A stretch of DNA of 64,000 bases, taken from contig NZ_CP130821.1 of NCBI RefSeq assembly GCF_004151275.2, positions 1-64,000 of the forward strand, written 5' to 3'. The position numbers were made by a program, and so were the translations under genes. Below, one piece after another: positions 1-64,000 of the stretch. The stretch's first letter is position 1. Each line of letters opens with the position of its first letter. The notes under the pieces are model-generated. The model searched no databases. It saw nothing but the letters and a program-made list of their open reading frames with translations, and had not been told where the DNA came from. Source of the DNA: Flavobacterium dauae. Its GTDB lineage: Bacteria > Bacteroidota > Bacteroidia > Flavobacteriales > Flavobacteriaceae.

Positions 1-180
1 GGTTAATGTATCGTGATTTAAATACTGCATGTTTATGTTGTGCAAATATTCATCATCACAAAAAATATAATTAATTTCGCCGGGTTCTTTACCTTCCGAT
101 TCTATAACCGCATCGATCCATTGTTCATAGTCAGACTCATTTTCTAACTGAAAATCGGTTTCGTAATTAAAAATGACCAT
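1..180 (-). CDS. ybeY: rRNA maturation endoribonuclease YbeY (N-terminal part, cut by window edge)
   Basis: Reading the minus strand from the ATG at 178-180 gives about 60 residues that begin MVIFNYETDF and contain EINYIFCDDEYLH and NHDTLT. These match the N-terminal part of flavobacterial YbeY, a zinc-dependent single-strand endoribonuclease needed for 16S rRNA 3'-end maturation and ribosome quality control. The catalytic HxxxHxxxxxH motif lies beyond the window, so only homology of the N-terminus supports the call. In Flavobacteriia ybeY commonly neighbours mnmG. It is transcribed away from the AT-rich region at 181-795. Confidence 0.85.
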   Translation of the reverse strand, partial: MVIFNYETDFQLENESDYEQWIDAVIESEGKEPGEINYIFCDDEYLHNINMQYLNHDTLT

Positions 181-795
181 AATTAAGCATTAAAATACTT
201 GCAAAGTTACAACGAAAGTAAAAAAAGATGTATAAGATTATATTAAAAAATATAAATTATTGATAATCAAATATTTAAATTTAAATTATGGACATAAATA
301 GTTATTTAGATGGTACTAAACAAAAATAAAATAGTTTTTATTGTTAACAACATATTATTATTAAGTAATTAAATTTTAAAATTTTAAAAAAATATTTCTT
401 CTTTATAATGCTTGTTAATATGTAGTATAAGTTTTTGGTAAAGTATTTTAATTTATCACTTATTAAAAGTTGTTAACATTAACTTAATCTATCAATTTAC
501 TAAATATCAATGTATTTATAAATTGTTGTTAATATATTTTTACTTTCACTAACAAAAAATACTTAAAAGTTTAGTTGTGAATAAGTGTTTATAACTTGAT
601 AAAATGTGTCAATGTATGTGTTGATTATTTTCAATAAAATATGTGATTATTAACAACAATAAACCGTCATAACAAAATTTTACTATTTACAAAGTATTAG
701 TTTTTTAAAGTTATTAACAGTTATTAACACAGGTTATCACTATTTAAAATTTAGTTATAAACAACTATATTTGCTTTTATAAAAATAAACAAAAT
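181..795. other. AT-rich gene-free region with repeated TGTTAA core
   Basis: No credible coding frame is visible in these 615 bases, which are strongly A+T rich. A TGTTAA core recurs on both strands: TGTTAACA at 342-349 and 471-478, TGTTAATA at 413-420 and 527-534, and TTATTAACA at 647-655, 711-719 and 721-729. A sequence fitting the DnaA-box pattern TTATNCACA is present on the minus strand at 576-584. The region separates divergently transcribed genes. It could be an origin-like, nucleoid-protein-binding or simply a promoter region; the sequence alone does not decide. Confidence 0.5.
766..773 (+). promoter_or_regulatory. Bacteroidota-type -7 element TATATTTG
   Basis: TATATTTG matches the TAnnTTTG core of Bacteroidota sigma-A promoters and lies 22 bases before the ATG at 796. 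No clear TTG -33 box is visible at the usual spacing. Confidence 0.5.
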
Positions 796-1392
796 ATGAA
801 AAAAAAGTTTCTAATTGCTTTAATGTTAGTAGGTTCGCTAACAAATGCACAAAAATTAAAAAATGAAAAAGGTGGTTTAGCTGCTTTAAAAAATGAATCT
901 TCGGTAAATGTTAGTTTTAATTATGATAATTTAAAGCTTTTAAAAGAAAATTATAATGAAGAGGAATACATTAGCCGACGTAAAAGCGATTTAAATGAAA
1001 AAGAAAATGGAAATGGCGATGCTTGGGTTTCTAAATGGAATGCTGCAAAAGATGGAATTTGGGAACCTAAATTTATTGAATTGTTACTAAAAACAGTTGA
1101 AGATATAACTTTTAAAGAAAACAATTTAACAGCTAAATACACCTTAATGGTTGATGCTGTATGGATTTATCCGGGTTGGGATGTTTATATGATGAAACAA
1201 CCTGCAAAAGTTACTACAAAAATTAAATTGGTAGAAACTGCAAATCCTTCTAATGTGATTTATGAAGTAGATGCTATTGATGCTCCGGGCGATCAGTTTG
1301 GAAGTAATTTTAGCAACGAATCGCGTGTGGGCGAAGGTTTTGCTAAAACGGCTAAAACATTAGGTAAAAAGATAAATAAAGAAATAAAATAA
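796..1392 (+). CDS. Secreted protein of unknown function
   Basis: The 198-residue product begins with a basic N-terminus, a short hydrophobic stretch and a signal-peptidase-I-like end (LVGSLTNAQ, about residue 19), so it is probably exported to the periplasm. The mature part is charged and lysine-rich with a GDQFGSNFSNESRVGEGF segment near the C-terminus that looks like a conserved core. I do not recognise a named domain. It is monocistronic, with a promoter-like element upstream and a shared terminator facing the convergent halogenase-like gene. A link to pigment synthesis is possible by position only. Confidence 0.6.
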   Translation: MKKKFLIALMLVGSLTNAQKLKNEKGGLAALKNESSVNVSFNYDNLKLLKENYNEEEYISRRKSDLNEKENGNGDAWVSKWNAAKDGIWEPKFIELLLKTVEDITFKENNLTAKYTLMVDAVWIYPGWDVYMMKQPAKVTTKIKLVETANPSNVIYEVDAIDAPGDQFGSNFSNESRVGEGFAKTAKTLGKKINKEIK

Positions 1393-1395
1393 TAA

Positions 1396-1425
1396 AAAAT
1401 GGATTCTTAATCAGGAATCCATTTT
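1396..1425. terminator. Bidirectional terminator between convergent genes
   Basis: An 11-bp perfect stem (AAAATGGATTC at 1396-1406, GAATCCATTTT at 1415-1425) with an 8-base loop and T-rich flanks on both strands. It overlaps the last codons of the minus-strand gene. Confidence 0.75.
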
Positions 1426-2658
1426 ATTTTCGCGAATCATATACGCCATATTTTTTATAATGTTCTGGTGCTTAGTAACAAACGGATTGTCTTTATCCCA
1501 AACATATCCAGCTAAAACGGCACAAATTTTACGTTTTACATCAGGGTTTTCAGGTCGGTGAAAAAATAATTCCTGCAAATTTCCGGTGTACCATTCTTTC
1601 ACATAGGTTGTAAAAACATCAATACCGTATTGCATATACTCGGCATATTCTTTTTGCCAATCTACCTTTTCGCCGTTTATTTGTCGCAAAGCCAATTTAG
1701 CAGCTAATATACCCGATTCTGTTGCAAAGCAAACGCCCGACGAAAATACAGGATCTAAAAATTCGGTACTGTTTCCTGTTAAGGCATATCCTTCTCCATA
1801 AAATTGTGTAACAGCTACAGAATAATTGCTTAATTTAATAGGATCAAACTCAAAGGGAAGATCGCCAAAACGCTCTGTGTAATAATTAGAACGATTAATT
1901 GCTTTTCTTAAAGCTTCTGCATTATCATTTGATTCCGATAAACTGTTGATGTAATTGGTTGGTCCTACAATTCCTAAACTGGTATTTCCGTTTGAAAAAG
2001 GAATAACCCACAACCAAACTTCGGTTTCTAAAATATCGAATGAAATTTGAGTTTCATCATTGGTTTTTATTAGCCGGTTAACATCTTTAATATGCGAAAA
2101 AATAGCTGAATGTGGATCTAAAGAAGATGTAGCTTCTAATTTTAACATTCTTGGTAAAACGCGTCCGTAACCACTGCAGTCAATTACAAATTTTGCATGT
2201 ATTTGCGAAACGGTTCCATTTTTATCTTTAATGGTAGTTATAGAATCGGTTCTGTGAAATTCCACATTGGTAACTTCAGTTTCAAAAGCAATATCAACAC
2301 CTTTTCGTTGTAACTCATCGGTCATTGCTTTGTCAAAATCGGCACGCGGAATTTGCCAGGTCCAATCCCATCCTTCACCAAATTTATTGCTGAAATCAAA
2401 AATACAATCTTCTTTACCCCTGATAAACCGGGCGTTAGGTTTTTTTTCAAATCCGTAAGAATTTAAAGCTTCAAACAATCCGGCTTCGTCAAAATGATCC
2501 ATTACGCGGGGTATAAGGCTCTCTCCTACTACAATTCTTGGAAATTTTTGTTTTTCTACAATCTTAATCTTTGCGCCCTGTTTTTGCAAATATCCGGCAG
2601 CAACACTTCCACTTGGACCCGCACCAATAATTAGGATATCAACATTTTCTGTTTTCAT
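1411..2658 (-). CDS. Flavin-dependent halogenase-like oxidoreductase of the flexirubin locus
   Basis: A 415-residue FAD enzyme with a Rossmann motif GAGPSG (12-17), GESLIP (45-50), WTWQIP (99-104) and FLDPVFSSG (300-308). The last two fit the WxWxIP and FxxPxxSxG signatures of flavin-dependent halogenases, which distinguish them from related monooxygenases. Lysines at 72-73 are in the right neighbourhood for the catalytic lysine, though I cannot align them. Halogenated flexirubins are known, so ring chlorination of the pigment is a reasonable role; hydroxylation is the alternative. It is divergent from the ammonia-lyase gene, with about 100 bases between the two starts. Confidence 0.75.
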   Translation of the reverse strand: MKTENVDILIIGAGPSGSVAAGYLQKQGAKIKIVEKQKFPRIVVGESLIPRVMDHFDEAGLFEALNSYGFEKKPNARFIRGKEDCIFDFSNKFGEGWDWTWQIPRADFDKAMTDELQRKGVDIAFETEVTNVEFHRTDSITTIKDKNGTVSQIHAKFVIDCSGYGRVLPRMLKLEATSSLDPHSAIFSHIKDVNRLIKTNDETQISFDILETEVWLWVIPFSNGNTSLGIVGPTNYINSLSESNDNAEALRKAINRSNYYTERFGDLPFEFDPIKLSNYSVAVTQFYGEGYALTGNSTEFLDPVFSSGVCFATESGILAAKLALRQINGEKVDWQKEYAEYMQYGIDVFTTYVKEWYTGNLQELFFHRPENPDVKRKICAVLAGYVWDKDNPFVTKHQNIIKNMAYMIRENKMDS

Positions 2659-2760
2659 AGTAAAAAAGATAGTTTAAAATTATATTTTTGCCTTTGTAAA
2701 ATGATGATTCAAAATTACAAGAAATCAGTCATTTAATACATTTTAATCAAACAATTTTTA

Positions 2761-4278
2761 ATGAAAGTTATTCGCGATTATTTAACGATAAATGATTTTG
2801 CTTCGGTTATTTTTAATAATGAAGCTATTACATTAGACGATTTACTTGTAAACCGTGTAGAAAAAAGTTTTAATTTTTTAAAATCGTTTTCTGCAAATAA
2901 AGTCATTTACGGTGTTAATACAGGCTTTGGCCCAATGGCGCAATACCGTATTCAGCCTCAAGATCAGTTGCAGTTACAATACAATTTAATTCGAAGTCAC
3001 TCGTCGGGCACGGGTAATCCGTTATCGCCAATACATGTAAAAGCAGCAATTTTAGCTCGATTAAATACGCTGGCATTAGGAAAATCGGGTGTAAATGTTT
3101 CGGTAATTCATTTAATGAAAGAACTAATAAACCGCGATATTACTCCGTTAATTTTTGCTCATGGCGGTGTGGGTGCAAGTGGCGATTTAGTGCAATTGGC
3201 TCATTTAGCATTGATACTTATTGGTGAAGGCGAAGTTTTTTACAAAGGCGAACGCAAAGCAACTAAAGAAGTTTTTAAAATAGAAGGTTTACAACCAATT
3301 GATGTTAAAATTCGCGAAGGTTTGGCATTGATGAACGGTACATCGGTAATGACCGGAATTGGTATTGTTAATGCGTTGTTAGCAGATAAATTAGTCGATT
3401 TTTCTTTACAGGCTTCGTGTATGATTAACGAAATTGTTCAGGCTTATGACGATCATTTGTCGCAAGAATTAAACAATACCAAGTTACATAACGGACAGCA
3501 GGTTGTTGCCCAAAAAATGCGCAATCATTTAGCCGACAGTAAATTAACACGAAACCGCCAAGAACATTTGTACAGCGGCGATAATACCGAAGAAATTTTT
3601 AAAGAAAAAGTTCAGGAATATTACTCTATTCGTTGTGTACCGCAAATTTTAGGACCAATTTACGACACCGTTTTATCGGTTAAAGATATTTTAGAAAAAG
3701 AAATAAATTCGGCAAACGACAATCCGGTGATCGATGTTGAAACAGAACAAGTTTACCACGGCGGAAATTTCCACGGCGATTATGTTTCGTTAGAAATGGA
3801 CAAGTTAAAACTGGTAATTACCAAAGTTTCTATGTTGGCAGAACGTCAGTTAAATTATTTGCTTAACACTAAAATTAACGAAATATTACCGCCATTTGTC
3901 AATTTGGGTAAATTAGGATTTAACTTTGGTATGCAGGGCGTTCAGTTTACGGCAACATCAACCACAGCAGAAAATCAGGCATTGTCAACATCAATGTACA
4001 TTCACAGTATCCCGAATAATAACGATAATCAAGATATCGTAAGTATGGGAACCAACGCAGCCGTTATGTGCAGTAATGTGATCGAAAATACGTTTGAAGT
4101 GTTGGCGATTGAACTAATTACGATTATTCAGGCAATTGATGCGTTGGATTATCAGGATAAATTAAGCAGTTCATCAAAAAAACTGTACAACGAAATTAGA
4201 AACATTGTACCCGTTTTTGCAGAAGATATTGTAATGTATCCTTATGTTAACAAGGTTAAGGAATTTTTAAAAAAATAG
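2761..4278 (+). CDS. Tyrosine ammonia-lyase (MIO enzyme) supplying 4-coumarate
   Basis: A 505-residue member of the aromatic amino-acid lyase family. The prosthetic group forms from Ala139-Ser140-Gly141 within GGVGASGDL; the catalytic Tyr50 sits in VIYGVNTGFGP; NNNDNQD near the C-terminus is also typical. The sequence closely resembles the Flavobacterium johnsoniae tyrosine ammonia-lyase as I remember it. The substrate-selectivity pair reads Ser79-His80, the pattern seen in histidine lyases, which the flavobacterial tyrosine enzymes share. It deaminates tyrosine to 4-coumarate, the presumed starter of flexirubin. First gene of the long plus-strand operon. Confidence 0.88.
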   Translation: MKVIRDYLTINDFASVIFNNEAITLDDLLVNRVEKSFNFLKSFSANKVIYGVNTGFGPMAQYRIQPQDQLQLQYNLIRSHSSGTGNPLSPIHVKAAILARLNTLALGKSGVNVSVIHLMKELINRDITPLIFAHGGVGASGDLVQLAHLALILIGEGEVFYKGERKATKEVFKIEGLQPIDVKIREGLALMNGTSVMTGIGIVNALLADKLVDFSLQASCMINEIVQAYDDHLSQELNNTKLHNGQQVVAQKMRNHLADSKLTRNRQEHLYSGDNTEEIFKEKVQEYYSIRCVPQILGPIYDTVLSVKDILEKEINSANDNPVIDVETEQVYHGGNFHGDYVSLEMDKLKLVITKVSMLAERQLNYLLNTKINEILPPFVNLGKLGFNFGMQGVQFTATSTTAENQALSTSMYIHSIPNNNDNQDIVSMGTNAAVMCSNVIENTFEVLAIELITIIQAIDALDYQDKLSSSSKKLYNEIRNIVPVFAEDIVMYPYVNKVKEFLKK

Positions 4279-4285
4279 GTAGCAA

Positions 4286-5020
4286 ATGAAGAAATGTGCT
4301 TTAGTTACAGGTGGATCTCGTGGAATTGGAAAAGCCATCTGCTTAAAATTGGCAAAGGATTTGCAGTACCATATTTTGATTAATTATCAATCGAATGAAG
4401 CTGCTGCGTTAGAAACCAAACAATTGATTGAAAACGAAGGCGGATCGGCAGAAATATTAGGTTTTAATGTAGCTAGTTTAGATGAAACTCAAGTAGCATT
4501 AAATTCTTGGAAAGAAACCAATCCCGAAGCTGTTGTAGAAGTTATCGTAAACAATGCAGGCATTACACGCGACGGTTTGTTTATGTGGATGCAACCAAAC
4601 GACTGGAAAAATGTAATTGATACCAGCCTGAACGGTTTTTACAACGTAACCAATTTCTTTATTCAAGAAATGTTGCGCAGTAAATACGGCAGAATCATTA
4701 ATATGGTTTCGGTTTCGGGTGTAAAAGGAACACCGGGTCAAACCAATTATTCAGCTGCAAAAGGTGCATTGGTAGCAGCAACAAAAGCGCTAGCACAAGA
4801 AGTAGCCAAACGTAAAATCACTGTAAACGCCGTTGCACCAGGTTTTATTAAAACCGATATGACGGCTGATTTAGACGAAAAAGAATTAACAAAAATGATA
4901 CCTGCCAACCGTTTTGGCGAAGCCGAAGAAGTAGCTGATTTAGTTGCATTTCTGGCTTCAAAAAAATCGGGGTACATAACAGGTGAAATCATCAATATAA
5001 ACGGAGGAATTTATTCTTAA
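4286..5020 (+). CDS. 3-oxoacyl-ACP reductase, FabG-like SDR
   Basis: A 244-residue short-chain dehydrogenase with the cofactor motif TGGSRGIG (8-15), NNAG (89-92), catalytic Ser near 142-144 and Tyr155-xxx-Lys159 in YSAAK, ending in the typical ITGEIININGG. In this operon it should reduce the beta-keto group of the growing aryl-polyene chain on its carrier protein, using NADPH. It starts 7 bases after the ammonia-lyase stop, so translation is probably coupled. It is a dedicated pathway copy rather than the housekeeping fabG. Confidence 0.88.
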   Translation: MKKCALVTGGSRGIGKAICLKLAKDLQYHILINYQSNEAAALETKQLIENEGGSAEILGFNVASLDETQVALNSWKETNPEAVVEVIVNNAGITRDGLFMWMQPNDWKNVIDTSLNGFYNVTNFFIQEMLRSKYGRIINMVSVSGVKGTPGQTNYSAAKGALVAATKALAQEVAKRKITVNAVAPGFIKTDMTADLDEKELTKMIPANRFGEAEEVADLVAFLASKKSGYITGEIININGGIYS

Positions 5021-5023
5021 GGA

Positions 5024-5080
5024 TGTATAGTGTAAATTGTATCGAGTATAACGAACACAATATACAGCTTACACTATACA
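5024..5080. repeat. Long inverted repeat between ketoreductase and ketosynthase
   Basis: Perfect 12-bp arms (TGTATAGTGTAA at 5024-5035, TTACACTATACA at 5069-5080) enclose 33 bases that contain a further short pair (ATTGT at 5036-5040, ACAAT at 5057-5061). There is no T-run, so it is not a standard terminator; an RNA-stability or translation-control hairpin is possible. Confidence 0.7.
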
Positions 5081-5094
5081 AGAATACAAAAATT

Positions 5095-6318
5095 ATGAAT
5101 AACAGAGTGGTGATAACCGGTATGGGAATTTATTCGTGTATCGGTACCAATTTAGAAGAAGTTAAACAATCTTTATACGAAGGAAAATCGGGTATTGTGT
5201 TTGATGAAGAACGCAAAGAATACGGTTTTCAGTCGGCATTAACAGGTAAAGTTCCATCGCCCGATTTAAAACCATTTTTAAGTCGCAGGCAGCGTATTAC
5301 CATTGGTGAAGAAACCGAATATGCCTATGTGGCAACAATGGAAGCTTTACAAAATGCAGATATTTCTTTAGATGATTTCAACAAGCGCGAAATTGGTTTA
5401 ATTTACGGAAACGACAGTGTTTCTAAAGCCATTATTGAAGCTACCGATATTGTTCGTGAAAAAAAAGATACCGCTTTAATAGGTTCAGGAGCCATTTTTA
5501 AGTCGATGAATTCTACAGTAACCATGAATTTATCAACCATTTTTAACATTACCGGCATTAATATGACCATTAGTGCAGCTTGTGCCAGCGGATCGCATGC
5601 CATTGGTTTGGGATATATGATGATTAAAAACGGATTACAAGATTTGGTTATTTGCGGTGGAGCACAAGAAATCAATAAGTATGGCATGGCAAGTTTCGAT
5701 GGTTTAGGTGTTTTTTCGCCTCGTGAAAACGATCCAGCAAAAGCATGTCGTCCGTTCGATGCTGCTCGAGACGGCTTGGTTCCAAGTGGTGGAGGTGCTA
5801 CAATCATTATTGAAAGTTTAGATAGTGCGTTAGCTCGCGGTGCAAATATTATTGCAGAAATTGTCGGTTACGGATTTTCATCAAACGGCGGACATATTTC
5901 AACTCCGAACGTTGATGGTCCTGCAACAGCTATGCGTAAAGCTTTGCAACAGGCAGGTTTAAATGCAGCCGATGTTCAATACATCAACGCACACGCAACA
6001 TCAACTCCGGTGGGCGATGCAAACGAAGCACAGGCAATTGATGAAGTTTTCGGAGCAACAAAACCGTATGTTTCAAGTACCAAATCAATGACAGGTCATG
6101 AATGTTGGATGGCGGGGGCAAGCGAGATTATTTATTCTACCATTATGATGAATGAAGGATTTATTGCACCAAACATCAATTACGAAACACCCGACGAGCA
6201 TTCTGCTAAGTTGAATATTGCTACAAAAACAATTACTAAAGATTTTAACGTATATTTGTCGAATTCTTTCGGATTTGGCGGAACAAATTCGGCAGTAATC
6301 GTTAAAAAATATAAATAA
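5095..6318 (+). CDS. Beta-ketoacyl-ACP synthase (elongating, FabF/B type)
   Basis: I choose the ATG at 5095 (product starts MNNRVVITGMG) because the upstream in-frame extension from 5023 translates the inverted repeat and is not homologous to the family. The 407-residue enzyme has a complete Cys-His-His triad: Cys163 in SAACASGSH, His300 in INAHATST, His335 in SMTGHE. It condenses acyl-ACP with malonyl-ACP, probably during polyene elongation. Two further catalytic ketosynthases lie at 14416 and 16393. Confidence 0.88.
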   Translation: MNNRVVITGMGIYSCIGTNLEEVKQSLYEGKSGIVFDEERKEYGFQSALTGKVPSPDLKPFLSRRQRITIGEETEYAYVATMEALQNADISLDDFNKREIGLIYGNDSVSKAIIEATDIVREKKDTALIGSGAIFKSMNSTVTMNLSTIFNITGINMTISAACASGSHAIGLGYMMIKNGLQDLVICGGAQEINKYGMASFDGLGVFSPRENDPAKACRPFDAARDGLVPSGGGATIIIESLDSALARGANIIAEIVGYGFSSNGGHISTPNVDGPATAMRKALQQAGLNAADVQYINAHATSTPVGDANEAQAIDEVFGATKPYVSSTKSMTGHECWMAGASEIIYSTIMMNEGFIAPNINYETPDEHSAKLNIATKTITKDFNVYLSNSFGFGGTNSAVIVKKYK

Positions 6319-6326
6319 ATTTAAAA

Positions 6327-6359
6327 AGACCTCACAGGTTTTTAAAATCTGTGAGGTCT
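6327..6359. repeat. Intergenic palindrome (11-bp stem)
   Basis: AGACCTCACAG at 6327-6337 pairs exactly with CTGTGAGGTCT at 6349-6359 around an 11-base A/T loop. Palindromes of this type are scattered through many flavobacterial genomes. With no strong T-run it would at most attenuate the operon. Confidence 0.7.
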
Positions 6360-6401
6360 AAAAAATTAATAACAACTATTCTCATAAATAAAAACACACA
6401 A

Positions 6402-6656
6402 ATGAATATTGAGGAAATCATCGATAAAGTAAACGAAATTTTAGTTGAAGAATTCGAAGTAGATGCAGAAGTAATCGAAGCAGATAAAAATTTAAAGCAA
6501 ACTTTAGATTTAGACAGTTTGGATTATGTGGATTTGGTTGTAATTATCGAATCAAATTTTGGCGTAAAATTAGTCGAAGCTGATTTTGTGGGAATGGTAA
6601 CTTTTCAAGATTTCTATAACATCATCAACAATAAAATAGCTGCTAAAAACGCTTAA
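6402..6656 (+). CDS. Acyl carrier protein 1 of the pigment locus
   Basis: The family-consistent start is the ATG at 6402, giving 84 residues beginning MNIEEIIDKV; the longer frame from 6351 would translate the palindrome. Ser39 in the LDLDSLDY motif is the phosphopantetheine attachment site, and the protein is acidic and helical as expected. It should carry the growing aryl polyene or its starter for the neighbouring ketosynthase and reductase. The acyltransferase starts 3 bases downstream. Confidence 0.9.
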   Translation: MNIEEIIDKVNEILVEEFEVDAEVIEADKNLKQTLDLDSLDYVDLVVIIESNFGVKLVEADFVGMVTFQDFYNIINNKIAAKNA

Positions 6657-6658
6657 AA

Positions 6659-7537
6659 ATGACCCAATGGAGCGGAAAATCTAAAGGAACAATTTTAGGT
6701 TACAAAATATTTGTTTATTGCATTAAAAAGCTAGGAATACGTGCTGCTTACAGCGTTTTGGTATTCGTGGCTTTTTATTATTTTGTGGCCTACCTTACTT
6801 CTTTTAAAGCCATGTTTTCGTATTTTCGTTACCGTCAGCAGTTTTCGTTACCGTCAGCAGTTTTCGCCGTTTACAAAAGCTATTTTACCTTTGGTCAGGT
6901 GTTGATTGATAAAATAGCTATTTCGGCAGGTTTACATAACAAATTTACCTTTGATTTTGACGGTGTTGATATTTTAAAGCAACTGTTAAACGAAGGCAAA
7001 GGCGGTATTTTAATCAGTGCACATATTGGAAATTTTGAAATAGCCGAAAAGTTTTTTGCCGAGATCGATTTTAACTGTCAGATACATATTGTAACCGTAG
7101 ATCAAGAACATTCGGTAATAAAAGAATATTTGGAAAGTATTACCGATACTAAGCCAAACGTGCAGTTTATTTACGTAAAAGAAGATCTATCGCACATTTT
7201 TGAAATAAACGACGCGCTTTCTAAAAATCATTTGATCTGTTTTACGGGCGATCGGTATTTTGATCAATCACGAACCATGCAGGCTAATTTATTGGGTAAA
7301 CAAGCACATTTTCCTGCAGGTACTTTTATGCTGGCATCGCGGTTAAATGCGCCGGTTGCCTTTGTTTATGTTATGAAAGAACCTAATTTGCATTACCATT
7401 TATACACGCGCAGAGCACCCGAATTTAAACACCGCGATGCACAGGCAGTATTGAATAGTTATACCGATAGTGTTTCGCAAATGTTAAAAAAATATCCATA
7501 CCAGTGGTTTAATTATTTCGATTTTTGGAAGGATTAA
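6659..7537 (+). CDS. LpxL/HtrB-family acyltransferase
   Basis: A 292-residue protein of the lipid A acyltransferase / lysophospholipid acyltransferase superfamily. One or more hydrophobic N-terminal segments (about 28-48) suggest inner-membrane anchoring, and the HxxxxE catalytic motif is AHIGNFE (His122, Glu127). Members are standard parts of aryl-polyene and flexirubin loci and transfer an acyl group from ACP, here plausibly to the pigment or a lipid anchor. An exact 19-bp tandem duplication lies inside the gene at 6823-6860 and is read in two frames, yet the spacing up to the downstream family segment (FGQVLIDK) looks normal. Confidence 0.82.
   Translation: MTQWSGKSKGTILGYKIFVYCIKKLGIRAAYSVLVFVAFYYFVAYLTSFKAMFSYFRYRQQFSLPSAVFAVYKSYFTFGQVLIDKIAISAGLHNKFTFDFDGVDILKQLLNEGKGGILISAHIGNFEIAEKFFAEIDFNCQIHIVTVDQEHSVIKEYLESITDTKPNVQFIYVKEDLSHIFEINDALSKNHLICFTGDRYFDQSRTMQANLLGKQAHFPAGTFMLASRLNAPVAFVYVMKEPNLHYHLYTRRAPEFKHRDAQAVLNSYTDSVSQMLKKYPYQWFNYFDFWKD
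6823..6860 (+). repeat. Exact 19-bp tandem repeat inside acyltransferase gene
   Basis: Two adjacent identical copies (6823-6841, 6842-6860) of a unit starting TTTTCGTTACC and ending TCAGCAG, followed by a 6-base partial third copy. The unit length is not a multiple of three, so losing or gaining one copy would shift the frame. Confidence 0.85.
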
Positions 7538-7563
7538 AGATTATTTGAAAGTAAGCATATAGT

Positions 7564-7620
7564 TTGTCATTCCGACAGAGCTAGGAACGAGCGACGAGGA
7601 ATCTTCCTACAGAATGACAA
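7564..7620. repeat. Intergenic REP-like repeat ending in TTGTCATTC / GAATGACAA
   Basis: Nine-base inverted ends (7564-7572 and 7612-7620) enclose a GAGCGACGAGGAATCT-type core. Elements with this TCATTCCGA...GAGGAATCT wording recur between genes in Bacteroidota. It occupies most of the gap before darA. Confidence 0.65.
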
Positions 7621-7641
7621 GATCATGAAAACAAACAACCT

Positions 7642-8547
7642 ATGAAAAACGTTTTAGTTATTTATTATTCGCAATCGGGTCAGTTAAAAGAAATTGCCGA
7701 TCAAATCAGCCTTCCGTTTGTTGAAGATGCCAATGTGAATGTAACTTATTACAACATTCAAACTAAAAAAAACTTTCCGTTTCCGTGGGATAACGATTCG
7801 TTTTTCGATGTTTTTCCCGAAACGTTCAAACAAATTCCAACAGAAATTGTTCCGCCAAGCAACGAAATCCTTCAAACAAAATTCGATTTGGTTTTACTGC
7901 ATTTTCAGGTTTGGTACCTTTCGCCATCAATTCCAATAAATTCGTTTTTAAAAAGCGAATATGCCAAAACCATTTTAAACAACGTTCCAATAATTACCAT
8001 TAGTGGAAGCCGCAATATGTGGGCATTTGCACAAGAAAAAGTAAAAGTGTTGTTGAAAGATGTAAATGCACATTTGGTAGGAAACATTGCGTTAACCGAC
8101 AGAAATATTAACCTAATAAGCGTAATAACTATTGTTGACTGGATGTTTCACGGAAAAAAAAGAAAGGTTTATGGTTTTTTACCACTTCCTGGTGTTTCCA
8201 ATCAGGAAATTAAAGATTCTTCAAAGTTCGGAGAAATCATTCTACCCTTTTTAAAACAAGAAAATTACAACAATTTACAGCAAAAATTAGTTGATAACGG
8301 CGCTGTAGAATTTCGTTGGTTTCTGCTATCAATGGATAAAAAAGCCAATAAAATGTTCACCATTTGGTCGAATTTAATTTTAAAAAATCCAGCAAAACGT
8401 AAAACGCTTTTAAAAGTTTTTAAAGGTTATTTATTCGCGGCTATTTGGGTATTATCGCCAATTGTTCATTTAATTGAATTAATTTTGTATCCAATTCTGT
8501 ATTTTAGCATCAGTAAAAAGAAAAAGTATTTCCAAGGAATATCGTAA
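7642..8547 (+). CDS. darA: DarA-type dialkylresorcinol condensing enzyme
   Basis: A 301-residue protein whose N-terminus (VLVIYYSQSGQLKEIA) is a flavodoxin-like phosphate-binding strand-loop, followed by a flavodoxin-fold segment to about residue 190 and a hydrophobic C-terminal region (about 260-290) that may associate with membrane. This architecture and the adjacent darB identify it as the DarA family, which with DarB makes the 2,5-dialkylresorcinol that is esterified to the aryl polyene in flexirubins. Its stop overlaps the darB start by one base, so the two are translationally coupled. Confidence 0.85.
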   Translation: MKNVLVIYYSQSGQLKEIADQISLPFVEDANVNVTYYNIQTKKNFPFPWDNDSFFDVFPETFKQIPTEIVPPSNEILQTKFDLVLLHFQVWYLSPSIPINSFLKSEYAKTILNNVPIITISGSRNMWAFAQEKVKVLLKDVNAHLVGNIALTDRNINLISVITIVDWMFHGKKRKVYGFLPLPGVSNQEIKDSSKFGEIILPFLKQENYNNLQQKLVDNGAVEFRWFLLSMDKKANKMFTIWSNLILKNPAKRKTLLKVFKGYLFAAIWVLSPIVHLIELILYPILYFSISKKKKYFQGIS

Positions 8548-9683
8548 TGTCAGCAAAAGTTTATATCAATAAAATAGAAAAGTTTTTACCAAATAATCCT
8601 GTTTCAAACGATGAAATGGAAGCTGTTTTGGGCGAAATCAACAATAAACCATCAAAATCACGAAGATTAATTTTGCGCAACAACGGCATTCAAACCCGTT
8701 ATTATGCGTTAGATCAGCACCAAAATGTAACGCACAACAATGCCGAATTAACTACATTGGCAATAAAAAAACTGGTTGGCGATGATTTTTCTTTAAACGA
8801 TATAGAGGTTTTATCTTGCGGCACTTCAACACCCGATGTTTTACTGCCATCGCACGCAGCAATGGTTCACGGTTTGTTAAAAAATAAATCGGTAGAGATT
8901 AACTCGCCTTCTGGTGTTTGCTGTTCGGGTATGAATGCCTTAAAATATGGCTATTTGGCTATTAAGGCAGAAACGGCAAACAATGCCGTTTGTACGGGAT
9001 CAGAACGAGTATCAACCTGGATGATGGCTAATAAGTTTGAAGCCGAAATTGCCAATTTAGAAGCTTTAGAAGAACAACCCATTTTAGCTTTTAAAAAAGA
9101 TTTTTTACGTTGGATGCTATCAGACGGTGCTGGTGCAATGCTTTTGGAAAATGAACCAAAAGGATCACTACCGCTTGAAATTCTATGGATGGAAAATTAT
9201 TCGTATGCTTTTGAATTAGAAACTTGTATGTATGCGGGTGGCGAGAAAATGGAAGATGGTTCTGTAAAAGCATGGAGCGAATTTAGCACTGACGAATGGA
9301 AAAACGAATCAGTTTTTTCGTTAAAGCAAGATGTAAAAATTCTTGATGAATTCATCCTTAAAAAAGGCGTAGAAAGTATGAGCGATGCCCTGCAGAAACA
9401 TCAAATAAAACCAAGCGATATTACCTATTTCCTGCCGCATATTTCATCGGTTTTCTTTAAAGACAAGTTGTACAACCAATTTAAAGACGCCGGTTTAGAA
9501 ATAGCTCAGGAAAAATGGTTCATCAACCTGCCAAACGTAGGAAATGTTGGTGCGGCATCAATTTATTTAATGTTAGAAGAGCTGTATCATTCTAATAAAT
9601 TAAAAAGCGGGGATACCATTATGTTGTCGGTTCCAGAAAGCGGTCGGTTTTCTTATGCTTATGCGTTTTTAAAAGTAGTTTAG
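8547..9683 (+). CDS. darB: DarB-type ketosynthase III
   Basis: A 378-residue thiolase-fold enzyme of the KASIII group. The nucleophile is probably Cys126 in SGVCCSGMN, with a His in FLPHISSVFF and an Asn in LPNVGNVGAAS completing a FabH-like site. DarB couples a beta-ketoacyl thioester with an alpha,beta-unsaturated acyl thioester to form the cyclohexanedione precursor that DarA aromatises to the dialkylresorcinol. The pairing with darA and the neighbouring dehydratases support the assignment. Confidence 0.88.
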   Translation: MSAKVYINKIEKFLPNNPVSNDEMEAVLGEINNKPSKSRRLILRNNGIQTRYYALDQHQNVTHNNAELTTLAIKKLVGDDFSLNDIEVLSCGTSTPDVLLPSHAAMVHGLLKNKSVEINSPSGVCCSGMNALKYGYLAIKAETANNAVCTGSERVSTWMMANKFEAEIANLEALEEQPILAFKKDFLRWMLSDGAGAMLLENEPKGSLPLEILWMENYSYAFELETCMYAGGEKMEDGSVKAWSEFSTDEWKNESVFSLKQDVKILDEFILKKGVESMSDALQKHQIKPSDITYFLPHISSVFFKDKLYNQFKDAGLEIAQEKWFINLPNVGNVGAASIYLMLEELYHSNKLKSGDTIMLSVPESGRFSYAYAFLKVV

Positions 9684-9684
9684 T

Positions 9685-10119
9685 ATGAATGTATCGTTCC
9701 CAATAACCAGCAATGAAATACTGTTAAAATGTATTCCACAGCGCAACCCAATTGTTATGGTTGATGTGCTTTACGCTTTTAATGATAATGAAGTTTCGGC
9801 AGGATTATCAATTAATAGCTACGGATTGTTTATAAAAAACAATACATTGCAAGAACCTGGGTTAATAGAACATATGGCACAAACAGTGGCACTGCATACC
9901 GGTTTTGGCTATTTTCTTAAAAGCGAAACCGCACCCACAGGTTACATAGGCAGTATAGCAAACCTAAAAATTAACCGCTTGCCAATTACAGGCGAAAAAA
10001 TACATACCACAGCAACAATTCTACAAGAATTTGCAGGAATCACGCTAGTTGATATCATCTGCCAAATCAACAACCAAATAATTGCAACTGCACAAATGAA
10101 AACGGTAATTGCCAAATGA
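9685..10119 (+). CDS. Hotdog-fold 3-hydroxyacyl-ACP dehydratase-like protein (ApeI/ApeP family, first of pair)
   Basis: A 144-residue single-hotdog protein. Its N-terminal motif reads IPQRNPIVMVD where FabZ-type enzymes have PHR-PxxxxD, so the catalytic histidine position appears to be glutamine; the acidic residue in EPGLIEHMAQT is kept. It overlaps the next hotdog gene by 4 bases (ATGA). Paired hotdog proteins in aryl-polyene loci form a heteromeric dehydratase in which one partner can be inactive, so this one may be structural. Substrate is inferred from context. Confidence 0.75.
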   Translation: MNVSFPITSNEILLKCIPQRNPIVMVDVLYAFNDNEVSAGLSINSYGLFIKNNTLQEPGLIEHMAQTVALHTGFGYFLKSETAPTGYIGSIANLKINRLPITGEKIHTTATILQEFAGITLVDIICQINNQIIATAQMKTVIAK

Positions 10120-10580
10120 TGAATTCTGAAAAAACATATATCGACATTAAAAATTATTTGCCGCATTTAAAACCAATGTTACTGGTTGATGTTATTGAAC
10201 ATATATGTTTGGAACGGGTTTTAACGCATTTCGAAATAAAAGCCGATTGTATTTTTATTGAAGACAATTGTTTGTCGGCTTCGGGTTTAATAGAAAACGC
10301 TGCACAAACCTGTTCGTCTATTTCCGGGCAATATTATTTTGATAAAGAACCATCGGCAGAATCGCAGAGTAATCCTGATGTAATTGGATTTATAAGTTCG
10401 ATAAAAAAAATTACCATTCATAAATTACCCAAAATAGGAACGAAGATTCAAACCGAAGCTATTCTGGTTTCACAAGTTCAAATGCCCGAATATTCTATTT
10501 GCACGTTAAAAGTTACTGCATATCATTTAGATACGTTATTTTTGGAAGGCGAAATGAATTTATTTTTACAAAAAAAATAA
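10116..10580 (+). CDS. Hotdog-fold 3-hydroxyacyl-ACP dehydratase-like protein (second of pair)
   Basis: A 154-residue hotdog protein whose motif LPHLKPMLLVD retains the catalytic histidine missing from its upstream partner, and whose helix carries SGLIENAAQT with the Glu. It probably removes water from 3-hydroxyacyl-ACP to make the conjugated double bonds, acting with the product of the 9685 gene. Two adjacent ATGs (10116 and 10119) are possible starts; either gives essentially the same protein. Confidence 0.78.
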   Translation: MMNSEKTYIDIKNYLPHLKPMLLVDVIEHICLERVLTHFEIKADCIFIEDNCLSASGLIENAAQTCSSISGQYYFDKEPSAESQSNPDVIGFISSIKKITIHKLPKIGTKIQTEAILVSQVQMPEYSICTLKVTAYHLDTLFLEGEMNLFLQKK

Positions 10581-10581
10581 G

Positions 10582-10983
10582 ATGAAGAAGAACGAAGTAC
10601 CACAAGACGATAGTCCTTTAAAAAATCATAAAAGTAATGAGCTTGTTTATGCGGTTGACGATGACGGAAAGTTTGTAAGCGTACAAAGTACCGGTTGGGA
10701 AGCAAAAACGGTTGTTCAGCACGAAAATTTAGAAGTGTTGGATCAACGTATTAAGCAGGCTTTAAACAATGTAAAAGCAGGAATTGTGAGCCCTATAGTT
10801 TATTTTATGGAACTAAACCGTATGGACTGGCAAACGTTGGCGGCTTATGTGGGCAAATGGACGTTTTTTGTAAAACGTCATAGCAAACCAAATATTTTTA
10901 AAAAACTAAGTACAAAAACACTTCAAAAATATGCCGACGCTTTCGGTATTTCTTTAAACGATCTACAAAATTTCAAAGGATAA
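10582..10983 (+). CDS. Conserved hypothetical protein of the flexirubin operon
   Basis: A 133-residue soluble protein with no motif I can name. The N-terminal third is acidic and may be disordered; the rest is predicted mainly helical, with a C-terminal LQKYADAFGISLNDLQNF segment resembling a helix-turn-helix. It starts 1 base after the preceding stop and ends immediately before the BtrH-like gene, so it is embedded in the operon and is probably needed for pigment synthesis. DNA binding is only a suggestion from the helical pattern. Confidence 0.6.
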   Translation: MKKNEVPQDDSPLKNHKSNELVYAVDDDGKFVSVQSTGWEAKTVVQHENLEVLDQRIKQALNNVKAGIVSPIVYFMELNRMDWQTLAAYVGKWTFFVKRHSKPNIFKKLSTKTLQKYADAFGISLNDLQNFKG

Positions 10984-11979
10984 ATGCAGGCGGATTTTCA
11001 ACATAAACAATCGGCACATTGCGAAAATGGAGCCATTGTAAATTTATTGGGCAACAAAGGATTTAAAATATCAGAACCTATGGCATTTGGCTTGGGATCG
11101 GGTTTGTTTTTTGTGTATTTGCCTTTTATCAAAGTAAACCACGCACCTGCTGTTTCGTACCGTCCGTTGCCAGGTAAAATTTTTAACCGTATGGCAAAGC
11201 GTTTGGGCATAAAAGTACAGCGTTTTAAATTTTCTGATCCTAAAAAAGCACAGCAAAAGTTAGATGAAAATCTGGCAAAAAATATACCTACGGGTTTGGT
11301 TGTTGGTGTTTATAATCTAAATTATTTCCCTGATGAATACCGCTTTCACTTCAACGCACACAATATTGTGGTTTTTGGAAAAGAAGCAGGTAAGTATTTA
11401 ATCAGTGATCCTGTTTTAGATTACACCGTTTCATTAACCGAAGATGAATTGGAAAAAGTACGTTATGCCAAAGGAGCTTTGGCCCCCAAAGGACATCTGT
11501 ACTACCCTATTTCGGTTCCCGAAACTATGGATCTAACAAATCCTATAAAAAAAGCCATAAAACAAACCTGTAACGATATGTTGGCACCTGTGCCTATTGT
11601 GGGTGTAAAAGGCATTCGCATGGTTGCAAAAGCTATTTTAAAATGGCATAAAAAATTAGGTGTTGTAAAAGCCAACTACAATTTAGCAAACATGATTCGC
11701 ATGCAGGAAGAAATTGGTACAGGCGGTGGCGGTTTTCGCTTTATTTATGCTGCTTTTTTGCAAGAAGCCGGCGAATATTTAAAGAATCAGGAATTGTTGA
11801 ACCTTTCGCAAGAAATGGCTTTAATTGGCGATAAATGGCGCGATTTTGCGTTAGAAGCATCGCGTGTGGTAAAAAAACGCAGCAATACCGAAAATGTGTA
11901 CCAAGTACTTTCTAACGATTTAATGAAACTGGCAGATTTGGAAGAAGCCTTTTTTAAGAAATTGAAAAAAACCGTGTAA
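10984..11979 (+). CDS. BtrH N-terminal domain protein with DUF4872-like C-terminus
   Basis: A 331-residue protein beginning HKQSAHCENGAIVNLL, which matches the BtrH N-terminal family, a papain-like fold that moves acyl groups from carrier proteins in butirosin biosynthesis; Cys13 would be the nucleophile. The C-terminal half (about 180-331) corresponds to the DUF4872-type domain. In flexirubin loci such a protein is a reasonable candidate for forming the ester between aryl polyene and dialkylresorcinol, but that is inference. It ends in a TAATG overlap with the ABC ATPase gene. Confidence 0.75.
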   Translation: MQADFQHKQSAHCENGAIVNLLGNKGFKISEPMAFGLGSGLFFVYLPFIKVNHAPAVSYRPLPGKIFNRMAKRLGIKVQRFKFSDPKKAQQKLDENLAKNIPTGLVVGVYNLNYFPDEYRFHFNAHNIVVFGKEAGKYLISDPVLDYTVSLTEDELEKVRYAKGALAPKGHLYYPISVPETMDLTNPIKKAIKQTCNDMLAPVPIVGVKGIRMVAKAILKWHKKLGVVKANYNLANMIRMQEEIGTGGGGFRFIYAAFLQEAGEYLKNQELLNLSQEMALIGDKWRDFALEASRVVKKRSNTENVYQVLSNDLMKLADLEEAFFKKLKKTV

Positions 11980-12728
11980 TGGAAGCAATAATCAAGATAC
12001 AAAACATATCGAAACAATATAAAGGTGCCGATTTTCAGTCGCTTAACAATGTGGTTTTAAACATTCCGCAACAATCTGTTTTTGGATTGTTAGGACCCAA
12101 CGGAGCCGGAAAAACGACCTTGATTTCTATTTTGTGCGGAATTATTCAGCCAACGTTGGGCAGTTACGAAATCAATGGAATATCAAACAAAAACAGTACA
12201 TCAATAAAAAATATTATTGGTGTGGTTCCGCAAGAATACGCCTTGTATCCTACCCTTACAGCTTATGAAAATCTAATGTATTTTGGAAGTTTGTACAATG
12301 TATCAAAAGCAGATTTAAAAGAAAAAATAAGTAGTTTTCTGATTCATTTGGGATTAGAAAATTTCATGCACAAGAAAATTCATACGTTTTCGGGCGGAAT
12401 GAAACGCAGGGTAAATTTAATTGCCGGCATTTTACACAATCCAAAAGTGTTGTTTTTAGACGAACCTACGGTTGGTGTAGATGTTCAGTCACGCGCCACG
12501 ATAATTGATTATTTAAAATTGTTGAACCAACAAGGAACAACCATTGTTTATACATCACATTTAATGGCAGAAGCACAAGATTTTTGTACCGATATTGCCA
12601 TTATAGATCAAGGCAGCGTTTTTGTTCAGGGAACACCTAAAGAACTGATTGAAAGTGTGCCGAATGCGCATAGTTTAGAAGAAGTTTTTATTGCATTAAC
12701 CGGTAAAAAATTGCGCGATGTGGTTTAA
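11979..12728 (+). CDS. ABC transporter ATP-binding protein
   Basis: A 249-residue ATPase with Walker A GPNGAGKT (39-46), signature FSGGMKRR, Walker B VLFLDEP and a downstream switch histidine in YTSHLM. It pairs with the ABC-2 permease encoded directly downstream (11-base overlap). The pair is the likely export system for the pigment or a precursor across the inner membrane; the signature motif and FSGGM wording are typical of ABC-2 exporters. Confidence 0.88.
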   Translation: MEAIIKIQNISKQYKGADFQSLNNVVLNIPQQSVFGLLGPNGAGKTTLISILCGIIQPTLGSYEINGISNKNSTSIKNIIGVVPQEYALYPTLTAYENLMYFGSLYNVSKADLKEKISSFLIHLGLENFMHKKIHTFSGGMKRRVNLIAGILHNPKVLFLDEPTVGVDVQSRATIIDYLKLLNQQGTTIVYTSHLMAEAQDFCTDIAIIDQGSVFVQGTPKELIESVPNAHSLEEVFIALTGKKLRDVV

Positions 12729-13995
12729 ATTGTGGCAGTGTATTGTAAAAGAATTCAAATTGTTGTTTCGCGATATTGGCGGATTAATCACTTTATTCCT
12801 CATGCCGGTAATTTTGGTTGTTGTGGTAACATCAATACAAGACAGCACCTATCAAAGCATTAGTGCGTCAAAAATTCCTATTCTTTGGATCGATCACGAT
12901 CAGGACAGTATTTCGCTAAAAGTTAAAAATGAATTAGAAGCTTCGCAAAGTTTTTCATTAATATCAGCCGAAAACAATAAAACAATAACCGAAGCTACTG
13001 CTAAAGAATTGGTTTTTAAAGGAACGTACCAAATGGCAATTGTAATTCCTAAAAATCTTACCAGCGATTTAAACATAAAGGTTCGACAAAATGTAGATGG
13101 AATTTTAGACGAAATGGGCATGAGTACTTCTACTTACGATCCTGTTGAAGTTGAAAAAAAAGAAATAAGGCTGTATTTTGATCCGGCTACACAAGCAGCT
13201 TTTAAAAACGGAATCAAGAGCAATATCGATAAAATGGTGGCTCAGTTGGAATCTGATGCCATTTATAAAACCTTCGAAACTCAATTAGGCGGTAGCAGTA
13301 CTACATCATTCAACGATACATTTATCAACTTTAAAGAAATTGTTCCACAGGAAAAAAATACCGATGTACTGCCAAATTCGGTACAGCACAACGTTCCCGC
13401 ATGGACGCTTTTTGCCATTTTCTTTATCATTGTTCCGCTATCTATCAACATTGTAAAAGAAAAAAATCAGGGAACATATCTGCGATTAATCAGTAGTCCT
13501 ACATCAAACAGTATGTTGTATTTAGGTAAAATCATCACCTATCTGGTCATTTGTCTGTTGCAGTTTTACACTATTTTAATTGTTGCTAAAGTACTTTTTC
13601 CGTACATGAATCTACCCGAATTAAATCTGTCGGGATCAAAAATAATACTTATGTCGTTGCTTACGCTAACAGCAGGTTTGGCAGCAATAAGTTTGGGTAT
13701 TTTATTGGGAATTGTATGTAAAACGCAAGAACAATCGGCACCTTTCGGGGCAACATTCGTGGTAATATTGGCGGCTGTTGGCGGCGTATGGATTCCCGTT
13801 TTCGCCATGTCGCAAGTTATGCAGATTGCGTCAAAAACATCACCTATGAACTGGGCATTAAACGGCTATTACGATATTATGTTGCGAAATGGTTCGCTAA
13901 TTGATATTATTCCTGAAATGATATTACTAACTTTGTTTTTTGTTGTTTTTACAACTTGTGCATTGCTATATGATAAAAAGAAAAGAACCGTTTAA
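12718..13995 (+). CDS. ABC-2 type permease
   Basis: A 425-residue membrane protein: one N-terminal helix (about 20-40), a large periplasmic loop (about 45-225), then five or so helices (about 230-415), the usual ABC-2 (YhgE/DrrB-like) topology. It forms the channel for the ATPase encoded upstream. The last bases of the gene overlap the thioesterase start, confirming its operon position. Substrate is inferred from context. Confidence 0.85.
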   Translation: MWFKLWQCIVKEFKLLFRDIGGLITLFLMPVILVVVVTSIQDSTYQSISASKIPILWIDHDQDSISLKVKNELEASQSFSLISAENNKTITEATAKELVFKGTYQMAIVIPKNLTSDLNIKVRQNVDGILDEMGMSTSTYDPVEVEKKEIRLYFDPATQAAFKNGIKSNIDKMVAQLESDAIYKTFETQLGGSSTTSFNDTFINFKEIVPQEKNTDVLPNSVQHNVPAWTLFAIFFIIVPLSINIVKEKNQGTYLRLISSPTSNSMLYLGKIITYLVICLLQFYTILIVAKVLFPYMNLPELNLSGSKIILMSLLTLTAGLAAISLGILLGIVCKTQEQSAPFGATFVVILAAVGGVWIPVFAMSQVMQIASKTSPMNWALNGYYDIMLRNGSLIDIIPEMILLTLFFVVFTTCALLYDKKKRTV

Positions 13996-14416
13996 CCAGG
14001 GCAAAACCTTACAGCATACCGAATATTTTAAGGTAAAGTTTAACCAGACCGATGCATTGGGCATTGTTTGGCACGGCAACTATATCGATTATTTTGAAGA
14101 CGGTCGTGAGGCTTTTGGTCGTCATTACGGTATTTCGTACAAGCACGTGCAAGATCACGGTTTTGCAACGCCAATTGTAAAAACACAGAGCGAGCATAAA
14201 AAACCGTTGCGATATGCCGATGATGCCTATATTGTAACTACTTTTATAGATTCGCCTGCTGCAAAAATGATTTTTAGTTTCGAAATTTACAACGCACAGC
14301 ACGAATTGGTTTGTACGGGCGAAACAACGCAGGTTTTTACCGATTTCGCGGGAAATTTAATCATCACCGTTCCACAGTTTTTTGAACAATGGAAACGTAA
14401 AGTAGGTTTGTTGTAA
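13970..14416 (+). CDS. 4HBT-type acyl-CoA/ACP thioesterase
   Basis: The ATG at 13970 gives 148 residues starting MIKRKEPF; the longer frame from 13940 would add only sequence that also encodes the permease tail. The family motif is clear: FNQTDALGIVWHGNY with the catalytic-region Asp and Tyr, then EDGREAFG. It would release or proofread acyl chains on the pathway carrier proteins, as thioesterases do in aryl-polyene loci. It overlaps both neighbours (26 bases and 1 base). Confidence 0.82.
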   Translation: MIKRKEPFNQGKTLQHTEYFKVKFNQTDALGIVWHGNYIDYFEDGREAFGRHYGISYKHVQDHGFATPIVKTQSEHKKPLRYADDAYIVTTFIDSPAAKMIFSFEIYNAQHELVCTGETTQVFTDFAGNLIITVPQFFEQWKRKVGLL

Positions 14417-15546
14417 TGGCAGTTTTTATACACGATACCAATATCATTAGTCCGTTGGGTTTTTCAACCGACGATAATTTCCAAAAGATTCTTTCGGGAA
14501 AATCGGCTATTGAACAAGTTTTTATCAACGATAAGATTGGATCTGTTTATGCAGGAAAAATCAATGATGAATTGTTCAATAACCATTTTCAGTCGATAGA
14601 TATTGATTTTAAAGGATCTCGAATTGAAAAATTATTGATTGCTGCCCTTTCCCCTATTGTGGAGAAAAATCCTATGAAAGATGATTCGGTTTTAATACTT
14701 TCAACAACCAAAGGAAACATCGCCGCATTAGCAAATAATGATTTAAACGGAGCTTTTATTGATCAATTGACGAAAAACATCAATCATTATTTTGGTTTTA
14801 AAACCGAACCAATTGTGGTTTCAAACGCTTGTACATCGGGAGTTTTAGCGATTTCTTTAGCAAAACGATTCATAGAAATGGAACAATGTACCAATGCGTA
14901 TGTTGTGGCTGTTGATGAATTAACACCGTTTGTAGTTTCGGGTTTTCAGTCGTTTCAGGCAATGAGCAGTGAACCTTGCAAACCGTATGATGCTGACAGA
15001 ACCGGAGTAAATTTGGGCGAAGCAGCTGTTGCCGTTTTTGTATCGAACGAAGATCGAAACGAAGCGATTCAAATTTTGGGCGATGCCAATATTAACGATG
15101 CCAATCATATTTCGGGACCATCACGTACGGGCGAAGGTTTGTTTTTAAGTATCGAAAAAGCATTGAACGAAGCCAAAATCTCATCAAACCAAATAGATTA
15201 TATTTCGGCACACGGCACCGCTACCTTATTTAACGACGAAATGGAAGCTGTTGCTTTTAACCGATTAAACTTACAAAATGTTCCAACAAACAGTTTAAAA
15301 GGCTATTTTGGGCATACGTTAGGTGCATCGGGTTTGTTGGAAACCGTTATTACCATAGAAAGTTTAAAAAACAACGTGTTAATTCCTTCTTTTGGCTACC
15401 AACAGCAAGGAACAACGCAACAAATAAATATCATTACCAAAAAAGAACAAAAAGTGCTTAAAACGGCTTTAAAAACCGCGTCGGGTTTTGGCGGAAGCAA
15501 TTCGGCAATCATTCTGGTAAAAAATTCAGAAAATGTACGCAATTAA
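14416..15546 (+). CDS. Beta-ketoacyl-ACP synthase 2
   Basis: A 376-residue ketosynthase, somewhat shorter than FabF, with an intact triad: Cys139 in SNACTSGV, His266 in SAHGTAT and His300 in YFGHTLGASG. Its N-terminus (MAVFIHDTNIISPLG) departs from the usual VVITGMG wording, as seen for specialised aryl-polyene ketosynthases. It may set starter or chain-length preference. It follows the thioesterase in a TAATG overlap and overlaps the degenerate ketosynthase gene by 14 bases. Confidence 0.85.
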   Translation: MAVFIHDTNIISPLGFSTDDNFQKILSGKSAIEQVFINDKIGSVYAGKINDELFNNHFQSIDIDFKGSRIEKLLIAALSPIVEKNPMKDDSVLILSTTKGNIAALANNDLNGAFIDQLTKNINHYFGFKTEPIVVSNACTSGVLAISLAKRFIEMEQCTNAYVVAVDELTPFVVSGFQSFQAMSSEPCKPYDADRTGVNLGEAAVAVFVSNEDRNEAIQILGDANINDANHISGPSRTGEGLFLSIEKALNEAKISSNQIDYISAHGTATLFNDEMEAVAFNRLNLQNVPTNSLKGYFGHTLGASGLLETVITIESLKNNVLIPSFGYQQQGTTQQINIITKKEQKVLKTALKTASGFGGSNSAIILVKNSENVRN

Positions 15547-16123
15547 TAAATTCATAAATATCAGTCAAAATGTTGTGTGTGAAAACGGCAAGTCAATCTT
15601 TCATAATCAAGAAGATACTTTTGCTGCGTTTATGAAAAACGTGTATAAAAACTTGAACATATCGTACCCTAAATTTTATAAAATGGACGATTTGTGTAAG
15701 TTGGCTTTTATCGCATCAGAACTACTTTTGCAGAACGAAACAGAGAAAGACATCGCCTTGCTTTTTAGCAACAACGAAGCCAGTTTAGATACCGATTTAA
15801 AACACCAGCAAAGCATACAAAACCCGGAAAATTATTATCCAAGTCCGGCAATATTTGTGTACACGCTGTCAAATATTACCATTGGCGAAGTAAGTATTCG
15901 TCATAAATTAAAAAGCGAAAGTGCTTTCTTCATTGCCAACGAGTATCAAACCAATTATATGCACAAATATACAGAGCATCTGCTGCAAACAAACAAAGCA
16001 ACCAAAGTATTGTGTGGCTGGGTTCATTGTTTAAACGGTGCGTATAAAGCCTGTTTTTATCTGGTAGAAAGTAACGGAAATTTAGAACATACTATTCACA
16101 ATATCAATAATATAACAAAATAA
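15533..16123 (+). CDS. Short, catalytically degenerate ketosynthase-like protein
   Basis: A 196-residue protein resembling the N-terminal half of a ketosynthase (KMDDLCKLAFIASELLL, then DIALLFSNNEASLDTD and PSPAIFVYTLSNITIGE). The position of the catalytic Cys reads within a TLSNITIGE segment, and there are no C-terminal His motifs. It therefore cannot condense on its own and may act as a partner or chain-length subunit for an adjacent full ketosynthase. Its tight packing in the operon argues against it being decay. Confidence 0.7.
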   Translation: MYAINKFINISQNVVCENGKSIFHNQEDTFAAFMKNVYKNLNISYPKFYKMDDLCKLAFIASELLLQNETEKDIALLFSNNEASLDTDLKHQQSIQNPENYYPSPAIFVYTLSNITIGEVSIRHKLKSESAFFIANEYQTNYMHKYTEHLLQTNKATKVLCGWVHCLNGAYKACFYLVESNGNLEHTIHNINNITK

Positions 16124-16132
16124 TTTAGTAAA

Positions 16133-16393
16133 ATGGAAGCTTTAAAGAAAGAATTAAAAGAACGCATTATCGATGTATTGAATTTAGAAGATATTTCAAT
16201 TGAAGATATTCAGGATAACGATCCGCTTTTTGGCGACGGTTTAGGATTAGATTCTATTGATGCTTTAGAATTAATCGTATTGTTAGATAAAGAATACGGC
16301 ATTAAATTAGCTGATCCAAAACAAGGAAAAGAGATTTTTAAGTCTATTGAAACAATGGCACAATACATCGCACAAAACAGAACAAAAATATAA
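16133..16393 (+). CDS. Acyl carrier protein 2 of the pigment locus
   Basis: An 86-residue acidic helical protein with the phosphopantetheine serine at Ser41 in GLGLDSIDALE. It is distinct from the carrier protein at 6402 and may serve the dialkylresorcinol branch or the second ketosynthase set. Its last base overlaps the start of the ketosynthase downstream. Confidence 0.9.
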   Translation: MEALKKELKERIIDVLNLEDISIEDIQDNDPLFGDGLGLDSIDALELIVLLDKEYGIKLADPKQGKEIFKSIETMAQYIAQNRTKI

Positions 16394-17583
16394 TGCAAAA
16401 AAAAGTTGCAATTACAGGAATGGGCATTATTTCATCGATTGGTTTAACGGTCGATGAAAATTTTCAATCGTTAATTTCCAAGAAAAGCGGTATTTCAGAT
16501 TTGGAGAATTTCCAAACCCGTCATGCTTCAGAAATTAAAGTCGGCGAAATTAAAATTACTAACCAGCAATTGCAACAACTGTTGAATTTACCCAAAGAAA
16601 ATACCTTTACACGTACTAGTTTGCTTGGTGCTTATGCAGCCAAAAAAGCGGTTGAAAGTGCTGGTATTACTGATATAAACGAGGTTCGTGCCGGATTGAT
16701 TTCTTCGACCAGTGTTGCCGGAATGGATTTTACCGAAAAACATTACAAAAAGTACCAGGAGCATCCGGAATATCAAAAGTATATTCAAAGTCACGATGCC
16801 GGTGATTCATCAAATAAAATTGCCAATTATTTAGGGTTGAAAGGATTTGTAACCACCATTTCAACCGCATGTTCATCGGCTGCAAATGCCATTATGTTGG
16901 GTGCAAGCATGATTGAAAACGGCTATTTAGATCGAGTAATTGTTGGTGGAACCGATGCGTTGAGCAAGTTTACCATTAATGGTTTTAAAACCTTGATGAT
17001 TTTGTCTGATACTTATAACACCCCTTTTGACAATGACCGTAAAGGTTTGAATTTGGGCGAAGCCGCAGCTTATTTGGTGTTGGAATCTGATGAGATTATC
17101 AAGAAAAACAACAAAAAGGTTTTGGCTTACGTTGCAGGTTACGGCAATGCAAATGACGCATTCCATCAAACAGCATCGTCAGAAAACGGTGAAGGAGCGT
17201 ATTTGGCAATGAAACAAGCTTTTGAAAAGGCTTCTATCCTACCCAATCAAATTGATTACATCAACGTTCACGGAACGGCAACACCAAACAACGATTTATC
17301 TGAAGGTAGAGCGATGAGCAGAATCTTTAACAACGTACCAAAATTTAGTTCAACAAAAGCATTTACAGGTCACACATTGGCGGCTGCGGCTGCAATTGAA
17401 GCGGTTTACAGCGTGTTGGCATTGCAAAACAACATAGTCTTCCCTAACCTGAATTTTAAAACGCCTATGGAAGAATTGAATATTGTTCCTGAAACCGAAG
17501 TTGTTCAAACCGAAATAAATTATGTACTTTCAAATTCTTTTGGGTTTGGCGGAAATTGTTCCACTTTAATCTTTTCGAAATAG
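16393..17583 (+). CDS. Beta-ketoacyl-ACP synthase 3
   Basis: A 396-residue ketosynthase with complete catalytic residues: Cys160 in STACSSAAN, His293 in NVHGTATP and His327 in AFTGHTLAA. With the 5095 and 14416 genes it makes three active condensing enzymes, plus two without a catalytic Cys. It is the last pigment gene before the defence-like insertion; its expected downstream partner, the Cys-less ketosynthase, resumes at 22012. Confidence 0.87.
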   Translation: MQKKVAITGMGIISSIGLTVDENFQSLISKKSGISDLENFQTRHASEIKVGEIKITNQQLQQLLNLPKENTFTRTSLLGAYAAKKAVESAGITDINEVRAGLISSTSVAGMDFTEKHYKKYQEHPEYQKYIQSHDAGDSSNKIANYLGLKGFVTTISTACSSAANAIMLGASMIENGYLDRVIVGGTDALSKFTINGFKTLMILSDTYNTPFDNDRKGLNLGEAAAYLVLESDEIIKKNNKKVLAYVAGYGNANDAFHQTASSENGEGAYLAMKQAFEKASILPNQIDYINVHGTATPNNDLSEGRAMSRIFNNVPKFSSTKAFTGHTLAAAAAIEAVYSVLALQNNIVFPNLNFKTPMEELNIVPETEVVQTEINYVLSNSFGFGGNCSTLIFSK

Positions 17584-17622
17584 AATTTTTAAAAATTTAT
17601 ACTACTTTCAATAAATAAAAAA

Positions 17623-17649
17623 AACCTGAAGCGTAAAAACGTTCAGGTT
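17623..17649 (-). terminator. Terminator downstream of the Abi_2 gene
   Basis: AACCTGAA (17623-17630) and TTCAGGTT (17642-17649) form an 8-bp stem that continues inward as CGT/ACG with one bulge. Read on the minus strand it is followed by a run of eight T, so it should stop transcription from the Abi_2 gene; on the plus strand the downstream T-run is weak. Confidence 0.65.
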
Positions 17650-17733
17650 ATTATATCCTTGTTTTAAAGTGCTGCTTTATAGCAGTAATGTATAAAGGGG
17701 CACTATATATAATGCAAATGTACAACAAAGTAA

Positions 17734-18603
17734 TCATATATCAAAACCTATTTTGGTTTCAATAATATTATTTAACACATTATTTGCTTTGGACTTATTT
17801 ATAACATCTTTAATTTTCGTTTCTAATTCATCAGCTCGGTTTTGAGAAACTTTGCTTAAAATGTATAAAATTAAACGTATTGAGGCATTTAGGTTTGCTT
17901 GATTTCTGTTTTTAAATCTGTACTTTTTATTTGGGATTCTCTTAATACCAACAGGTTGATTATAATCAAACAGAATACCACTATGTGAACAAATATTACG
18001 AATATTCACAATAGATTTAAGGTAATTCTCTAATAAACTAAAATCTCGGAGTCCGTATATATTTGCGATCTCATTTTTTAGATTTTTATCTTGAATACTT
18101 TGATAGAATTTAAAAACTTGTCCAAAGGTTAGGAATTCAAAAGTTTTCCAAGCAGGCGCAAATTTATCATTAATATATTTATTGTGATGGTTGAGAATGG
18201 TTTTGTTTTTTTGCTTTAAGGTGTCATAGATTGGCTTAAATGCTGAAATAGTATTTTCTTTTATGATTTTTTTGTCTATAAACCAAGTAGGGGAATCTTT
18301 GTACCTGTTTGAAACATAATAAACTACTTGTGTTCTAAAATGAACTTCTATTCGATACAGGTATTTTGATAGTATATTTTTTAAGTCAATATCTAAATAA
18401 TACAGTTTTATTATGTCTTCAATATCAATGTTTTGGTTAAAATTATGGTCTTGAGAATTTTGAAAATAAAACCAATAAAAGCCCAACCTGTAATATCCAA
18501 TATCCAAAAGATATTCTTTTGCTTTGTCATCATCTTTAACAGACAGCCCTCTGTTCTTTAATAAATCTATTTGTTCATCAATAGTAGTAGCTTTAAGTCC
18601 CAT
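17734..18603 (-). CDS. Abi_2 family (AbiD/AbiF-type) abortive-infection protein
   Basis: A 289-residue protein of the Abi_2 family. N-terminal LKNRGL and YYRLGFYWF are family wording, and RNICSH at 202-207 is an RNxxxxH-type HEPN ribonuclease motif followed by SGILFDYN. Such proteins act as phage-triggered growth inhibitors, presumably by RNA cleavage; AbiF relatives are reported next to a structured RNA. It is transcribed away from the methyltransferase operon, visibly A+T richer than the pigment genes, and has its own downstream terminator. It is part of the insertion in the pigment locus. Confidence 0.82.
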   Translation of the reverse strand: MGLKATTIDEQIDLLKNRGLSVKDDDKAKEYLLDIGYYRLGFYWFYFQNSQDHNFNQNIDIEDIIKLYYLDIDLKNILSKYLYRIEVHFRTQVVYYVSNRYKDSPTWFIDKKIIKENTISAFKPIYDTLKQKNKTILNHHNKYINDKFAPAWKTFEFLTFGQVFKFYQSIQDKNLKNEIANIYGLRDFSLLENYLKSIVNIRNICSHSGILFDYNQPVGIKRIPNKKYRFKNRNQANLNASIRLILYILSKVSQNRADELETKIKDVINKSKANNVLNNIIETKIGFDI

Positions 18604-18683
18604 AAATAATTAGAGTAATAAATTTACAGACAAGATACCTAATAAAAAGTAAATTTGAAAATGGATTTACTATGAAATATTTT

Positions 18684-18710
18684 AGCACTCTAAAAAAGTG
18701 CTTACATTTG
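18684..18710 (+). promoter_or_regulatory. Promoter with embedded inverted repeat for the cassette
   Basis: TACATTTG at 18703-18710 matches the TAnnTTTG core. Immediately upstream, AGCACT (18684-18689) and AGTGCT (18697-18702) form a 6-bp inverted repeat within the promoter spacer, a position typical of a repressor operator. Transcripts would run through the hairpin element into the methyltransferase operon. Confidence 0.5.
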
Positions 18711-18788
18711 TAATAATTCAATTCAACACAAAAATATAGACATAGAAAAATAACATATTAAAATATAATTGAGCTTTTAGCTCTTATT

Positions 18789-18922
18789 CTCTAAATCAGA
18801 AACGTAGGAAATTTCTAAATCACACGAGAATAAGGCTGCGAAAGTTCACGCTCACTGGGCGTGAACTGTTTTCGTTTGCACTTATTTGTGTGATGGGTCT
18901 TCCTACGTACCTTGATTTTGAG
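18789..18922 (+). ncRNA. Candidate structured RNA (near-continuous 130-nt hairpin)
   Basis: Five nested pairings lie in order: CTC-AAATCA (18789-18798) with TGATTT-GAG (18913-18922); ACGTAGGAA (18802-18810) with TTCCTACGT (18900-18908); ATCACAC (18819-18825) with GTGTGAT (18888-18894); AATAA (18829-18833) with TTATT (18882-18886); and the terminal GTTCACGC (18844-18851) with GCGTGAAC (18859-18866), 7-base loop TCACTGG. Small asymmetric bulges separate them, as in a functional RNA rather than a transposon end. It sits between the Abi_2 gene and the methyltransferase. An abiF-associated RNA is the best guess; a long 5' leader of the operon is the alternative. Strand is uncertain. Confidence 0.6.
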
Positions 18923-18970
18923 TAAGTAAAAAACGTGCAGTTCATTGCCCTTTTTTATTTGCTTATTGGT

Positions 18971-18997
18971 TTAAGAGTTTTAAGCATAAACTCTTAA
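18971..18997 (+). promoter_or_regulatory. Inverted repeat at the methyltransferase start
   Basis: Perfect 10-bp arms TTAAGAGTTT (18971-18980) and AAACTCTTAA (18988-18997) with a 7-base loop end 3 bases before the ATG at 19001. As DNA it could be an operator; as RNA it would bury the ribosome-binding region and limit methyltransferase translation. Confidence 0.65.
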
Positions 18998-19000
18998 AGT

Positions 19001-19963
19001 ATGGCAAAAAAGTCTGCAAATTCAAATCTTCACAAAGCAAAAACCAATAAAAAAGACGAGTTTTATACCCAACTTTCGGATATTGAAAGAGAATTGAGGC
19101 ATTACAAAGACCATTTTAAAAACAAAGTGGTTTTGTGTAATTGCGATGACCCTCGTATAAGTAATTTCTTTCATTACTTTTCTTATAATTTTGAAAAATT
19201 AGGGCTTACAAAACTGATAACCACTTGCTACAAAAGTCAAAACCTTGAGTTATTTAGTGATAACAATTCCGAGCAGGCAGTTTACTTGGAATATACAGGA
19301 GATAAAAACGGAAATAATGTGCCTGATGTAGAAGAAATTGGGATAAAACCATTACAAGGCGATGGGGATTTTCGCAGTCAAGAAAGCATTGAATTACTAA
19401 AACAAGCTGACATTGTAGTTACCAATCCACCTTTTTCTTTGTTTCGGGAATATGTCGCTCAACTGATTGAATACGATAAAAAGTTTGTAATTGTTGGACA
19501 TCAAAATGCTATAACCTATAAAGAAATTTTTAAACTGATTAAAGAAAATAAAATTTGGTTAGGCTATGGTTTTACAGGAGGTGCAGGGCATTTTATTAAC
19601 AAACACTATGAAGATTATGCAACAGCAACCGACCATAAAGAAGGAATGATTAGAGTTTCGGGAGTAGTATGGTTTACTAATCTTGATATTTCAAAACGGC
19701 ACGAAGACTTAATTCTTTACAAAAACTACACACCCGAAGAATATCCAACTTACGATAATTACAACGCTATAAACGTAGATAAGACAAAAGATGTTCCACA
19801 AGATTATTCGGGTTTTATGGGTGTTCCAATTACTTTTTTGGATAAATTTAATCCTGAACAGTTTGAGATTATAAAATTCCGTAAAGGTGATGATGATAAA
19901 GATTTGAGCATAAACGGAAAGTGCCCCTATTTTAGAATGATTATCAAAAACAAAAAATTATGA
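19001..19963 (+). CDS. EcoRI-type adenine-specific DNA methyltransferase
   Basis: A 320-residue protein of the M.EcoRI family. It begins NLHKAKTNKKDEFYTQLSDIE, has the SAM/target motif NPPF at 142-145 (in VVTNPPFSLF), and ends with a segment typical of the family. It should methylate adenine N6 in a specific DNA site, protecting the host. It is the first gene of a three-gene operon and overlaps the next gene by 4 bases. Although the family is named after M.EcoRI, I cannot deduce the recognition site; no EcoRI-like nuclease is adjacent. Confidence 0.85.
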   Translation: MAKKSANSNLHKAKTNKKDEFYTQLSDIERELRHYKDHFKNKVVLCNCDDPRISNFFHYFSYNFEKLGLTKLITTCYKSQNLELFSDNNSEQAVYLEYTGDKNGNNVPDVEEIGIKPLQGDGDFRSQESIELLKQADIVVTNPPFSLFREYVAQLIEYDKKFVIVGHQNAITYKEIFKLIKENKIWLGYGFTGGAGHFINKHYEDYATATDHKEGMIRVSGVVWFTNLDISKRHEDLILYKNYTPEEYPTYDNYNAINVDKTKDVPQDYSGFMGVPITFLDKFNPEQFEIIKFRKGDDDKDLSINGKCPYFRMIIKNKKL

Positions 19964-20802
19964 TACCAAAAGAAATACAAGCATTATTTAAGTTCATTGA
20001 TTATTTGGACGAAAACAAAAGAGAATATATTGAGAAATATATACCTCTTTATAATGAGTTGAAAGAACTTAATAAACAAAGAAGCGAATTAAATCCTAAA
20101 AGAACTTACAAGGGCAAACAACAATATGACATTGTTCAAAAGCAAATAGAAGAAAAATTCAAACCTATATTAGAAAACATATATAACCCTGTAACGAGTA
20201 AGTTACGAGAGTTAGGAATATGGTCGGGAGATGACACTTATGCAAGTATTCACAACAATAATATTTCTACAATATGTGATTTTCAAAGAAATTTTATAGA
20301 AAACGATGTTGAACAAGTAATAAAGTATAAACAAAAATATTTGAGTTTTAGAAATAAAACTAATAGCGATTTTTTTTGTTTAACATTTGTTTTTCACGGA
20401 TTGGACGAAATCTTAAAAGAACTTTTTGATTTTTTCAAAGACACAAATGAAAATGAATTTGACAGTTTTGAAGCAAAAACAATCAAAGTTAAAAATATTG
20501 AAGAACTCACAAAAATAATATCAGAAGGAAGAGAAAAAAACTTGAAATTTTATTTCCCTATGGAAGTTTTCTCTAATACAAAGAATGAAAAACAAACAAT
20601 GGCTATTCCTACAAATATAAATACCGAAGTAATTATGGGAGATAAATTTAATGTTGATAATATTTCAAACAATAAAGGACAAATTTCTATTGGAAAAGAA
20701 ATTAAAACAATAGTAAATGAGAAAGATAAAATTGCAAAAAAGTCTTTCTTTTGGCAGAAATGGGGAACAATAACAGGATTTTTTATTTCAATCTTTAAAT
20801 AA
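19960..20802 (+). CDS. Unrecognised cassette protein with C-terminal hydrophobic anchor
   Basis: A 280-residue protein I cannot assign. Residues 1-70 are charged and helical, perhaps coiled coil (LYNELKELNKQRSELN). The middle is unremarkable. Near residue 225 the IMGDKFNVDNISNNKGQ stretch recalls a linker found in bacterial conflict proteins, and the C-terminus ends WQKWGTITGFFISIFK, a short hydrophobic segment that could insert in membrane. It lies between methyltransferase and nuclease with 4-base overlap and 4-base gap, so it is almost certainly a functional component of the same system. Confidence 0.6.
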   Translation: MIPKEIQALFKFIDYLDENKREYIEKYIPLYNELKELNKQRSELNPKRTYKGKQQYDIVQKQIEEKFKPILENIYNPVTSKLRELGIWSGDDTYASIHNNNISTICDFQRNFIENDVEQVIKYKQKYLSFRNKTNSDFFCLTFVFHGLDEILKELFDFFKDTNENEFDSFEAKTIKVKNIEELTKIISEGREKNLKFYFPMEVFSNTKNEKQTMAIPTNINTEVIMGDKFNVDNISNNKGQISIGKEIKTIVNEKDKIAKKSFFWQKWGTITGFFISIFK

Positions 20803-20806
20803 AATT

Positions 20807-21889
20807 ATGAAAATCGAATTAAAAGAAATAACCGTCCGAGAATTGGCAGAAGGTTTTAAAGACAATGCAGAAAACGGAGTGATTGGTTTTGGAGGAGAAT
20901 TGGATATTCGCCCACCTTATCAACGTGAATTTATTTACAAAGACAAGCAGCGTGATGCTGTAATTGATACGGTTACAAAAGATTATCCGTTAAATGTGAT
21001 GTATTGGGCTGTTCGAGATGGCGGAGGTTTTGAAGTCATTGACGGACAGCAACGTACGATTTCGATTTGTCAGTACGTAAACGGAGATTTTGCACATAAT
21101 TTTATGTATTTCCACAATTTGCAAAACGATCAAAAAGAGCAGATACTGAACTATAAGCTAATGGTTTATGTTTGTAGCGGAACAGATAGCGAAAAGCTAG
21201 AATGGTTCAAAACCATTAATATAGCAGGAGAAAAGCTGACCGAACAGGAATTGCGAAATGCGGTTTATTCGGGTTCGTGGGTTTCCGATGCGAAACGCTA
21301 TTTCAGCAAAAATGCTTGTCCTGCCTATCAGATTGGAAGTGATTATCTTACAGGCTCGCCTATCCGACAGGAATATTTTGAAACAGCTATTGATTGGATT
21401 TCCAAAGAGAACATTGAAGTTTATATGTCCAATCACCAACACGACCCAAATGCAAGTGCTTTGTGGAGGTATTTTCAGGACGTTATTTCCTGGATAAAAT
21501 CGAATTTTACTACCTATCGTAGAGAAATGAAAGGTGTGGAATGGGGCTTTTTATATAACGATTTTAAAGATGAGGTTTACGATACAAAACAACTTGAAAC
21601 CGAAATTGCAGAGTTAATGCAAGACGAAGATGTTAGCCGAAAACAAGGGATTTACTCTTATGTTTTAACACGAAAAGAACGTTTTTTGAGTATTCGCTCT
21701 TTTACCGACAAGCAAAAACGTGAGGCTTACGAAAGACAACAAGGAATCTGCCCGAAATGCGACAATCATTTTCAGTTCAACGAAATGGAAGCAGACCACA
21801 TTACACCTTGGCATGAGGGAGGAAAAACCGTTGCAGATAATTGTCAAATGTTATGTAAACACGATAACCGAATAAAGTCTGGAAAATAG
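20807..21889 (+). CDS. DUF262 domain protein with C-terminal HNH nuclease
   Basis: A 360-residue two-domain protein. The DUF262 domain (about 1-250) shows PPYQRE (36-41) and the DGQQR nucleotide-hydrolysis motif at 79-83. The C-terminal HNH domain (about 315-360) has CPKC, then ADHITPWHEGG and NCQMLCKHDN. DUF262-nuclease proteins act as modification-sensitive or nucleotide-gated restriction enzymes (GmrSD, SspE relatives). Next to an adenine methyltransferase it is most simply the restriction subunit, sparing methylated host DNA. Confidence 0.85.
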   Translation: MKIELKEITVRELAEGFKDNAENGVIGFGGELDIRPPYQREFIYKDKQRDAVIDTVTKDYPLNVMYWAVRDGGGFEVIDGQQRTISICQYVNGDFAHNFMYFHNLQNDQKEQILNYKLMVYVCSGTDSEKLEWFKTINIAGEKLTEQELRNAVYSGSWVSDAKRYFSKNACPAYQIGSDYLTGSPIRQEYFETAIDWISKENIEVYMSNHQHDPNASALWRYFQDVISWIKSNFTTYRREMKGVEWGFLYNDFKDEVYDTKQLETEIAELMQDEDVSRKQGIYSYVLTRKERFLSIRSFTDKQKREAYERQQGICPKCDNHFQFNEMEADHITPWHEGGKTVADNCQMLCKHDNRIKSGK

Positions 21890-21896
21890 ATTAAAA

Positions 21897-21969
21897 ATTC
21901 TGGTTGTATTTATTCAATTTTATTTTTTAAAAATAATATATAAGCAATTATTAAAATTGTTGCCAGAAT
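21897..21969. repeat. Nested inverted repeats at the right edge of the cassette
   Basis: ATTCTGG (21897-21903) pairs with CCAGAAT (21963-21969), and inside it CAATTTTA (21915-21922) pairs with TAAAATTG (21952-21959). This fills the gap between the nuclease stop and the resumed pigment operon; it may be a terminator or the scar of the insertion. Confidence 0.55.
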
Positions 21970-21986
21970 TTCATTTAAAAAAAATG

Positions 21987-21994
21987 TAAATTTG
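21987..21994 (+). promoter_or_regulatory. Promoter core restarting the pigment operon
   Basis: TAAATTTG fits TAnnTTTG, 18 bases before the ATG at 22012. It could replace the upstream operon promoter now separated by the insertion. Confidence 0.45.
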
Positions 21995-22011
21995 TATTTA
22001 AGCTAAACTAA

Positions 22012-23061
22012 ATGAAAAACTGTTACATAAACGGTATTGGCAACGTAAGTATTCAATCGGTTGATTTTGATTTGTTTGAATCGGAAATTATAGAAATACA
22101 ACGATTAAACACTGCCCAACAACCATCGTACAAAGAGTTGATTGCTCCGGCTATGAGTCGCCGTATGGCAAAAGGTGTAAAAATGGGTATTTATGCTGCC
22201 AATAAAGCATTGTTCAATGCCAAAATGGTCGATCCGCAAGCTGTTATTGTGGGTACAGGATTAGGTTGTATTGAAGATTCTGAAAAATTTTTGGATGCCA
22301 TCATAGAAAACGATGAACAGTTTTTAACTCCCACAGCTTTTATACAGTCAACCCATAACACGGTTGCAGCACAAATAGCCTTGCATTTGCAGTGTAAAGC
22401 GTACAATTTTACCTACGTTAACGGAGCAAATTCGTTTGAAAGTTCTTTGTTTGATGCTTTTATGCAGTTGAAACATTTTAACAAGGAAAATATACTGATT
22501 GGCGGAGTTGATGAAATTGCACCGTACACGTTTTCAATGTACGAAATGATTGGAAAAGTAAAGCAGAGTGGGGAAGAGGTGAATTTTAAAAATCCACAAA
22601 CAAAGGGAATTGCGTTAGGTGAAGGAGCTACTTTTTTTAGTTTATCAAACCACAAAACCAATAAAAGCTATGCAGAGGTTTTAGATGTGATACTTTTTAA
22701 CGCATTTAAAGACGATGAAGCTACAGAAATAACTACTTTTTTGAGTAAGAACAATCTTTCTATTGTTGATTTGGATGTAGTTTTTTTTGGAGTGAATGCC
22801 GATGCACTTCAACAGGAATTTTACAATAGAATGAATACTGTTTTTAACAAGATTCCGCAGGCTTATTACCAGCATATTTCAGGAAGTTATGATACGGCAT
22901 CTGCATTTGGATTAAAAGTTGCAGCAGAAATCATTCAAAAACAAAAGCTTCCAAATGCTATTCAGTACAACGAAATCAAACCAACTAAAATTGAAAAAGT
23001 ACTGATGATCAATCAGTTTAACAATACCGATTTTAGTTTTGTTTTACTATCAAAATGTTAA
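22012..23061 (+). CDS. Ketosynthase-like protein lacking the catalytic cysteine
   Basis: A 349-residue thiolase-fold protein of the ketoacyl-synthase / chain-length-factor type. It keeps the core layout (VGTGLGCIEDS, QSTHNTVAAQIALHL) but the nucleophile position reads VNGANSFES instead of the ACxSGS pattern, and the His motifs are absent. It probably partners an active ketosynthase, as chain-length factors do. It overlaps the deacetylase gene by 7 bases. It would normally follow the 16393 ketosynthase, from which the defence cassette now separates it. Confidence 0.78.
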   Translation: MKNCYINGIGNVSIQSVDFDLFESEIIEIQRLNTAQQPSYKELIAPAMSRRMAKGVKMGIYAANKALFNAKMVDPQAVIVGTGLGCIEDSEKFLDAIIENDEQFLTPTAFIQSTHNTVAAQIALHLQCKAYNFTYVNGANSFESSLFDAFMQLKHFNKENILIGGVDEIAPYTFSMYEMIGKVKQSGEEVNFKNPQTKGIALGEGATFFSLSNHKTNKSYAEVLDVILFNAFKDDEATEITTFLSKNNLSIVDLDVVFFGVNADALQQEFYNRMNTVFNKIPQAYYQHISGSYDTASAFGLKVAAEIIQKQKLPNAIQYNEIKPTKIEKVLMINQFNNTDFSFVLLSKC

Positions 23062-23828
23062 AGCATCAATACATAAAATGGGTTTTTATTGCCCTTTTAA
23101 CATGCTTGTGGTATGCTTATTTTTCGGGTAAGTTGCCCTTGTTTTTAATTTTTGTTACGCTACTTTTTTGGCTGGGAATCACCACTTGGGCATCGTTTGA
23201 TATTCGATTAAATTACTTTGTAAAAGCACATTCATCAAACAAAAAAACAGATCGAAACGTAGTTGCTTTAACGTTTGATGACGGACCAACGGAAATTACT
23301 CCTGAAATTTTAAATCTACTTGAAAAATTCAATCAAAAAGCAACATTTTTCTGTATTGGTAAACAAATCGAAAAATATCCCGGAATAGCGAAAAGCATAG
23401 TAGGGCAGGGGCATATCATCGCAAATCATACCTTTTCGCATACCAATAAAATGGGGTTTTTATCTAAAAAAGAAGTTCATAACGAAATAGCATCAACCCA
23501 AAACATCATTCAGCAGATTACAGGGAAAATTCCTAATTTATTCAGACCACCTTTCGGAGTTACAAATCCAAATATATCAAGAGCTTGCAAAGAAAATAGG
23601 GTAGAGGTGATTGGTTGGAATGTGCGATCACTTGATACCGTAATTGAATCAGAAAATAAAATTTTAAGTCGAATTGTAGATCGATTTGAAAAAGGTTCGA
23701 TAATTTTGTTGCACGATACATCAACCAAAACACTAAACGTATTGGAACGGTTGTTGATAATTATGGAAAAGAAACAGATACAATCGGTTACGGTTGATGA
23801 ATTACTTAATATTAAAGCGTACAAATAA
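23055..23828 (+). CDS. Polysaccharide deacetylase (NodB-type) family protein
   Basis: A 257-residue protein with two N-terminal membrane helices (about 8-25 and 28-47) followed by a NodB domain. The metal and catalytic motifs are intact: TFDDGP, NHTFSH, RPPFG and LLHD. Proteins of this family occur in aryl-polyene and flexirubin loci although their substrate there is unknown; hydrolysis of an acyl or acetyl group on the pigment or its anchor is plausible. Membrane-bound with the domain outside the cytoplasm. Confidence 0.83.
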   Translation: MLKHQYIKWVFIALLTCLWYAYFSGKLPLFLIFVTLLFWLGITTWASFDIRLNYFVKAHSSNKKTDRNVVALTFDDGPTEITPEILNLLEKFNQKATFFCIGKQIEKYPGIAKSIVGQGHIIANHTFSHTNKMGFLSKKEVHNEIASTQNIIQQITGKIPNLFRPPFGVTNPNISRACKENRVEVIGWNVRSLDTVIESENKILSRIVDRFEKGSIILLHDTSTKTLNVLERLLIIMEKKQIQSVTVDELLNIKAYK

Positions 23829-24451
23829 TGAAAAATATTTTTTTAGGAATTCTTTTTTTAACGTGCTCAATAGGATTTTCACAAACGCAGATGTCTGCTA
23901 GCGAAGTAGCATCGTTTAAAAAGGAAGTACAAAATCAGGCGGATAAAACAACATCGATCACTGCTGACTTTGAAGAAACAAAACACGTAAGCGTATTAAA
24001 AAACGCATCGAAATCAACCGGAATTTTACGATTTAAAGGCGAAAAACTGCTTTGGCAATACAATGCTCCCAAAAAAACTGCGATGCTTTTTAACAAAGAC
24101 ATTTTAAAGATCAAAAACGAAAAAGGTAGAATTACGTCGATAAATCTAACTAAAAACAAACGTTTTAAGCAGTTACAGCAATTAATGGTTGGAAGTTATA
24201 CCGGAAATCTGTTTGATGAGAAATCGTTCAATATCACTTATTTTAAAAACGGAACCACTCGTTTTGCTGTGTTAAAACCAAAAAGCAAAGATATGAGCAA
24301 GCATATTAAAGAAGTTACTTTAACGTTTTTAAACAATGAAGATACGGTTTCGGAAATTAAAATAGTAGAGAGTTCTAACGATTATTCGGTAATCAAATTA
24401 AAGAATAAAAAATTAAACACCGCTTTGGGTGACAATGTTTTTCAATTATAA
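23828..24451 (+). CDS. LolA-like outer-membrane carrier protein
   Basis: A 207-residue exported protein: signal peptide to about residue 19 (ending IGFSQ), then the half-barrel family wording SITADFEETKHVS, STGILRFKGEKLLWQY and LKPKSKDM. LolA carries lipoproteins through the periplasm; pathway copies in aryl-polyene loci are thought to carry the hydrophobic pigment to the outer membrane. Start overlaps the deacetylase stop by one base, and a strong terminator follows, so this ends the second pigment transcript. Confidence 0.85.
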   Translation: MKNIFLGILFLTCSIGFSQTQMSASEVASFKKEVQNQADKTTSITADFEETKHVSVLKNASKSTGILRFKGEKLLWQYNAPKKTAMLFNKDILKIKNEKGRITSINLTKNKRFKQLQQLMVGSYTGNLFDEKSFNITYFKNGTTRFAVLKPKSKDMSKHIKEVTLTFLNNEDTVSEIKIVESSNDYSVIKLKNKKLNTALGDNVFQL

Positions 24452-24452
24452 C

Positions 24453-24480
24453 AAAAATCCGTTCATTCGAACGGATTTTT
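24453..24480. terminator. Strong bidirectional terminator
   Basis: AAAAATCCGTTC (24453-24464) pairs fully with GAACGGATTTTT (24469-24480) around a 4-base loop, with T-runs on both strands. It lies between the convergent LolA-like and SDR genes. Confidence 0.9.
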
Positions 24481-25197
24481 TTATGGATTTGTCGAAAAAA
24501 TAGAACCATTAGCAATTAACGCTCTGCTTTTCATCTTCAAGATATCGCGTACCCATTCGGCAAAATCTTCTGGTTGTAGAACGTTGTCGGGATTTCCGTC
24601 GGTTAAACCACCATCAATACTCATATCGGTAGCAATGGTACTTGGAGTCAAGGTAAATACACGAATGTTGCTTTTACGCCATTCTGCCATCATAGATTGC
24701 GATAAAGAAATTACCGCTGCTTTAGATGCCGCATAAGCAGACATGTTCGCGCCACCTTTTAATCCTGCTGTTGAAGCTACGTTAATTACATCGCCGCTGT
24801 TATTTTCTTTCATATATGGATACACCGCCATTGCTGTGTAATAAACTCCGAAAAGATTGGTTTGCATTACTTGTTGCCAATCGGCAGCAGGCATATCTTC
24901 TAATTTTCCAAACCAGCCAATTCCGGCATTATTAACCAAAATATCTACACCTCCAAGGGTTGATACTAATTCTTTTATACCATTATCAACCTCTGTTTTA
25001 TCGGCAACATTAAAAATCGAATATGTAGCTTTTACACCACTTTTCTCCAATTCTGCAACGGTGTCTTTTAAATGATCTTCGTTACGTCCGGTAATTCCTA
25101 TGTTTACACCTTCTTGAGCAAGCAGTAAGGCAACGGCTTTACCCAAACCACGACCACCACCTGTAATTATTGCGTTTTTTCCTTTTAATGAACTCAT
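24481..25197 (-). CDS. SDR-family 3-ketoacyl-ACP reductase-like protein
   Basis: A 238-residue short-chain dehydrogenase with TGGGRGLG near the N-terminus, NNAG, and the catalytic Tyr-Lys pair in YAASK. It is transcribed against the pigment genes on both sides. The family includes FabG-like ketoreductases and sugar or xenobiotic dehydrogenases, so the substrate is open; position inside the pigment region suggests but does not prove a role there. Confidence 0.75.
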   Translation of the reverse strand: MSSLKGKNAIITGGGRGLGKAVALLLAQEGVNIGITGRNEDHLKDTVAELEKSGVKATYSIFNVADKTEVDNGIKELVSTLGGVDILVNNAGIGWFGKLEDMPAADWQQVMQTNLFGVYYTAMAVYPYMKENNSGDVINVASTAGLKGGANMSAYAASKAAVISLSQSMMAEWRKSNIRVFTLTPSTIATDMSIDGGLTDGNPDNVLQPEDFAEWVRDILKMKSRALIANGSIFSTNP

Positions 25198-25368
25198 ATT
25201 TTTAAATCAAATTAATTGTGTTATACAAATTTCTGAAAATAATGTTTTAGATCAGTTCTTTTAAAAGTTAAGAAAATCATATTGTTTACTCATTTTAAAC
25301 CGATAAATAAAATTGGGGTTGATGGTACTTTAAAATAAATCATTAATTTCGCTTTTTAAACAATTTGT

Positions 25369-25737
25369 ATGTTAATACCTCATTTTTACAGCGTAAAAGA
25401 ATTTAATTTTACAGACAACCAGTTAAAATCGATTATTGAATTGAACCCTGAACACGATGTGTTTAAAGGGCATTTTCCTAATAATCCGGTAACACCTGGT
25501 GTTTGTATGCTGCAAATTTTAAAGGAGTTAACAGAGCAGGCAACCAATACAAATTTGGTTATAAAAGAATGCAGCAACGTAAAGTTTATGGCATTGATAA
25601 ATCCTGAAGTAAATGCGGTTTTAGCAATTATAATCGATATCAATCCACTAGAAGAAGGCTTTAAAATCAAGGCTTCTGCTAGCTTTGATGAAACCATAGC
25701 ACTTAAAGTAAATGCTTTGCTAACCCAGCAATTATAA
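25369..25737 (+). CDS. Short FabZ/FabA-like hotdog protein
   Basis: A 122-residue hotdog protein with the FabZ hallmark GHFPNNPVTPGV (34-45). The catalytic Glu that follows in FabZ (GVLxxE) is replaced here by Gln49 (GVCMLQ), and no PHR-type histidine motif precedes it, so it may be inactive or may use other residues. It is the first gene of the third pigment transcript and abuts the glycosyltransferase gene. Probably an ACP-bound hydroxyacyl dehydratase or a structural partner. Confidence 0.7.
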   Translation: MLIPHFYSVKEFNFTDNQLKSIIELNPEHDVFKGHFPNNPVTPGVCMLQILKELTEQATNTNLVIKECSNVKFMALINPEVNAVLAIIIDINPLEEGFKIKASASFDETIALKVNALLTQQL

Positions 25738-26903
25738 TGAATGTGGTGCAAAATAATAAATCGTGGTGCGTAATTATTCCTACCTATAACAATGCAAAAA
25801 CTTTAAAGCGTGTTATAGACGGCGTGTTAAATTATACCAGTCATATTTTTATTGTGAACGATGGAAGCACCGACAAAACTGCCGATATTTTAAAAAATTA
25901 CAAGCAACTTTACATTTTAAATGTTCCACAAAACAAAGGCAAGGGAAACGCTTTGCAAGTGGGTTTTAAAAAAGCATTAGCGTTAAATTACGATTATGCT
26001 TTAACGATAGATTCAGATGGACAACATTATCCTGCAGATATTTCTGTTTTTTTAGAGGAATTAAATGCGACAAAAGAACCGATTTTGTTGATTGGAAGCC
26101 GAAATATGACACACGAAAGTGTACCTAAAAAAAGCAGTTTTGGAAATCGATTTTCTAATTTTTGGTTTCAATTTGAAACAGGAATTAAACTGACAGACAC
26201 ACAATCGGGTTATCGTTTGTATCCTTTGAAACATCTTCCAAAAAGATTTTTTACCAAAAAATTCGAGTTTGAAATTGAAGTAATAGTGCGAACCGCTTGG
26301 AAAAACATTCAAGTAAAAAATGTACCTATTCAGGTTTTGTACGATCCAAACGAACGCGTTTCACATTTTCGTCCATTTCGCGATTTTACCCGCATAAGCA
26401 TCCTAAATACGGTGTTGGTTATCATTACGTTGTTATACATTAAGCCGCGAAACATCCTTTTAAAATTCAAAAAAAAAAGTTTTAAGGCTTTTTTAAAAGA
26501 AGACATTCTACAAACCAACGATACCAACGAAGTAAAAGCAGCATCGCTTGCATTGGGCGTTTTTATTGGCATTGTTCCTGTTTGGGGCTTTCAAACATTT
26601 CTGTCGATTTTTTTGGCAGCCATTTTCAAATTAAACAAAACCATTTCTTTTGTAGGATCAAACATCAGCCTTCCTCCATTTATTCCGTTTATTGTACTGG
26701 GATCGCTAAAAGTTGGAAGTTTTTTTGTTGGCGAAAGTGATGAAATTCTGATAGATTTTGATAATATTTCGTTCCATTCTATAAAAAACCATTTACTGCA
26801 ATACATTGTGGGAAGCACAATTTTAGCTACATTTATGGCTGTTTTGTTAGGATTGATTTGTTATGTAATCCTTAATTTTTACAACCGAAAAGCAACTACA
26901 TAA
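25737..26903 (+). CDS. Glycosyltransferase family 2 fused to DUF2062
   Basis: A 388-residue protein with an N-terminal GT2 domain (about 1-225; IIPTYNNAKTLKRV, VNDGSTD, DSDGQHYP) and a C-terminal membrane DUF2062 domain (about 260-385; LGVFIGIVPVWGFQ). The GT2 part resembles dolichyl-phosphate or polyprenol-phosphate sugar transferases. It is a regular member of Bacteroidota aryl-polyene loci and could glycosylate the anchor of the pigment; substrate unproven. Its stop overlaps the MMPL fusion start by one base. Confidence 0.82.
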   Translation: MNVVQNNKSWCVIIPTYNNAKTLKRVIDGVLNYTSHIFIVNDGSTDKTADILKNYKQLYILNVPQNKGKGNALQVGFKKALALNYDYALTIDSDGQHYPADISVFLEELNATKEPILLIGSRNMTHESVPKKSSFGNRFSNFWFQFETGIKLTDTQSGYRLYPLKHLPKRFFTKKFEFEIEVIVRTAWKNIQVKNVPIQVLYDPNERVSHFRPFRDFTRISILNTVLVIITLLYIKPRNILLKFKKKSFKAFLKEDILQTNDTNEVKAASLALGVFIGIVPVWGFQTFLSIFLAAIFKLNKTISFVGSNISLPPFIPFIVLGSLKVGSFFVGESDEILIDFDNISFHSIKNHLLQYIVGSTILATFMAVLLGLICYVILNFYNRKATT

Positions 26904-29900
26904 TGTTTAACGGATTTTATTATTTGTTTCAAAAAATTCAGAAATATCCTAAAACAGCACTTTTAAGTTCGTTGTTATTTTTGGTGTGCTCGGTTTTTAT
27001 CCTTCAAAAAATTACTTTTAACGAAGATATTACGCGGATTATTCCAAGCAATAAAACCAATAACAACACAGCCCAGGTTATTAGCGAAATGAATTTTACC
27101 GATAAAATTGCGGTCATTTTCAAGAAGAAAAAAGATACTGAAAACCAAGACTTAATCAGTGCTGCCGAAGCTTTTACCGATACATTGCCTGTTGTAAAAG
27201 ATTATTATTTGTCGGTTCAAGGAACGTTGAATGAAGATCTTTTTCAGGAATCATTTCGTTTTGTGTACAATAATTTACCGATTTATCTGAACGAAGCCGA
27301 TTATACAACCATCGATCAAAAACTGAATAACGACAGCCTTTCCAAGCAAATTCAGCAGAATTACGAAACGTTGTTAGGCGGCAATGCATCGTTTATGAAA
27401 GATGTTGTGGTTGATGATCCTTTACAATTATCGTTTTTGGCGTTGAAGAAATTACAACAGTTTCAAGGAAACGGCGATTATAAATTTCAAGGCGGATTTT
27501 TGTTTACGCAGGATGAAGAAAAAATAGTGTTGTTCATTAATCCGAAATACGGCGGAAGCGAAACACAACACAATGAAATTTTCGTAGAAAAACTAAATAA
27601 TTTAAAACAGCATATTTCAGATAAAAATCCAAAGGTTGAGGTGCAATATTTTGGTTCGCCCTTTATTGCCGTTGCCAATGCGCAACAAATTAAAAGCGAT
27701 ATTTTAACCACGGTAGCCATTTCCGTTTCGGCTTTAATGTTGATGCTGATTTTTTATTACAGAAATTGGTTGGTCCCAATAATTGTAATGATTCCAACGG
27801 TTTTTGGCGGATTATTCGGGTTGTTGTGTCTGTATTTTTTACGGACAGAAATTTCGGCGATATCGTTATCAATCGCTGCCATTTTAATAGGAATTACCAT
27901 TGATTATGCACTACATTTTTTAACGCATTCCAAAAACACACAAAGCATGCAAGCGTTGTTTAAAGATGTTGCAAAACCGCTGTTAATGAGCAGTTCCACT
28001 ACCGCGGTTGCCTTTTTGTGCTTGCTTTTTGTACATTCGGACGCATTGATTGATTTAGGAATTTTCGCAAGTATTTCGGTAGTTGCAACAGCCGTTTTCA
28101 CGTTGATTATTCTGCCACATATTTACAAAGGCAAAACCTTAAAACACAGTCACGCTATTGATAAAATTGCGAAATATCCTTTCGAAAAAAACAAGGTTTT
28201 AATTGTTTTCACGCTGCTTTTGGTTGCAATAAGTGCTTTTACGTATCATAAAGTGCAATTTGATGGCGATTTGTCTAAAATTAATTTTATGCCTGCCGAA
28301 CAGCAATTGGCTGAAAAAGAATTATATACAGATAATAAAATTGCCAAAAGTTTATTTGTGGTTGCTTATAATGAAAACGAAGATCGAGTTTTAGAAGATA
28401 ACCAGCAGATTTTCAATAAACTAAAAGTGAGTACTTATGTAAACAATGTGCAATCGGTAAGTAGTTTGATTCCTTCAAAAACTGAACAATTAAAAGCGAT
28501 TGAACGTTGGAAGCAGTTTTGGAATCCTTCTAAAATTAATGAAACCGTACAAGCAATCGAATCAAAAAGTGTAGCACAAGGCTTTAACGAGAAAACCCAC
28601 GCTGCATTTTATCAATTATTGAACAAAGATTTTTCAACCATAAATCTGGCTTCATTAAAACAGTTTAATCAGCAACTGTACAACGAATTTATCCATGGTA
28701 AAAACCGTTATTTGTTATCAACCGTTGTAACAATCGACCCAAAAAACCGAGATGCATTTGTAAAGAATTTCGAGAAAGAAAATCAAGGAAAACAAGTGCT
28801 TTTAATTGACCGCCAAGCGTTGAACGAAAAATATTTAGGCTTTTTAGTGAATGATTTTAATTCGTTGGTTTCGTATTCGTTTATTGCTGTTTTTGTAATT
28901 CTTTTTGTTTTTTATCGAAGAATTGAATTGGTACTAACAGCATCAATTCCCATAGCGTTAACAGGTTTCATCACCGCAGGATTAATGGGATTGTTGAACA
29001 TTCCGTTTAATATTTTCAGCACCATCGTTTGTACGCTGGTTTTTGGTCACGGAATCGATTTTACCATTTTTATGACCAGCGCACTGCAAAAACAATATAC
29101 AGATGGCAAAGACGAAATGCCTTTGTATCGCACATCAATAATATTAGCGGTTTTAACAACCATTCTGGCAATCGGGGCATTGATATTTGCACAACATCCT
29201 GCCTTAAAATCAATCGCATTAATTGCATTAATTGGTGTAAGTGTGGCGGTTTTGGTAACATTTGTACTGTATCCGTTGTTGTTTAAATTTCTATTTTTCA
29301 ATCGAGTAAAAAAAGGGTTGTCTCCAACTACACTTATCCTTACCGTTCGGTCAATTTTAATGTTTACCTATTATGTAATTGCCAGTTTAACCATATCGGT
29401 TTTCATGCGAGTGTTTTTCTGGGTTTTACCAATATCAAAAAACAAAAAATGGCACTTTTTCAGCAGTGTAATGTCGGGTTATATGAAATCGGTTTTACAC
29501 TTAAATCCTGCCGTAAGTAAAAAAATCTTTCATAAAGAACGCTTTCAAAAACAGTCGGTAATCATATCAAACCACACCTCGTTTTTAGATTCGTTAACTA
29601 TTGGAATGACGTATTCTAAAGTGGTTTACATTGTGAACGACTGGGTTTATAAATCGCCGGTTTTTGGAAGAGCCGTAAAGTTTTTAGGATTTTACCCTGC
29701 AACAAAAGGGGTTGAACAAGGATTGGTTCCGTTAGAAGAACGCATTGGAACCGATTTTTCTGTAATGATTTTCCCCGAAGGAACCCGCTCGCGAACATCA
29801 GAAATTGGTCGTTTTCACAAAGGTGCTTTTTTTATGGCAGAAGAATTGAATTTGCCAATTCAACCGGTTTATATCCACGGAAATGCCGATTTGCTGCCTA

Positions 29901-30559
29901 AAGGCGATTTTATCATTTACAATGCAAATTGCCATGTATATGTGGGCGAACCACTTGCTTTAAACGATGAACGATTTGGGACTTCATACACAGATCGAAC
30001 TAAGAAAATAAGTCGATTTTTTAAAGAAGAATACAATAACATTCGTTTAAACGCAGAAGATGCTGATTATTTTAAGCAGAAGTTGTTCTTGAATTTTTTG
30101 TATAAAGAACATGGAATTTTAAATACCGTAAAAGCAGATTTTAAACAACATAAATCAATCTATCATCAATTATTTCATTTAATTAGTGATAAAGCGTCAA
30201 TTGCTCATATAACAACTGATTTTGGCCAGCTTGATTTTCTTTTGGTCAATCAATTCCCATCAAGAAAAGTGCATACCTATAATTTAAACGAAGAACACAG
30301 ATCAATGGCGAAAGCAAGTTACATCAATCAAAAATTTAAAGTAAAATATGCCGATGATTTGACGGAGATTTGGCAAAACAGCAGCGTATTGATACTTTCT
30401 CATTTGCAGCAGTTTAACGTCGATATTCCACAAAATATCAACCAAATTGTAGTAGTTTGTTGTAAATTTAAACCGAATTTTACAGGTTTTACACGAACTG
30501 AAGATCAACTAAAAATACAAGTATTTCAACGTAATGAAACAGCCTTAATACGTTTGTAA
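26903..30559 (+). CDS. MMPL/RND transporter fused to PlsC-type acyltransferase
   Basis: A 1218-residue fusion. Residues about 1-820 form an MMPL-type RND exporter: two sets of transmembrane helices, each preceded by a periplasmic loop. Residues about 870-1050 are a PlsC acyltransferase with HTSFLD (His about 890) and FPEGTRS (about 956). The last 150 residues form a further small Rossmann-like domain of unknown activity. It would translocate and acylate the pigment or its lipid anchor. Its C-terminal tail is abnormal: a diverged second copy of the last 40 codons lies downstream at 31120-31240, so the present tail may be a replacement. Confidence 0.85.
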   Translation: MFNGFYYLFQKIQKYPKTALLSSLLFLVCSVFILQKITFNEDITRIIPSNKTNNNTAQVISEMNFTDKIAVIFKKKKDTENQDLISAAEAFTDTLPVVKDYYLSVQGTLNEDLFQESFRFVYNNLPIYLNEADYTTIDQKLNNDSLSKQIQQNYETLLGGNASFMKDVVVDDPLQLSFLALKKLQQFQGNGDYKFQGGFLFTQDEEKIVLFINPKYGGSETQHNEIFVEKLNNLKQHISDKNPKVEVQYFGSPFIAVANAQQIKSDILTTVAISVSALMLMLIFYYRNWLVPIIVMIPTVFGGLFGLLCLYFLRTEISAISLSIAAILIGITIDYALHFLTHSKNTQSMQALFKDVAKPLLMSSSTTAVAFLCLLFVHSDALIDLGIFASISVVATAVFTLIILPHIYKGKTLKHSHAIDKIAKYPFEKNKVLIVFTLLLVAISAFTYHKVQFDGDLSKINFMPAEQQLAEKELYTDNKIAKSLFVVAYNENEDRVLEDNQQIFNKLKVSTYVNNVQSVSSLIPSKTEQLKAIERWKQFWNPSKINETVQAIESKSVAQGFNEKTHAAFYQLLNKDFSTINLASLKQFNQQLYNEFIHGKNRYLLSTVVTIDPKNRDAFVKNFEKENQGKQVLLIDRQALNEKYLGFLVNDFNSLVSYSFIAVFVILFVFYRRIELVLTASIPIALTGFITAGLMGLLNIPFNIFSTIVCTLVFGHGIDFTIFMTSALQKQYTDGKDEMPLYRTSIILAVLTTILAIGALIFAQHPALKSIALIALIGVSVAVLVTFVLYPLLFKFLFFNRVKKGLSPTTLILTVRSILMFTYYVIASLTISVFMRVFFWVLPISKNKKWHFFSSVMSGYMKSVLHLNPAVSKKIFHKERFQKQSVIISNHTSFLDSLTIGMTYSKVVYIVNDWVYKSPVFGRAVKFLGFYPATKGVEQGLVPLEERIGTDFSVMIFPEGTRSRTSEIGRFHKGAFFMAEELNLPIQPVYIHGNADLLPKGDFIIYNANCHVYVGEPLALNDERFGTSYTDRTKKISRFFKEEYNNIRLNAEDADYFKQKLFLNFLYKEHGILNTVKADFKQHKSIYHQLFHLISDKASIAHITTDFGQLDFLLVNQFPSRKVHTYNLNEEHRSMAKASYINQKFKVKYADDLTEIWQNSSVLILSHLQQFNVDIPQNINQIVVVCCKFKPNFTGFTRTEDQLKIQVFQRNETALIRL
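30432..30480 (+). repeat. Duplicated tail of the MMPL-PlsC gene, copy 1
   Basis: Forty-nine bases identical to 31130-31178. This copy is inside the intact reading frame and encodes part of the NQIVVVCCKFKPN tail. Similarity continues with divergence on the 3' side. Confidence 0.88.
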
Positions 30560-30561
30560 AG

Positions 30562-30884
30562 TTAACTTGCTTTGTGATAAATTATCAATCTATAAATCCA
30601 AAAAGATAATGAAATTATAAAAATAGTTATCATTGGTATACTTAATGTATAATAATAAATTATAAAAAGTGTTTCCAAATCATAAACGTCACCTTTATAT
30701 TTAAAATAGCCTAAATCGCCTATATTACCAAATATTAATCCTACAAACGAAAAAACAATGAAAATATAGAAAATAGCGTTGAATACTTATATATACTATT
30801 TACTTTTAATATTATAAAAGAAATAATAAAAGGTAAAAACACACTAATAGATAAAAATACTATGATTATTAATAATCCACTCAT
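30562..30884 (-). pseudogene. Frameshifted small membrane-protein gene
   Basis: From an ATG at 30882-30884 the minus strand encodes 47 residues of a hydrophobic protein (MSGLLIIIVFLSISVFLPF...) and then stops. Shifting frame near a T-run continues another hydrophobic stretch (SFVGLIFGNIGDLGYFKYKG..., then a further helix) to a TAA at 30562. The whole, about 107 codons, looks like a three- to four-helix membrane protein broken by one indel. No family recognised. Confidence 0.6.
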
Positions 30885-31129
30885 AAATTACTCATTTAGA
30901 ATACTTAATTAAGAATATTGTGATTTGATGATGATAAGGGATTACCCCGCTATCCCTCGAATCCTTTCACGTGATTATATTATAACTTAAAGTTCTTAAA
31001 AACACAAACACCATCAGTAAAGCGAATTTACATTTTTATTATTACTTTATCCTAAAAGATTTACTGTTGGTCTGGATTAAAAATTATTGCTTCTTTAATT
31101 TTATTAGCAGTTTAATAACGAAATTCCGT

Positions 31130-31178
31130 AAAATATCAACCAAATTGTAGTAGTTTGTTGTAAATTTAAACCGAATTT
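31130..31178 (+). repeat. Duplicated tail of the MMPL-PlsC gene, copy 2 (orphan)
   Basis: Identical over 49 bases to 30432-30480. Reading on gives a diverged tail ending QVFQRNEAN-stop, and an in-frame TAA just upstream (31128-31130) shows it is not expressed as part of a longer protein. Confidence 0.88.
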
Positions 31179-31231
31179 CGGCGGTTTTACACAAACGCAC
31201 AATGAATTAAAAATTCAAGTATTCCAACGTA

Positions 31232-32758
31232 ATGAAGCAAACTAAAACATACGATGTTGTTGTAATTGGCAGCGGTCTGGGCGGCTTGGTTTCGGCATTG
31301 TTGCTGGCGCAAGAAGGCAAAAAAGTATGTGTTTTAGAGAAGAATAATCAGTACGGTGGTAACTTGCAAACCTTTGTGCGCGATAAAACAATTTTCGATA
31401 CCGGCGTTCATTACATAGGAGCATTAAAGAAAGATGAAAATTTAGGTCGATACTTTTCTTACCTAAACATTTTAAACGATTTGGATTTGTCGCAATTAAA
31501 CAAAAATAAGTTTGATGTGATTAGTTTTGGTAACGAAACCATTCAATATCCCCAAGCTCAAGGTTACGAAAATTTTGTAAAACAGTTATTGATTTATTTT
31601 CCTGATGAAGAACAGTCGTTAAAAAAGTATATTGAAACCATTCAGTTTTATTGCAATCAATTTCCGTTGTACAACCTAAAAAACAACACGGGTTATAACG
31701 AAGAAATCATGCAGCATTCGGTTGAAAATGTACTAAATTCAATCATTTCAAACAAAAAATTGCAAGCTGTTTTATTGGGAAACAGTTTTTTGTATGCTAT
31801 AAAATCAAGCGAAACTCCTTTTTATGTTCACGCATTAACGGTAAATTCGTATATACAAAGTTCTTGGCGATGCGTTAAAGGCGGAAGTCAGATCACCAAA
31901 GCATTTATAAAACAATTACGGAGTTTTAAAGCCGATTTGTTCAAACATCAAAAAGTAGATAAGCTTAATTTTAAAGAAAATATTTTAGAAAGTTGCGAAA
32001 CGGTTGACTGTATTTACAAAGCCGATCAGTTTGTTTCGGATATCGATTTAAAGCAACTTTTTGCAATGTTTAATGAGCAAAATCAACGAAAACTTTATAT
32101 AAAACGAATTAATCAGTTAAAGAACGGGCCATCGGTTTTTTCGGTTCATATCGTTTTAAAACCTAATACCGTTCCTTATTTCAACCATAATATTTATCAT
32201 TTTGAAAGTGAAGATAACGTGTTTTCATACGAAAATAATTTTATAGATAATAAACCACAATCTGTTGTAATTACTACCAATCCGCATCAGAAAAATCAAG
32301 AATTTGCACAAAGCATTTCGTTAATGACGTATATGGATTTTGGTCAGGTTGAAAAATGGCAGCATACCTTTAACACCGTTAGAAATGAAAACGACCGCGG
32401 AAGTGATTACGAACAATTTAAAAGCAAAATTGTAACCGAATTATTACAGATTTTAGATAAATATTTCCAGGATATTCAAGAAAATATAATTTCTACACAC
32501 ACATCTTCACCGCTTTCGTACCGAGATTATATAGGAACTTTAGACGGAACCATGTACGGTTTTGAAAAAGAAGCTGCACAACCTTTAAAAACCATGATTT
32601 CGCCGAAAACGAAGATTGACAATTTGTTTTTAACCGGACAAAATGTGCGTTTACACGGAATTTTAGGCGTAACGATTACCGGCTTTTTAACGGTCGCCGA
32701 AATGGTTGGCAAAGATTATTTTTTTGATAAAGTATTTAAAAAAGTAGGGTATGAGTAA
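31232..32758 (+). CDS. Phytoene desaturase/CrtISO-like FAD oxidoreductase
   Basis: A 508-residue flavoprotein with the N-terminal dinucleotide motif VVVIGSGLGGLVSALLLAQEG and the following VLEKNNQYGGN typical of carotenoid desaturases, isomerases and retinol saturases; the C-terminal FLTGQNVRLHG is the matching FAD segment. In flexirubin loci such an enzyme may isomerise or modify the polyene. The start codon lies inside the stop region of the orphan MMPL-PlsC tail. It overlaps the next gene by 8 bases. Confidence 0.83.
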   Translation: MKQTKTYDVVVIGSGLGGLVSALLLAQEGKKVCVLEKNNQYGGNLQTFVRDKTIFDTGVHYIGALKKDENLGRYFSYLNILNDLDLSQLNKNKFDVISFGNETIQYPQAQGYENFVKQLLIYFPDEEQSLKKYIETIQFYCNQFPLYNLKNNTGYNEEIMQHSVENVLNSIISNKKLQAVLLGNSFLYAIKSSETPFYVHALTVNSYIQSSWRCVKGGSQITKAFIKQLRSFKADLFKHQKVDKLNFKENILESCETVDCIYKADQFVSDIDLKQLFAMFNEQNQRKLYIKRINQLKNGPSVFSVHIVLKPNTVPYFNHNIYHFESEDNVFSYENNFIDNKPQSVVITTNPHQKNQEFAQSISLMTYMDFGQVEKWQHTFNTVRNENDRGSDYEQFKSKIVTELLQILDKYFQDIQENIISTHTSSPLSYRDYIGTLDGTMYGFEKEAAQPLKTMISPKTKIDNLFLTGQNVRLHGILGVTITGFLTVAEMVGKDYFFDKVFKKVGYE

Positions 32759-34367
32759 AAAAATATTTTCGCTTGTACTGCTGCTTTCTTTAATAAGTTG
32801 CGGAAGCATTAAAAATCTGAAAAAGGAATCTGATTTGTTTGAAACCGAATTTCAACGACAAGAGTTTTCAATTAAAAAAACAGATGTTTTAAACAAATCT
32901 ACTAACGGAAACTGGCAGTTAAGAATTTCTGGAAATCCGTATGAATTGGGATATAAAAAAGGATTTTTGACTCAAAAACTGTATCATTATCAAGAACGTG
33001 TTTTCTTTGATAAAGTTGCCGAAATTGTTCCAAATCCTTCCAAACAAAAAAAATTATTGCTGTTTTTAAAATGGTATAACCGTTTTATATTAGATTACGT
33101 TCCGTTAGAATTAAAGCAGGAACTTTATGCTGTTTCAACGTTTGGATCTGGTGAATTTGACAATTTGGGAACTAAATTCGAACGTAATTTACTGCTGCAT
33201 AGTTCGCACGATATTGGTCACGCTATGCAAGATTTAATGTTGGTGGGCTGCTCGTCTATTGCTTTGTGGGACGATTTTACCGAAGACGGAAAGTTGCTTA
33301 TTGGCAGAAATTTCGATTTTTATGTAAACGATGAATTTGCACAAAACAAAATTGTAGAATTTATAAGCCCAAAAAGTGGTTATAAATACGCATCAGTTAC
33401 CTGGCCGGGAATGGTTGGCGTTGTTTCGGGTATGAACGAAAAAGGGTTAACCATTACGTTGAACGCCGGTAAATCGTCTATTCCTTTGCGTGGTAAAACG
33501 CCTGTTTCTATCGTGGCGCGTTATATTTTACAGTATGCTCAAAATATTGATGAAGCAATTCAAATTGCTCAAAAGTTTGAAGTTTTTGTGTCGGAATCGT
33601 TTTTAATTGGCAGTGCTGCAGACAACAAAGCGGTTGTTATTGAAATAAGTCCTAAAAAGTTTGATGTGTACGAGCAACACAACGGAAAACTAATTTGCAC
33701 AAACCATTTTCAGTCTAAAAGCTATCAATCCGATAAACGCAATCGGCAACACATAGAACATTCGCATTCACAGTATCGTTTAGAAAAATTAGAAGAATCT
33801 TTTCACAAAGAACAAACTTATCAGGTTAAAGATGTTTTAAAGGTTTTGCGAGATGTATCGGGGTTAGATCATCAGAATATCGGTTTAGGTAACGAAAAAT
33901 CACTCAATCAGTTACTGGCACATCACGCAGTGATTTTTAAACCAAGTGAACAAATAATGTATGTTTCAAACTATCCGTACCAATTGGGTGCTTTTGATGC
34001 GTATAATTTAAACGATATTTTTGCCGGAAACGAATTAAACCCCATAAAGCAAATGGAGTTACCGGCTGATGATTTTGTTTCTTCGGCAGCCTTTAAAAAC
34101 TATCGTTTATATAAAAAGGCAGAAGAACTGATCGTGCGTTCCATTGCAAAAAAAACCGTACTTCCAGAAGGATTTTTGACTAATTTTTCCCAACTAAATC
34201 CCAATTTGTGGCGAACGTATCAATTGTTGGGCGATTATTATACGGTGCAGCAAAACTGGCAAAATGCGGTAAAAAATTACGAACTTGCCCTGCAAAAAGA
34301 AATCAGTTCAGAAACAGAACAAAAAGCAATTATAAAAAACCATCAAAAAGCCCTGAAAAAGTTATGA
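32751..34367 (+). CDS. C45-type autoproteolytic acyltransferase/hydrolase lipoprotein
   Basis: A 538-residue lipoprotein: signal with lipobox LISC (Cys17), then an Ntn-hydrolase of the C45 (acyl-CoA:6-aminopenicillanate acyltransferase-like) family. The expected nucleophile is Cys167 in LMLVGCSSIALWDDF, exposed after self-cleavage, with GRNFDF downstream; about residues 455-530 look like TPR-type helices. It is a common member of flexirubin loci and may make or break an acyl or amide bond on the pigment at the outer membrane. It ends in a 4-base ATGA overlap with the ligase gene. Confidence 0.78.
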   Translation: MSKKIFSLVLLLSLISCGSIKNLKKESDLFETEFQRQEFSIKKTDVLNKSTNGNWQLRISGNPYELGYKKGFLTQKLYHYQERVFFDKVAEIVPNPSKQKKLLLFLKWYNRFILDYVPLELKQELYAVSTFGSGEFDNLGTKFERNLLLHSSHDIGHAMQDLMLVGCSSIALWDDFTEDGKLLIGRNFDFYVNDEFAQNKIVEFISPKSGYKYASVTWPGMVGVVSGMNEKGLTITLNAGKSSIPLRGKTPVSIVARYILQYAQNIDEAIQIAQKFEVFVSESFLIGSAADNKAVVIEISPKKFDVYEQHNGKLICTNHFQSKSYQSDKRNRQHIEHSHSQYRLEKLEESFHKEQTYQVKDVLKVLRDVSGLDHQNIGLGNEKSLNQLLAHHAVIFKPSEQIMYVSNYPYQLGAFDAYNLNDIFAGNELNPIKQMELPADDFVSSAAFKNYRLYKKAEELIVRSIAKKTVLPEGFLTNFSQLNPNLWRTYQLLGDYYTVQQNWQNAVKNYELALQKEISSETEQKAIIKNHQKALKKL

Positions 34368-35650
34368 TACCTGAAATAGAAACCAAAAATCAAGCGGAAA
34401 TAGAAGCTTTTCAAAACAATTTGTTGCAAAAACATATTGCGTATTTAATAGAAAAATCGCCGTTTTATCAACGCAAATTTAAATCGGAAAATATTCAGGC
34501 AGATACCATCCAAACCACAGATGATTTATTAAAAATTTCGGTAACTACCAAAACCGATTTGCAACTGTATAACGATGATTTTTTATGCGTTCCCAAACAC
34601 GAAATCCTTGATTATGCTACCACTTCAGGTACCTTGGGAGATCCTGTAACTTTTGGATTAACGGATAACGATTTAGAACGTTTGGCTTATAACGAAATGC
34701 TGTCATTTCAATGTGCCGGAGTTCAAAAAGGCGATTTGGTACAGCTTATGACAACTATTGATCGACGATTTATGGCGGGTTTGGCATACTTTTTAGGACT
34801 TCGGAAATTGGGTGCGGGTATCGTTCGGGTAGGTGCAGGTGTGCCACCGTTACAGTGGGATTCTATTTTGCGGTATCAACCTAAGTATTTAATTGCCGTA
34901 CCGTCGTTCCTTCTTAAAGTGATTGAATACGCCGAAGAAAATAACATCGATTATAAAAACAGTTCGGTAAAAGGAGTCATCTGTATTGGCGAAGCTTTGC
35001 GAACAACCAGTTTACAGCCTACGCTTTTAGCCAACAGAATTCGCGAAAAATGGAACATTGATTTGTATTCTACCTACGCATCTACCGAAATGAGTGCTGC
35101 TTTTACCGAATGTGATCAGTTTGCAGGCGGGCATCATCATCCCGAGTTAATCATTACTGAAATTTTAGACGATGCCGGAAATAGAGTAAAAGACGGCGAA
35201 TTGGGCGAACTGGTTATAACAACGCTTGGAGTGGAAGCTATGCCGTTGCTGCGTTTTAAAACCGGAGATCTGGTTCGCAAGCACACAACGGTTTGCCCGT
35301 GCGGAAGAACCACCTATCGTTTAGGTCCGGTAGAAGGCAGAAAACAGCAAATGATAAAGTACAAAGGCACCACGTTATATCCGCCGGCAATGCACGATGC
35401 GGTAGCACATTTTAAAGAAGTAAAACTGCATTTGATCGAAATATCTTCAAACGAAATAGGTACAGACGAAATAGTTATTCGTTTGTTTGCAACTGATACA
35501 TCTGATGAATTTTCAGCCAAATTAAAAGATTATTTTCGTGCAAGATTACGCGTAACACCGCAAATTGTTTTTGAAGATGAACTAACTTTGCAAAAGATTA
35601 TTTTTGATCCTTTAATTAGAAAACCTTTAACATTTATAGATAAAAGATAA
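34364..35650 (+). CDS. Phenylacetate-CoA ligase-like acyl-activating enzyme
   Basis: The ATG at 34364, overlapping the upstream stop as ATGA, gives 428 residues starting MIPEIETKNQ; the longer frame from 34208 only reads the tail of the C45 gene out of frame. The protein has the adenylate-forming motifs TTSGTLGDPVTFG and YSTYASTEMSAAF. It probably activates 4-coumarate made by the ammonia-lyase, loading it onto CoA or directly onto a carrier protein. It is the last pigment gene before gltX. Confidence 0.83.
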   Translation: MIPEIETKNQAEIEAFQNNLLQKHIAYLIEKSPFYQRKFKSENIQADTIQTTDDLLKISVTTKTDLQLYNDDFLCVPKHEILDYATTSGTLGDPVTFGLTDNDLERLAYNEMLSFQCAGVQKGDLVQLMTTIDRRFMAGLAYFLGLRKLGAGIVRVGAGVPPLQWDSILRYQPKYLIAVPSFLLKVIEYAEENNIDYKNSSVKGVICIGEALRTTSLQPTLLANRIREKWNIDLYSTYASTEMSAAFTECDQFAGGHHHPELIITEILDDAGNRVKDGELGELVITTLGVEAMPLLRFKTGDLVRKHTTVCPCGRTTYRLGPVEGRKQQMIKYKGTTLYPPAMHDAVAHFKEVKLHLIEISSNEIGTDEIVIRLFATDTSDEFSAKLKDYFRARLRVTPQIVFEDELTLQKIIFDPLIRKPLTFIDKR

Positions 35651-35658
35651 GAACTTTT

Positions 35659-35666
35659 TATCTTTG
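35659..35666 (+). promoter_or_regulatory. gltX promoter core TATCTTTG
   Basis: A perfect TAnnTTTG match 17 bases before the gltX ATG and 9 bases after the previous stop, implying a very short leader. No TTG -33 box is evident. Confidence 0.5.
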
Positions 35667-35682
35667 AACAAAAAAGAAAAAA

Positions 35683-37200
35683 ATGACAAAACAAGTACGC
35701 GTTCGCTTTGCTCCAAGTCCCACTGGTCCTTTGCATATAGGCGGTGTAAGAACGGCTTTATTTAATTATTTGTTTGCTAAAAAAAATAACGGGGTGTTTT
35801 ATGTCCGTATAGAAGATACCGATCAAAACAGATTTGTTCCCGGAGCAGAAGAGTATATTTTTGAGTCGTTAAAATGGTTGGGTATCCAGCCGGATGAAAC
35901 CATTGGCGTAAATGAAAAATTTGGACCGTATCGTCAAAGCGATCGCAAACATTTGTACAAACAGTACGCGTTAGATCTGGTGCACAACGGTTTTGCCTAT
36001 TATGCTTTTGACACAGCCGAAGATTTAGATGCCCTGCGCAAAGAAACCGAAGCTAAAGGCGGCGTTTTCATATACAACCACACGGTTCGCAACGGTTTAA
36101 AAACGTCGTTGAATATGCCTTTGGAAGAATTAGAAGCACGTTTATATAATAAAGATCCGTACGTGATTCGTTTTAAAATGCCGGTAGATGAAAAATTAGT
36201 TTTGAACGATATTATTCGTGGCGAAGTTACATTTGATACCTCTTTGTTAGACGATAAAGTACTGTACAAATCAGACGGAATGCCAACCTACCATTTAGCA
36301 AATATTGTTGACGATCATTTGCAGGAAACTTCTCACGTAATCCGTGGCGAAGAATGGTTGCCTTCGTTACCTTTGCATTATTTATTATACCGTTCTTTTG
36401 GATGGGATGCACCTGAATTTGCACATTTACCGTTGATTTTAAAACCGGTTGGTAACGGAAAATTATCAAAACGAGACGGTGATAAATTAGGCTTCCCGGT
36501 TTTTCCGTTAGATTGGAAATCCGAAACCGGCGAAACTTCAATGGGTTACCGCGAAAAAGGCTATTTCCCTGAAGCCGTTGTAAACTTTTTGGCGTTACTA
36601 GGTTGGAACGACGGCACTGATAAAGAATTATTCACTTTAGATGAATTAATTCAGTCATTTGATCTGACTCGTGTAAATAAATCTGGAGCAAAATTCGATC
36701 CTGAAAAAAATAAATGGTTTAATCACCAGGTTTTAGTAAAGAAAGAAAACAGCGAACTGGCGTTATTTTTAAAACCGGTTTTAGAAGAAAAGGGAATCAC
36801 ATCGACCGATGAAACCATTGAAAAAGTAATTGGTTTGGTAAAAGATCGTGCCGATTTAATTACAGATTTATATGCTTTAGCAGACTTTTTCTTTGTTGCT
36901 CCTACACAATACGACGAAAAAGCAGCAAAAAACTGGAAAGAAGATACCGCCGATTTAATGCAGCAGGTTATTTCTGTAATTGAAAACGTTGAGAATTTTG
37001 AACCCAAAGAAATTGAAACCACCGTTAAAACCTGGATTCAAGAAAACGAACTGGGTATGGGTAAAATTATGCAGCCGCTTCGCATTTCAGTAGTTGGTGC
37101 TATGAAAGGTCCTGATTTATTTGAAATTATTTCTGTATTAGGCAAACAAGAAACTGTAAAAAGAATAAATAATTGTATAACCCATTTCAAAAAAAACTAA
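35683..37200 (+). CDS. gltX: Glutamyl-tRNA synthetase
   Basis: A 505-residue class I synthetase with the HIGH-type motif HIGG at 18-21 (PSPTGPLHIGG), the zinc-less bacterial catalytic core (RIEDTDQNR) and the KLSKRDG loop near residue 261. It charges tRNA-Glu (and possibly tRNA-Gln, although a separate glnS is present at 42586). It is a housekeeping gene marking the end of the pigment locus. Confidence 0.95.
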   Translation: MTKQVRVRFAPSPTGPLHIGGVRTALFNYLFAKKNNGVFYVRIEDTDQNRFVPGAEEYIFESLKWLGIQPDETIGVNEKFGPYRQSDRKHLYKQYALDLVHNGFAYYAFDTAEDLDALRKETEAKGGVFIYNHTVRNGLKTSLNMPLEELEARLYNKDPYVIRFKMPVDEKLVLNDIIRGEVTFDTSLLDDKVLYKSDGMPTYHLANIVDDHLQETSHVIRGEEWLPSLPLHYLLYRSFGWDAPEFAHLPLILKPVGNGKLSKRDGDKLGFPVFPLDWKSETGETSMGYREKGYFPEAVVNFLALLGWNDGTDKELFTLDELIQSFDLTRVNKSGAKFDPEKNKWFNHQVLVKKENSELALFLKPVLEEKGITSTDETIEKVIGLVKDRADLITDLYALADFFFVAPTQYDEKAAKNWKEDTADLMQQVISVIENVENFEPKEIETTVKTWIQENELGMGKIMQPLRISVVGAMKGPDLFEIISVLGKQETVKRINNCITHFKKN

Positions 37201-37333
37201 TTTTAACAATTTAAAATTTTGTAATTAAAAAAAGAGTTCTATTTTTGGGATGTGATTAACTAATGCCCAAATGTTAATTACATTATGATATTTTTTTCAT
37301 ATCAACAACAACAATTTTTTTCTAAATTTTTCT

Positions 37334-37365
37334 AAATCCCATTCCCTAAAAATGGGATTTTTTTA
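37334..37365 (+). terminator. Rho-independent terminator
   Basis: AAATCCCATT (37334-37343) pairs with AATGGGATTT (37351-37360) followed by a T-run. It lies about 130 bases downstream of gltX. Confidence 0.75.
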
Positions 37366-37401
37366 TTATCTTCGTTTTTACCTAATTAATGAAAAATTTT
37401 T

Positions 37402-37881
37402 ATGAAAAAATATCTTCTTTTATCAATAATAACCCTCGGATTTTTATTTTCCTGCGGTTCGTCTGACGATTCTAAAAAAGAAGAAGTTCAAACACCTCAG
37501 GGGAAATGGGTGCCACAGCAAATCCAATTAATAAAAATTGTTCCGGTATATACGGTAGCTTATCCGCATACTGCGGGTTGTACCAAAGATTTTTTGCAGT
37601 TGTCAACCGACAATACCGCTAAATTTTTTCATTATGAAGGAAGCAGTTGTGAGGAAACAGAATATGAAAATGCGTTTCAAAGAAGCGGAAACAATGTTTC
37701 TTTAAACATAATGAGTTATCAGATCAGCGGAACCATTACCACCGAAACAGAGACCAATATGGTTATTGAAAGTGATATTTCGGAATATGTGCCAATAATA
37801 AAAGCCATGTTCCCCGAATATGAACAATATCTAAGTGCATTAGAAGGGGGAACAGTAAAATTATCATTAAACAAAAAATAA
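37402..37881 (+). CDS. Lipoprotein, lipocalin-like, unknown function
   Basis: A 159-residue product with a lipoprotein signal (LGFLFSCGSSDD, lipid Cys at 18) followed by a short Ser/Asp/Lys linker. The mature part starts GKWVPQQI and continues with strands typical of small Bacteroidota lipocalin-like lipoproteins. Single gene with terminators on both sides. Outer-membrane or periplasmic localisation is likely. Confidence 0.65.
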   Translation: MKKYLLLSIITLGFLFSCGSSDDSKKEEVQTPQGKWVPQQIQLIKIVPVYTVAYPHTAGCTKDFLQLSTDNTAKFFHYEGSSCEETEYENAFQRSGNNVSLNIMSYQISGTITTETETNMVIESDISEYVPIIKAMFPEYEQYLSALEGGTVKLSLNKK

Positions 37882-37887
37882 CAGCAG

Positions 37888-37914
37888 ACCTCTTTGAAAA
37901 AAGAGGTTTTTTTT
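37888..37914 (+). terminator. Rho-independent terminator
   Basis: ACCTCTTT (37888-37895) pairs with AAAGAGGT (37900-37907), followed by eight T; directly after the lipoprotein gene. Confidence 0.85.
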
Positions 37915-37940
37915 ATATCTTACCACAAAACAATTAAAAG

Positions 37941-38924
37941 ATGAATTTTACACTTTACATTATCATTGGTGTTATTTTTTTTATAATACTGTTGTCGTTA
38001 TTTACTGTTAAGCAACAAACGGCTGTTATTATTGAACGATTTGGAAAATACCAATCCATTCGAAATTCGGGCTTGCAGTTTAAAATCCCGTTGGTAGATC
38101 GCATTGCCGGACGATTAAACCTTCGTATCCAGCAGTTAGATGTGATTATCGAAACAAAAACAAAAGATAACGTATTTGTTAAAATGAAAGTTTCGGTTCA
38201 GTTTAAAGTGGTGCAAGAACGCGTTTACGAAGCCTTTTACAAATTAGAATATCCACACGACCAAATTACCTCGTATGTTTTTGATGTGGTACGTGCCGAA
38301 GTTCCAAAATTAAAATTAGACGATGTTTTTGAGCGTAAAGACGATATTGCAATTGCGGTAAAACGCGAGTTGAACGATGCAATGGTAACTTACGGGTACG
38401 ATATTATTAATACGTTGATTACCGATATTGACCCGGATATTCAGGTAAAAAATGCTATGAACCGTATTAATGCCGCAGATCGTGAAAAAACGGCAGCAGA
38501 ATATGAAGGAGAAGCAGAACGAATCAGAATTGTTGCAAAAGCAAAAGCCGAAGCCGAATCAAAACGCTTACAAGGACAGGGAATTGCCGATCAACGTAGA
38601 GAAATTGCCCGCGGATTGGTAGAATCGGTTGATGTGTTAAACACAGTAGGTATCAATTCGCAAGAAGCATCGGCATTAATTGTGGTTACACAGCATTACG
38701 ATACTTTACAATCTATTGGGGCAGAAAATAATTCTAACTTAATTCTATTGCCAAATTCGCCACAGGCAGGCAGCGATATGTTAAACAATATGGTGGCGTC
38801 GTTTACGGCCAGTAATCAGGTGGGTGAAGCGATGAAAAAAGCTGGTGAATCCAAAGCCGGATACCAGAAACCAAAAAATAATCCGCCACAAACAGATAAT
38901 TTTACATCGGGTTTTGAAGATTAA
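37941..38924 (+). CDS. SPFH/band-7 membrane protein (stomatin/QmcA-like)
   Basis: A 327-residue protein with one N-terminal transmembrane helix (about 3-22) and a band-7 domain: TAVIIERFGKYQ, IPLVDRIAGRLNLR and the helical RINAADREKTAAEYEGEAERIR segment. Such proteins scaffold membrane microdomains. The C-terminus is Lys/Pro/Gln-rich. Flanked by terminators, so probably monocistronic. Confidence 0.88.
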   Translation: MNFTLYIIIGVIFFIILLSLFTVKQQTAVIIERFGKYQSIRNSGLQFKIPLVDRIAGRLNLRIQQLDVIIETKTKDNVFVKMKVSVQFKVVQERVYEAFYKLEYPHDQITSYVFDVVRAEVPKLKLDDVFERKDDIAIAVKRELNDAMVTYGYDIINTLITDIDPDIQVKNAMNRINAADREKTAAEYEGEAERIRIVAKAKAEAESKRLQGQGIADQRREIARGLVESVDVLNTVGINSQEASALIVVTQHYDTLQSIGAENNSNLILLPNSPQAGSDMLNNMVASFTASNQVGEAMKKAGESKAGYQKPKNNPPQTDNFTSGFED

Positions 38925-38959
38925 AAAATAAACACCGCAATTTGCGGTGTTTATTTTTT
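38923..38959. terminator. Bidirectional terminator between convergent genes
   Basis: Eighteen-base arms (38923-38940 and 38942-38959) are fully complementary around ACACCGCAA/TTGCGGTGT, with A/T runs at the ends that serve both strands. Confidence 0.88.
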
Positions 38960-39202
38960 CTTAATGAATTTGTTGAACAAAAACTTTAAAACGGTTGATA
39001 AAACCAGCGTTTTTATGCCGTTTGAATTTTTTACCGTGCTGCCCAATGAAGCCAATCCTTGACGGATTATTTTATTAGGCGAAAATAATTGGCTTATTTC
39101 TTCAGCATCATTTCCAATTTTCCGAATGCTTATTTCGCGTTCCAATTTAAGGATTTCTAATTCTTTATCAACCTCTTCATACGATGTGTATATTTTTTTC
39201 AT
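38951..39202 (-). CDS. Small conserved protein (DUF6327-like)
   Basis: An 83-residue basic protein starting MKKIYTSYEEVDKELEILKLERE, with a positively charged C-terminus (LFNKFIKKK). It follows the YtxH- and holin-like genes on the same strand and is likely co-transcribed with them. The three small genes recur together in flavobacteria, presumably for the cell envelope under stress; function is not established. Confidence 0.65.
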   Translation of the reverse strand: MKKIYTSYEEVDKELEILKLEREISIRKIGNDAEEISQLFSPNKIIRQGLASLGSTVKNSNGIKTLVLSTVLKFLFNKFIKKK

Positions 39203-39204
39203 AA

Positions 39205-39555
39205 TTAGTCAAAAAAGATTTTAGAAAATTTCTTAAGAACGGGAATATCAATAATTGCTCTGCGCATAGTATAAAGAACAAGTGCAAGAATGATATAAAA
39301 ACCGCCAATAATTAAAAAACCATAGGTGTTGTTATCGAATGCTTTTCCTAAAGCAAATGCTGCAGCGAATGATAAAAAAAGCAACGATAAGGCGGCAAGT
39401 AAGCTAAACGCAAAGATTTTTAATATGAAGCCCGTAGCTTTTGAGGCTACTTTAAATCCTAATAAAGAATAATAATCAATATTAGCATCTAAAAAAACCT
39501 TAGCTTCAGACTTCATATCCTGAAGATGTTGTTTTACCTCTTCATTAAATGCCAT
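39205..39555 (-). CDS. Holin-like (phage_holin_3_6 type) membrane protein
   Basis: A 116-residue protein with a charged N-terminal helix and two hydrophobic helices (about 40-70 and 78-100). This is the topology of the phage-holin-like / Actinobacterial-holin-like DUF family that commonly sits beside YtxH proteins; no lysis role is implied. Two bases separate it from the downstream small gene. Confidence 0.72.
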   Translation of the reverse strand: MAFNEEVKQHLQDMKSEAKVFLDANIDYYSLLGFKVASKATGFILKIFAFSLLAALSLLFLSFAAAFALGKAFDNNTYGFLIIGGFYIILALVLYTMRRAIIDIPVLKKFSKIFFD

Positions 39556-39558
39556 ATA

Positions 39559-39939
39559 CTATTTTAATTCAGATTTGATATTATCTGCAGCTTTATTGGT
39601 TAAATCTCTTGCTTTATCAACGGCATTTGCAGCATCGCTTTTCAATTCTGCTAATTTACGCTCTAAACTTGCAATAACGTCTTCTTTTTTGTGATCTGCT
39701 TTATTCACTAATGTGTTAAAAGATGTTTCAAAATCACCTTTTTTAGAAGATATTAAGTTTTTTATCTGATTTTTTAATTCGTCCATTTTACAATTTAAAT
39801 CGTCAGTTCCAGATCTAAATCCGTCCGAGATTCTTTTTCTTGTTTTTTCACCCTGTTCAGGTGCCAATAATACTCCGGCAACAGCTCCTACTGCTGCACC
39901 TGCTAAAATGGCTACTAATGTGCTTCCTGTTTTTCCCAT
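39559..39939 (-). CDS. YtxH-domain protein
   Basis: A 126-residue protein with the YtxH signature: a Gly/Ala-rich N-terminal membrane segment (LVAILAGAAVGAVAGVLLAPEQGEKTRKRI) here residues 6-32 and a long charged coiled-coil-like tail (40-126). YtxH proteins are general-stress membrane proteins. It is the first gene of a three-gene minus-strand unit. Confidence 0.8.
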   Translation of the reverse strand: MGKTGSTLVAILAGAAVGAVAGVLLAPEQGEKTRKRISDGFRSGTDDLNCKMDELKNQIKNLISSKKGDFETSFNTLVNKADHKKEDVIASLERKLAELKSDAANAVDKARDLTNKAADNIKSELK

Positions 39940-40065
39940 AACAAACTTTATTTAATTTTTAATAATGATATAATAGTACTTAAAAGTACGATATTTTTTT
40001 TGAACGATTGTTAATACCCGGTTAAAATTTAATAGAAGGTAATTTTATAAGCCCAAAAAACTGTT

Positions 40066-40073
40066 TATATTTG
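40066..40073 (+). promoter_or_regulatory. Symporter promoter core TATATTTG
   Basis: Perfect TAnnTTTG match 26 bases upstream of the ATG at 40099. Confidence 0.5.
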
Positions 40074-40098
40074 CTTTTCAACAATTTAAATAAGACAG

Positions 40099-41535
40099 AT
40101 GCTTAAAACCAAATTAGGAATTTTTACTACCGTTTTTATTACTCTTGCAATTATTATTACCCTTTTATACGAATTTGACATACTAAACATTTCTGCGGAT
40201 TTTATGGTTGGTGTTCGTTGGATAACAGCTTTAGTTTTGATTATCAATGCGTTTTCTAAGAAAAACCTTACCACATGGATTATTAGCTGTATGATTTTGG
40301 GTATTTTCGTGGGAATCGATTTTCCTAATGTGGCAGTGGCATTACAACCTTTAAGTAAAGGATTTATCAAACTGGTAAAAACTATTGTAGCACCAATTAT
40401 TTTTGCAACGCTGGTTTATGGTATCGCAGGACATTCCGATTTAAAGCAGGTGGGGAGAATGGCTTGGAAATCTATGCTTTATTTCTTTTGTGCCACGTCG
40501 TGTGCTATTTTTATTGGTTTGGGGGTAATTAATCTTACCAAAGCAGGAGTGGGAGTAGATATAGAAAGTATGACCCATGAAGAATTACCGGTTACAAAAG
40601 GTATGGATCCTGTATTGGAAAGTCTGCCGGAACACGTTCACGGTGTGTATAAATTTACACATTTTATTTACGAATTGTTCCCGGAGAACATTGTACGGTC
40701 AATGTTTGAAAATCAGGTATTACAAGTAGTGGTATTCTCTGTTTTGTTTGGAATTGGCTTGGCAATGGTTGAAGAAAAGAAAAGAAAACCTTTGGTTGAT
40801 TTTACTGAAAGTTTATCTGAAACCATGTTTAAGTTTACCAACATCATTATGTATTTCGCACCTATTGGCGTAGGGGCGGCAATGGCATACACAGTAGGCC
40901 ATTTAGGGGTTGATATTCTTAAAAACCTATTTATGTTGTTAGGGTCGTTGTATTTGGCATTGCTTTTATTCTTGTTGTTAGTATTTGTACCGGTAATGAT
41001 ATTCTTGAAAATACCTGTTAAAAAGTTTATTGAAGCGGTGAAAGAACCGGTTTCAATTGCCTTTGCAACCACAAGTTCCGATGCTGCTTTGCCGAAAGCC
41101 ATGAGTGCTATGGAAAAATTTGGTGTGCCGCGTAAAATAGTATCGTTCGTTATACCAACGGGTTATAGTTTTAATTTAGACGGAACATCACTGTATCTTT
41201 CCTTAGCATCGATATTTGTTGCACAGGCTGCCGGAATGCATTTAGATATCGGTCAACAGTTAGGTATTGCTTTTACCTTAATGATCACATCAAAAGGAGT
41301 CGCAGCCGTTCCGCGTGCATCGTTAATTGTTTTAATTGCCACAGCAGAACAATTTGGATTGCCAGTGTTTATCATAGCCGCTATTTTAGGGATTGATGAG
41401 TTAATGGATATGGCTCGAACGTCGGTAAACGTTATTGGCAACTGTTTGGCAACAATAGTTGTTGCAAAATGGGAAGGTGAGTTTGATGAAGAGGCTCCGT
41501 ACCGATTGACCGATGAGGTTTTGGACGAGGTATAA
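40099..41535 (+). CDS. Dicarboxylate/amino acid:cation symporter (DAACS family)
   Basis: A 478-residue transporter with multiple transmembrane helices and DAACS hallmarks: the serine-rich loop ATTSSDAALPKAM, NLDGTSLY and the following re-entrant TSKGVAAVPRA. It takes up glutamate, aspartate or C4-dicarboxylates with Na+ or H+. The specific substrate is not readable from sequence. Own promoter and terminator. Confidence 0.88.
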   Translation: MLKTKLGIFTTVFITLAIIITLLYEFDILNISADFMVGVRWITALVLIINAFSKKNLTTWIISCMILGIFVGIDFPNVAVALQPLSKGFIKLVKTIVAPIIFATLVYGIAGHSDLKQVGRMAWKSMLYFFCATSCAIFIGLGVINLTKAGVGVDIESMTHEELPVTKGMDPVLESLPEHVHGVYKFTHFIYELFPENIVRSMFENQVLQVVVFSVLFGIGLAMVEEKKRKPLVDFTESLSETMFKFTNIIMYFAPIGVGAAMAYTVGHLGVDILKNLFMLLGSLYLALLLFLLLVFVPVMIFLKIPVKKFIEAVKEPVSIAFATTSSDAALPKAMSAMEKFGVPRKIVSFVIPTGYSFNLDGTSLYLSLASIFVAQAAGMHLDIGQQLGIAFTLMITSKGVAAVPRASLIVLIATAEQFGLPVFIIAAILGIDELMDMARTSVNVIGNCLATIVVAKWEGEFDEEAPYRLTDEVLDEV

Positions 41536-41540
41536 ATTAA

Positions 41541-41571
41541 AAAAAATGGATTCAAATCGAATCCATTTTTT
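41541..41571. terminator. Bidirectional terminator
   Basis: A 13-bp stem (41541-41553 with 41559-41571) of the type AATGGATTC/GAATCCATT with T-runs on both strands, between convergent symporter and SMR genes. Confidence 0.88.
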
Positions 41572-41897
41572 TATGCCGATACCATTTTTAAACCAACAAT
41601 AGATCCAATTAAAGTGGTAATAAAAAATAAACGCCAAAAAGTGGTAGGGTCGTTAAAAATAAAAATACCAATTAAAACAGTTCCCACGGCACCAATTCCT
41701 GTCCACACGGCATAAGCCGTTCCCAATGGCAGTGTTTGTGTAGCTTTCATTAGTAACGCCATACTAACTACTAACGATATAAAAAAGCCGGCGTACCAAA
41801 GATAGGCATCTGTTCCGGTAGCTGCCTTAGCTTTTCCTAAACAAGTGGTAAATAAAACCTCAAAAAGGCCAGCAATAATTAAAATAATCCAGTTCAT
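41571..41897 (-). CDS. Small multidrug resistance family exporter (Gdx/SugE-like)
   Basis: A 108-residue four-helix membrane protein. WIILIIAGLFEVLFTTCLGKAK has the essential Glu of SMR pumps, and GTAYAVWTGIGAVGT matches the SugE/Gdx guanidinium exporters rather than EmrE-type drug pumps. It acts as a dual-topology dimer exchanging guanidinium for protons. No guanidine riboswitch is visible in the 78 bases upstream. Confidence 0.83.
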   Translation of the reverse strand: MNWIILIIAGLFEVLFTTCLGKAKAATGTDAYLWYAGFFISLVVSMALLMKATQTLPLGTAYAVWTGIGAVGTVLIGIFIFNDPTTFWRLFFITTLIGSIVGLKMVSA

Positions 41898-41975
41898 AAT
41901 CCATAAATTTTAAAAATGTAAAATTGCGACTTTTGAGCAAGATAAAATTTTACAATTGTTAAAAAATGAAAATAA

Positions 41976-42539
41976 TTATTTTATATCTGCACGTATTCTG
42001 CTTAAACTTACCCGGGTAATTCCCAAATATGAAGCAATGTGACCCAATGCCACGCGTTGTAACAAATACGGATGGTTTTTAATAAGATCCAGATACCGTT
42101 CTTTTGCCGATTTAAATTGGAGCGAAATCAAACGTTCTTCGCTTTTTATCAGTTCTTTTTCGGCTAATTTTCGGCCCCAGTTTGCAATTTCAATATTGGT
42201 TTGATACAGTTTTTGAAGTACATCGGCGTGAATTTTATAAAAAACGGTTTCTTCTAAAAGTTCAATATCTTCATAACTTTTTTCATTGTTCACATAGCTG
42301 TTCATAGAAAACACGGCAGATCCTTCAAAACCAAACCAAAAGGTAACCTCGCTTTCAGCAGTTGACGCATACGCCCGAACGCTTCCTTGTTTTATAAAGT
42401 AAATTTCCTTTTCTATTTTGTGGCGCTGCAATAAAAGCATCCCTTTTTGAAAAGTAACTTCTTCGGTATTTTGTCTCAGCAATTCTTTTTCGTTTGCCGA
42501 TAAGGGATAAATACAGTCTAAAATGCTGTTTAATTGCAT
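41976..42539 (-). CDS. Crp/Fnr-family transcription regulator
   Basis: A 187-residue protein: cyclic-nucleotide-binding fold (about 15-125; GMLLLQRHKIEKEIYFIKQGSVR) and a C-terminal helix-turn-helix (ALGHIASYLGITRVSLSRIR). It lacks recognisable Fnr cysteines. It lies upstream of the SMR gene on the same strand with a 78-base gap and may regulate it, but this is only positional. Confidence 0.83.
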   Translation of the reverse strand: MQLNSILDCIYPLSANEKELLRQNTEEVTFQKGMLLLQRHKIEKEIYFIKQGSVRAYASTAESEVTFWFGFEGSAVFSMNSYVNNEKSYEDIELLEETVFYKIHADVLQKLYQTNIEIANWGRKLAEKELIKSEERLISLQFKSAKERYLDLIKNHPYLLQRVALGHIASYLGITRVSLSRIRADIK

Positions 42540-42553
42540 AGTTTTTTAGATAT

Positions 42554-42579
42554 AAAAGCGTACTTTTAAGTACGCTTTT
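42554..42579. terminator. Perfect 12-bp palindromic terminator
   Basis: AAAAGCGTACTT (42554-42565) and AAGTACGCTTTT (42568-42579) with a 2-base spacer, between glnS and the regulator gene; it should end the glnS transcript. Confidence 0.8.
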
Positions 42580-42585
42580 GTTTGA

Positions 42586-44271
42586 TTATTCCTTGTTTTC
42601 AACTTTAGCCCACGTATCGCGTAAGCCCACGGTTTTGTTAAACACTAGTTTTTCTGTGGTAGAATCTTTATCAACCGCGAAATAACCCAAACGTTGAAAC
42701 TGGAATTTATCGCCGCTTACAGCCGTTTTTAAGCTTGGTTCTACATAACCGGTGATTACGTTTAACGAATCTGGGTTAATGTATTCTTTAAAATCAACTT
42801 CTTTGTTGCCATCAGGATTTTCGTGTGTAAACAAACGGTCGTAAATACGTACTTCGGCTTCCACAGCATGCGGAATCGAAACCCAATGAATGGTTCCTTT
42901 TACCTTGCGTTTTGATGCTTCTGTTCCGCTGCCCGATTTTGAATCAGCATCGTATGTTGCATGAATTTCGGTAATATTTCCGTTTTCATCTTTCACAACG
43001 CTTTCTCCTTGAATAATGTAAGCATTCTTTAAACGGACTTCTCTGCCTAATGTTAAACGGAAAAATTTCTTGTCGGCATCTTCCTTAAAATCTTCACGTT
43101 CAATATATAATTCTCTTGAAAAAGGGATTTTTCTAAATGTTAATTCTTCTGCTTCCGGATTATTTTCTGCATCTAACCACTCTTCTTGTCCTTCCGGATA
43201 ATTGGTAATCACCAATTTCACAGGATCTAAAACAGCCATTACACGATCGGTAATTTTGTTTAAATCTTCACGAACACAAAATTCCAACAACGAAACATCA
43301 ATTAAATTATCGCGTTTAGCAATTCCAATAGTATCGGCAAAGTTGCGAATTGCAGTAGGCGTGTACCCTCTACGACGCATACCCGAAATGGTACTCATAC
43401 GTGGATCGTCCCAACCGGTAACGTGCTTTTCGTTTACCAATTGCAGCAATTTACGTTTTGATACAACGGTGTGCGATAAATTTCTACGGGCAAATTCGCG
43501 TTGTTTTGGACGAACTTTCCCGTCATTGTAAATCTGATCTAAAAACCAATCGTACAATTCGCGGTGCGGTAAAAATTCTAACGTACAGAATGAGTGTGAA
43601 ATTTGTTCGATATAATCACTTTCGCCATGAGCCCAATCGTACATAGGATAAATTTTCCAATTTGCACCCGTTCTGTGGTGCGATGCATTTATGATTCGAT
43701 ACATAATTGGGTCGCGCATTAACATATTGGTCGATGCCATATCAATCTTTGCACGTAAAATATATTCACCTTCGGCAAACTCACCGTTTTTCATTCGTTC
43801 AAACAAATCCAAGTTTTCTTCAACCGAACGATCTCGATTTGGCGAATTAACGCCGGGTTGCGTTGGCGTACCTTTTTGTTTTGCAATTTCATCTGCCGAT
43901 AAATTATCAACATACGCCTTACCTTTCTTAATTAAAAGAATTGCCCAATTGTATAACTCCTGAAAATAATCAGAGGCATAAACTTCCTGATCCCATTTAT
44001 AGCCCAACCATTCTACATCGCGTTTAATGGCATCAACAAATTCCTGTTCTTCTTTTGCAGGGTTGGTATCGTCAAAACGTAAATTTACCGGTGCGTTGTA
44101 ATCTAACCCCAAACCAAAGTTTAAACAGATCGATGATGCGTGCCCAATGTGCAGGTATCCGTTAGGTTCGGGCGGAAAACGAAAACGTAATTTATCTTGT
44201 GACAAACCATTTTTTAAATCGTCTTCAATGATTTGTTCTATAAAATTCAATGATTTTTCTTTTGTTGACAT
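42586..44271 (-). CDS. glnS: Glutaminyl-tRNA synthetase
   Basis: The start is the ATG at 44269-44271 (product MSTKEKSLNF, 561 residues); a 20-residue longer frame from 44331 reads through the promoter and is unlikely. HIGH motif is HIGH at 41-44 in PPEPNGYLHIGHA, and the second lysine motif is VVSKRKL. The C-terminal beta-barrel domains are present. It charges tRNA-Gln directly, so this organism does not depend only on the transamidation route. Confidence 0.95.
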   Translation of the reverse strand: MSTKEKSLNFIEQIIEDDLKNGLSQDKLRFRFPPEPNGYLHIGHASSICLNFGLGLDYNAPVNLRFDDTNPAKEEQEFVDAIKRDVEWLGYKWDQEVYASDYFQELYNWAILLIKKGKAYVDNLSADEIAKQKGTPTQPGVNSPNRDRSVEENLDLFERMKNGEFAEGEYILRAKIDMASTNMLMRDPIMYRIINASHHRTGANWKIYPMYDWAHGESDYIEQISHSFCTLEFLPHRELYDWFLDQIYNDGKVRPKQREFARRNLSHTVVSKRKLLQLVNEKHVTGWDDPRMSTISGMRRRGYTPTAIRNFADTIGIAKRDNLIDVSLLEFCVREDLNKITDRVMAVLDPVKLVITNYPEGQEEWLDAENNPEAEELTFRKIPFSRELYIEREDFKEDADKKFFRLTLGREVRLKNAYIIQGESVVKDENGNITEIHATYDADSKSGSGTEASKRKVKGTIHWVSIPHAVEAEVRIYDRLFTHENPDGNKEVDFKEYINPDSLNVITGYVEPSLKTAVSGDKFQFQRLGYFAVDKDSTTEKLVFNKTVGLRDTWAKVENKE

Positions 44272-44353
44272 TGTATTTCTTTCTTTTATGCAAAGATAGA
44301 AAATGTTTAAAGTTTTAAGTTTAAAGTTCATAAAAAAACAGATAAAAAGTTAG

Positions 44354-44361
44354 TAACTTTG
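44354..44361 (+). promoter_or_regulatory. folB promoter core TAACTTTG
   Basis: Perfect TAnnTTTG match 18 bases before the folB ATG. Confidence 0.5.
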
Positions 44362-44378
44362 AGCCCTAAACAAATGAT

Positions 44379-44738
44379 ATGGGAATTATTCGCTTAACAA
44401 ACATACGTGTTTTTACAAATCACGGTTGCTTGATTGAAGAAGCAAAAATAGGATCGGAATACCGTGTGGATTTGGAAATTAAAGCCGATTTAAGAAAGTC
44501 TGCCGAAACAGATGAATTGGCTGATACTGTAGATTATGTACATTTAAACCAGATTGTTAAAGAAGAAATGGCGATACGATCTAAATTGTTAGAGCACGTT
44601 GCCAAACGAATTGTTGTTCGAATTTTTGATGAACTACCAATGGTTTCAACCATTTTGTTAGAAGTTTCAAAAATAAACCCGCCTATTGGTGGTGATGTTG
44701 AACAAGTTACGATTGTTATGGAAGAATACCGGGCATAA
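44379..44738 (+). CDS. folB: Dihydroneopterin aldolase
   Basis: A 119-residue protein starting MGIIRLTNIRVFTNHGCL, with the family wording DTVDYVHLNQIV and the C-terminal KINPPIGGDVEQV. It cleaves 7,8-dihydroneopterin to 6-hydroxymethyl-dihydropterin in folate synthesis. Length is normal (about 120). It is divergent from glnS and precedes tRNA-Cys. Confidence 0.93.
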   Translation: MGIIRLTNIRVFTNHGCLIEEAKIGSEYRVDLEIKADLRKSAETDELADTVDYVHLNQIVKEEMAIRSKLLEHVAKRIVVRIFDELPMVSTILLEVSKINPPIGGDVEQVTIVMEEYRA

Positions 44739-44755
44739 TTTTACGCTTTGGGTTT

Positions 44756-44783
44756 TGAAATTTAATTTTTTGTAGTAGATTTG
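44756..44783 (+). promoter_or_regulatory. tRNA-Cys promoter TTG-N17-TAGATTTG
   Basis: A -33 TTG (44756-44758) and a -7 TAGATTTG (44776-44783) with 17-base spacing, the best match to the Bacteroidota consensus in the window, ending 16 bases before the tRNA. Confidence 0.65.
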
Positions 44784-44799
44784 CAAACACATTACAAAT

Positions 44800-44870
44800 G
44801 GCATCTTGTCCGAGTGGCTAGGAAGCGGTCTGCAAAACCGTCTACAGCGGTTCGAATCCGCTAGATGCCT
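44800..44870 (+). tRNA. tRNA-Cys (anticodon GCA)
   Basis: The acceptor stem GGCATCT (44800-44806) pairs with AGATGCC (44863-44869), with discriminator T at 44870 as required for cysteine tRNAs. The anticodon GCA is at 44832-44834 in a 7-base loop, and the T-arm GGTTCGAATCC is intact. The 3' CCA is not encoded. A terminator hairpin follows at once. Confidence 0.97.
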
Positions 44871-44877
44871 CTGCAAA

Positions 44878-44906
44878 AACCTTCAATTTTTTTGAAGGTT
44901 TTTTTG
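44878..44906 (+). terminator. Terminator after tRNA-Cys
   Basis: AACCTTCAA (44878-44886) pairs with TTGAAGGTT (44892-44900), followed by a T-run. Confidence 0.9.
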
Positions 44907-44961
44907 TTTCTTTCTCTTTTGAATATGCCAATTTATTATATTTATCTAAAAAATAATCGAA

Positions 44962-45513
44962 ATGAAAAAAATGACCTTATTATTTTTGTTTTTTGGAATG
45001 GTTGCTTGTACGTCAGCATCGTTGTCGGTAAAGCAGGCATCGTCATTAATCAATAACCATATAGAGGAATATCCTTACTTTGAAAAAGCAAATTTTAAAT
45101 TAGGCGAGCAAAAGATCAGAACAAAAAAAGATGCTGCTGAATGGGCTTTGTTAACCAATTTGTCTTCGCAAGAATTAATTACATTGCAAACAATAAATAA
45201 GCATAAAAAATGGTTGTCTAAAGATTCGGTTTTAATTGTAAATGTTGCGTTAACTTCAAAAGCAGCTCCTTTTGTTATTGACCAAAAAAAGAACAGTGCC
45301 CAAGTAAAAACATTCCTTTTTACGTTACAGGAAAATTCGGATGTTCAGTTAGAACTGAATAATAAAACCAAAGCAACCGCAACCGCAAAATTGATTAAAC
45401 AACCCACACCTTTTGCCGGTTTGGTAAAAGATAAAAACGCGAACGCAGCATTTATTACCCAGAAATTTGTATTGAAATATAAAAAAGAAACCGGTTGGTA
45501 TGTACAAAAATGA
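44962..45513 (+). CDS. Lipoprotein of unknown function
   Basis: A 183-residue protein with a lipoprotein-like N-terminus (LLFLFFGMVACTSAS; lipid Cys at 16). The mature part is Lys/Thr-rich, mostly beta/helical mixed, with no motif I recognise. It is a single gene between the tRNA terminator and the permease promoter. Confidence 0.6.
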   Translation: MKKMTLLFLFFGMVACTSASLSVKQASSLINNHIEEYPYFEKANFKLGEQKIRTKKDAAEWALLTNLSSQELITLQTINKHKKWLSKDSVLIVNVALTSKAAPFVIDQKKNSAQVKTFLFTLQENSDVQLELNNKTKATATAKLIKQPTPFAGLVKDKNANAAFITQKFVLKYKKETGWYVQK

Positions 45514-45578
45514 TACAAAACCAATTTTCAATCTTTATAAAAATTAAAAAAAGACGTTAAACGATAGCTTTATTTACC

Positions 45579-45586
45579 TATATTTG
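45579..45586 (+). promoter_or_regulatory. Permease promoter core TATATTTG
   Basis: Perfect TAnnTTTG match 42 bases before the ATG at 45628. Confidence 0.5.
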
Positions 45587-45627
45587 ACTTTAAGTATATT
45601 TTAACAAATAACGATAAAATTGATTAT

Positions 45628-47091
45628 ATGGGTGTTTTTTCAAAAAAATCTATTACATCACTGATTGCAGAAGCAAATGAGCAAGGCGAAGGAACACTGA
45701 AGAAAACCTTTGGTTCGTGGGGACTTGTGGCGTTAGGTGTAGGAGCAATTATTGGTGCCGGGTTGTTCTCATTAACAGGTATAGCCGCTGCAGAAAATGC
45801 CGGTCCGGCTGTGGCACTTTCGTTTGTAATTGCTGCTTTGGGTTGTGCGTTTGCCGGTTTGTGCTATGCCGAATTTGCCTCTATGCTGCCTGTTGCAGGT
45901 AGTGCTTATACGTATTCGTATGCAACTTTGGGCGAGTTTATTGCCTGGATTATTGGTTGGGATCTGGTATTAGAATACGCTTTGGCATCGGCAACGGTTG
46001 CCGTAAGCTGGTCGCAATATTTTAATGAATTGCTCAAAGTATTTCATCTTGAAATTCCTGTAGAATTTTTAAAAGGTCCGTTTGAAGGCGGTGTCATTAA
46101 TATTCCGGCAATTGTTATTGTTTGTTTGCTGTCGTTGTTATTAATACGCGGCACACAAGAATCGGCGAAGGTTAACAATTTATTGGTTATTTTAAAAGTA
46201 ACGGTTGTTATCATCTTTATAGCATTAGGATGGCAATTTATCAATCCGGCGAATCACGATCCTTTCATACCTGTAAATGCGGGTGAAGAAATGGTTAAAA
46301 GCGGACAAATGTCGTTGACTAACTTTTTCTCAAGCGAACACTTTGGTCAATACGGGTGGAGCGGCGTTTTGCGTGCTGCGGGTGTAGTTTTCTTCGCGTT
46401 TATTGGTTTTGATGCAGTAAGTACCGCCGCACAGGAAGCAAAAAATCCTAAAAAAGGAATGCCTTTTGGTATCATCGGATCCCTAATCATCTGTACCGTT
46501 TTATACGTATTATTTGCGTATGTTTTAACAGGGTTAGAAAATTATTTGGTATTTAAAGGCGATGCCAAGCCCGTAGCCACGGCTTTTGCCAAAACAGGAT
46601 ACCACTTTTTAAATACGGCATTGATTGTTACTATTATTGCAGGATACACTTCGGTAATTTTAGTGATGTTATTGGGGCAAAGCCGCGTGTTTTATTCTAT
46701 GAGTAAAGATGGTTTGCTGCCAAAAATGTTTTCTGATTTATCAAAAAGACAAACCCCGTGGAAAACCAATGTGGTATTTATGGTATTTGTAAGCATTTTT
46801 GCAGGTTTTGTACCGGTATCCGATTTAGGTCATATGGTAAGTATCGGAACCTTGTTCGCGTTTACGTTAGTATGTATCGGGATTTTGGTATTGCGAAAAA
46901 CACAGCCCAATATAGAACGACCTTTTAAAACACCATTGGTTCCGTTGGTTCCTGTTTTAGGTATCATCGTTTGTTTAATTATGATGGTTTCGTTGCCGGT
47001 TGAAAGTTGGGAACGTTTGGCAATTTGGCTGGCATTAGGTTTGGTAATTTATTTTGCATATAGTAAAAAACACAGTAAGCTGAATAATTAA
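45628..47091 (+). CDS. APC-family amino acid permease (cationic amino acid transporter-like)
   Basis: A 487-residue protein with about 12-13 transmembrane helices. The first helix contains VALGVGAIIGAGLFSLTG, the substrate-binding GxG motif of APC transporters, and FAFIGFDAVSTAAQEAKNPKK in helix 6 is the CAT-family signature. It imports amino acids; which one is not determined. A strong terminator follows. Confidence 0.88.
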   Translation: MGVFSKKSITSLIAEANEQGEGTLKKTFGSWGLVALGVGAIIGAGLFSLTGIAAAENAGPAVALSFVIAALGCAFAGLCYAEFASMLPVAGSAYTYSYATLGEFIAWIIGWDLVLEYALASATVAVSWSQYFNELLKVFHLEIPVEFLKGPFEGGVINIPAIVIVCLLSLLLIRGTQESAKVNNLLVILKVTVVIIFIALGWQFINPANHDPFIPVNAGEEMVKSGQMSLTNFFSSEHFGQYGWSGVLRAAGVVFFAFIGFDAVSTAAQEAKNPKKGMPFGIIGSLIICTVLYVLFAYVLTGLENYLVFKGDAKPVATAFAKTGYHFLNTALIVTIIAGYTSVILVMLLGQSRVFYSMSKDGLLPKMFSDLSKRQTPWKTNVVFMVFVSIFAGFVPVSDLGHMVSIGTLFAFTLVCIGILVLRKTQPNIERPFKTPLVPLVPVLGIIVCLIMMVSLPVESWERLAIWLALGLVIYFAYSKKHSKLNN

Positions 47092-47121
47092 AATGTTTAA
47101 TTGTAATATGTAATGATACTA

Positions 47122-47162
47122 AAAACGCCTGTTTCAGTTTTTTGAAAACAGGCGTTTTTTTT
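47122..47162 (+). terminator. Terminator after the permease
   Basis: AAAACGCCTGTTTCA (47122-47136) pairs, with one bulge, with TGAAAACAGGCGTTTT (47143-47158), followed by more T. Confidence 0.88.
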
Positions 47163-47287
47163 TAAAACAAATAAGGAAAAAGAACAGTTAAAAAAGAGAA
47201 ACTTGCTTGCTAACAGTTACGTATTTGTATGTGCTTTCTTCAAAGTGATTTGTTTGTACAATAACAACTACATTTAACCCCCTGCTA

Positions 47288-47308
47288 GCGCGAGCATCTT
47301 GCTCGTGC
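47288..47308. repeat. REP-type palindrome, left copy
   Basis: A 21-base element with internal palindrome CGAGCA-TCT-TGCTCG; its exact reverse complement is at 47924-47944. The two copies bracket the transposase remnant. Confidence 0.85.
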
Positions 47309-47334
47309 TTATAAACATATTACTCATATTTTGT

Positions 47335-47882
47335 TTAATTTTTATCTATTTCTAAAATGGTGTCATCGTTATTGCCGTAATTTCTTGCGCTACTATTATT
47401 TCCAATCGACAGGGTTTGTAACAAAGCTAGATACAACAGGGTTATTGTGAATGTAATTTAATTTTTGCTCAAAAACTTTTAAAGACCATAGTTCAATAGG
47501 CTTATTGTTTTGTTGCCAGAATTGTCGGTTTTTAACATTGCTGTTTTTCTTTGCAGCTTTTTCAAACATCCACAGCATTCATTCTTTCCTACTTTCTTGT
47601 GCATTTTCTTCTCTTTTTTTAGAATTTTCCGTGAAGTAAAACCTTTAAAATCTCGAATCAAACCTGAAGGGTCTGCTTCTGCTGAGCGAAAAATAAGATG
47701 AATATGGCTTGGCATAATACAATATCCATAAATTTCCATTCCTTTATTTTTTCTGCAATAATCTAAAGATGCTGTTATAATCGAAAAATACATATCCCGC
47801 GTAAAAACATCTATCCAATATACGGTAGCAAAAGAAATAAAATAAGCCCTGTACTTTCACCAAATTTGTATTTCCTACTCAT
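47335..47882 (-). pseudogene. Decayed REP-associated tyrosine transposase (RAYT, Y1_Tnp)
   Basis: Joining three minus-strand frames rebuilds a RAYT-like protein: MSRKYKFGES, then FATVYWIDVF, then the HUH-type motif MPSHIHLIF, GLIRDFKGFTS and finally LNYIHNNPV with the catalytic Tyr. At least three single-base shifts break it (near 47850, near 47575 and near 47395). Such enzymes act on REP palindromes; both flanking REPs are present. The element is now dead. Confidence 0.8.
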
Positions 47883-47921
47883 GTTTTATTTTAAAGATAA
47901 AAAATTTACATTAGGTTTTCA

Positions 47922-48332
47922 TTGCACGAGCAAGATGCTCGCGCCAGCTTGGGGGATGCAAAGTATGTAGTAGAAACAATTTCTGATGTAAAAGCAAACC
48001 AGGTGATTAATAAGCATGGTTATTATAGAGTTTACGTCAAGAAAACAAATAAATACGGATGTGAAGATGTGAAGACCTATTTACTTATGGTTGAAAATTG
48101 TAGCTATCCAAAAGGAATATCTCCAAATGCCGATGGCGAAAATGATTATTTAGACTTAACATATAATAATGTTTACGAGCTTAAAGTTTATAACCGATAT
48201 GGGAAATTAGTATATGAAGCAGGAAAAGGATATAAAAGAGAATGGGCGGGTCAAGACTCAAGCGGAAAACAATTACCAAGTGGAACCTATTTCTTGTATG
48301 TTAAAACTAAAAATAACGAATATCAAGATTGA
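47922..48332 (+). pseudogene. 5'-truncated type B sorting-domain (CHU_C) gene fragment
   Basis: The frame opens from within the right REP (HEQDARASLGDA is REP-encoded) and continues into the end of a surface-protein domain (VINKHGYYRVYVKKTNKYGCED), then a T9SS type B C-terminal domain (PKGISPNADGENDYLDL, LKVYNRYGKLVYEA, QLPSGTYFLYVK). The final family segment is also missing. It is the relic of a large secreted or gliding-associated protein cut by the REP/RAYT element. Confidence 0.75.
47924..47944. repeat. REP-type palindrome, right copy
   Basis: Exact 21-base reverse complement of 47288-47308. Confidence 0.85.
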
Positions 48333-48376
48333 ATTCAGTTAATGTACGAAGTAAAATAATCTAAACTTACAAAACG

Positions 48377-48781
48377 ATGAAAAAGCTTATATATATAATT
48401 ATTTTAATAGCTTCTGCAAATATATATGCTCAAGGAGGATGTATAGAAACAGATGAATTATTTTTAAAATATGAACAAGAATACCTGAAAGTAGGTAATT
48501 CTGAAGACGGACGCAATTATGAACTTGCCAATAAGAATTTTAATTCTAAGTTTAATGATTATAAACAAAGGAATAAATTTCAAAAAAGCAAGGATAAAGA
48601 ACGTTGGTTAAATAAGAATTTTTCTAAAACTGAATTTGGTTCTGCAACCGAAGCATTACAAGCCTATAAGGATATAGTTAATTTTGATAAAACCCTTTAA
48701 GAGAGAAATAATGCCATTCAGGAAATTCGAAATGAACTTTTGAAAAAGTATGATGAAACTCTTATATGGGAAACATTGTAA
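48377..48781 (+). pseudogene. Secreted hypothetical protein gene interrupted by an in-frame stop
   Basis: The first 107 codons encode an exported protein (signal peptide ending ANIYAQ, then charged Lys/Asn/Glu-rich helices) that stops at 48698-48700. The same frame continues for 26 more codons of similar composition (ERNNAIQEIRNELLKKYDE) to a TAA at 48779-48781, so a nonsense change probably truncated it. The truncated form could still be made. Function unknown; it lies in a decayed neighbourhood. Confidence 0.55.
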
Positions 48782-49106
48782 ACAAGGCTTAAAACTAAAA
48801 AGTAAAAATAAAAAGGTTGCGAATGTACTGCCCCCAAATAGTGTCTAACTTTTTTTTGGTATTTTTTATAGAAAGAAAAGTCAGATATGATTTGTCATGT
48901 AAGTTACCTTGTGTTAGGTCTGTAATAGAGCAAACATTTTGCTAACTTAAAATTTCTTTTTCAAAAAGTGATTTTATCCACAAGTTAATGCCATTTAACG
49001 TCTGTTTAAATATATAATTGCATTAAAGTTTTAAAATAATATTTTTTATGTAATTTTGCAGTACTTATTTTTTTGTTAAAAAAATATATTTTCTTTTTTC
49101 AATACT
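48782..49106. other. Gene-free segment with a possible insertion-sequence end
   Basis: No coding frame. At about 48824-48858 the string TGTACTGCCCCCAAA followed by TAGTGTCTAAC resembles the terminal repeat of Bacteroidota insertion sequences, but no transposase is present. A perfect single DnaA-box sequence TTATCCACA occurs at 48974-48982. The promoter of the dCMP deaminase lies at the right end. Confidence 0.45.
49051..49058 (+). promoter_or_regulatory. dCMP deaminase promoter core TAATTTTG
   Basis: Perfect TAnnTTTG match 49 bases before the ATG at 49107. Confidence 0.5.
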
Positions 49107-49553
49107 ATGGAAAACCCTGGAAAGTTGAATAAATATGATAGAGCCTATTTAAAAATTGCAAGAGAATGGGGTCAGTTATCTTATTGTCAGCGAAAAAAAG
49201 TTGGTGCAATTATCGTAAAAAACAAAATGATAATTTCCGATGGATATAACGGAACACCTTCGGGTTTTGAAAACTGCTGTGAAGACGAAGAAGGCAGCAC
49301 AAAATGGTACGTGCTTCACGCCGAAGCTAATGCCATATTAAAAGTAGCAAAATCTACACAATCTTGTGAGAATGCTACGTTGTATATCACAATGAGTCCG
49401 TGTAGAGATTGCAGTAAATTAATTCACCAATCGGGCATTGTACGTGTAGTGTATCAAAATAGTTATAAAGATTTAGCTGGTATTGAATTTTTAAAGAGAG
49501 CTGGAGTAGAAGTGATTCAGATAGAGGATTTAAGCTCTTTGTTGTATGAGTAA
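49107..49553 (+). CDS. dCMP/cytidine deaminase family protein (ComEB-like)
   Basis: A 148-residue zinc deaminase. His71-Ala-Glu73 (LHAEANAI) and Pro98-Cys99-xx-Cys102 (SPCRDC) are the zinc site and proton shuttle; GYNGTPSGFENC is typical of deoxycytidylate deaminases. It converts dCMP to dUMP for thymidylate synthesis. Its end overlaps the protease start by 8 bases. Confidence 0.88.
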   Translation: MENPGKLNKYDRAYLKIAREWGQLSYCQRKKVGAIIVKNKMIISDGYNGTPSGFENCCEDEEGSTKWYVLHAEANAILKVAKSTQSCENATLYITMSPCRDCSKLIHQSGIVRVVYQNSYKDLAGIEFLKRAGVEVIQIEDLSSLLYE

Positions 49554-51117
49554 AAAAAATTATTTATGGCCTTTACTTACTATGGGGTCGCTGGCAGCGG
49601 GTATTGTTCTGGGCGGTTTTTTTAGTAAAAACGGCTTGCCTTTTTCTGTAAAAGAAGATAGAGGCAGGGTAAAGCTAAACAAGCTGATCGATTTAATTGA
49701 ACAGGAATATGTAGATAACGTAAATACCGATTCTATTATCGATATGACCGTAAACAACATTTTGGCACAATTAGATCCGCATTCTATCTATATTTCAAAA
49801 TCAGAATTTGATGAAGTTCAAAATGTAATGAAAGGATCCTTTGTGGGTATCGGAATTAATTATTATATGTTGAACGATACCTTGGCAGTTGTAAAACCTT
49901 TACCCGGCGGACCATCAGACAAAGCAGGTTTAAAAGCAGGTGACCGGATTTTATATGCTGAAAAAGTACAGTTGTTTGACCAAAATCTCTCAAATGATTC
50001 TATCATCAATCTGTTAAAAGGAAATAACGGATCGAAAGCACTTTTAAAAGTTTACAGAAAATCTGCCAATAAAACCTTTAATGTTGAAATTACCCGTGGC
50101 GAAGTTCCTTTAAAAAGTGTTGACACGGCAATTAAAATCGACGAAAAAACAGGATATATAAAAATTAACCGTTTTGCCGAAACTACTTATCCGGAATTTA
50201 AAGCAGGATTAGAATCACTGTTGAGACAAGGTATTGAAGAACTTGTTTTAGATTTACGCGAAAACGGCGGCGGCTATATGGAACCTGCAATACAAATTGC
50301 TGACGATTTCTTAAAAACAAACGAAATAATTGTAAAAACGGTTAACAAAAAAGGAAACGTAAAAGTAACCAAAGCATCAAGCAAAGGGTTGTTTACCGAC
50401 AAAAAACTCTATATTTTAATCAACGAAAACTCGGCTTCTGCAAGTGAAATCATCGCAGGTGCTATTCAGGATAACGACCGTGGAATCATTGTAGGAAGAA
50501 GGTCTTACGGGAAAGGTTTGGTACAACGCGAAATGTATCTGGGCGATGGTTCTGCTGTACGCTTAACTACAGCTCGTTATTACACACCTTCGGGCAGATC
50601 CATTCAAAAACCTTATACCAATGGATTGGATGAATACAACAGCGATTTGAGCAATCGTTTTAAATCGGGCGAGCTGTATTCTAAAGACAGTATCCATTTG
50701 GCAGACAGCTTAAAGTTTAAAACCACAGGCGGAAGAATCGTTTTCGGCGGTGGCGGAATTGTTCCCGATGTTTTTGTGCCATTAAAAAATAAACACGGAG
50801 AAGATGCCATTCAGCTACTTATGAAAACCAGTTTGGTAAGCTATTATGTTTTCGAAGAAATTGAAAAAGAGCGTGCTGCTTTAGAACAGTTAACAGCAAC
50901 AGAGCTTTCGGAAAAAATTTATAACGATCCAAAATATTTTAACGATTTAAAATCGCATCTAAAAGAAAGCGGATTAACTTTTAACTTAGATCGACACAAA
51001 AAAAATATCATTTTCTATTTAGTTGCCGAGTACATCCATCAATTATATGACGACAACGCATACTACCACTGGATTATACAACAAGATCCAATGATTTTGA
51101 AAATAGAAAATATGTAG
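49546..51117 (+). CDS. S41 family C-terminal processing protease
   Basis: A 523-residue periplasmic protease with an N-terminal membrane anchor (about 6-25), a PDZ domain (about 80-170; GSFVGIGINYYM, AGLKAGDRI) and an S41 catalytic domain. The serine box NENSASASE starts near 294 and the catalytic Lys323 is in SYGKGLVQ. It degrades or trims periplasmic proteins from the C-terminus. Co-transcribed with the deaminase, an arrangement seen in related genomes. Confidence 0.9.
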   Translation: MSKKNYLWPLLTMGSLAAGIVLGGFFSKNGLPFSVKEDRGRVKLNKLIDLIEQEYVDNVNTDSIIDMTVNNILAQLDPHSIYISKSEFDEVQNVMKGSFVGIGINYYMLNDTLAVVKPLPGGPSDKAGLKAGDRILYAEKVQLFDQNLSNDSIINLLKGNNGSKALLKVYRKSANKTFNVEITRGEVPLKSVDTAIKIDEKTGYIKINRFAETTYPEFKAGLESLLRQGIEELVLDLRENGGGYMEPAIQIADDFLKTNEIIVKTVNKKGNVKVTKASSKGLFTDKKLYILINENSASASEIIAGAIQDNDRGIIVGRRSYGKGLVQREMYLGDGSAVRLTTARYYTPSGRSIQKPYTNGLDEYNSDLSNRFKSGELYSKDSIHLADSLKFKTTGGRIVFGGGGIVPDVFVPLKNKHGEDAIQLLMKTSLVSYYVFEEIEKERAALEQLTATELSEKIYNDPKYFNDLKSHLKESGLTFNLDRHKKNIIFYLVAEYIHQLYDDNAYYHWIIQQDPMILKIENM

Positions 51118-51207
51118 AGAATCATATTACAAAAAAGAGTAACAAAGCTAATATTTGTTACTTTTTTTATAGGCATTTTTTTATACTTATTAATTTAGAA
51201 CAATAAA

Positions 51208-51240
51208 AAAACCGGACTTACAAAATTGTAAGCCCGGTTT
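51208..51240 (-). terminator. Strong terminator for the large surface-protein gene
   Basis: AAACCGGACTTACAA (51208-51222) and TTGTAAGCCCGGTTT (51226-51240) form a 15-bp stem with one mismatch; on the minus strand a T-run follows. It lies 21 bases past the stop of the 51262 gene. Confidence 0.88.
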
Positions 51241-51261
51241 AATACCAAAGATTATTAATTT

Positions 51262-54200
51262 TTATTTTTTAATAATTTTAATGAATTGCGAAGCCTTTTC
51301 GGTTTGGATTCTTAGCATATAAGTTCCTGCACTTAAACCAGAAAGATCTACCTTAACCTCACGCGATTTAAATTCTTTACTTAATACCTTTTGACCGGTA
51401 ATGGTAAAGATTTCTACGTTATTGATATCTTCAATATAACTTATGTTCAATTCAGAATCAGCGGGGTTAGGGTAGTAGCTCAACTGTGCCAGATCTAATT
51501 CTTGAACACCTAAACTTACCGTTACTTCAACTGCCAATGGTAAGCTTCCGCAACCGTTTGATCCGATTAAGATTCCGTAGTACGTTGTTTTATCTTGTAC
51601 CGGAGTAGCCTTAGGCAACACGTTACTTTGTCTTATGGCATCGTCATAACTTGCAAACCAGCTTACATTTGGTTCGTTTGTTACTATATCAGATACACTT
51701 TTTGAAGGGTGTAACGTCTGTTTTGCAGGTCCTGTAGGACTTACAGGACGAGCAGCTACTGTTACGGTAACGCTTGTTCTTGTTGATATACAACCCGAAA
51801 CTTCTTGTGCTAAGTAATAAGTACCTGGTGTAATTACGTAGGTATCAGGTAATGCCGTTGTTGTGCTGTTATCAGTGTACCAAACATAGGTAACCGAAGG
51901 GGTATTTAAATCGGCAATGGTATTGCCCTCACAAGTGTTTATCGATGTCATTGCCGGAGCTGTAGGATTAATTACCTGAACAGCAACCGCAACACGTAAC
52001 GATTCACAATTACCAATGACTTGTTGTACATAATAGGTTCCCGAAGATACCACGGTGGTATTTGCCAACGGTGTCATTGATTGTGTTGACGAGTACCATC
52101 TTAAAGTTGCTCCCGGATCTTTTGTTACCACTAAATCATTCAGTGTTGTGTTACCACAAGCCGTTTGCGGTGAAGCCGTAGGTACGCCAACAGCCGCCGC
52201 AACAGTTACCTGTATTGCCTGTCTTGGAGAAATACATGTTCCAGTCACTGAGCTTACATAATAAGTCTGTGTTGCCAATAACTGGCTTGCAGGTAATTCT
52301 GTAGTACCTGTTGCACTATCGTACCATTTTAACTGTGTATAGTTAAATCCGTCAACGGTCATGTTTTGAATTCTTGTATTGCTACAAACATTCAACTGAG
52401 TGGTTGATAATGGTGTTCCCTGACCTAAAGTAATCTGAACAGCCGTTCTTGTACTGCTTTCGCAAGTGCCTACTGTTTGTGATGCGTAATAGGTAGTACC
52501 ATTGGTCAATACGGTAGTTGCGGGTAATAAGGTACCGCCCACTGCTGCATTGTACCATTTGATAGAGGTTCCTGTAATAACAATGTCATTTAAAGTTGCA
52601 TTTTGTCCTGTACAGAAATTCTGGTTTGTGGCAACCGGAGGATGAACAAATGCGGGTTCTACAATGGTAAACGATTTAGTTTGAGAACATCCGTTAGCAT
52701 CGGTGATGGTTACCGTGTAAACTCCGCCCGACAAACCATTGATGCTTGATCCTGTTTGTGCATTTGACCACAAATAGGTGTAAGGTGATGCACCGCCGCT
52801 TGCCGTTACAGAAGCAGATCCATCGTTTTGACCAAAACAGCTTATATCTGTACTTGTACCTGTAGCAACTAATGCCGCAGGTTCTGTAATAGCGATAGAA
52901 GATGTTGCTGTACAACCATTAGTATCTGTAATGCTTACACTATAATTTCCAGCCGTTAAATTATTGGCTGTTGCCGTTGTCATTCCGTTGGACCACATAT
53001 AGGTATATGGAGCCGTACCGCCGGTAGCAGTTACGGTAGCACTTCCGTCGCTTGCACCGTTACAGTTAACATTGGTTACCGAACCTATTGTTCCGCTTAA
53101 TACCACAGGCTCTGTAATAGTATATGTTTCTGTTGTTACATTGTTATCCGCGTCGGTTACCGTTAAGGTATATACTCCCGCAGATAAGTTGCTTACAGAC
53201 GCACTGTTACCTGCAGCCGGAGTCCAAGCATAGGTGTAAGGTGCTGTACCTCCGTTAACCTTAACAATAATCTTTCCATCGTTTGCTCCGTTACAGGTTA
53301 TGTTTGTTTGCGAAACCAACACAATTTCATAAGGAATCGCAGGTTGGGTAATTACTACTGATTGGGTAGTTTTACATCCGTTGGCATCTGTTACCGTTAC
53401 AGTATAGGTGTCAGCAGGTAGATTAGATGCCGAAGCAGCAGTACCACCCGATGGAGCCCATGAATACGTATATGGTGCTGTCCCGCCGGTTACCAAAATA
53501 GTTGCTGCACCATCGTTCCCTCCGTAAACGCTTACGTTTGTTTGGCCGGTAATTGATGTTGCTAAAACAGCCGGTTGGGTTATTGTAAAAGTTTCTGTTA
53601 ATACGCAACTGTTGGCATCGCGAATAGTTACCGAATAAGATCCCGGTGCGAAGTTAGAGTGAGTAGTACCTACGGTGTTGTCAGACCACAACACGGTATA
53701 AGGACCAACCCCTCCGCTTGGGGCAACTACAGCCAAACCATTGTTTTTACCGTTACAGCTAACCTGTGTAAGGTTTAAATTAGAGACAATAGGTGTTGGT
53801 TCGGTAATAGTGATGCTAGCTGTTGTAACGGTTCCTCTGTCATCGGTTACCGTTACCGTATGTTGACCTGGAACCAAATTAGAAACAGCATCTGTTGTAT
53901 CTAATGAAGGTGACCACGAATAACTGTATGGTGGTTTTCCGCCTTCTGGAACTGCAAGGGCTGTTCCGCTGTTGGCTCCGTTACATAAAATATCTGTTTT
54001 GGTAACGTTTACCAATAATGGTGGTATATCTTCGTAATAAACATCGTCTAGATAAATAGCTGTTGTTTTGTTATTTTCTTCTTCAAACGAAAATGCAAAA
54101 TAATCATCTGTTGTTATAGGAAAATAAACAATATATTCTTGCCAAGAAGCTGTTAAAGCGATTGTTTTAATTAGTGTTTTGTTTGATGATCCAGTAACGC

Positions 54201-56145
54201 CATCCATAGTATAGATATAAAGCGAATCGGTATAAGAAGTGCCCGTATAAGCCTTTCTTGCTGAAAAACGCAGCTGTTTTGCCCCGTTCCCCAAGTCTAC
54301 GGTTTCTGGTGAGATTAACATCAGATCTCCAGGGTTATATCTATAGGCGTAGTATCCATTATTTCCGGTTTGCATAGCACTTGTACTGACGTAACCTGAA
54401 CTATAATTAACAGTATTAATAGATGTCCAACAACGTGGGCTGGTTGAAGTACTAACAGCAGGAGTTGTTTCAAAACCTTCAAATAAATTACCTGTCACAA
54501 TATCACAAAGAGTAATAAAATTAGCAGGGAAAGTGGTCCATATGCCCGATGATGTACCACATTTACTACGTACATATACAAAATACTCTGTGGCAGAGGT
54601 TAAACCTGTAATAGTTGCTGAAGTTGCTCCCGTAGTTGAGCCAGACTTAACTACCGTACCAGTGACATCACGTATTTCATATTCATAGCCGGTTACACCT
54701 GCTGCTATTGATGCGTCCCACGATATATCTGCTGAAGTGGTTGTTACGTTTGTAACATCTATTCCTAATGGGAAGATACATGGCGACAAATCTTCATAAT
54801 AAACATCATCTAAATAAATGTTCGGATATTGACTTGACGCCCCGTAAAACGCAATGGCAAAATAATCATCGGTTGTTACAGGCAATGGCACGATATATTC
54901 CTTCCAACCAGTCGTTGTTAAAGGAATTGTCTGTATCAATGTTTGGTTAGAAGAGGCAGTTTGCCCGTCCAAACTGTAAACTCTTATTTCTGTTCCAGGA
55001 TAGCCAGAATAAGGAAAGTTTGCCGAAAAACGAACTTGTTTGGTTCCATTGCCTAAATCTACTGTTTCAGGTGATACTAAAAATAATTCTGTTCCGCTAT
55101 AAGGGTAAGTATAAAAGCCTCTACCTGTTTGTCCGCCAGTTGTTGATGTATATCCATAACCGTAACCTGTTGCTACAAAATAGCTCCAACAAGTTGGAAC
55201 GGTGGGGTTTGAATAGCCTCCTGTAGCTGTTGTTTCAAAATCTTCATAGAAGTTAGTTGTGACAACTAAACATGGCGTTTGGAAAGTAACCGGGAAAGTG
55301 GTCCAATTTCCGTTAGTAGCTCCACAGACACTACGAATATAAACAGTATAATTAGTGCCAGGTGTTAAACCTGTAGTTTGAGCAGTTGTTCCTGTAGTTG
55401 TTCCTGAATCAACCACAGTTCCCGCTGTATCTCTCACTTCATAATAATACCCTGTAACACCTGTTGCCATTGAGGCATCCCACGTAATATCTGCAGAAGA
55501 GGCTGTAATATTTGTCACATCTAAATTACCAGGAAACATACAAGGTGATAAATCTTCGTAATATATATCGTCAATAAAGTAAGATGCGTACCCATTGTTA
55601 GCTTCTTTTGGAAATGAAAAAGCAAAATAATCATCGGTAGTTGTTGGTAAAGGAACTATGTATTCTACCCAATTCCCTGATTGGGGTACGGGAAAAGCTT
55701 GTAACAATGTTTTTGTTGCAGTTGCAGTATTACTATTTAAGCTATAAATTTCTATTTCATTATTACCAGAACCATAGTCATAAATTACCGAAAAACGTAT
55801 TTGCTTGGTTCCATTTCCCAAATTAGTAGTTTCAGGTGAAATAAGCATTAAATCACCTGTGTCTGAATCTCGGTAAATATTATAACTGTTTGAACCAGAT
55901 TGTGACATATAATCGACTACTATAGCCTCAGACCATGAGGCAGTATTAATAGCTGTCCAACAATCCGGTGCATTTGTATAGGGTACTGCACTTTCAAAGT
56001 CTTCTGTAAAATTTGCTGTTATAATGGTACAAGGGGTCTGTGCTTGTAACTGTAGAAACGGCAAAAACAGAAATAATAAACAAATCAAGGTCTTGGTGCT
56101 TAACCACCGGATCTTTAATTTAGATAAATGTGTAATTTTTTTCAT
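51262..56145 (-). CDS. SprB-repeat surface protein with type A T9SS sorting domain
   Basis: A 1627-residue exported protein. After a signal peptide (ending QLQAQ, about 36) come three choice-of-anchor/MAM-like modules with two fibronectin-III domains between them, then six SprB repeats (each about 75 residues, with the pattern CNG-DG, GG-APYTYxW, TVTDANGC, TITEP), five Ig-like WY-containing repeats and a type A sorting domain (YYPNPADSELNIS, GTYMLRIQTEKASQFIKIIKK). It is secreted by the type IX system and displayed on the surface as an adhesin or motility-associated protein. A strong terminator follows; no SprF partner is adjacent. Confidence 0.88.
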   Translation of the reverse strand: MKKITHLSKLKIRWLSTKTLICLLFLFLPFLQLQAQTPCTIITANFTEDFESAVPYTNAPDCWTAINTASWSEAIVVDYMSQSGSNSYNIYRDSDTGDLMLISPETTNLGNGTKQIRFSVIYDYGSGNNEIEIYSLNSNTATATKTLLQAFPVPQSGNWVEYIVPLPTTTDDYFAFSFPKEANNGYASYFIDDIYYEDLSPCMFPGNLDVTNITASSADITWDASMATGVTGYYYEVRDTAGTVVDSGTTTGTTAQTTGLTPGTNYTVYIRSVCGATNGNWTTFPVTFQTPCLVVTTNFYEDFETTATGGYSNPTVPTCWSYFVATGYGYGYTSTTGGQTGRGFYTYPYSGTELFLVSPETVDLGNGTKQVRFSANFPYSGYPGTEIRVYSLDGQTASSNQTLIQTIPLTTTGWKEYIVPLPVTTDDYFAIAFYGASSQYPNIYLDDVYYEDLSPCIFPLGIDVTNVTTTSADISWDASIAAGVTGYEYEIRDVTGTVVKSGSTTGATSATITGLTSATEYFVYVRSKCGTSSGIWTTFPANFITLCDIVTGNLFEGFETTPAVSTSTSPRCWTSINTVNYSSGYVSTSAMQTGNNGYYAYRYNPGDLMLISPETVDLGNGAKQLRFSARKAYTGTSYTDSLYIYTMDGVTGSSNKTLIKTIALTASWQEYIVYFPITTDDYFAFSFEEENNKTTAIYLDDVYYEDIPPLLVNVTKTDILCNGANSGTALAVPEGGKPPYSYSWSPSLDTTDAVSNLVPGQHTVTVTDDRGTVTTASITITEPTPIVSNLNLTQVSCNGKNNGLAVVAPSGGVGPYTVLWSDNTVGTTHSNFAPGSYSVTIRDANSCVLTETFTITQPAVLATSITGQTNVSVYGGNDGAATILVTGGTAPYTYSWAPSGGTAASASNLPADTYTVTVTDANGCKTTQSVVITQPAIPYEIVLVSQTNITCNGANDGKIIVKVNGGTAPYTYAWTPAAGNSASVSNLSAGVYTLTVTDADNNVTTETYTITEPVVLSGTIGSVTNVNCNGASDGSATVTATGGTAPYTYMWSNGMTTATANNLTAGNYSVSITDTNGCTATSSIAITEPAALVATGTSTDISCFGQNDGSASVTASGGASPYTYLWSNAQTGSSINGLSGGVYTVTITDANGCSQTKSFTIVEPAFVHPPVATNQNFCTGQNATLNDIVITGTSIKWYNAAVGGTLLPATTVLTNGTTYYASQTVGTCESSTRTAVQITLGQGTPLSTTQLNVCSNTRIQNMTVDGFNYTQLKWYDSATGTTELPASQLLATQTYYVSSVTGTCISPRQAIQVTVAAAVGVPTASPQTACGNTTLNDLVVTKDPGATLRWYSSTQSMTPLANTTVVSSGTYYVQQVIGNCESLRVAVAVQVINPTAPAMTSINTCEGNTIADLNTPSVTYVWYTDNSTTTALPDTYVITPGTYYLAQEVSGCISTRTSVTVTVAARPVSPTGPAKQTLHPSKSVSDIVTNEPNVSWFASYDDAIRQSNVLPKATPVQDKTTYYGILIGSNGCGSLPLAVEVTVSLGVQELDLAQLSYYPNPADSELNISYIEDINNVEIFTITGQKVLSKEFKSREVKVDLSGLSAGTYMLRIQTEKASQFIKIIKK

Positions 56146-56461
56146 CTCTCAAATATTTATGTAATTGATTAAACGATAAACTTAAATATTTTTTTTGAAT
56201 AATTAGTCTTTAAATCACAAAAAAATTAACTAAACAGAAATAATATTCTTTATTTAGAGATGCGTATTTTTTGTATATGATAAAAAAACTAAATTTTGAT
56301 AAATATTTTGAATATGTAAAAGAGCATGTTTAGTTTTTTCTGAACGATGATTCTACCGATCTTATCTTTTAAAACCGGATTATAAAATAAGATTTTTTGA
56401 AATTGAAAAAATCATTTTATGTTTCAATACTTTGAAGCAAACACAAACTAAATTTTTTTAT
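56146..56461. other. AT-rich gap between two minus-strand genes
   Basis: A 316-base gap with no coding frame. It must contain the promoter of the 56145 gene and the end of the DUF4139 gene transcript from the right. Weak pairing between ATCTTAT (about 56358) and ATAAGAT (about 56386) is the only structure I see. Confidence 0.4.
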
Positions 56462-58315
56462 TTACACCCCCAAATTTTTATCCTTTGCAGATTTTACTTG
56501 ATAACCAAATCGAATCTTTTTAGTTTCGTTCGATTTTAAATTTACTTCCCAGCTTAATTTTCCTTTTTCTTCGTCAAGCTTTGCACCACCTTTATCGCTT
56601 AAGGTAATTTCAATGTCATTATTACTGCTAATTGGCATTTGATCTTCAATTACAATGCTTACGTTTTCTTTTTTGTTGTTGCGAACCGAAATCTCATAAA
56701 CAAAATCCTGAACTTTACGAGAAGATAAAGTTTTGGTTCCCGATTTATCGGAAATTAGGGTTCTGCTCACCGAAATATTTGGATCTTTTCCTAAGCTCAA
56801 TCTTAAATCGTCTTCGTTTGCATTCGCGTTTACAAAGGTTTTACCAACGTACATTCCGTCGAAAATCACATTGGCTTCACCTGGTAAAATGTTGTAATCT
56901 CCGTAGTTTTTAATTTTTGCAACCAAATACGCATTCGTATCTAATTTCGGAATACTAACATAATTATACGTTGCAGGCAATTGCGTGTCTTTTAACGCTA
57001 CGCTGTGTTGTTTGCCGTTGCTTAAAATGGTGTACGGAATATCAATATCAAACGTAATATTTAACTGCGATTCGTTTATTTGGGTGTAATCATTCATTGT
57101 AGAAACTCCCATTCCTTTTTTAGTAGTTACAACAATAACTCCATTTGCTCCACGATTTCCGTAAATTGAAGTTGCTCCAGCATCTTTCAAAACTTCCACA
57201 TTCACTATATCATTTGGATTAATACTTCTGAATCTATCTGAAGACATTGGTAAACCATCAATAACATAAAGAGGTTCTACAGATTCGTTGATTGATCCAA
57301 GACCTCTCAAAACAACGCTTGTATTACTGCTTCCCGGCTGCCCTGATCCTGCCGCAATCTCTAAACCAGGAACTTGTCCTTGTAAAGTTTGAATCATACT
57401 TGCATTTGGTCTTCCTTCGATTGATTTAGACCTATAAGCTGCTACATTTGTGTAATAATCCACAAACCAAGGTTGTAATTCGGGTGCAATCGTATTTTGA
57501 TTGGCTTGTCCGCTGGTTAAGGATAATTTTACGTTCTTCCAGTCAATTCCGGTATTTTGGCGCACTTGTGCTTTATACAACATTTGAATGGGATCGTTTA
57601 TTTTATCGATGCGCATTTCGTAACTCGGCTGCCAAGTTGCCTGATTGGTTAAATACGAAATTTCTAACGGAATTGTTCCTGACTGACTGCTCATCACATT
57701 TACAATCAATTTTCCTTGACTTGTTTTTTCGGCAGAAGTTTCGTTAAACGTTAATTTTCCTTTTAAAGCGGTTAGTTCTTCGTTTAGTTTTCTGTTTTGT
57801 TTTTCTAAGGTATCGATAGAATTTCCTAATTCAATCTTTTTACTTTTATAGAAATCTACTAATTTAGCTAATTCAGCGACTGAAAAATTTTGAGATTCTG
57901 TCATTGATTGATTCTCTTCCAAAATATCTAAACTACCTCTTTCGGCATACAATTTATTTTGAAGCATTTTTAATTCGGCTTCTTTCTTTTCGATTTCTTC
58001 TTTTACCGGTTTTATCAAAGGCGAATCCTGATTATTGTCGTATTCTTCTACATACGCATTGGTAAACTGAACCGACATAACCGTTACATTTTTTGGAACA
58101 CCAATTTGAACCGTACTTTCGTTTAAATAATTGGCTACGTTGGTAATGACTATTTCCGAAGCTCCTGAAGGAATTTGCGCTGTGGTTTTGTGTTTTAATT
58201 CGGCGGCGTTGTTGTACACACGAGCCGATTCAATTTGTGCCTGTGTAAAAACAGGCTTTTGTGCGTTTGTTGTGATGCTGAAAACAATCGCAGCTGGAAA
58301 TAATAGATTTTTCAT
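56462..58315 (-). CDS. DUF4140-DUF4139 (mucoidy-inhibitor A-like) protein with inserted TonB-plug domain
   Basis: A 617-residue exported protein (signal ending TTNAQ, about 19). DUF4140 covers about 25-115, a coiled coil about 100-190, and DUF4139 begins near 200 (VNVMSSQSGTIPLEISYL) and resumes after 405 to the end (RFGYQVKSAKD). Between them, residues 300-400 are a TonB-dependent receptor plug of the SusC/RagA type (TLQGQVPGLEI, VLRGLGSIN, PLYVIDGLPM, VEVLKDAGATSIYGNRGANGVIVVTTKKG split across 375-400). The insertion is in frame and uninterrupted, so the fused protein is probably expressed. Function unknown. Confidence 0.8.
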   Translation of the reverse strand: MKNLLFPAAIVFSITTNAQKPVFTQAQIESARVYNNAAELKHKTTAQIPSGASEIVITNVANYLNESTVQIGVPKNVTVMSVQFTNAYVEEYDNNQDSPLIKPVKEEIEKKEAELKMLQNKLYAERGSLDILEENQSMTESQNFSVAELAKLVDFYKSKKIELGNSIDTLEKQNRKLNEELTALKGKLTFNETSAEKTSQGKLIVNVMSSQSGTIPLEISYLTNQATWQPSYEMRIDKINDPIQMLYKAQVRQNTGIDWKNVKLSLTSGQANQNTIAPELQPWFVDYYTNVAAYRSKSIEGRPNASMIQTLQGQVPGLEIAAGSGQPGSSNTSVVLRGLGSINESVEPLYVIDGLPMSSDRFRSINPNDIVNVEVLKDAGATSIYGNRGANGVIVVTTKKGMGVSTMNDYTQINESQLNITFDIDIPYTILSNGKQHSVALKDTQLPATYNYVSIPKLDTNAYLVAKIKNYGDYNILPGEANVIFDGMYVGKTFVNANANEDDLRLSLGKDPNISVSRTLISDKSGTKTLSSRKVQDFVYEISVRNNKKENVSIVIEDQMPISSNNDIEITLSDKGGAKLDEEKGKLSWEVNLKSNETKKIRFGYQVKSAKDKNLGV

Positions 58316-58340
58316 ATTTTTAGTTGTTATTTAGATCATA

Positions 58341-58367
58341 CCTACAAGATTGTTGAAACCTTGCAGG
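58341..58367. repeat. Small imperfect inverted repeat
   Basis: CCTACAAG (58341-58348) and CTTGCAGG (58360-58367) differ at one pair. It resembles the intergenic palindromes seen elsewhere in the window. Confidence 0.45.
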
Positions 58368-58399
58368 ATTAAGGTTGCGTTTTACTAAACTACAAAAAC

Positions 58400-59764
58400 T
58401 TAACCAAACAACGCATTTACCAAATCTTCTATTTTTGATACCAACACTACTTGAATTTGTTTAGATGAATACGTAATCTTATTGTATTTAGAAACAAATA
58501 TTTTAGCAAAACCTAATTTTTCAGCTTCCTGAATGCGTTGATCTACTCGGTTTACCGGACGAATTTCGCCAGACAAACCTACTTCGCCGGCAAAACAAAT
58601 GTCTTTTGAAATGGCATCGTCTTCGTTTGATGATAGAATTGAAGCAACAACCGCCAAATCAATCGCGGGGTCGTCAACAGATATACCGCCGGTAATGTTT
58701 AAAAACACGTCTTTCATTCCTAAACGAAAACCGGCACGTTTTTCCAACACCGCCAAAATCATATTCAAACGTTTTAAATTATATCCGGTTGCACTTCGTT
58801 GCGGCGTTCCGTAAACGGCGGTGCTTACCAACGCCTGAATTTCTAACATCAGCGGTCGCATTCCTTCTAAAGTTGATGCAATGGCGGTGCCCGATAATTC
58901 TTCTTCGCGATTTGATAATAATATTTCAGACGGATTAGAAACTTCGCGTAAACCCGATCCTAACATTTCGTAAATTCCTAATTCGGCAGTAGATCCAAAA
59001 CGGTTTTTTAGGGCACGAAGAATTCTATAAACATGATTGCGATCTCCTTCAAACTGAAGCACCGTATCAACCATGTGTTCTAAAATTTTGGGTCCGGCAA
59101 TATTTCCGTCTTTTGTGATATGACCAATTAAAATAACGGGTGTTGCTGTTTCTTTTGCAAACTTTATCAGCTCGGCGGTGGTTTCTTTTATTTGAGAGAT
59201 GCTTCCTGCCGAAGCTTCGATATAATCGGTATGTAAAGTTTGAATGGAATCGATAATCAACACATCGGGCTCAATAGTTTCAACCTGTTTAAAAATTTGT
59301 TGCGTATTGGTTTCGGTTAAAATATAACACGAATTGTTGCTGGGGTTGATGCGTTCAGCTCGCATTTTTATCTGTTTCTGACTTTCTTCGCCCGAAACAT
59401 ACAGCACTTTATAAGGCAATTTTAACGATAGTTGTAACAACAACGTACTTTTTCCTATTCCGGGTTCACCACCTAAAAGAATCATAGATCCGGGAACAAT
59501 TCCTCCACCTAAAACTCGGTTTAATTCTTGGTCTAAGGTGTTTAATCTAACTTCTTGCGTGCTGTCAATTTCGTTAATCAATAAAGGTTTTGCTGCGCGT
59601 TTTATACCTGCCGATGATTTGGTTTGCCACGCTACTTTTTCTTCTTTCTGAATTACTTCTTCTACAATAGTATTCCACTGTTTACAGGCAGTACATTGCC
59701 CCATCCATTTAGCATATTGTGTACCACAAGACGAGCAGAAAAATGCTGTTTTTACTTTTGCCAT
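58400..59764 (-). CDS. radA: DNA repair protein RadA
   Basis: The start is the ATG at 59762-59764 (product MAKVKTAFFCSSCG), a 454-residue protein; the longer frame to 59803 adds a non-homologous tail. An N-terminal four-cysteine zinc finger (C10 to about C28), Walker A GGEPGIGKST, the RadA motif KNRFG and a C-terminal Lon-like domain are all present. It drives branch migration in recombination repair. Minus-strand neighbour of the flippase-like gene. Confidence 0.94.
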   Translation of the reverse strand: MAKVKTAFFCSSCGTQYAKWMGQCTACKQWNTIVEEVIQKEEKVAWQTKSSAGIKRAAKPLLINEIDSTQEVRLNTLDQELNRVLGGGIVPGSMILLGGEPGIGKSTLLLQLSLKLPYKVLYVSGEESQKQIKMRAERINPSNNSCYILTETNTQQIFKQVETIEPDVLIIDSIQTLHTDYIEASAGSISQIKETTAELIKFAKETATPVILIGHITKDGNIAGPKILEHMVDTVLQFEGDRNHVYRILRALKNRFGSTAELGIYEMLGSGLREVSNPSEILLSNREEELSGTAIASTLEGMRPLMLEIQALVSTAVYGTPQRSATGYNLKRLNMILAVLEKRAGFRLGMKDVFLNITGGISVDDPAIDLAVVASILSSNEDDAISKDICFAGEVGLSGEIRPVNRVDQRIQEAEKLGFAKIFVSKYNKITYSSKQIQVVLVSKIEDLVNALFG

Positions 59765-59836
59765 TTTTTTAGCTTTAAGTTTTAAGCCGTAAGCTATAAG
59801 CACAAACTTAAAACTATTAAAAAACGAATTTACAAA

Positions 59837-60796
59837 TTATTTGTTTTTATTAACGACAGGAAGTATTAAGAACGACAAACCGCCCATAATTACAATTAAA
59901 AGAGTTTGCGTGGTCCATAAAATCCAGCCAAAAGCGGTTCCGGCAGTTAACGAAATGCCGTATAATGCCAGAATTTTAGCAATTAGTAGTGGAAAAGCTC
60001 CAATTCCTCCGTTTGTAAAACTTATCGCCAAGCTGCCTACAACAAAAGCTACCATAGTTACACCTAATGATATGCTGCTGGTTTCGGGCAAAGCTTTGGT
60101 GCCAAAATAAAAAGTCAGTACAAAACTAATCCAGATAATGAATGTGTGGATAAGAAACGGAATGCGGTGTGGCATTTTAAAGATACTTAACACGCCTTCG
60201 ATCAAACCTGAAATTTTACTTCGAATAAAAACAAAGAATTTCCAGTTTGATGTATAAAGTAAATACAATCCAATAATTGCCGAGAGTATAAATATACTGC
60301 TAATAATTACCAGTTGTTTAACCGGAATTTGCTGCGTAATAAAGCCCATTAGCTGTTTGTACTGCAACAATAATGCGGTGGCTACAAATAATAAAAGGAA
60401 AAGTAAATCGATAATGCGTTCGGCAATGATGGTTCCAAAACCTTTATCGAACGGAATGTTATCGTATTTCTGAAGAACGGCTGCACGTGATAATTCGCCC
60501 GATCGCGGAATGGTTAGATTTAAAAGATATCCAACAGCAATTGCCATAAAGTTATTCCAAAAATTAGACTGATAGCCTAAATACTGCAAACTGTATTTCC
60601 AACGATACGCACGCGATGCGTGACTTATCTTCATAAAAAGTAACGACAAACCAATGTAAAAATAATCGGCCGATACAAAATAACTTTTCATTTCGGTAAT
60701 CTGTGCCGGCGTAAACTGGTTGTACGCGTAATAAACCAAAAAAACTCCCAACAAAAGCGGGAGTGAAATATTCAGTATTTTTTTTAAACCCTTCAA
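59837..60796 (-). CDS. Lysylphosphatidylglycerol synthase-like flippase domain protein
   Basis: A 319-residue integral membrane protein with about eight helices, of the UPF0104/LPG_synthase_TM family (family wording FTNGGIGAFPLLIAKIL and RSGELSRAAVLQKY). Family members flip lipids or lipid-linked precursors; this copy has no synthetase domain. It is the last of a panC-panD-flippase run transcribed on the minus strand, 3 bases after panD. Confidence 0.83.
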   Translation of the reverse strand: MKGLKKILNISLPLLLGVFLVYYAYNQFTPAQITEMKSYFVSADYFYIGLSLLFMKISHASRAYRWKYSLQYLGYQSNFWNNFMAIAVGYLLNLTIPRSGELSRAAVLQKYDNIPFDKGFGTIIAERIIDLLFLLLFVATALLLQYKQLMGFITQQIPVKQLVIISSIFILSAIIGLYLLYTSNWKFFVFIRSKISGLIEGVLSIFKMPHRIPFLIHTFIIWISFVLTFYFGTKALPETSSISLGVTMVAFVVGSLAISFTNGGIGAFPLLIAKILALYGISLTAGTAFGWILWTTQTLLIVIMGGLSFLILPVVNKNK

Positions 60797-60799
60797 CTA

Positions 60800-61150
60800 T
60801 TAAGTTAAAGTGTTATTTTCTTCGTTTGGAAAGATAATCCAAGGAGAAAATGTTTTAGCTTCTTCAAAATCCATTAAAGCGTAGGTAATAATGATAAGAA
60901 TATCATCTTTTTGTACACGGCGTGCCGCTGGACCATTCAAGGTAATTTCGCCACTGTTTCTTGGCCCCGGAATTGCGTAAGTTTCAAAACGTTCGCCATT
61001 ATTAATGTTTACAATTGAAACTTTTTCGCCTTCGATAATGTTCGATGCTTCCATTAACGCAATATCAATAGTAATACTGCCAATATAATTTAAATCGGCA
61101 CCTGTTACTTTAACACGGTGGATTTTAGATTTTAAAACTTCTATTTGCAT
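60800..61150 (-). CDS. panD: Aspartate 1-decarboxylase
   Basis: A 116-residue proenzyme starting [20 protein letters not shown]. The self-cleavage site is Gly24-Ser25 (YIGSITID), which gives the pyruvoyl group. It makes beta-alanine for pantothenate, matching panC directly upstream (18-base gap). Length is normal. Confidence 0.95.
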
Positions 61151-61168
61151 AACACAAAGTTATAAATT

Positions 61169-62017
61169 TTAATTTAATGCAATGTTATCAATTAAGCGAA
61201 CTTCTTCTATGTGAACCACAATAAAGCCACGGTATTTTTTACCCGGTTCTTTTACAGTTGCTGTTTTTAGCGAGGCTTCATCGGCAATTATAAAATATTC
61301 TAATGTAAAATCGACTTCATTTGCGAAAGCATCAACCACAAAGTTTACAGAATCTTTAACATCTTTATCATTAAAAAGATCTTTTGCAGATTGTAAGGTT
61401 TTGTAAATAAACGCTGCTTTTTCTTTTGCCTGGTCAGACAATCGTTCGTTACGTGAACTCATTGCTAAACCATTTTCTTGACGAAAAATAGGACAGCCAA
61501 CGATTTCAATGTTCATATTATTTTTCTGAACCATTTTTCGAACAATTTGTAATTGCTGAAAATCTTTCTCTCCAAAATAAGCTTTTGTAGGTTCAATGAT
61601 TTCGAATAGTTTTTTAACAATCGTTCCAACTCCATCAAAATGTCCGGGGCGGTTAACTCCTTCCATTTCATTATCCAAACCGTCGTAATCAAAATTTTGG
61701 GCAACGGTGTTTCCTTTGTAAATATCGTCAACAGTAGGTGCGTAAACAATAATTTTGTTCGATAACGCTTCTGTCAACTCCAAATCTTTCTGCAAAGTGC
61801 GCGGATATTTCTCTAAATCTTCTACATTATTAAACTGCGTAGGATTTACAAAAATACTTAGTACCACCACATCATTTTCATTCATAGCCTGTTGCAGCAA
61901 CGAAAGATGCCCGTTATGAATTGCACCCATTGTAGGTACAAAACCAATAGTTTGCTTTGCCTTTAAAAACGGTTGTAAATGCTGTTTTAACTGGCTTTGC
62001 GCATGAAATACCTTCAT
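61169..62017 (-). CDS. panC: Pantothenate synthetase
   Basis: A 282-residue enzyme with FVPTMGAIHNGHLSLL containing the HxGH ATP motif, the IFVNPTQF segment and GEKDFQQLQIVRKMV. It joins pantoate and beta-alanine. With panD it forms the pantothenate operon read away from the glycogen-synthase-like gene. Confidence 0.95.
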   Translation of the reverse strand: MKVFHAQSQLKQHLQPFLKAKQTIGFVPTMGAIHNGHLSLLQQAMNENDVVVLSIFVNPTQFNNVEDLEKYPRTLQKDLELTEALSNKIIVYAPTVDDIYKGNTVAQNFDYDGLDNEMEGVNRPGHFDGVGTIVKKLFEIIEPTKAYFGEKDFQQLQIVRKMVQKNNMNIEIVGCPIFRQENGLAMSSRNERLSDQAKEKAAFIYKTLQSAKDLFNDKDVKDSVNFVVDAFANEVDFTLEYFIIADEASLKTATVKEPGKKYRGFIVVHIEEVRLIDNIALN

Positions 62018-62080
62018 GTTTTTGTTTATTTAGTGATTGCAAAATTAGTACAATACTTAACATTGTAAGACATTTTTTCG

Positions 62081-62088
62081 TAATTTTG
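62081..62088 (+). promoter_or_regulatory. Promoter core TAATTTTG
   Basis: Perfect TAnnTTTG match 36 bases before the ATG at 62125, with a TTG at 62063-62065 (short, 15-base spacing). Confidence 0.45.
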
Positions 62089-62124
62089 CACTTTAAAAAG
62101 CATTTTTAATTTAATTAAAGAAGA

Positions 62125-62928
62125 ATGAAAGATAAGAGGATATTATATGTATCATCTGAAGTAGTGCCTTATTTACCTGAAAATGAAGTTTCGCAAGCTT
62201 CGTTTGACACTCCAAAAATGATTAATGATTTAGGTGGGCAGATCCGTATTTTTATGCCAAGATACGGCAGCATCAATGAAAGAAGACATCAGTTGCATGA
62301 AGTTATAAGACTATCGGGTATGAATTTGGTAATCAATGACATGGATATGCCTTTAATTATTAAAGTTGCTTCGATTCCTAAAGAAAGAATCCAGGTTTAT
62401 TTTATTGACAACGACGACTATTTTAAGCGTAAAGGAACTTTTGGCGATGATGACGATACATTATACGATGACAACGATGAACGTGCCATTTTCTTTGTAA
62501 AAGGTGTGGTTGAAACCATTAAAAAATTAAACTGGGTACCCGATGTAATTCACGTACAAGGCTGGATGGCTTCTTTGCTACCGCTTTACATGAAGAAATA
62601 TTACAACGACGAAAGTATTTTTGCAGATACAAAAATCATCACATCGGTTTTTTCGGCAGGTTTCGAAGGAAAATTATCAGACAATATGTTTGAAAAAGTG
62701 GCTTTTGATGAATTTGATGCAGACGATATCGAGTCTTTAAAAAATGCTACTTTTGAAAATATTATGAAGAACGCCATTAATCATTCAGACGGCATCGTAA
62801 TTTCTTCAGAAGGAATCTCAGAAGATTTAACAAATTATATACAAAGTTCAAATAAACCTTTCTTACCTTTCGACGCGAAAGAAAAAATGAAGGATTTTTA
62901 TCCGGAATTCTATCTTCATAAGGTTTAA
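62125..62928 (+). CDS. Glycogen/starch-synthase-like protein, N-terminal half only
   Basis: A 267-residue protein matching the N-terminal GT5 Rossmann domain of glycogen synthases (LYVSSEVVPYLPENEV; then DVIHVQGWMASLLP). The C-terminal nucleotide-sugar domain is absent, and the usual KTGGL ADP-glucose motif near the N-terminus is not recognisable. Single-domain forms are common in flavobacteria, so it is unlikely to be truncated, but classic catalysis is doubtful. Twelve bases separate it from the DUF4270 gene. Confidence 0.75.
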   Translation: MKDKRILYVSSEVVPYLPENEVSQASFDTPKMINDLGGQIRIFMPRYGSINERRHQLHEVIRLSGMNLVINDMDMPLIIKVASIPKERIQVYFIDNDDYFKRKGTFGDDDDTLYDDNDERAIFFVKGVVETIKKLNWVPDVIHVQGWMASLLPLYMKKYYNDESIFADTKIITSVFSAGFEGKLSDNMFEKVAFDEFDADDIESLKNATFENIMKNAINHSDGIVISSEGISEDLTNYIQSSNKPFLPFDAKEKMKDFYPEFYLHKV

Positions 62929-62940
62929 TTTAAAGCATAT

Positions 62941-64000
62941 ATGAGAAGAAAATCGATAGCTAAAATTTTAGTGTTTTCTGCATTGTCCGTAACATCTGTT
63001 TCGTGCGAACAAGAGTTTACTGAAATGGGGTCTGATATTATTGGTAACGATCCGTTTGGTTTTGATAAATATGTGGTTCAAAATATAGAAACTACAAATG
63101 GCGAAACCACAAGTGCAAATACCCGCAATTTACCGGTAAATAATTTTGGCGTTTACACACACAGTGCCTTTGGTAAAACAGCGGCACATTTTGTTACGCA
63201 GATTGAAATGGGAGATAACAGCGATTTAACTTCATTTGGCGATAATCCGGTTTTAGATTCGGTGTATGTGTATATTCCGTTTACCAGTTCAGTTGCGTCA
63301 ACCGATTCTGACGGGAATAAATCATACAATGTTTCTAACATTTACGGCAGCGGAAAGTTTACCTTAAATGTTTATGAAAACGGATATTTTTTACGTGCTA
63401 CCGATCCTAACAATGAATTTGAAACACAATTCTATTATGCTGACGAAAAACCAATGTTTGATCAATATAAAAAAGGATTAAACGGAAGTGACAGATTAAA
63501 TAATTCAAGCAACACCGCACAAAATACCGAGTTTGCGTTTAACAAAAGTGAAATTAAATTATATGCTTATAATGCAGATGGTACCCCGCAGTTAGACGAT
63601 GACGGAAATCCAAAAGTTAAAGAACGCATTGCACCGGGTGTTTGGCTAGATTTAGATAAGCAGTATTTTCAAGACAAGTTTTTTGCAAATAACAAAAACA
63701 AATCTATTTCTAACAATGCCGTTTTAAAAGAATATTTCCGCGGTTTGTATTTTGAAGTAGTTGATGCGTACAACCAAAACGCACTGGCACAGTTAGATTT
63801 AAGCAAAGGAAAAGTGGTTTTTGTTTATAAGGCAGACGGAACCGTAGATAGCGAAACCAACCAACCAAAACGCGAACGCAAAACGTACGAGTTTAACATT
63901 GGTTTTGACAATTCAACATCGGCAACATCAACAGCTACCACGGTTAACCTTTTAGAAAGTAATTTTGATTTAGAGAATAACTCCGTTGGAAATTTATGGT
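62941..64000 (+). CDS. DUF4270 lipoprotein (partial, runs off the window)
   Basis: From the ATG at 62941 an open frame runs to the window edge (353 codons). Lipoprotein signal VTSVSCEQEFTEMGSDIIG (lipid Cys about 22), then VYTHSAFGKTAAHFVTQIE and LDSVYVYIPF, which are typical of DUF4270 proteins. These are surface or outer-membrane lipoproteins of unknown role, usually next to glycogen synthase in flavobacteria, as here. Confidence 0.85.
   Translation, partial: MRRKSIAKILVFSALSVTSVSCEQEFTEMGSDIIGNDPFGFDKYVVQNIETTNGETTSANTRNLPVNNFGVYTHSAFGKTAAHFVTQIEMGDNSDLTSFGDNPVLDSVYVYIPFTSSVASTDSDGNKSYNVSNIYGSGKFTLNVYENGYFLRATDPNNEFETQFYYADEKPMFDQYKKGLNGSDRLNNSSNTAQNTEFAFNKSEIKLYAYNADGTPQLDDDGNPKVKERIAPGVWLDLDKQYFQDKFFANNKNKSISNNAVLKEYFRGLYFEVVDAYNQNALAQLDLSKGKVVFVYKADGTVDSETNQPKRERKTYEFNIGFDNSTSATSTATTVNLLESNFDLENNSVGNLW

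What the first reader, a model, noticed from the sequence alone, without database searches (positions are those of the whole stretch)
17623..21969. Defence-like cassette inserted in the middle of the flexirubin operon
Two pigment ketosynthase genes that would normally be contiguous (16393-17583 and 22012-23061) are separated by about 4.4 kb holding an Abi_2 HEPN protein, a large hairpin element, an EcoRI-type adenine methyltransferase, an anchored unknown protein and a DUF262-HNH nuclease. The methyltransferase, unknown and nuclease genes are packed with a 4-base overlap and a 4-base gap. The set looks like a composite of restriction-modification and abortive infection around a possible RNA. 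I do not know of this exact combination being described.
Basis: partly seen in the sequence, partly recalled or inferred. Interest (0 to 1): 0.8.

Follow-up and report, generated by a model that had tools for sequence, protein, structure and literature searches.

The report
Unlisted structured RNA before restriction genes
An ordinary DNA-cutting defence gene set that has inserted into a pigment operon starts with a folded RNA that is common in Bacteroidota, absent from the RNA family library searched, and probably acts as a switch for the genes behind it.

Summary
In detail: about 4.4 kb separates two ketosynthase genes that are contiguous in 29 of 29 relatives examined. The one-system reading does not. 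Of 80 loci with a related nuclease, 77 hold an M.EcoRI-type methyltransferase (an ordinary type II R-M pair), 1 holds the unknown gene and 0 Abi_2.

The hairpin is the discovery: a ~200-nt RNA (window 18767-18970) with five covarying helices, a covarying pseudoknot, and a 3' arm that can pair with helix P6 and is followed by a T-run in 68 of 79 copies, like an attenuator. Rfam 15 searches found no match. It occurs in 28 of 395 Bacteroidota genomes and 109 of 199 of the genus, with five copies in this genome. The next gene runs the same way in 31 of 31 phylum-wide loci; 0 of 49 intervals hold the promoter box. It precedes SusC-like, exported-protein and, at five loci, R-M genes.

Best reading: a cis-acting transcription attenuator gating the R-M operon. 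The signal is unknown; termination and expression are untested.

The parts
18767..18970 (+). Conserved structured RNA (match of covariance models R1 and R2), probable leader of the R-M operon
   Evidence: 104 bits, E 1e-16 with a model trained without the window; 129.7 bits with R2, which was trained with it
18703..18710 (+). TAnnTTTG promoter-like box 64 nt before the RNA
   Evidence: Pattern; in 56 of 79 copies such a box lies 23-31 nt before the RNA, here it is further off
18771..18783 (+). RNA helix P1 (18771-18774 with 18780-18783)
   Evidence: Covarying in 37 sequences, helix 1
18784..18833 (+). Pseudoknot helix P2 (18784-18791 with 18826-18833)
   Evidence: Arm-swap test on 36 sequences, 0 of 2000 permutations reach the observed total
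18795..18916 (+). Helices P3 (18795-18799 with 18911-18916, one bulge), P4 (18803-18810 with 18900-18907) and P5 (18819-18825 with 18888-18894)
   Evidence: Covarying helices 2-4; placement in the window read from the sequence
18844..18866 (+). Helix P6 (18844-18851 with 18859-18866)
   Evidence: Helix 5
18937..18956 (+). 3' arm (about 18937-18950) that can pair with the 3' strand of P6, and T-run 18951-18956: terminator-like
   Evidence: Arm-swap test on 35 sequences, 0 of 2000; T-run in 68 of 79 copies
19001..19963 (+). EcoRI-family adenine methyltransferase
   Evidence: PF13651 E 1.1e-137, PADLOC MTase_II
19960..20802 (+). Unknown helical protein, C-terminal hydrophobic helix cut short; accessory gene between methyltransferase and nuclease
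   Evidence: 314 relatives, alignment of 58, model
20807..21889 (+). DUF262 (GmrSD_N) plus HNH restriction nuclease
17734..18603 (-). Abi_2/AbiD protein, divergent neighbour, judged separate
21987..21994 (+). TAnnTTTG promoter-like box pointing into the second ketosynthase gene
   Evidence: Pattern; function inferred

Best explanation
The cassette is a horizontally acquired type II R-M operon whose first ~200 transcribed bases are a conserved pseudoknotted leader RNA. In one fold helix P6 and the helices around it form. In the other a 3' arm displaces one strand of P6, pairs with the other, and with the following U-run terminates transcription. Read-through gives one mRNA for methyltransferase, accessory protein and nuclease. 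An unknown signal that favours the first fold would turn the operon on. Shown by sequence: structure, competing helix, T-run, upstream promoter box in most copies, co-directional next gene, no promoter box between. Inferred: that termination and switching happen, and that a signal exists. Abi_2 is a separate divergent neighbour.
For: Covariation: 94.6% of cells paired, 32 of 33 pairs with changes on both sides, slid controls 31-43% (that alignment was fitted to the structure). Pseudoknot and competing 3' helix, neither in the model: 0 of 2000 arm permutations reach the observed totals, in 36 and 35 of 37 sequences. T-run after the 3' arm in 68 of 79 copies, background 15%. Promoter box 23-31 nt upstream in 56 of 79. 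Next gene co-directional in 31 of 31 phylum-wide, 39 of 42 chosen genus loci, 6 of 6 others. No TAnnTTTG in 49 of 49 RNA-to-gene intervals of 60-450 nt, 6.8 expected. At five R-M loci the match ends 30-46 nt before the methyltransferase frame.
Against: The two folds were compared only in a nested energy model: median difference 2.5 kcal/mol, terminator fold lower in 25 of 79, and in the window the P6 fold is favoured by 10.2. The terminator helix would close a long loop of some 70 nt. Two prophage-like contigs have the RNA converging on an XRE gene and 3 of 42 genus loci are not co-directional. Downstream genes are too varied for one metabolic signal. Only 5 of 81 R-M loci carry the RNA, and 1 of 25 in a second set. 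The suspected helix P7 failed its test. No expression data.
Confidence: 0.55

Rival explanations
1. The RNA is a self-contained trans-acting small RNA with its own promoter and terminator. Its place before the methyltransferase reflects read-through or shared mobility, not cis control.
For: Own promoter box and terminator-like end. Two prophage-like contigs in which it converges on an XRE gene, one with two copies in tandem. Several copies per genome: five in the window's genome. Conserved small RNAs that act on SusC mRNAs or proteases are known in Bacteroidota (passages).
Against: Co-directional next gene in 31 of 31 phylum-wide loci and no promoter box in 49 of 49 intervals.
Confidence: 0.25
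2. The conserved unit matters as DNA: a foldable recombination or insertion site, like an attC site, at the edge of mobile gene cassettes.
For: Different surroundings at each R-M locus; attC-like hairpins upstream of the same R-M in L023, L027 and L028 (by eye); neighbours rich in mobile and conflict genes.
Against: A promoter box at fixed distance, a terminator-like end and compensatory G-U pairs point to RNA; fixed orientation to the next gene.
Confidence: 0.1
3. The RNA is an antitoxin or regulator of the neighbouring Abi_2 protein, like RCd22 of AbiF in C. difficile.
For: Abi_2 starts 164 nt from the RNA. RCd22 is a terminated RNA co-transcribed by read-through with an Abi_2-family gene and neutralises the protein (PMC12373285, abstract and section 7).
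Against: Here RNA and Abi_2 are divergent. No abiF RNA family match: whole window at gathering and two stretches at E up to 10 and 5. None of 30 scanned upstream neighbours of other copies is Abi_2.
Confidence: 0.05

Closest known systems
Type II R-M pair of an M.EcoRI-family methyltransferase and a DUF262-HNH nuclease (PADLOC PDLC03297 and PDLC03418)
   Same: Both proteins, gene order and packing; 77 of 80 nuclease loci hold the methyltransferase
   Different: Extra gene between the two (1 of 80 loci has the same) and a structured RNA in front (5 of 81)
Riboswitches and attenuator leaders with an intrinsic terminator
   Same: Structured 5' domain with a pseudoknot, alternative helix before a T-run, co-directional next gene
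   Different: No known ligand or protein; very varied downstream genes; no Rfam 15 match found
abiF RNA / RCd22 with AbiF (RF03085; PMC12373285, abstract and section 7)
   Same: A terminated RNA near an Abi_2-family gene
   Different: abiF motif not found; divergent here; about 200 nt against about 100-130 nt; other copies scanned lie next to no Abi_2
FopS small RNAs of Bacteroides (PMC11697453, passages)
   Same: Multicopy RNAs in Bacteroidota linked to SusC genes
   Different: FopS are about 65-70 nt and act in trans by base pairing; no sequence comparison was made
Rfp18 of Flavobacterium psychrophilum (PMC9723704, passages)
   Same: Structured small RNA conserved in the genus
   Different: Sequence not available here, so identity is neither shown nor excluded
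GmrSD type IV restriction (PMC4619093, passages)
   Same: DUF262 domain with DGQQR
   Different: HNH PF01844 in place of DUF1524; paired with a methyltransferase

Membership tests
Type II restriction-modification system | DNA methyltransferase with a cognate nuclease in one operon | tested here: met
   Families and gene order; 77 of 80 related loci hold both
Type II restriction-modification system | Site-specific methylation and restriction | not testable with these tools
   Needs a methylome and plating tests
AbiF / Abi_2 RNA-neutralised system | Abi_2 protein | tested here: met
   PF07751 E 1.3e-41
AbiF / Abi_2 RNA-neutralised system | abiF RNA motif RF03085 next to the gene | tested here: not met
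Riboswitch-like transcription attenuator | Conserved structure supported by covariation | tested here: met
Riboswitch-like transcription attenuator | Mutually exclusive terminator helix followed by a U-run | tested here: met
   At sequence level only; energies comparable, window biased to one fold
Riboswitch-like transcription attenuator | Next gene co-directional and without its own promoter | tested here: met
   31 of 31; 0 of 49 intervals with the box
Riboswitch-like transcription attenuator | Binds a ligand or factor that changes termination | not testable with these tools
   No biochemical data
Metabolite riboswitch | Downstream genes share one pathway | tested here: not met
   SusC-like, exported proteins, sigma factor, R-M
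Any Rfam 15 family | Match at the curated score | tested here: not met
   Window, 5 and 10 further loci: no match at the RNA
FopS small RNA family | About 65-70 nt | tested here: not met
   Model match about 170-210 nt
GmrSD type IV restriction | GmrD (DUF1524) domain | tested here: not met
   Pfam gives HNH PF01844, no DUF1524
Integron attC site | attC core sequences and integrase | not tested
   Only looked at by eye

The most novel reading that the evidence does not exclude
A new class of switching leader RNA, spread across Bacteroidota and onto plasmids, prophage-like contigs and one contig binned as Planctomycetota, senses a general cell or invasion signal and has been recruited repeatedly to gate horizontally moving genes: restriction systems, SusC-like uptake loci with private XRE regulators, and exported proteins. 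To my knowledge (recall, not searched exhaustively) it would be the first RNA attenuator controlling a restriction-modification operon.
Probability: 0.3. Interest if true: 0.88.

Novelty: new variant of a known kind. Interest (0 to 1): 0.7.

Why it matters
A structured RNA this large, this strongly covarying and this common (109 of 199 genomes of one genus) that Rfam 15 does not match is a clear target. Its competing terminator-like helix makes termination and signal directly testable. If it gates R-M expression, it suggests how such a system could be established in a new host without a controller protein. If it gates SusC loci, it bears on nutrient choice in Bacteroidota.

Tried and rejected
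One five-part system: rejected on co-occurrence. Known Rfam RNA: no match at the RNA; weak chance-like hits. Integron attC site for the window element: attC-like hairpins seen by eye at other loci of this R-M, not here; not formally tested. Retron RNA: considered because of the long hairpin; no reverse transcriptase noticed among neighbours read by eye or scanned, no dedicated search run. Fold of the unknown protein: helical, no PDB match at E <= 0.001; no relative in plasmid or phage records; in 296 phylum genomes only the own copy plus two weak fragments in much longer frames. Helix P7 around the 3' arm: failed a permutation test, 236 of 2000. First hand alignments of the RNA were misaligned in the 3' half and were replaced. 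Phage records: only short chance-like matches to the RNA or none. One spaced pattern in viral contigs: nothing. Paper searches listed no paper that I recognised as describing this RNA; the library is open-access only and I read listings, abstracts and passages, plus one section of PMC12373285.
Full report
What is there. The stretch 17584-22011 interrupts a ketosynthase gene pair. In 29 of 29 relatives whose loci were fetched (30 loci were returned, one the window's own) the pair is contiguous, with gaps up to about 90 nt. In the closest relative, 95% and 91% identical, one gene runs into the next. The insert holds Abi_2 on the minus strand and, on the plus strand, a hairpin region, an EcoRI-family methyltransferase, an unknown gene and a DUF262-HNH nuclease. 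The 4-base overlap and 4-base gap are real. G+C falls to 0.23-0.29 around Abi_2 and the unknown gene. A promoter-like TAAATTTG at 21987 points into the second ketosynthase gene and may keep it expressed (inference).

The proteins are ordinary. The nuclease has relatives (67-77% identical) in 80 fetched loci, the best of 579 confirmed candidates on a capped list, from many phyla (named). A methyltransferase match is in 77 of the 80; in L066 it lies about 5 kb away, in L026 it is broken, in L070 it lies on the other side, and two of the three misses start within 240 nt of a contig end. The unknown gene lies between the pair in one of the 80 (L028); Abi_2 is near none (tblastn, E 1e-4). Other genes sit in that slot in L053 and L066. 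In 25 loci from a phylum-wide methyltransferase search (25 of the 30 fetched; five weak or partial ones were left out) only the window carries the RNA. The unknown protein has 314 relatives; most of those aligned end in a hydrophobic helix that the window protein has largely lost. Its model is a confident helical N-terminal part with a disordered tail, mean pLDDT 68, without a PDB match at E <= 0.001.

The hairpin is a conserved RNA. By eye, four of the 80 loci carry the same architecture directly upstream of the methyltransferase: L015, L021, L049, L075. A Phocaeicola plasmid carries it before a small open frame that looks like an XRE regulator. A covariance model from L115, L021 and L075 alone found the window element at 104 bits, E 1e-16, L049 at 8e-8 and L015 at 8e-5; reverse-strand matches at E 0.02 and 0.3 show the noise level. 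It hit 28 of 395 Bacteroidota genomes, own included, with 32 places, 31 outside the window's genome. A second model from 37 sequences, window included, hit 109 of 199 genomes of the genus and five places in the window's own genome. Both large searches used stricter filters. With it, 5 of 81 R-M sources (80 loci and the window) carry the RNA. Of 19 viral-contig stretches holding one conserved 16-mer, four gave matches (five in all, E <= 0.0011), one with two in tandem. A Chitinophagaceae plasmid has a blastn match, 82% over 70% of the query.

Structure. Helices P1, P3, P4, P5 and P6 on 37 sequences: 94.6% of cells pair, 32 of 33 pairs have changes on both sides, slid controls fall to 31-43%. 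That alignment was fitted to the structure and leans towards it. Two interactions outside the model were tested by swapping arms between sequences. Pseudoknot P2 (36 of 37 sequences usable): total 566 against 448, sd 16. Competing helix between the 3' strand of P6 and a 3' arm (35 usable): 1200 against 775, sd 35. In both, 0 of 2000 permutations reach the observed value. These tests do not correct for relatedness. The 3' arm is followed by at least five T in eight bases in 68 of 79 copies, background 15%. A suspected hairpin P7 failed: 236 of 2000. In a nested energy model the two folds differ by a median of 2.5 kcal/mol; the terminator fold is lower in 25 of 79; in the window the P6 fold is favoured by 10.2.

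Leader or free RNA. The next gene downstream is co-directional in 31 of 31 phylum-wide loci, 39 of 42 loci that I chose from the genus search and the own genome, and 6 of 6 others; the upstream neighbour is divergent in 21 of 31. A TAnnTTTG box lies within 80 nt upstream in 63 of 79 copies, at 23-31 nt in 56, against 4.8% of background 80-nt stretches; in the window it is 64 nt away. None of 49 RNA-to-gene intervals of 60-450 nt (of 73 loci) holds the box; 6.8 expected. So most copies look like transcribed leaders. Exceptions: two prophage-like contigs where the RNA converges on an XRE-like gene, and 3 of 42 genus loci, one of them through a spurious small frame.

What it leads. Ten of the 31 phylum-wide loci lead SusC-sized genes followed by a SusD-like gene (named by eye). 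Pfam finds a Cro/C1-type or related HTH in 13 of 30 scanned upstream neighbours (one of 31 left out). Others include ParE (2), a weak PemK match below its cut-off, Mrr with STAND, a type I R-like protein, an AAA ATPase and an IS1595 transposase. Of 19 further downstream proteins scanned (of 21), 13 have no Pfam match and six have: a beta-propeller with secretion tail, DUF5683 (below cut-off), an NlpB-type lipoprotein, MORN repeats, Fib_succ_major and an ECF sigma factor. At the five R-M loci the model match ends 30-46 nt before the methyltransferase frame. On a tree of 80 nuclease sequences (79 loci and the window) the RNA label needs five changes, as many as shuffled labels (mean 4.9); starred branches force two; the bootstrap had not settled. 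So the RNA joined this R-M type more than once, or was lost repeatedly. At roughly one copy per 50 Mb in the phylum sample (my estimate), five such placements are hard to get by chance.

Known or not. Rfam 15 has no match at the RNA in the window, five further loci or ten more. abiF RNA, known next to Abi_2-family genes (PMC12373285, abstract and section 7), was not found. FopS (PMC11697453, passages) is much shorter. Rfp18 of F. psychrophilum (PMC9723704, passages) is a conserved structured small RNA whose sequence I could not see. Paper searches listed nothing else that I recognised; they cover open-access papers only.

Verdict. Best reading: a riboswitch-like attenuator leader in front of an ordinary, mobile type II R-M operon beside an unrelated Abi_2 gene. 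The sequence evidence for a structured RNA with a competing terminator-like helix is strong; its function is untested.

Noticed in passing
L023, L027, L028, upstream of the methyltransferase: Long hairpins that look like integron attC sites in front of the same R-M type; nuclease sequences of L023, L027, L028 and L033 are nearly identical although the hosts differ, so this R-M may travel as an integron cassette.
   Followed up: partly
L152, L155, L163, L212, L216, L220, L221, L224, L237, just before the SusC-like start codon: A second conserved hairpin lies between the RNA and the SusC-like gene (sequences printed).
   Followed up: no
L294:4439-4905: Two copies of the RNA in tandem on a prophage-like IMG/VR contig between an integrase-like gene and a convergent XRE-like gene.
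   Followed up: partly
L053:7134-7997 and L066:2866-8004: Other genes (looking like BRO/KilA-N proteins, and in L066 an OLD-like ATPase; labels by eye) sit between methyltransferase and nuclease: the slot takes different accessory genes.
   Followed up: partly
L026:738-4795: The methyltransferase gene is interrupted by two genes that look like an IS21 pair (by eye).
   Followed up: no
L250, L246, L247: In the window's genome and in its close relative, copies of the RNA precede a small gene that looks like a response-regulator receiver (by eye).
   Followed up: no
L161, L164, L170: Three copies in one genome (G095) each precede related genes of a family without a Pfam match in the two scanned.
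   Followed up: no
window 20760-20802: The unknown protein ends about 10-15 residues early, inside the hydrophobic C-terminal helix of its relatives.
   Followed up: partly
window 18684-18702: An inverted repeat AGCACT/AGTGCT lies just before the promoter-like box of the RNA and between it and Abi_2; possible operator (read).
   Followed up: no
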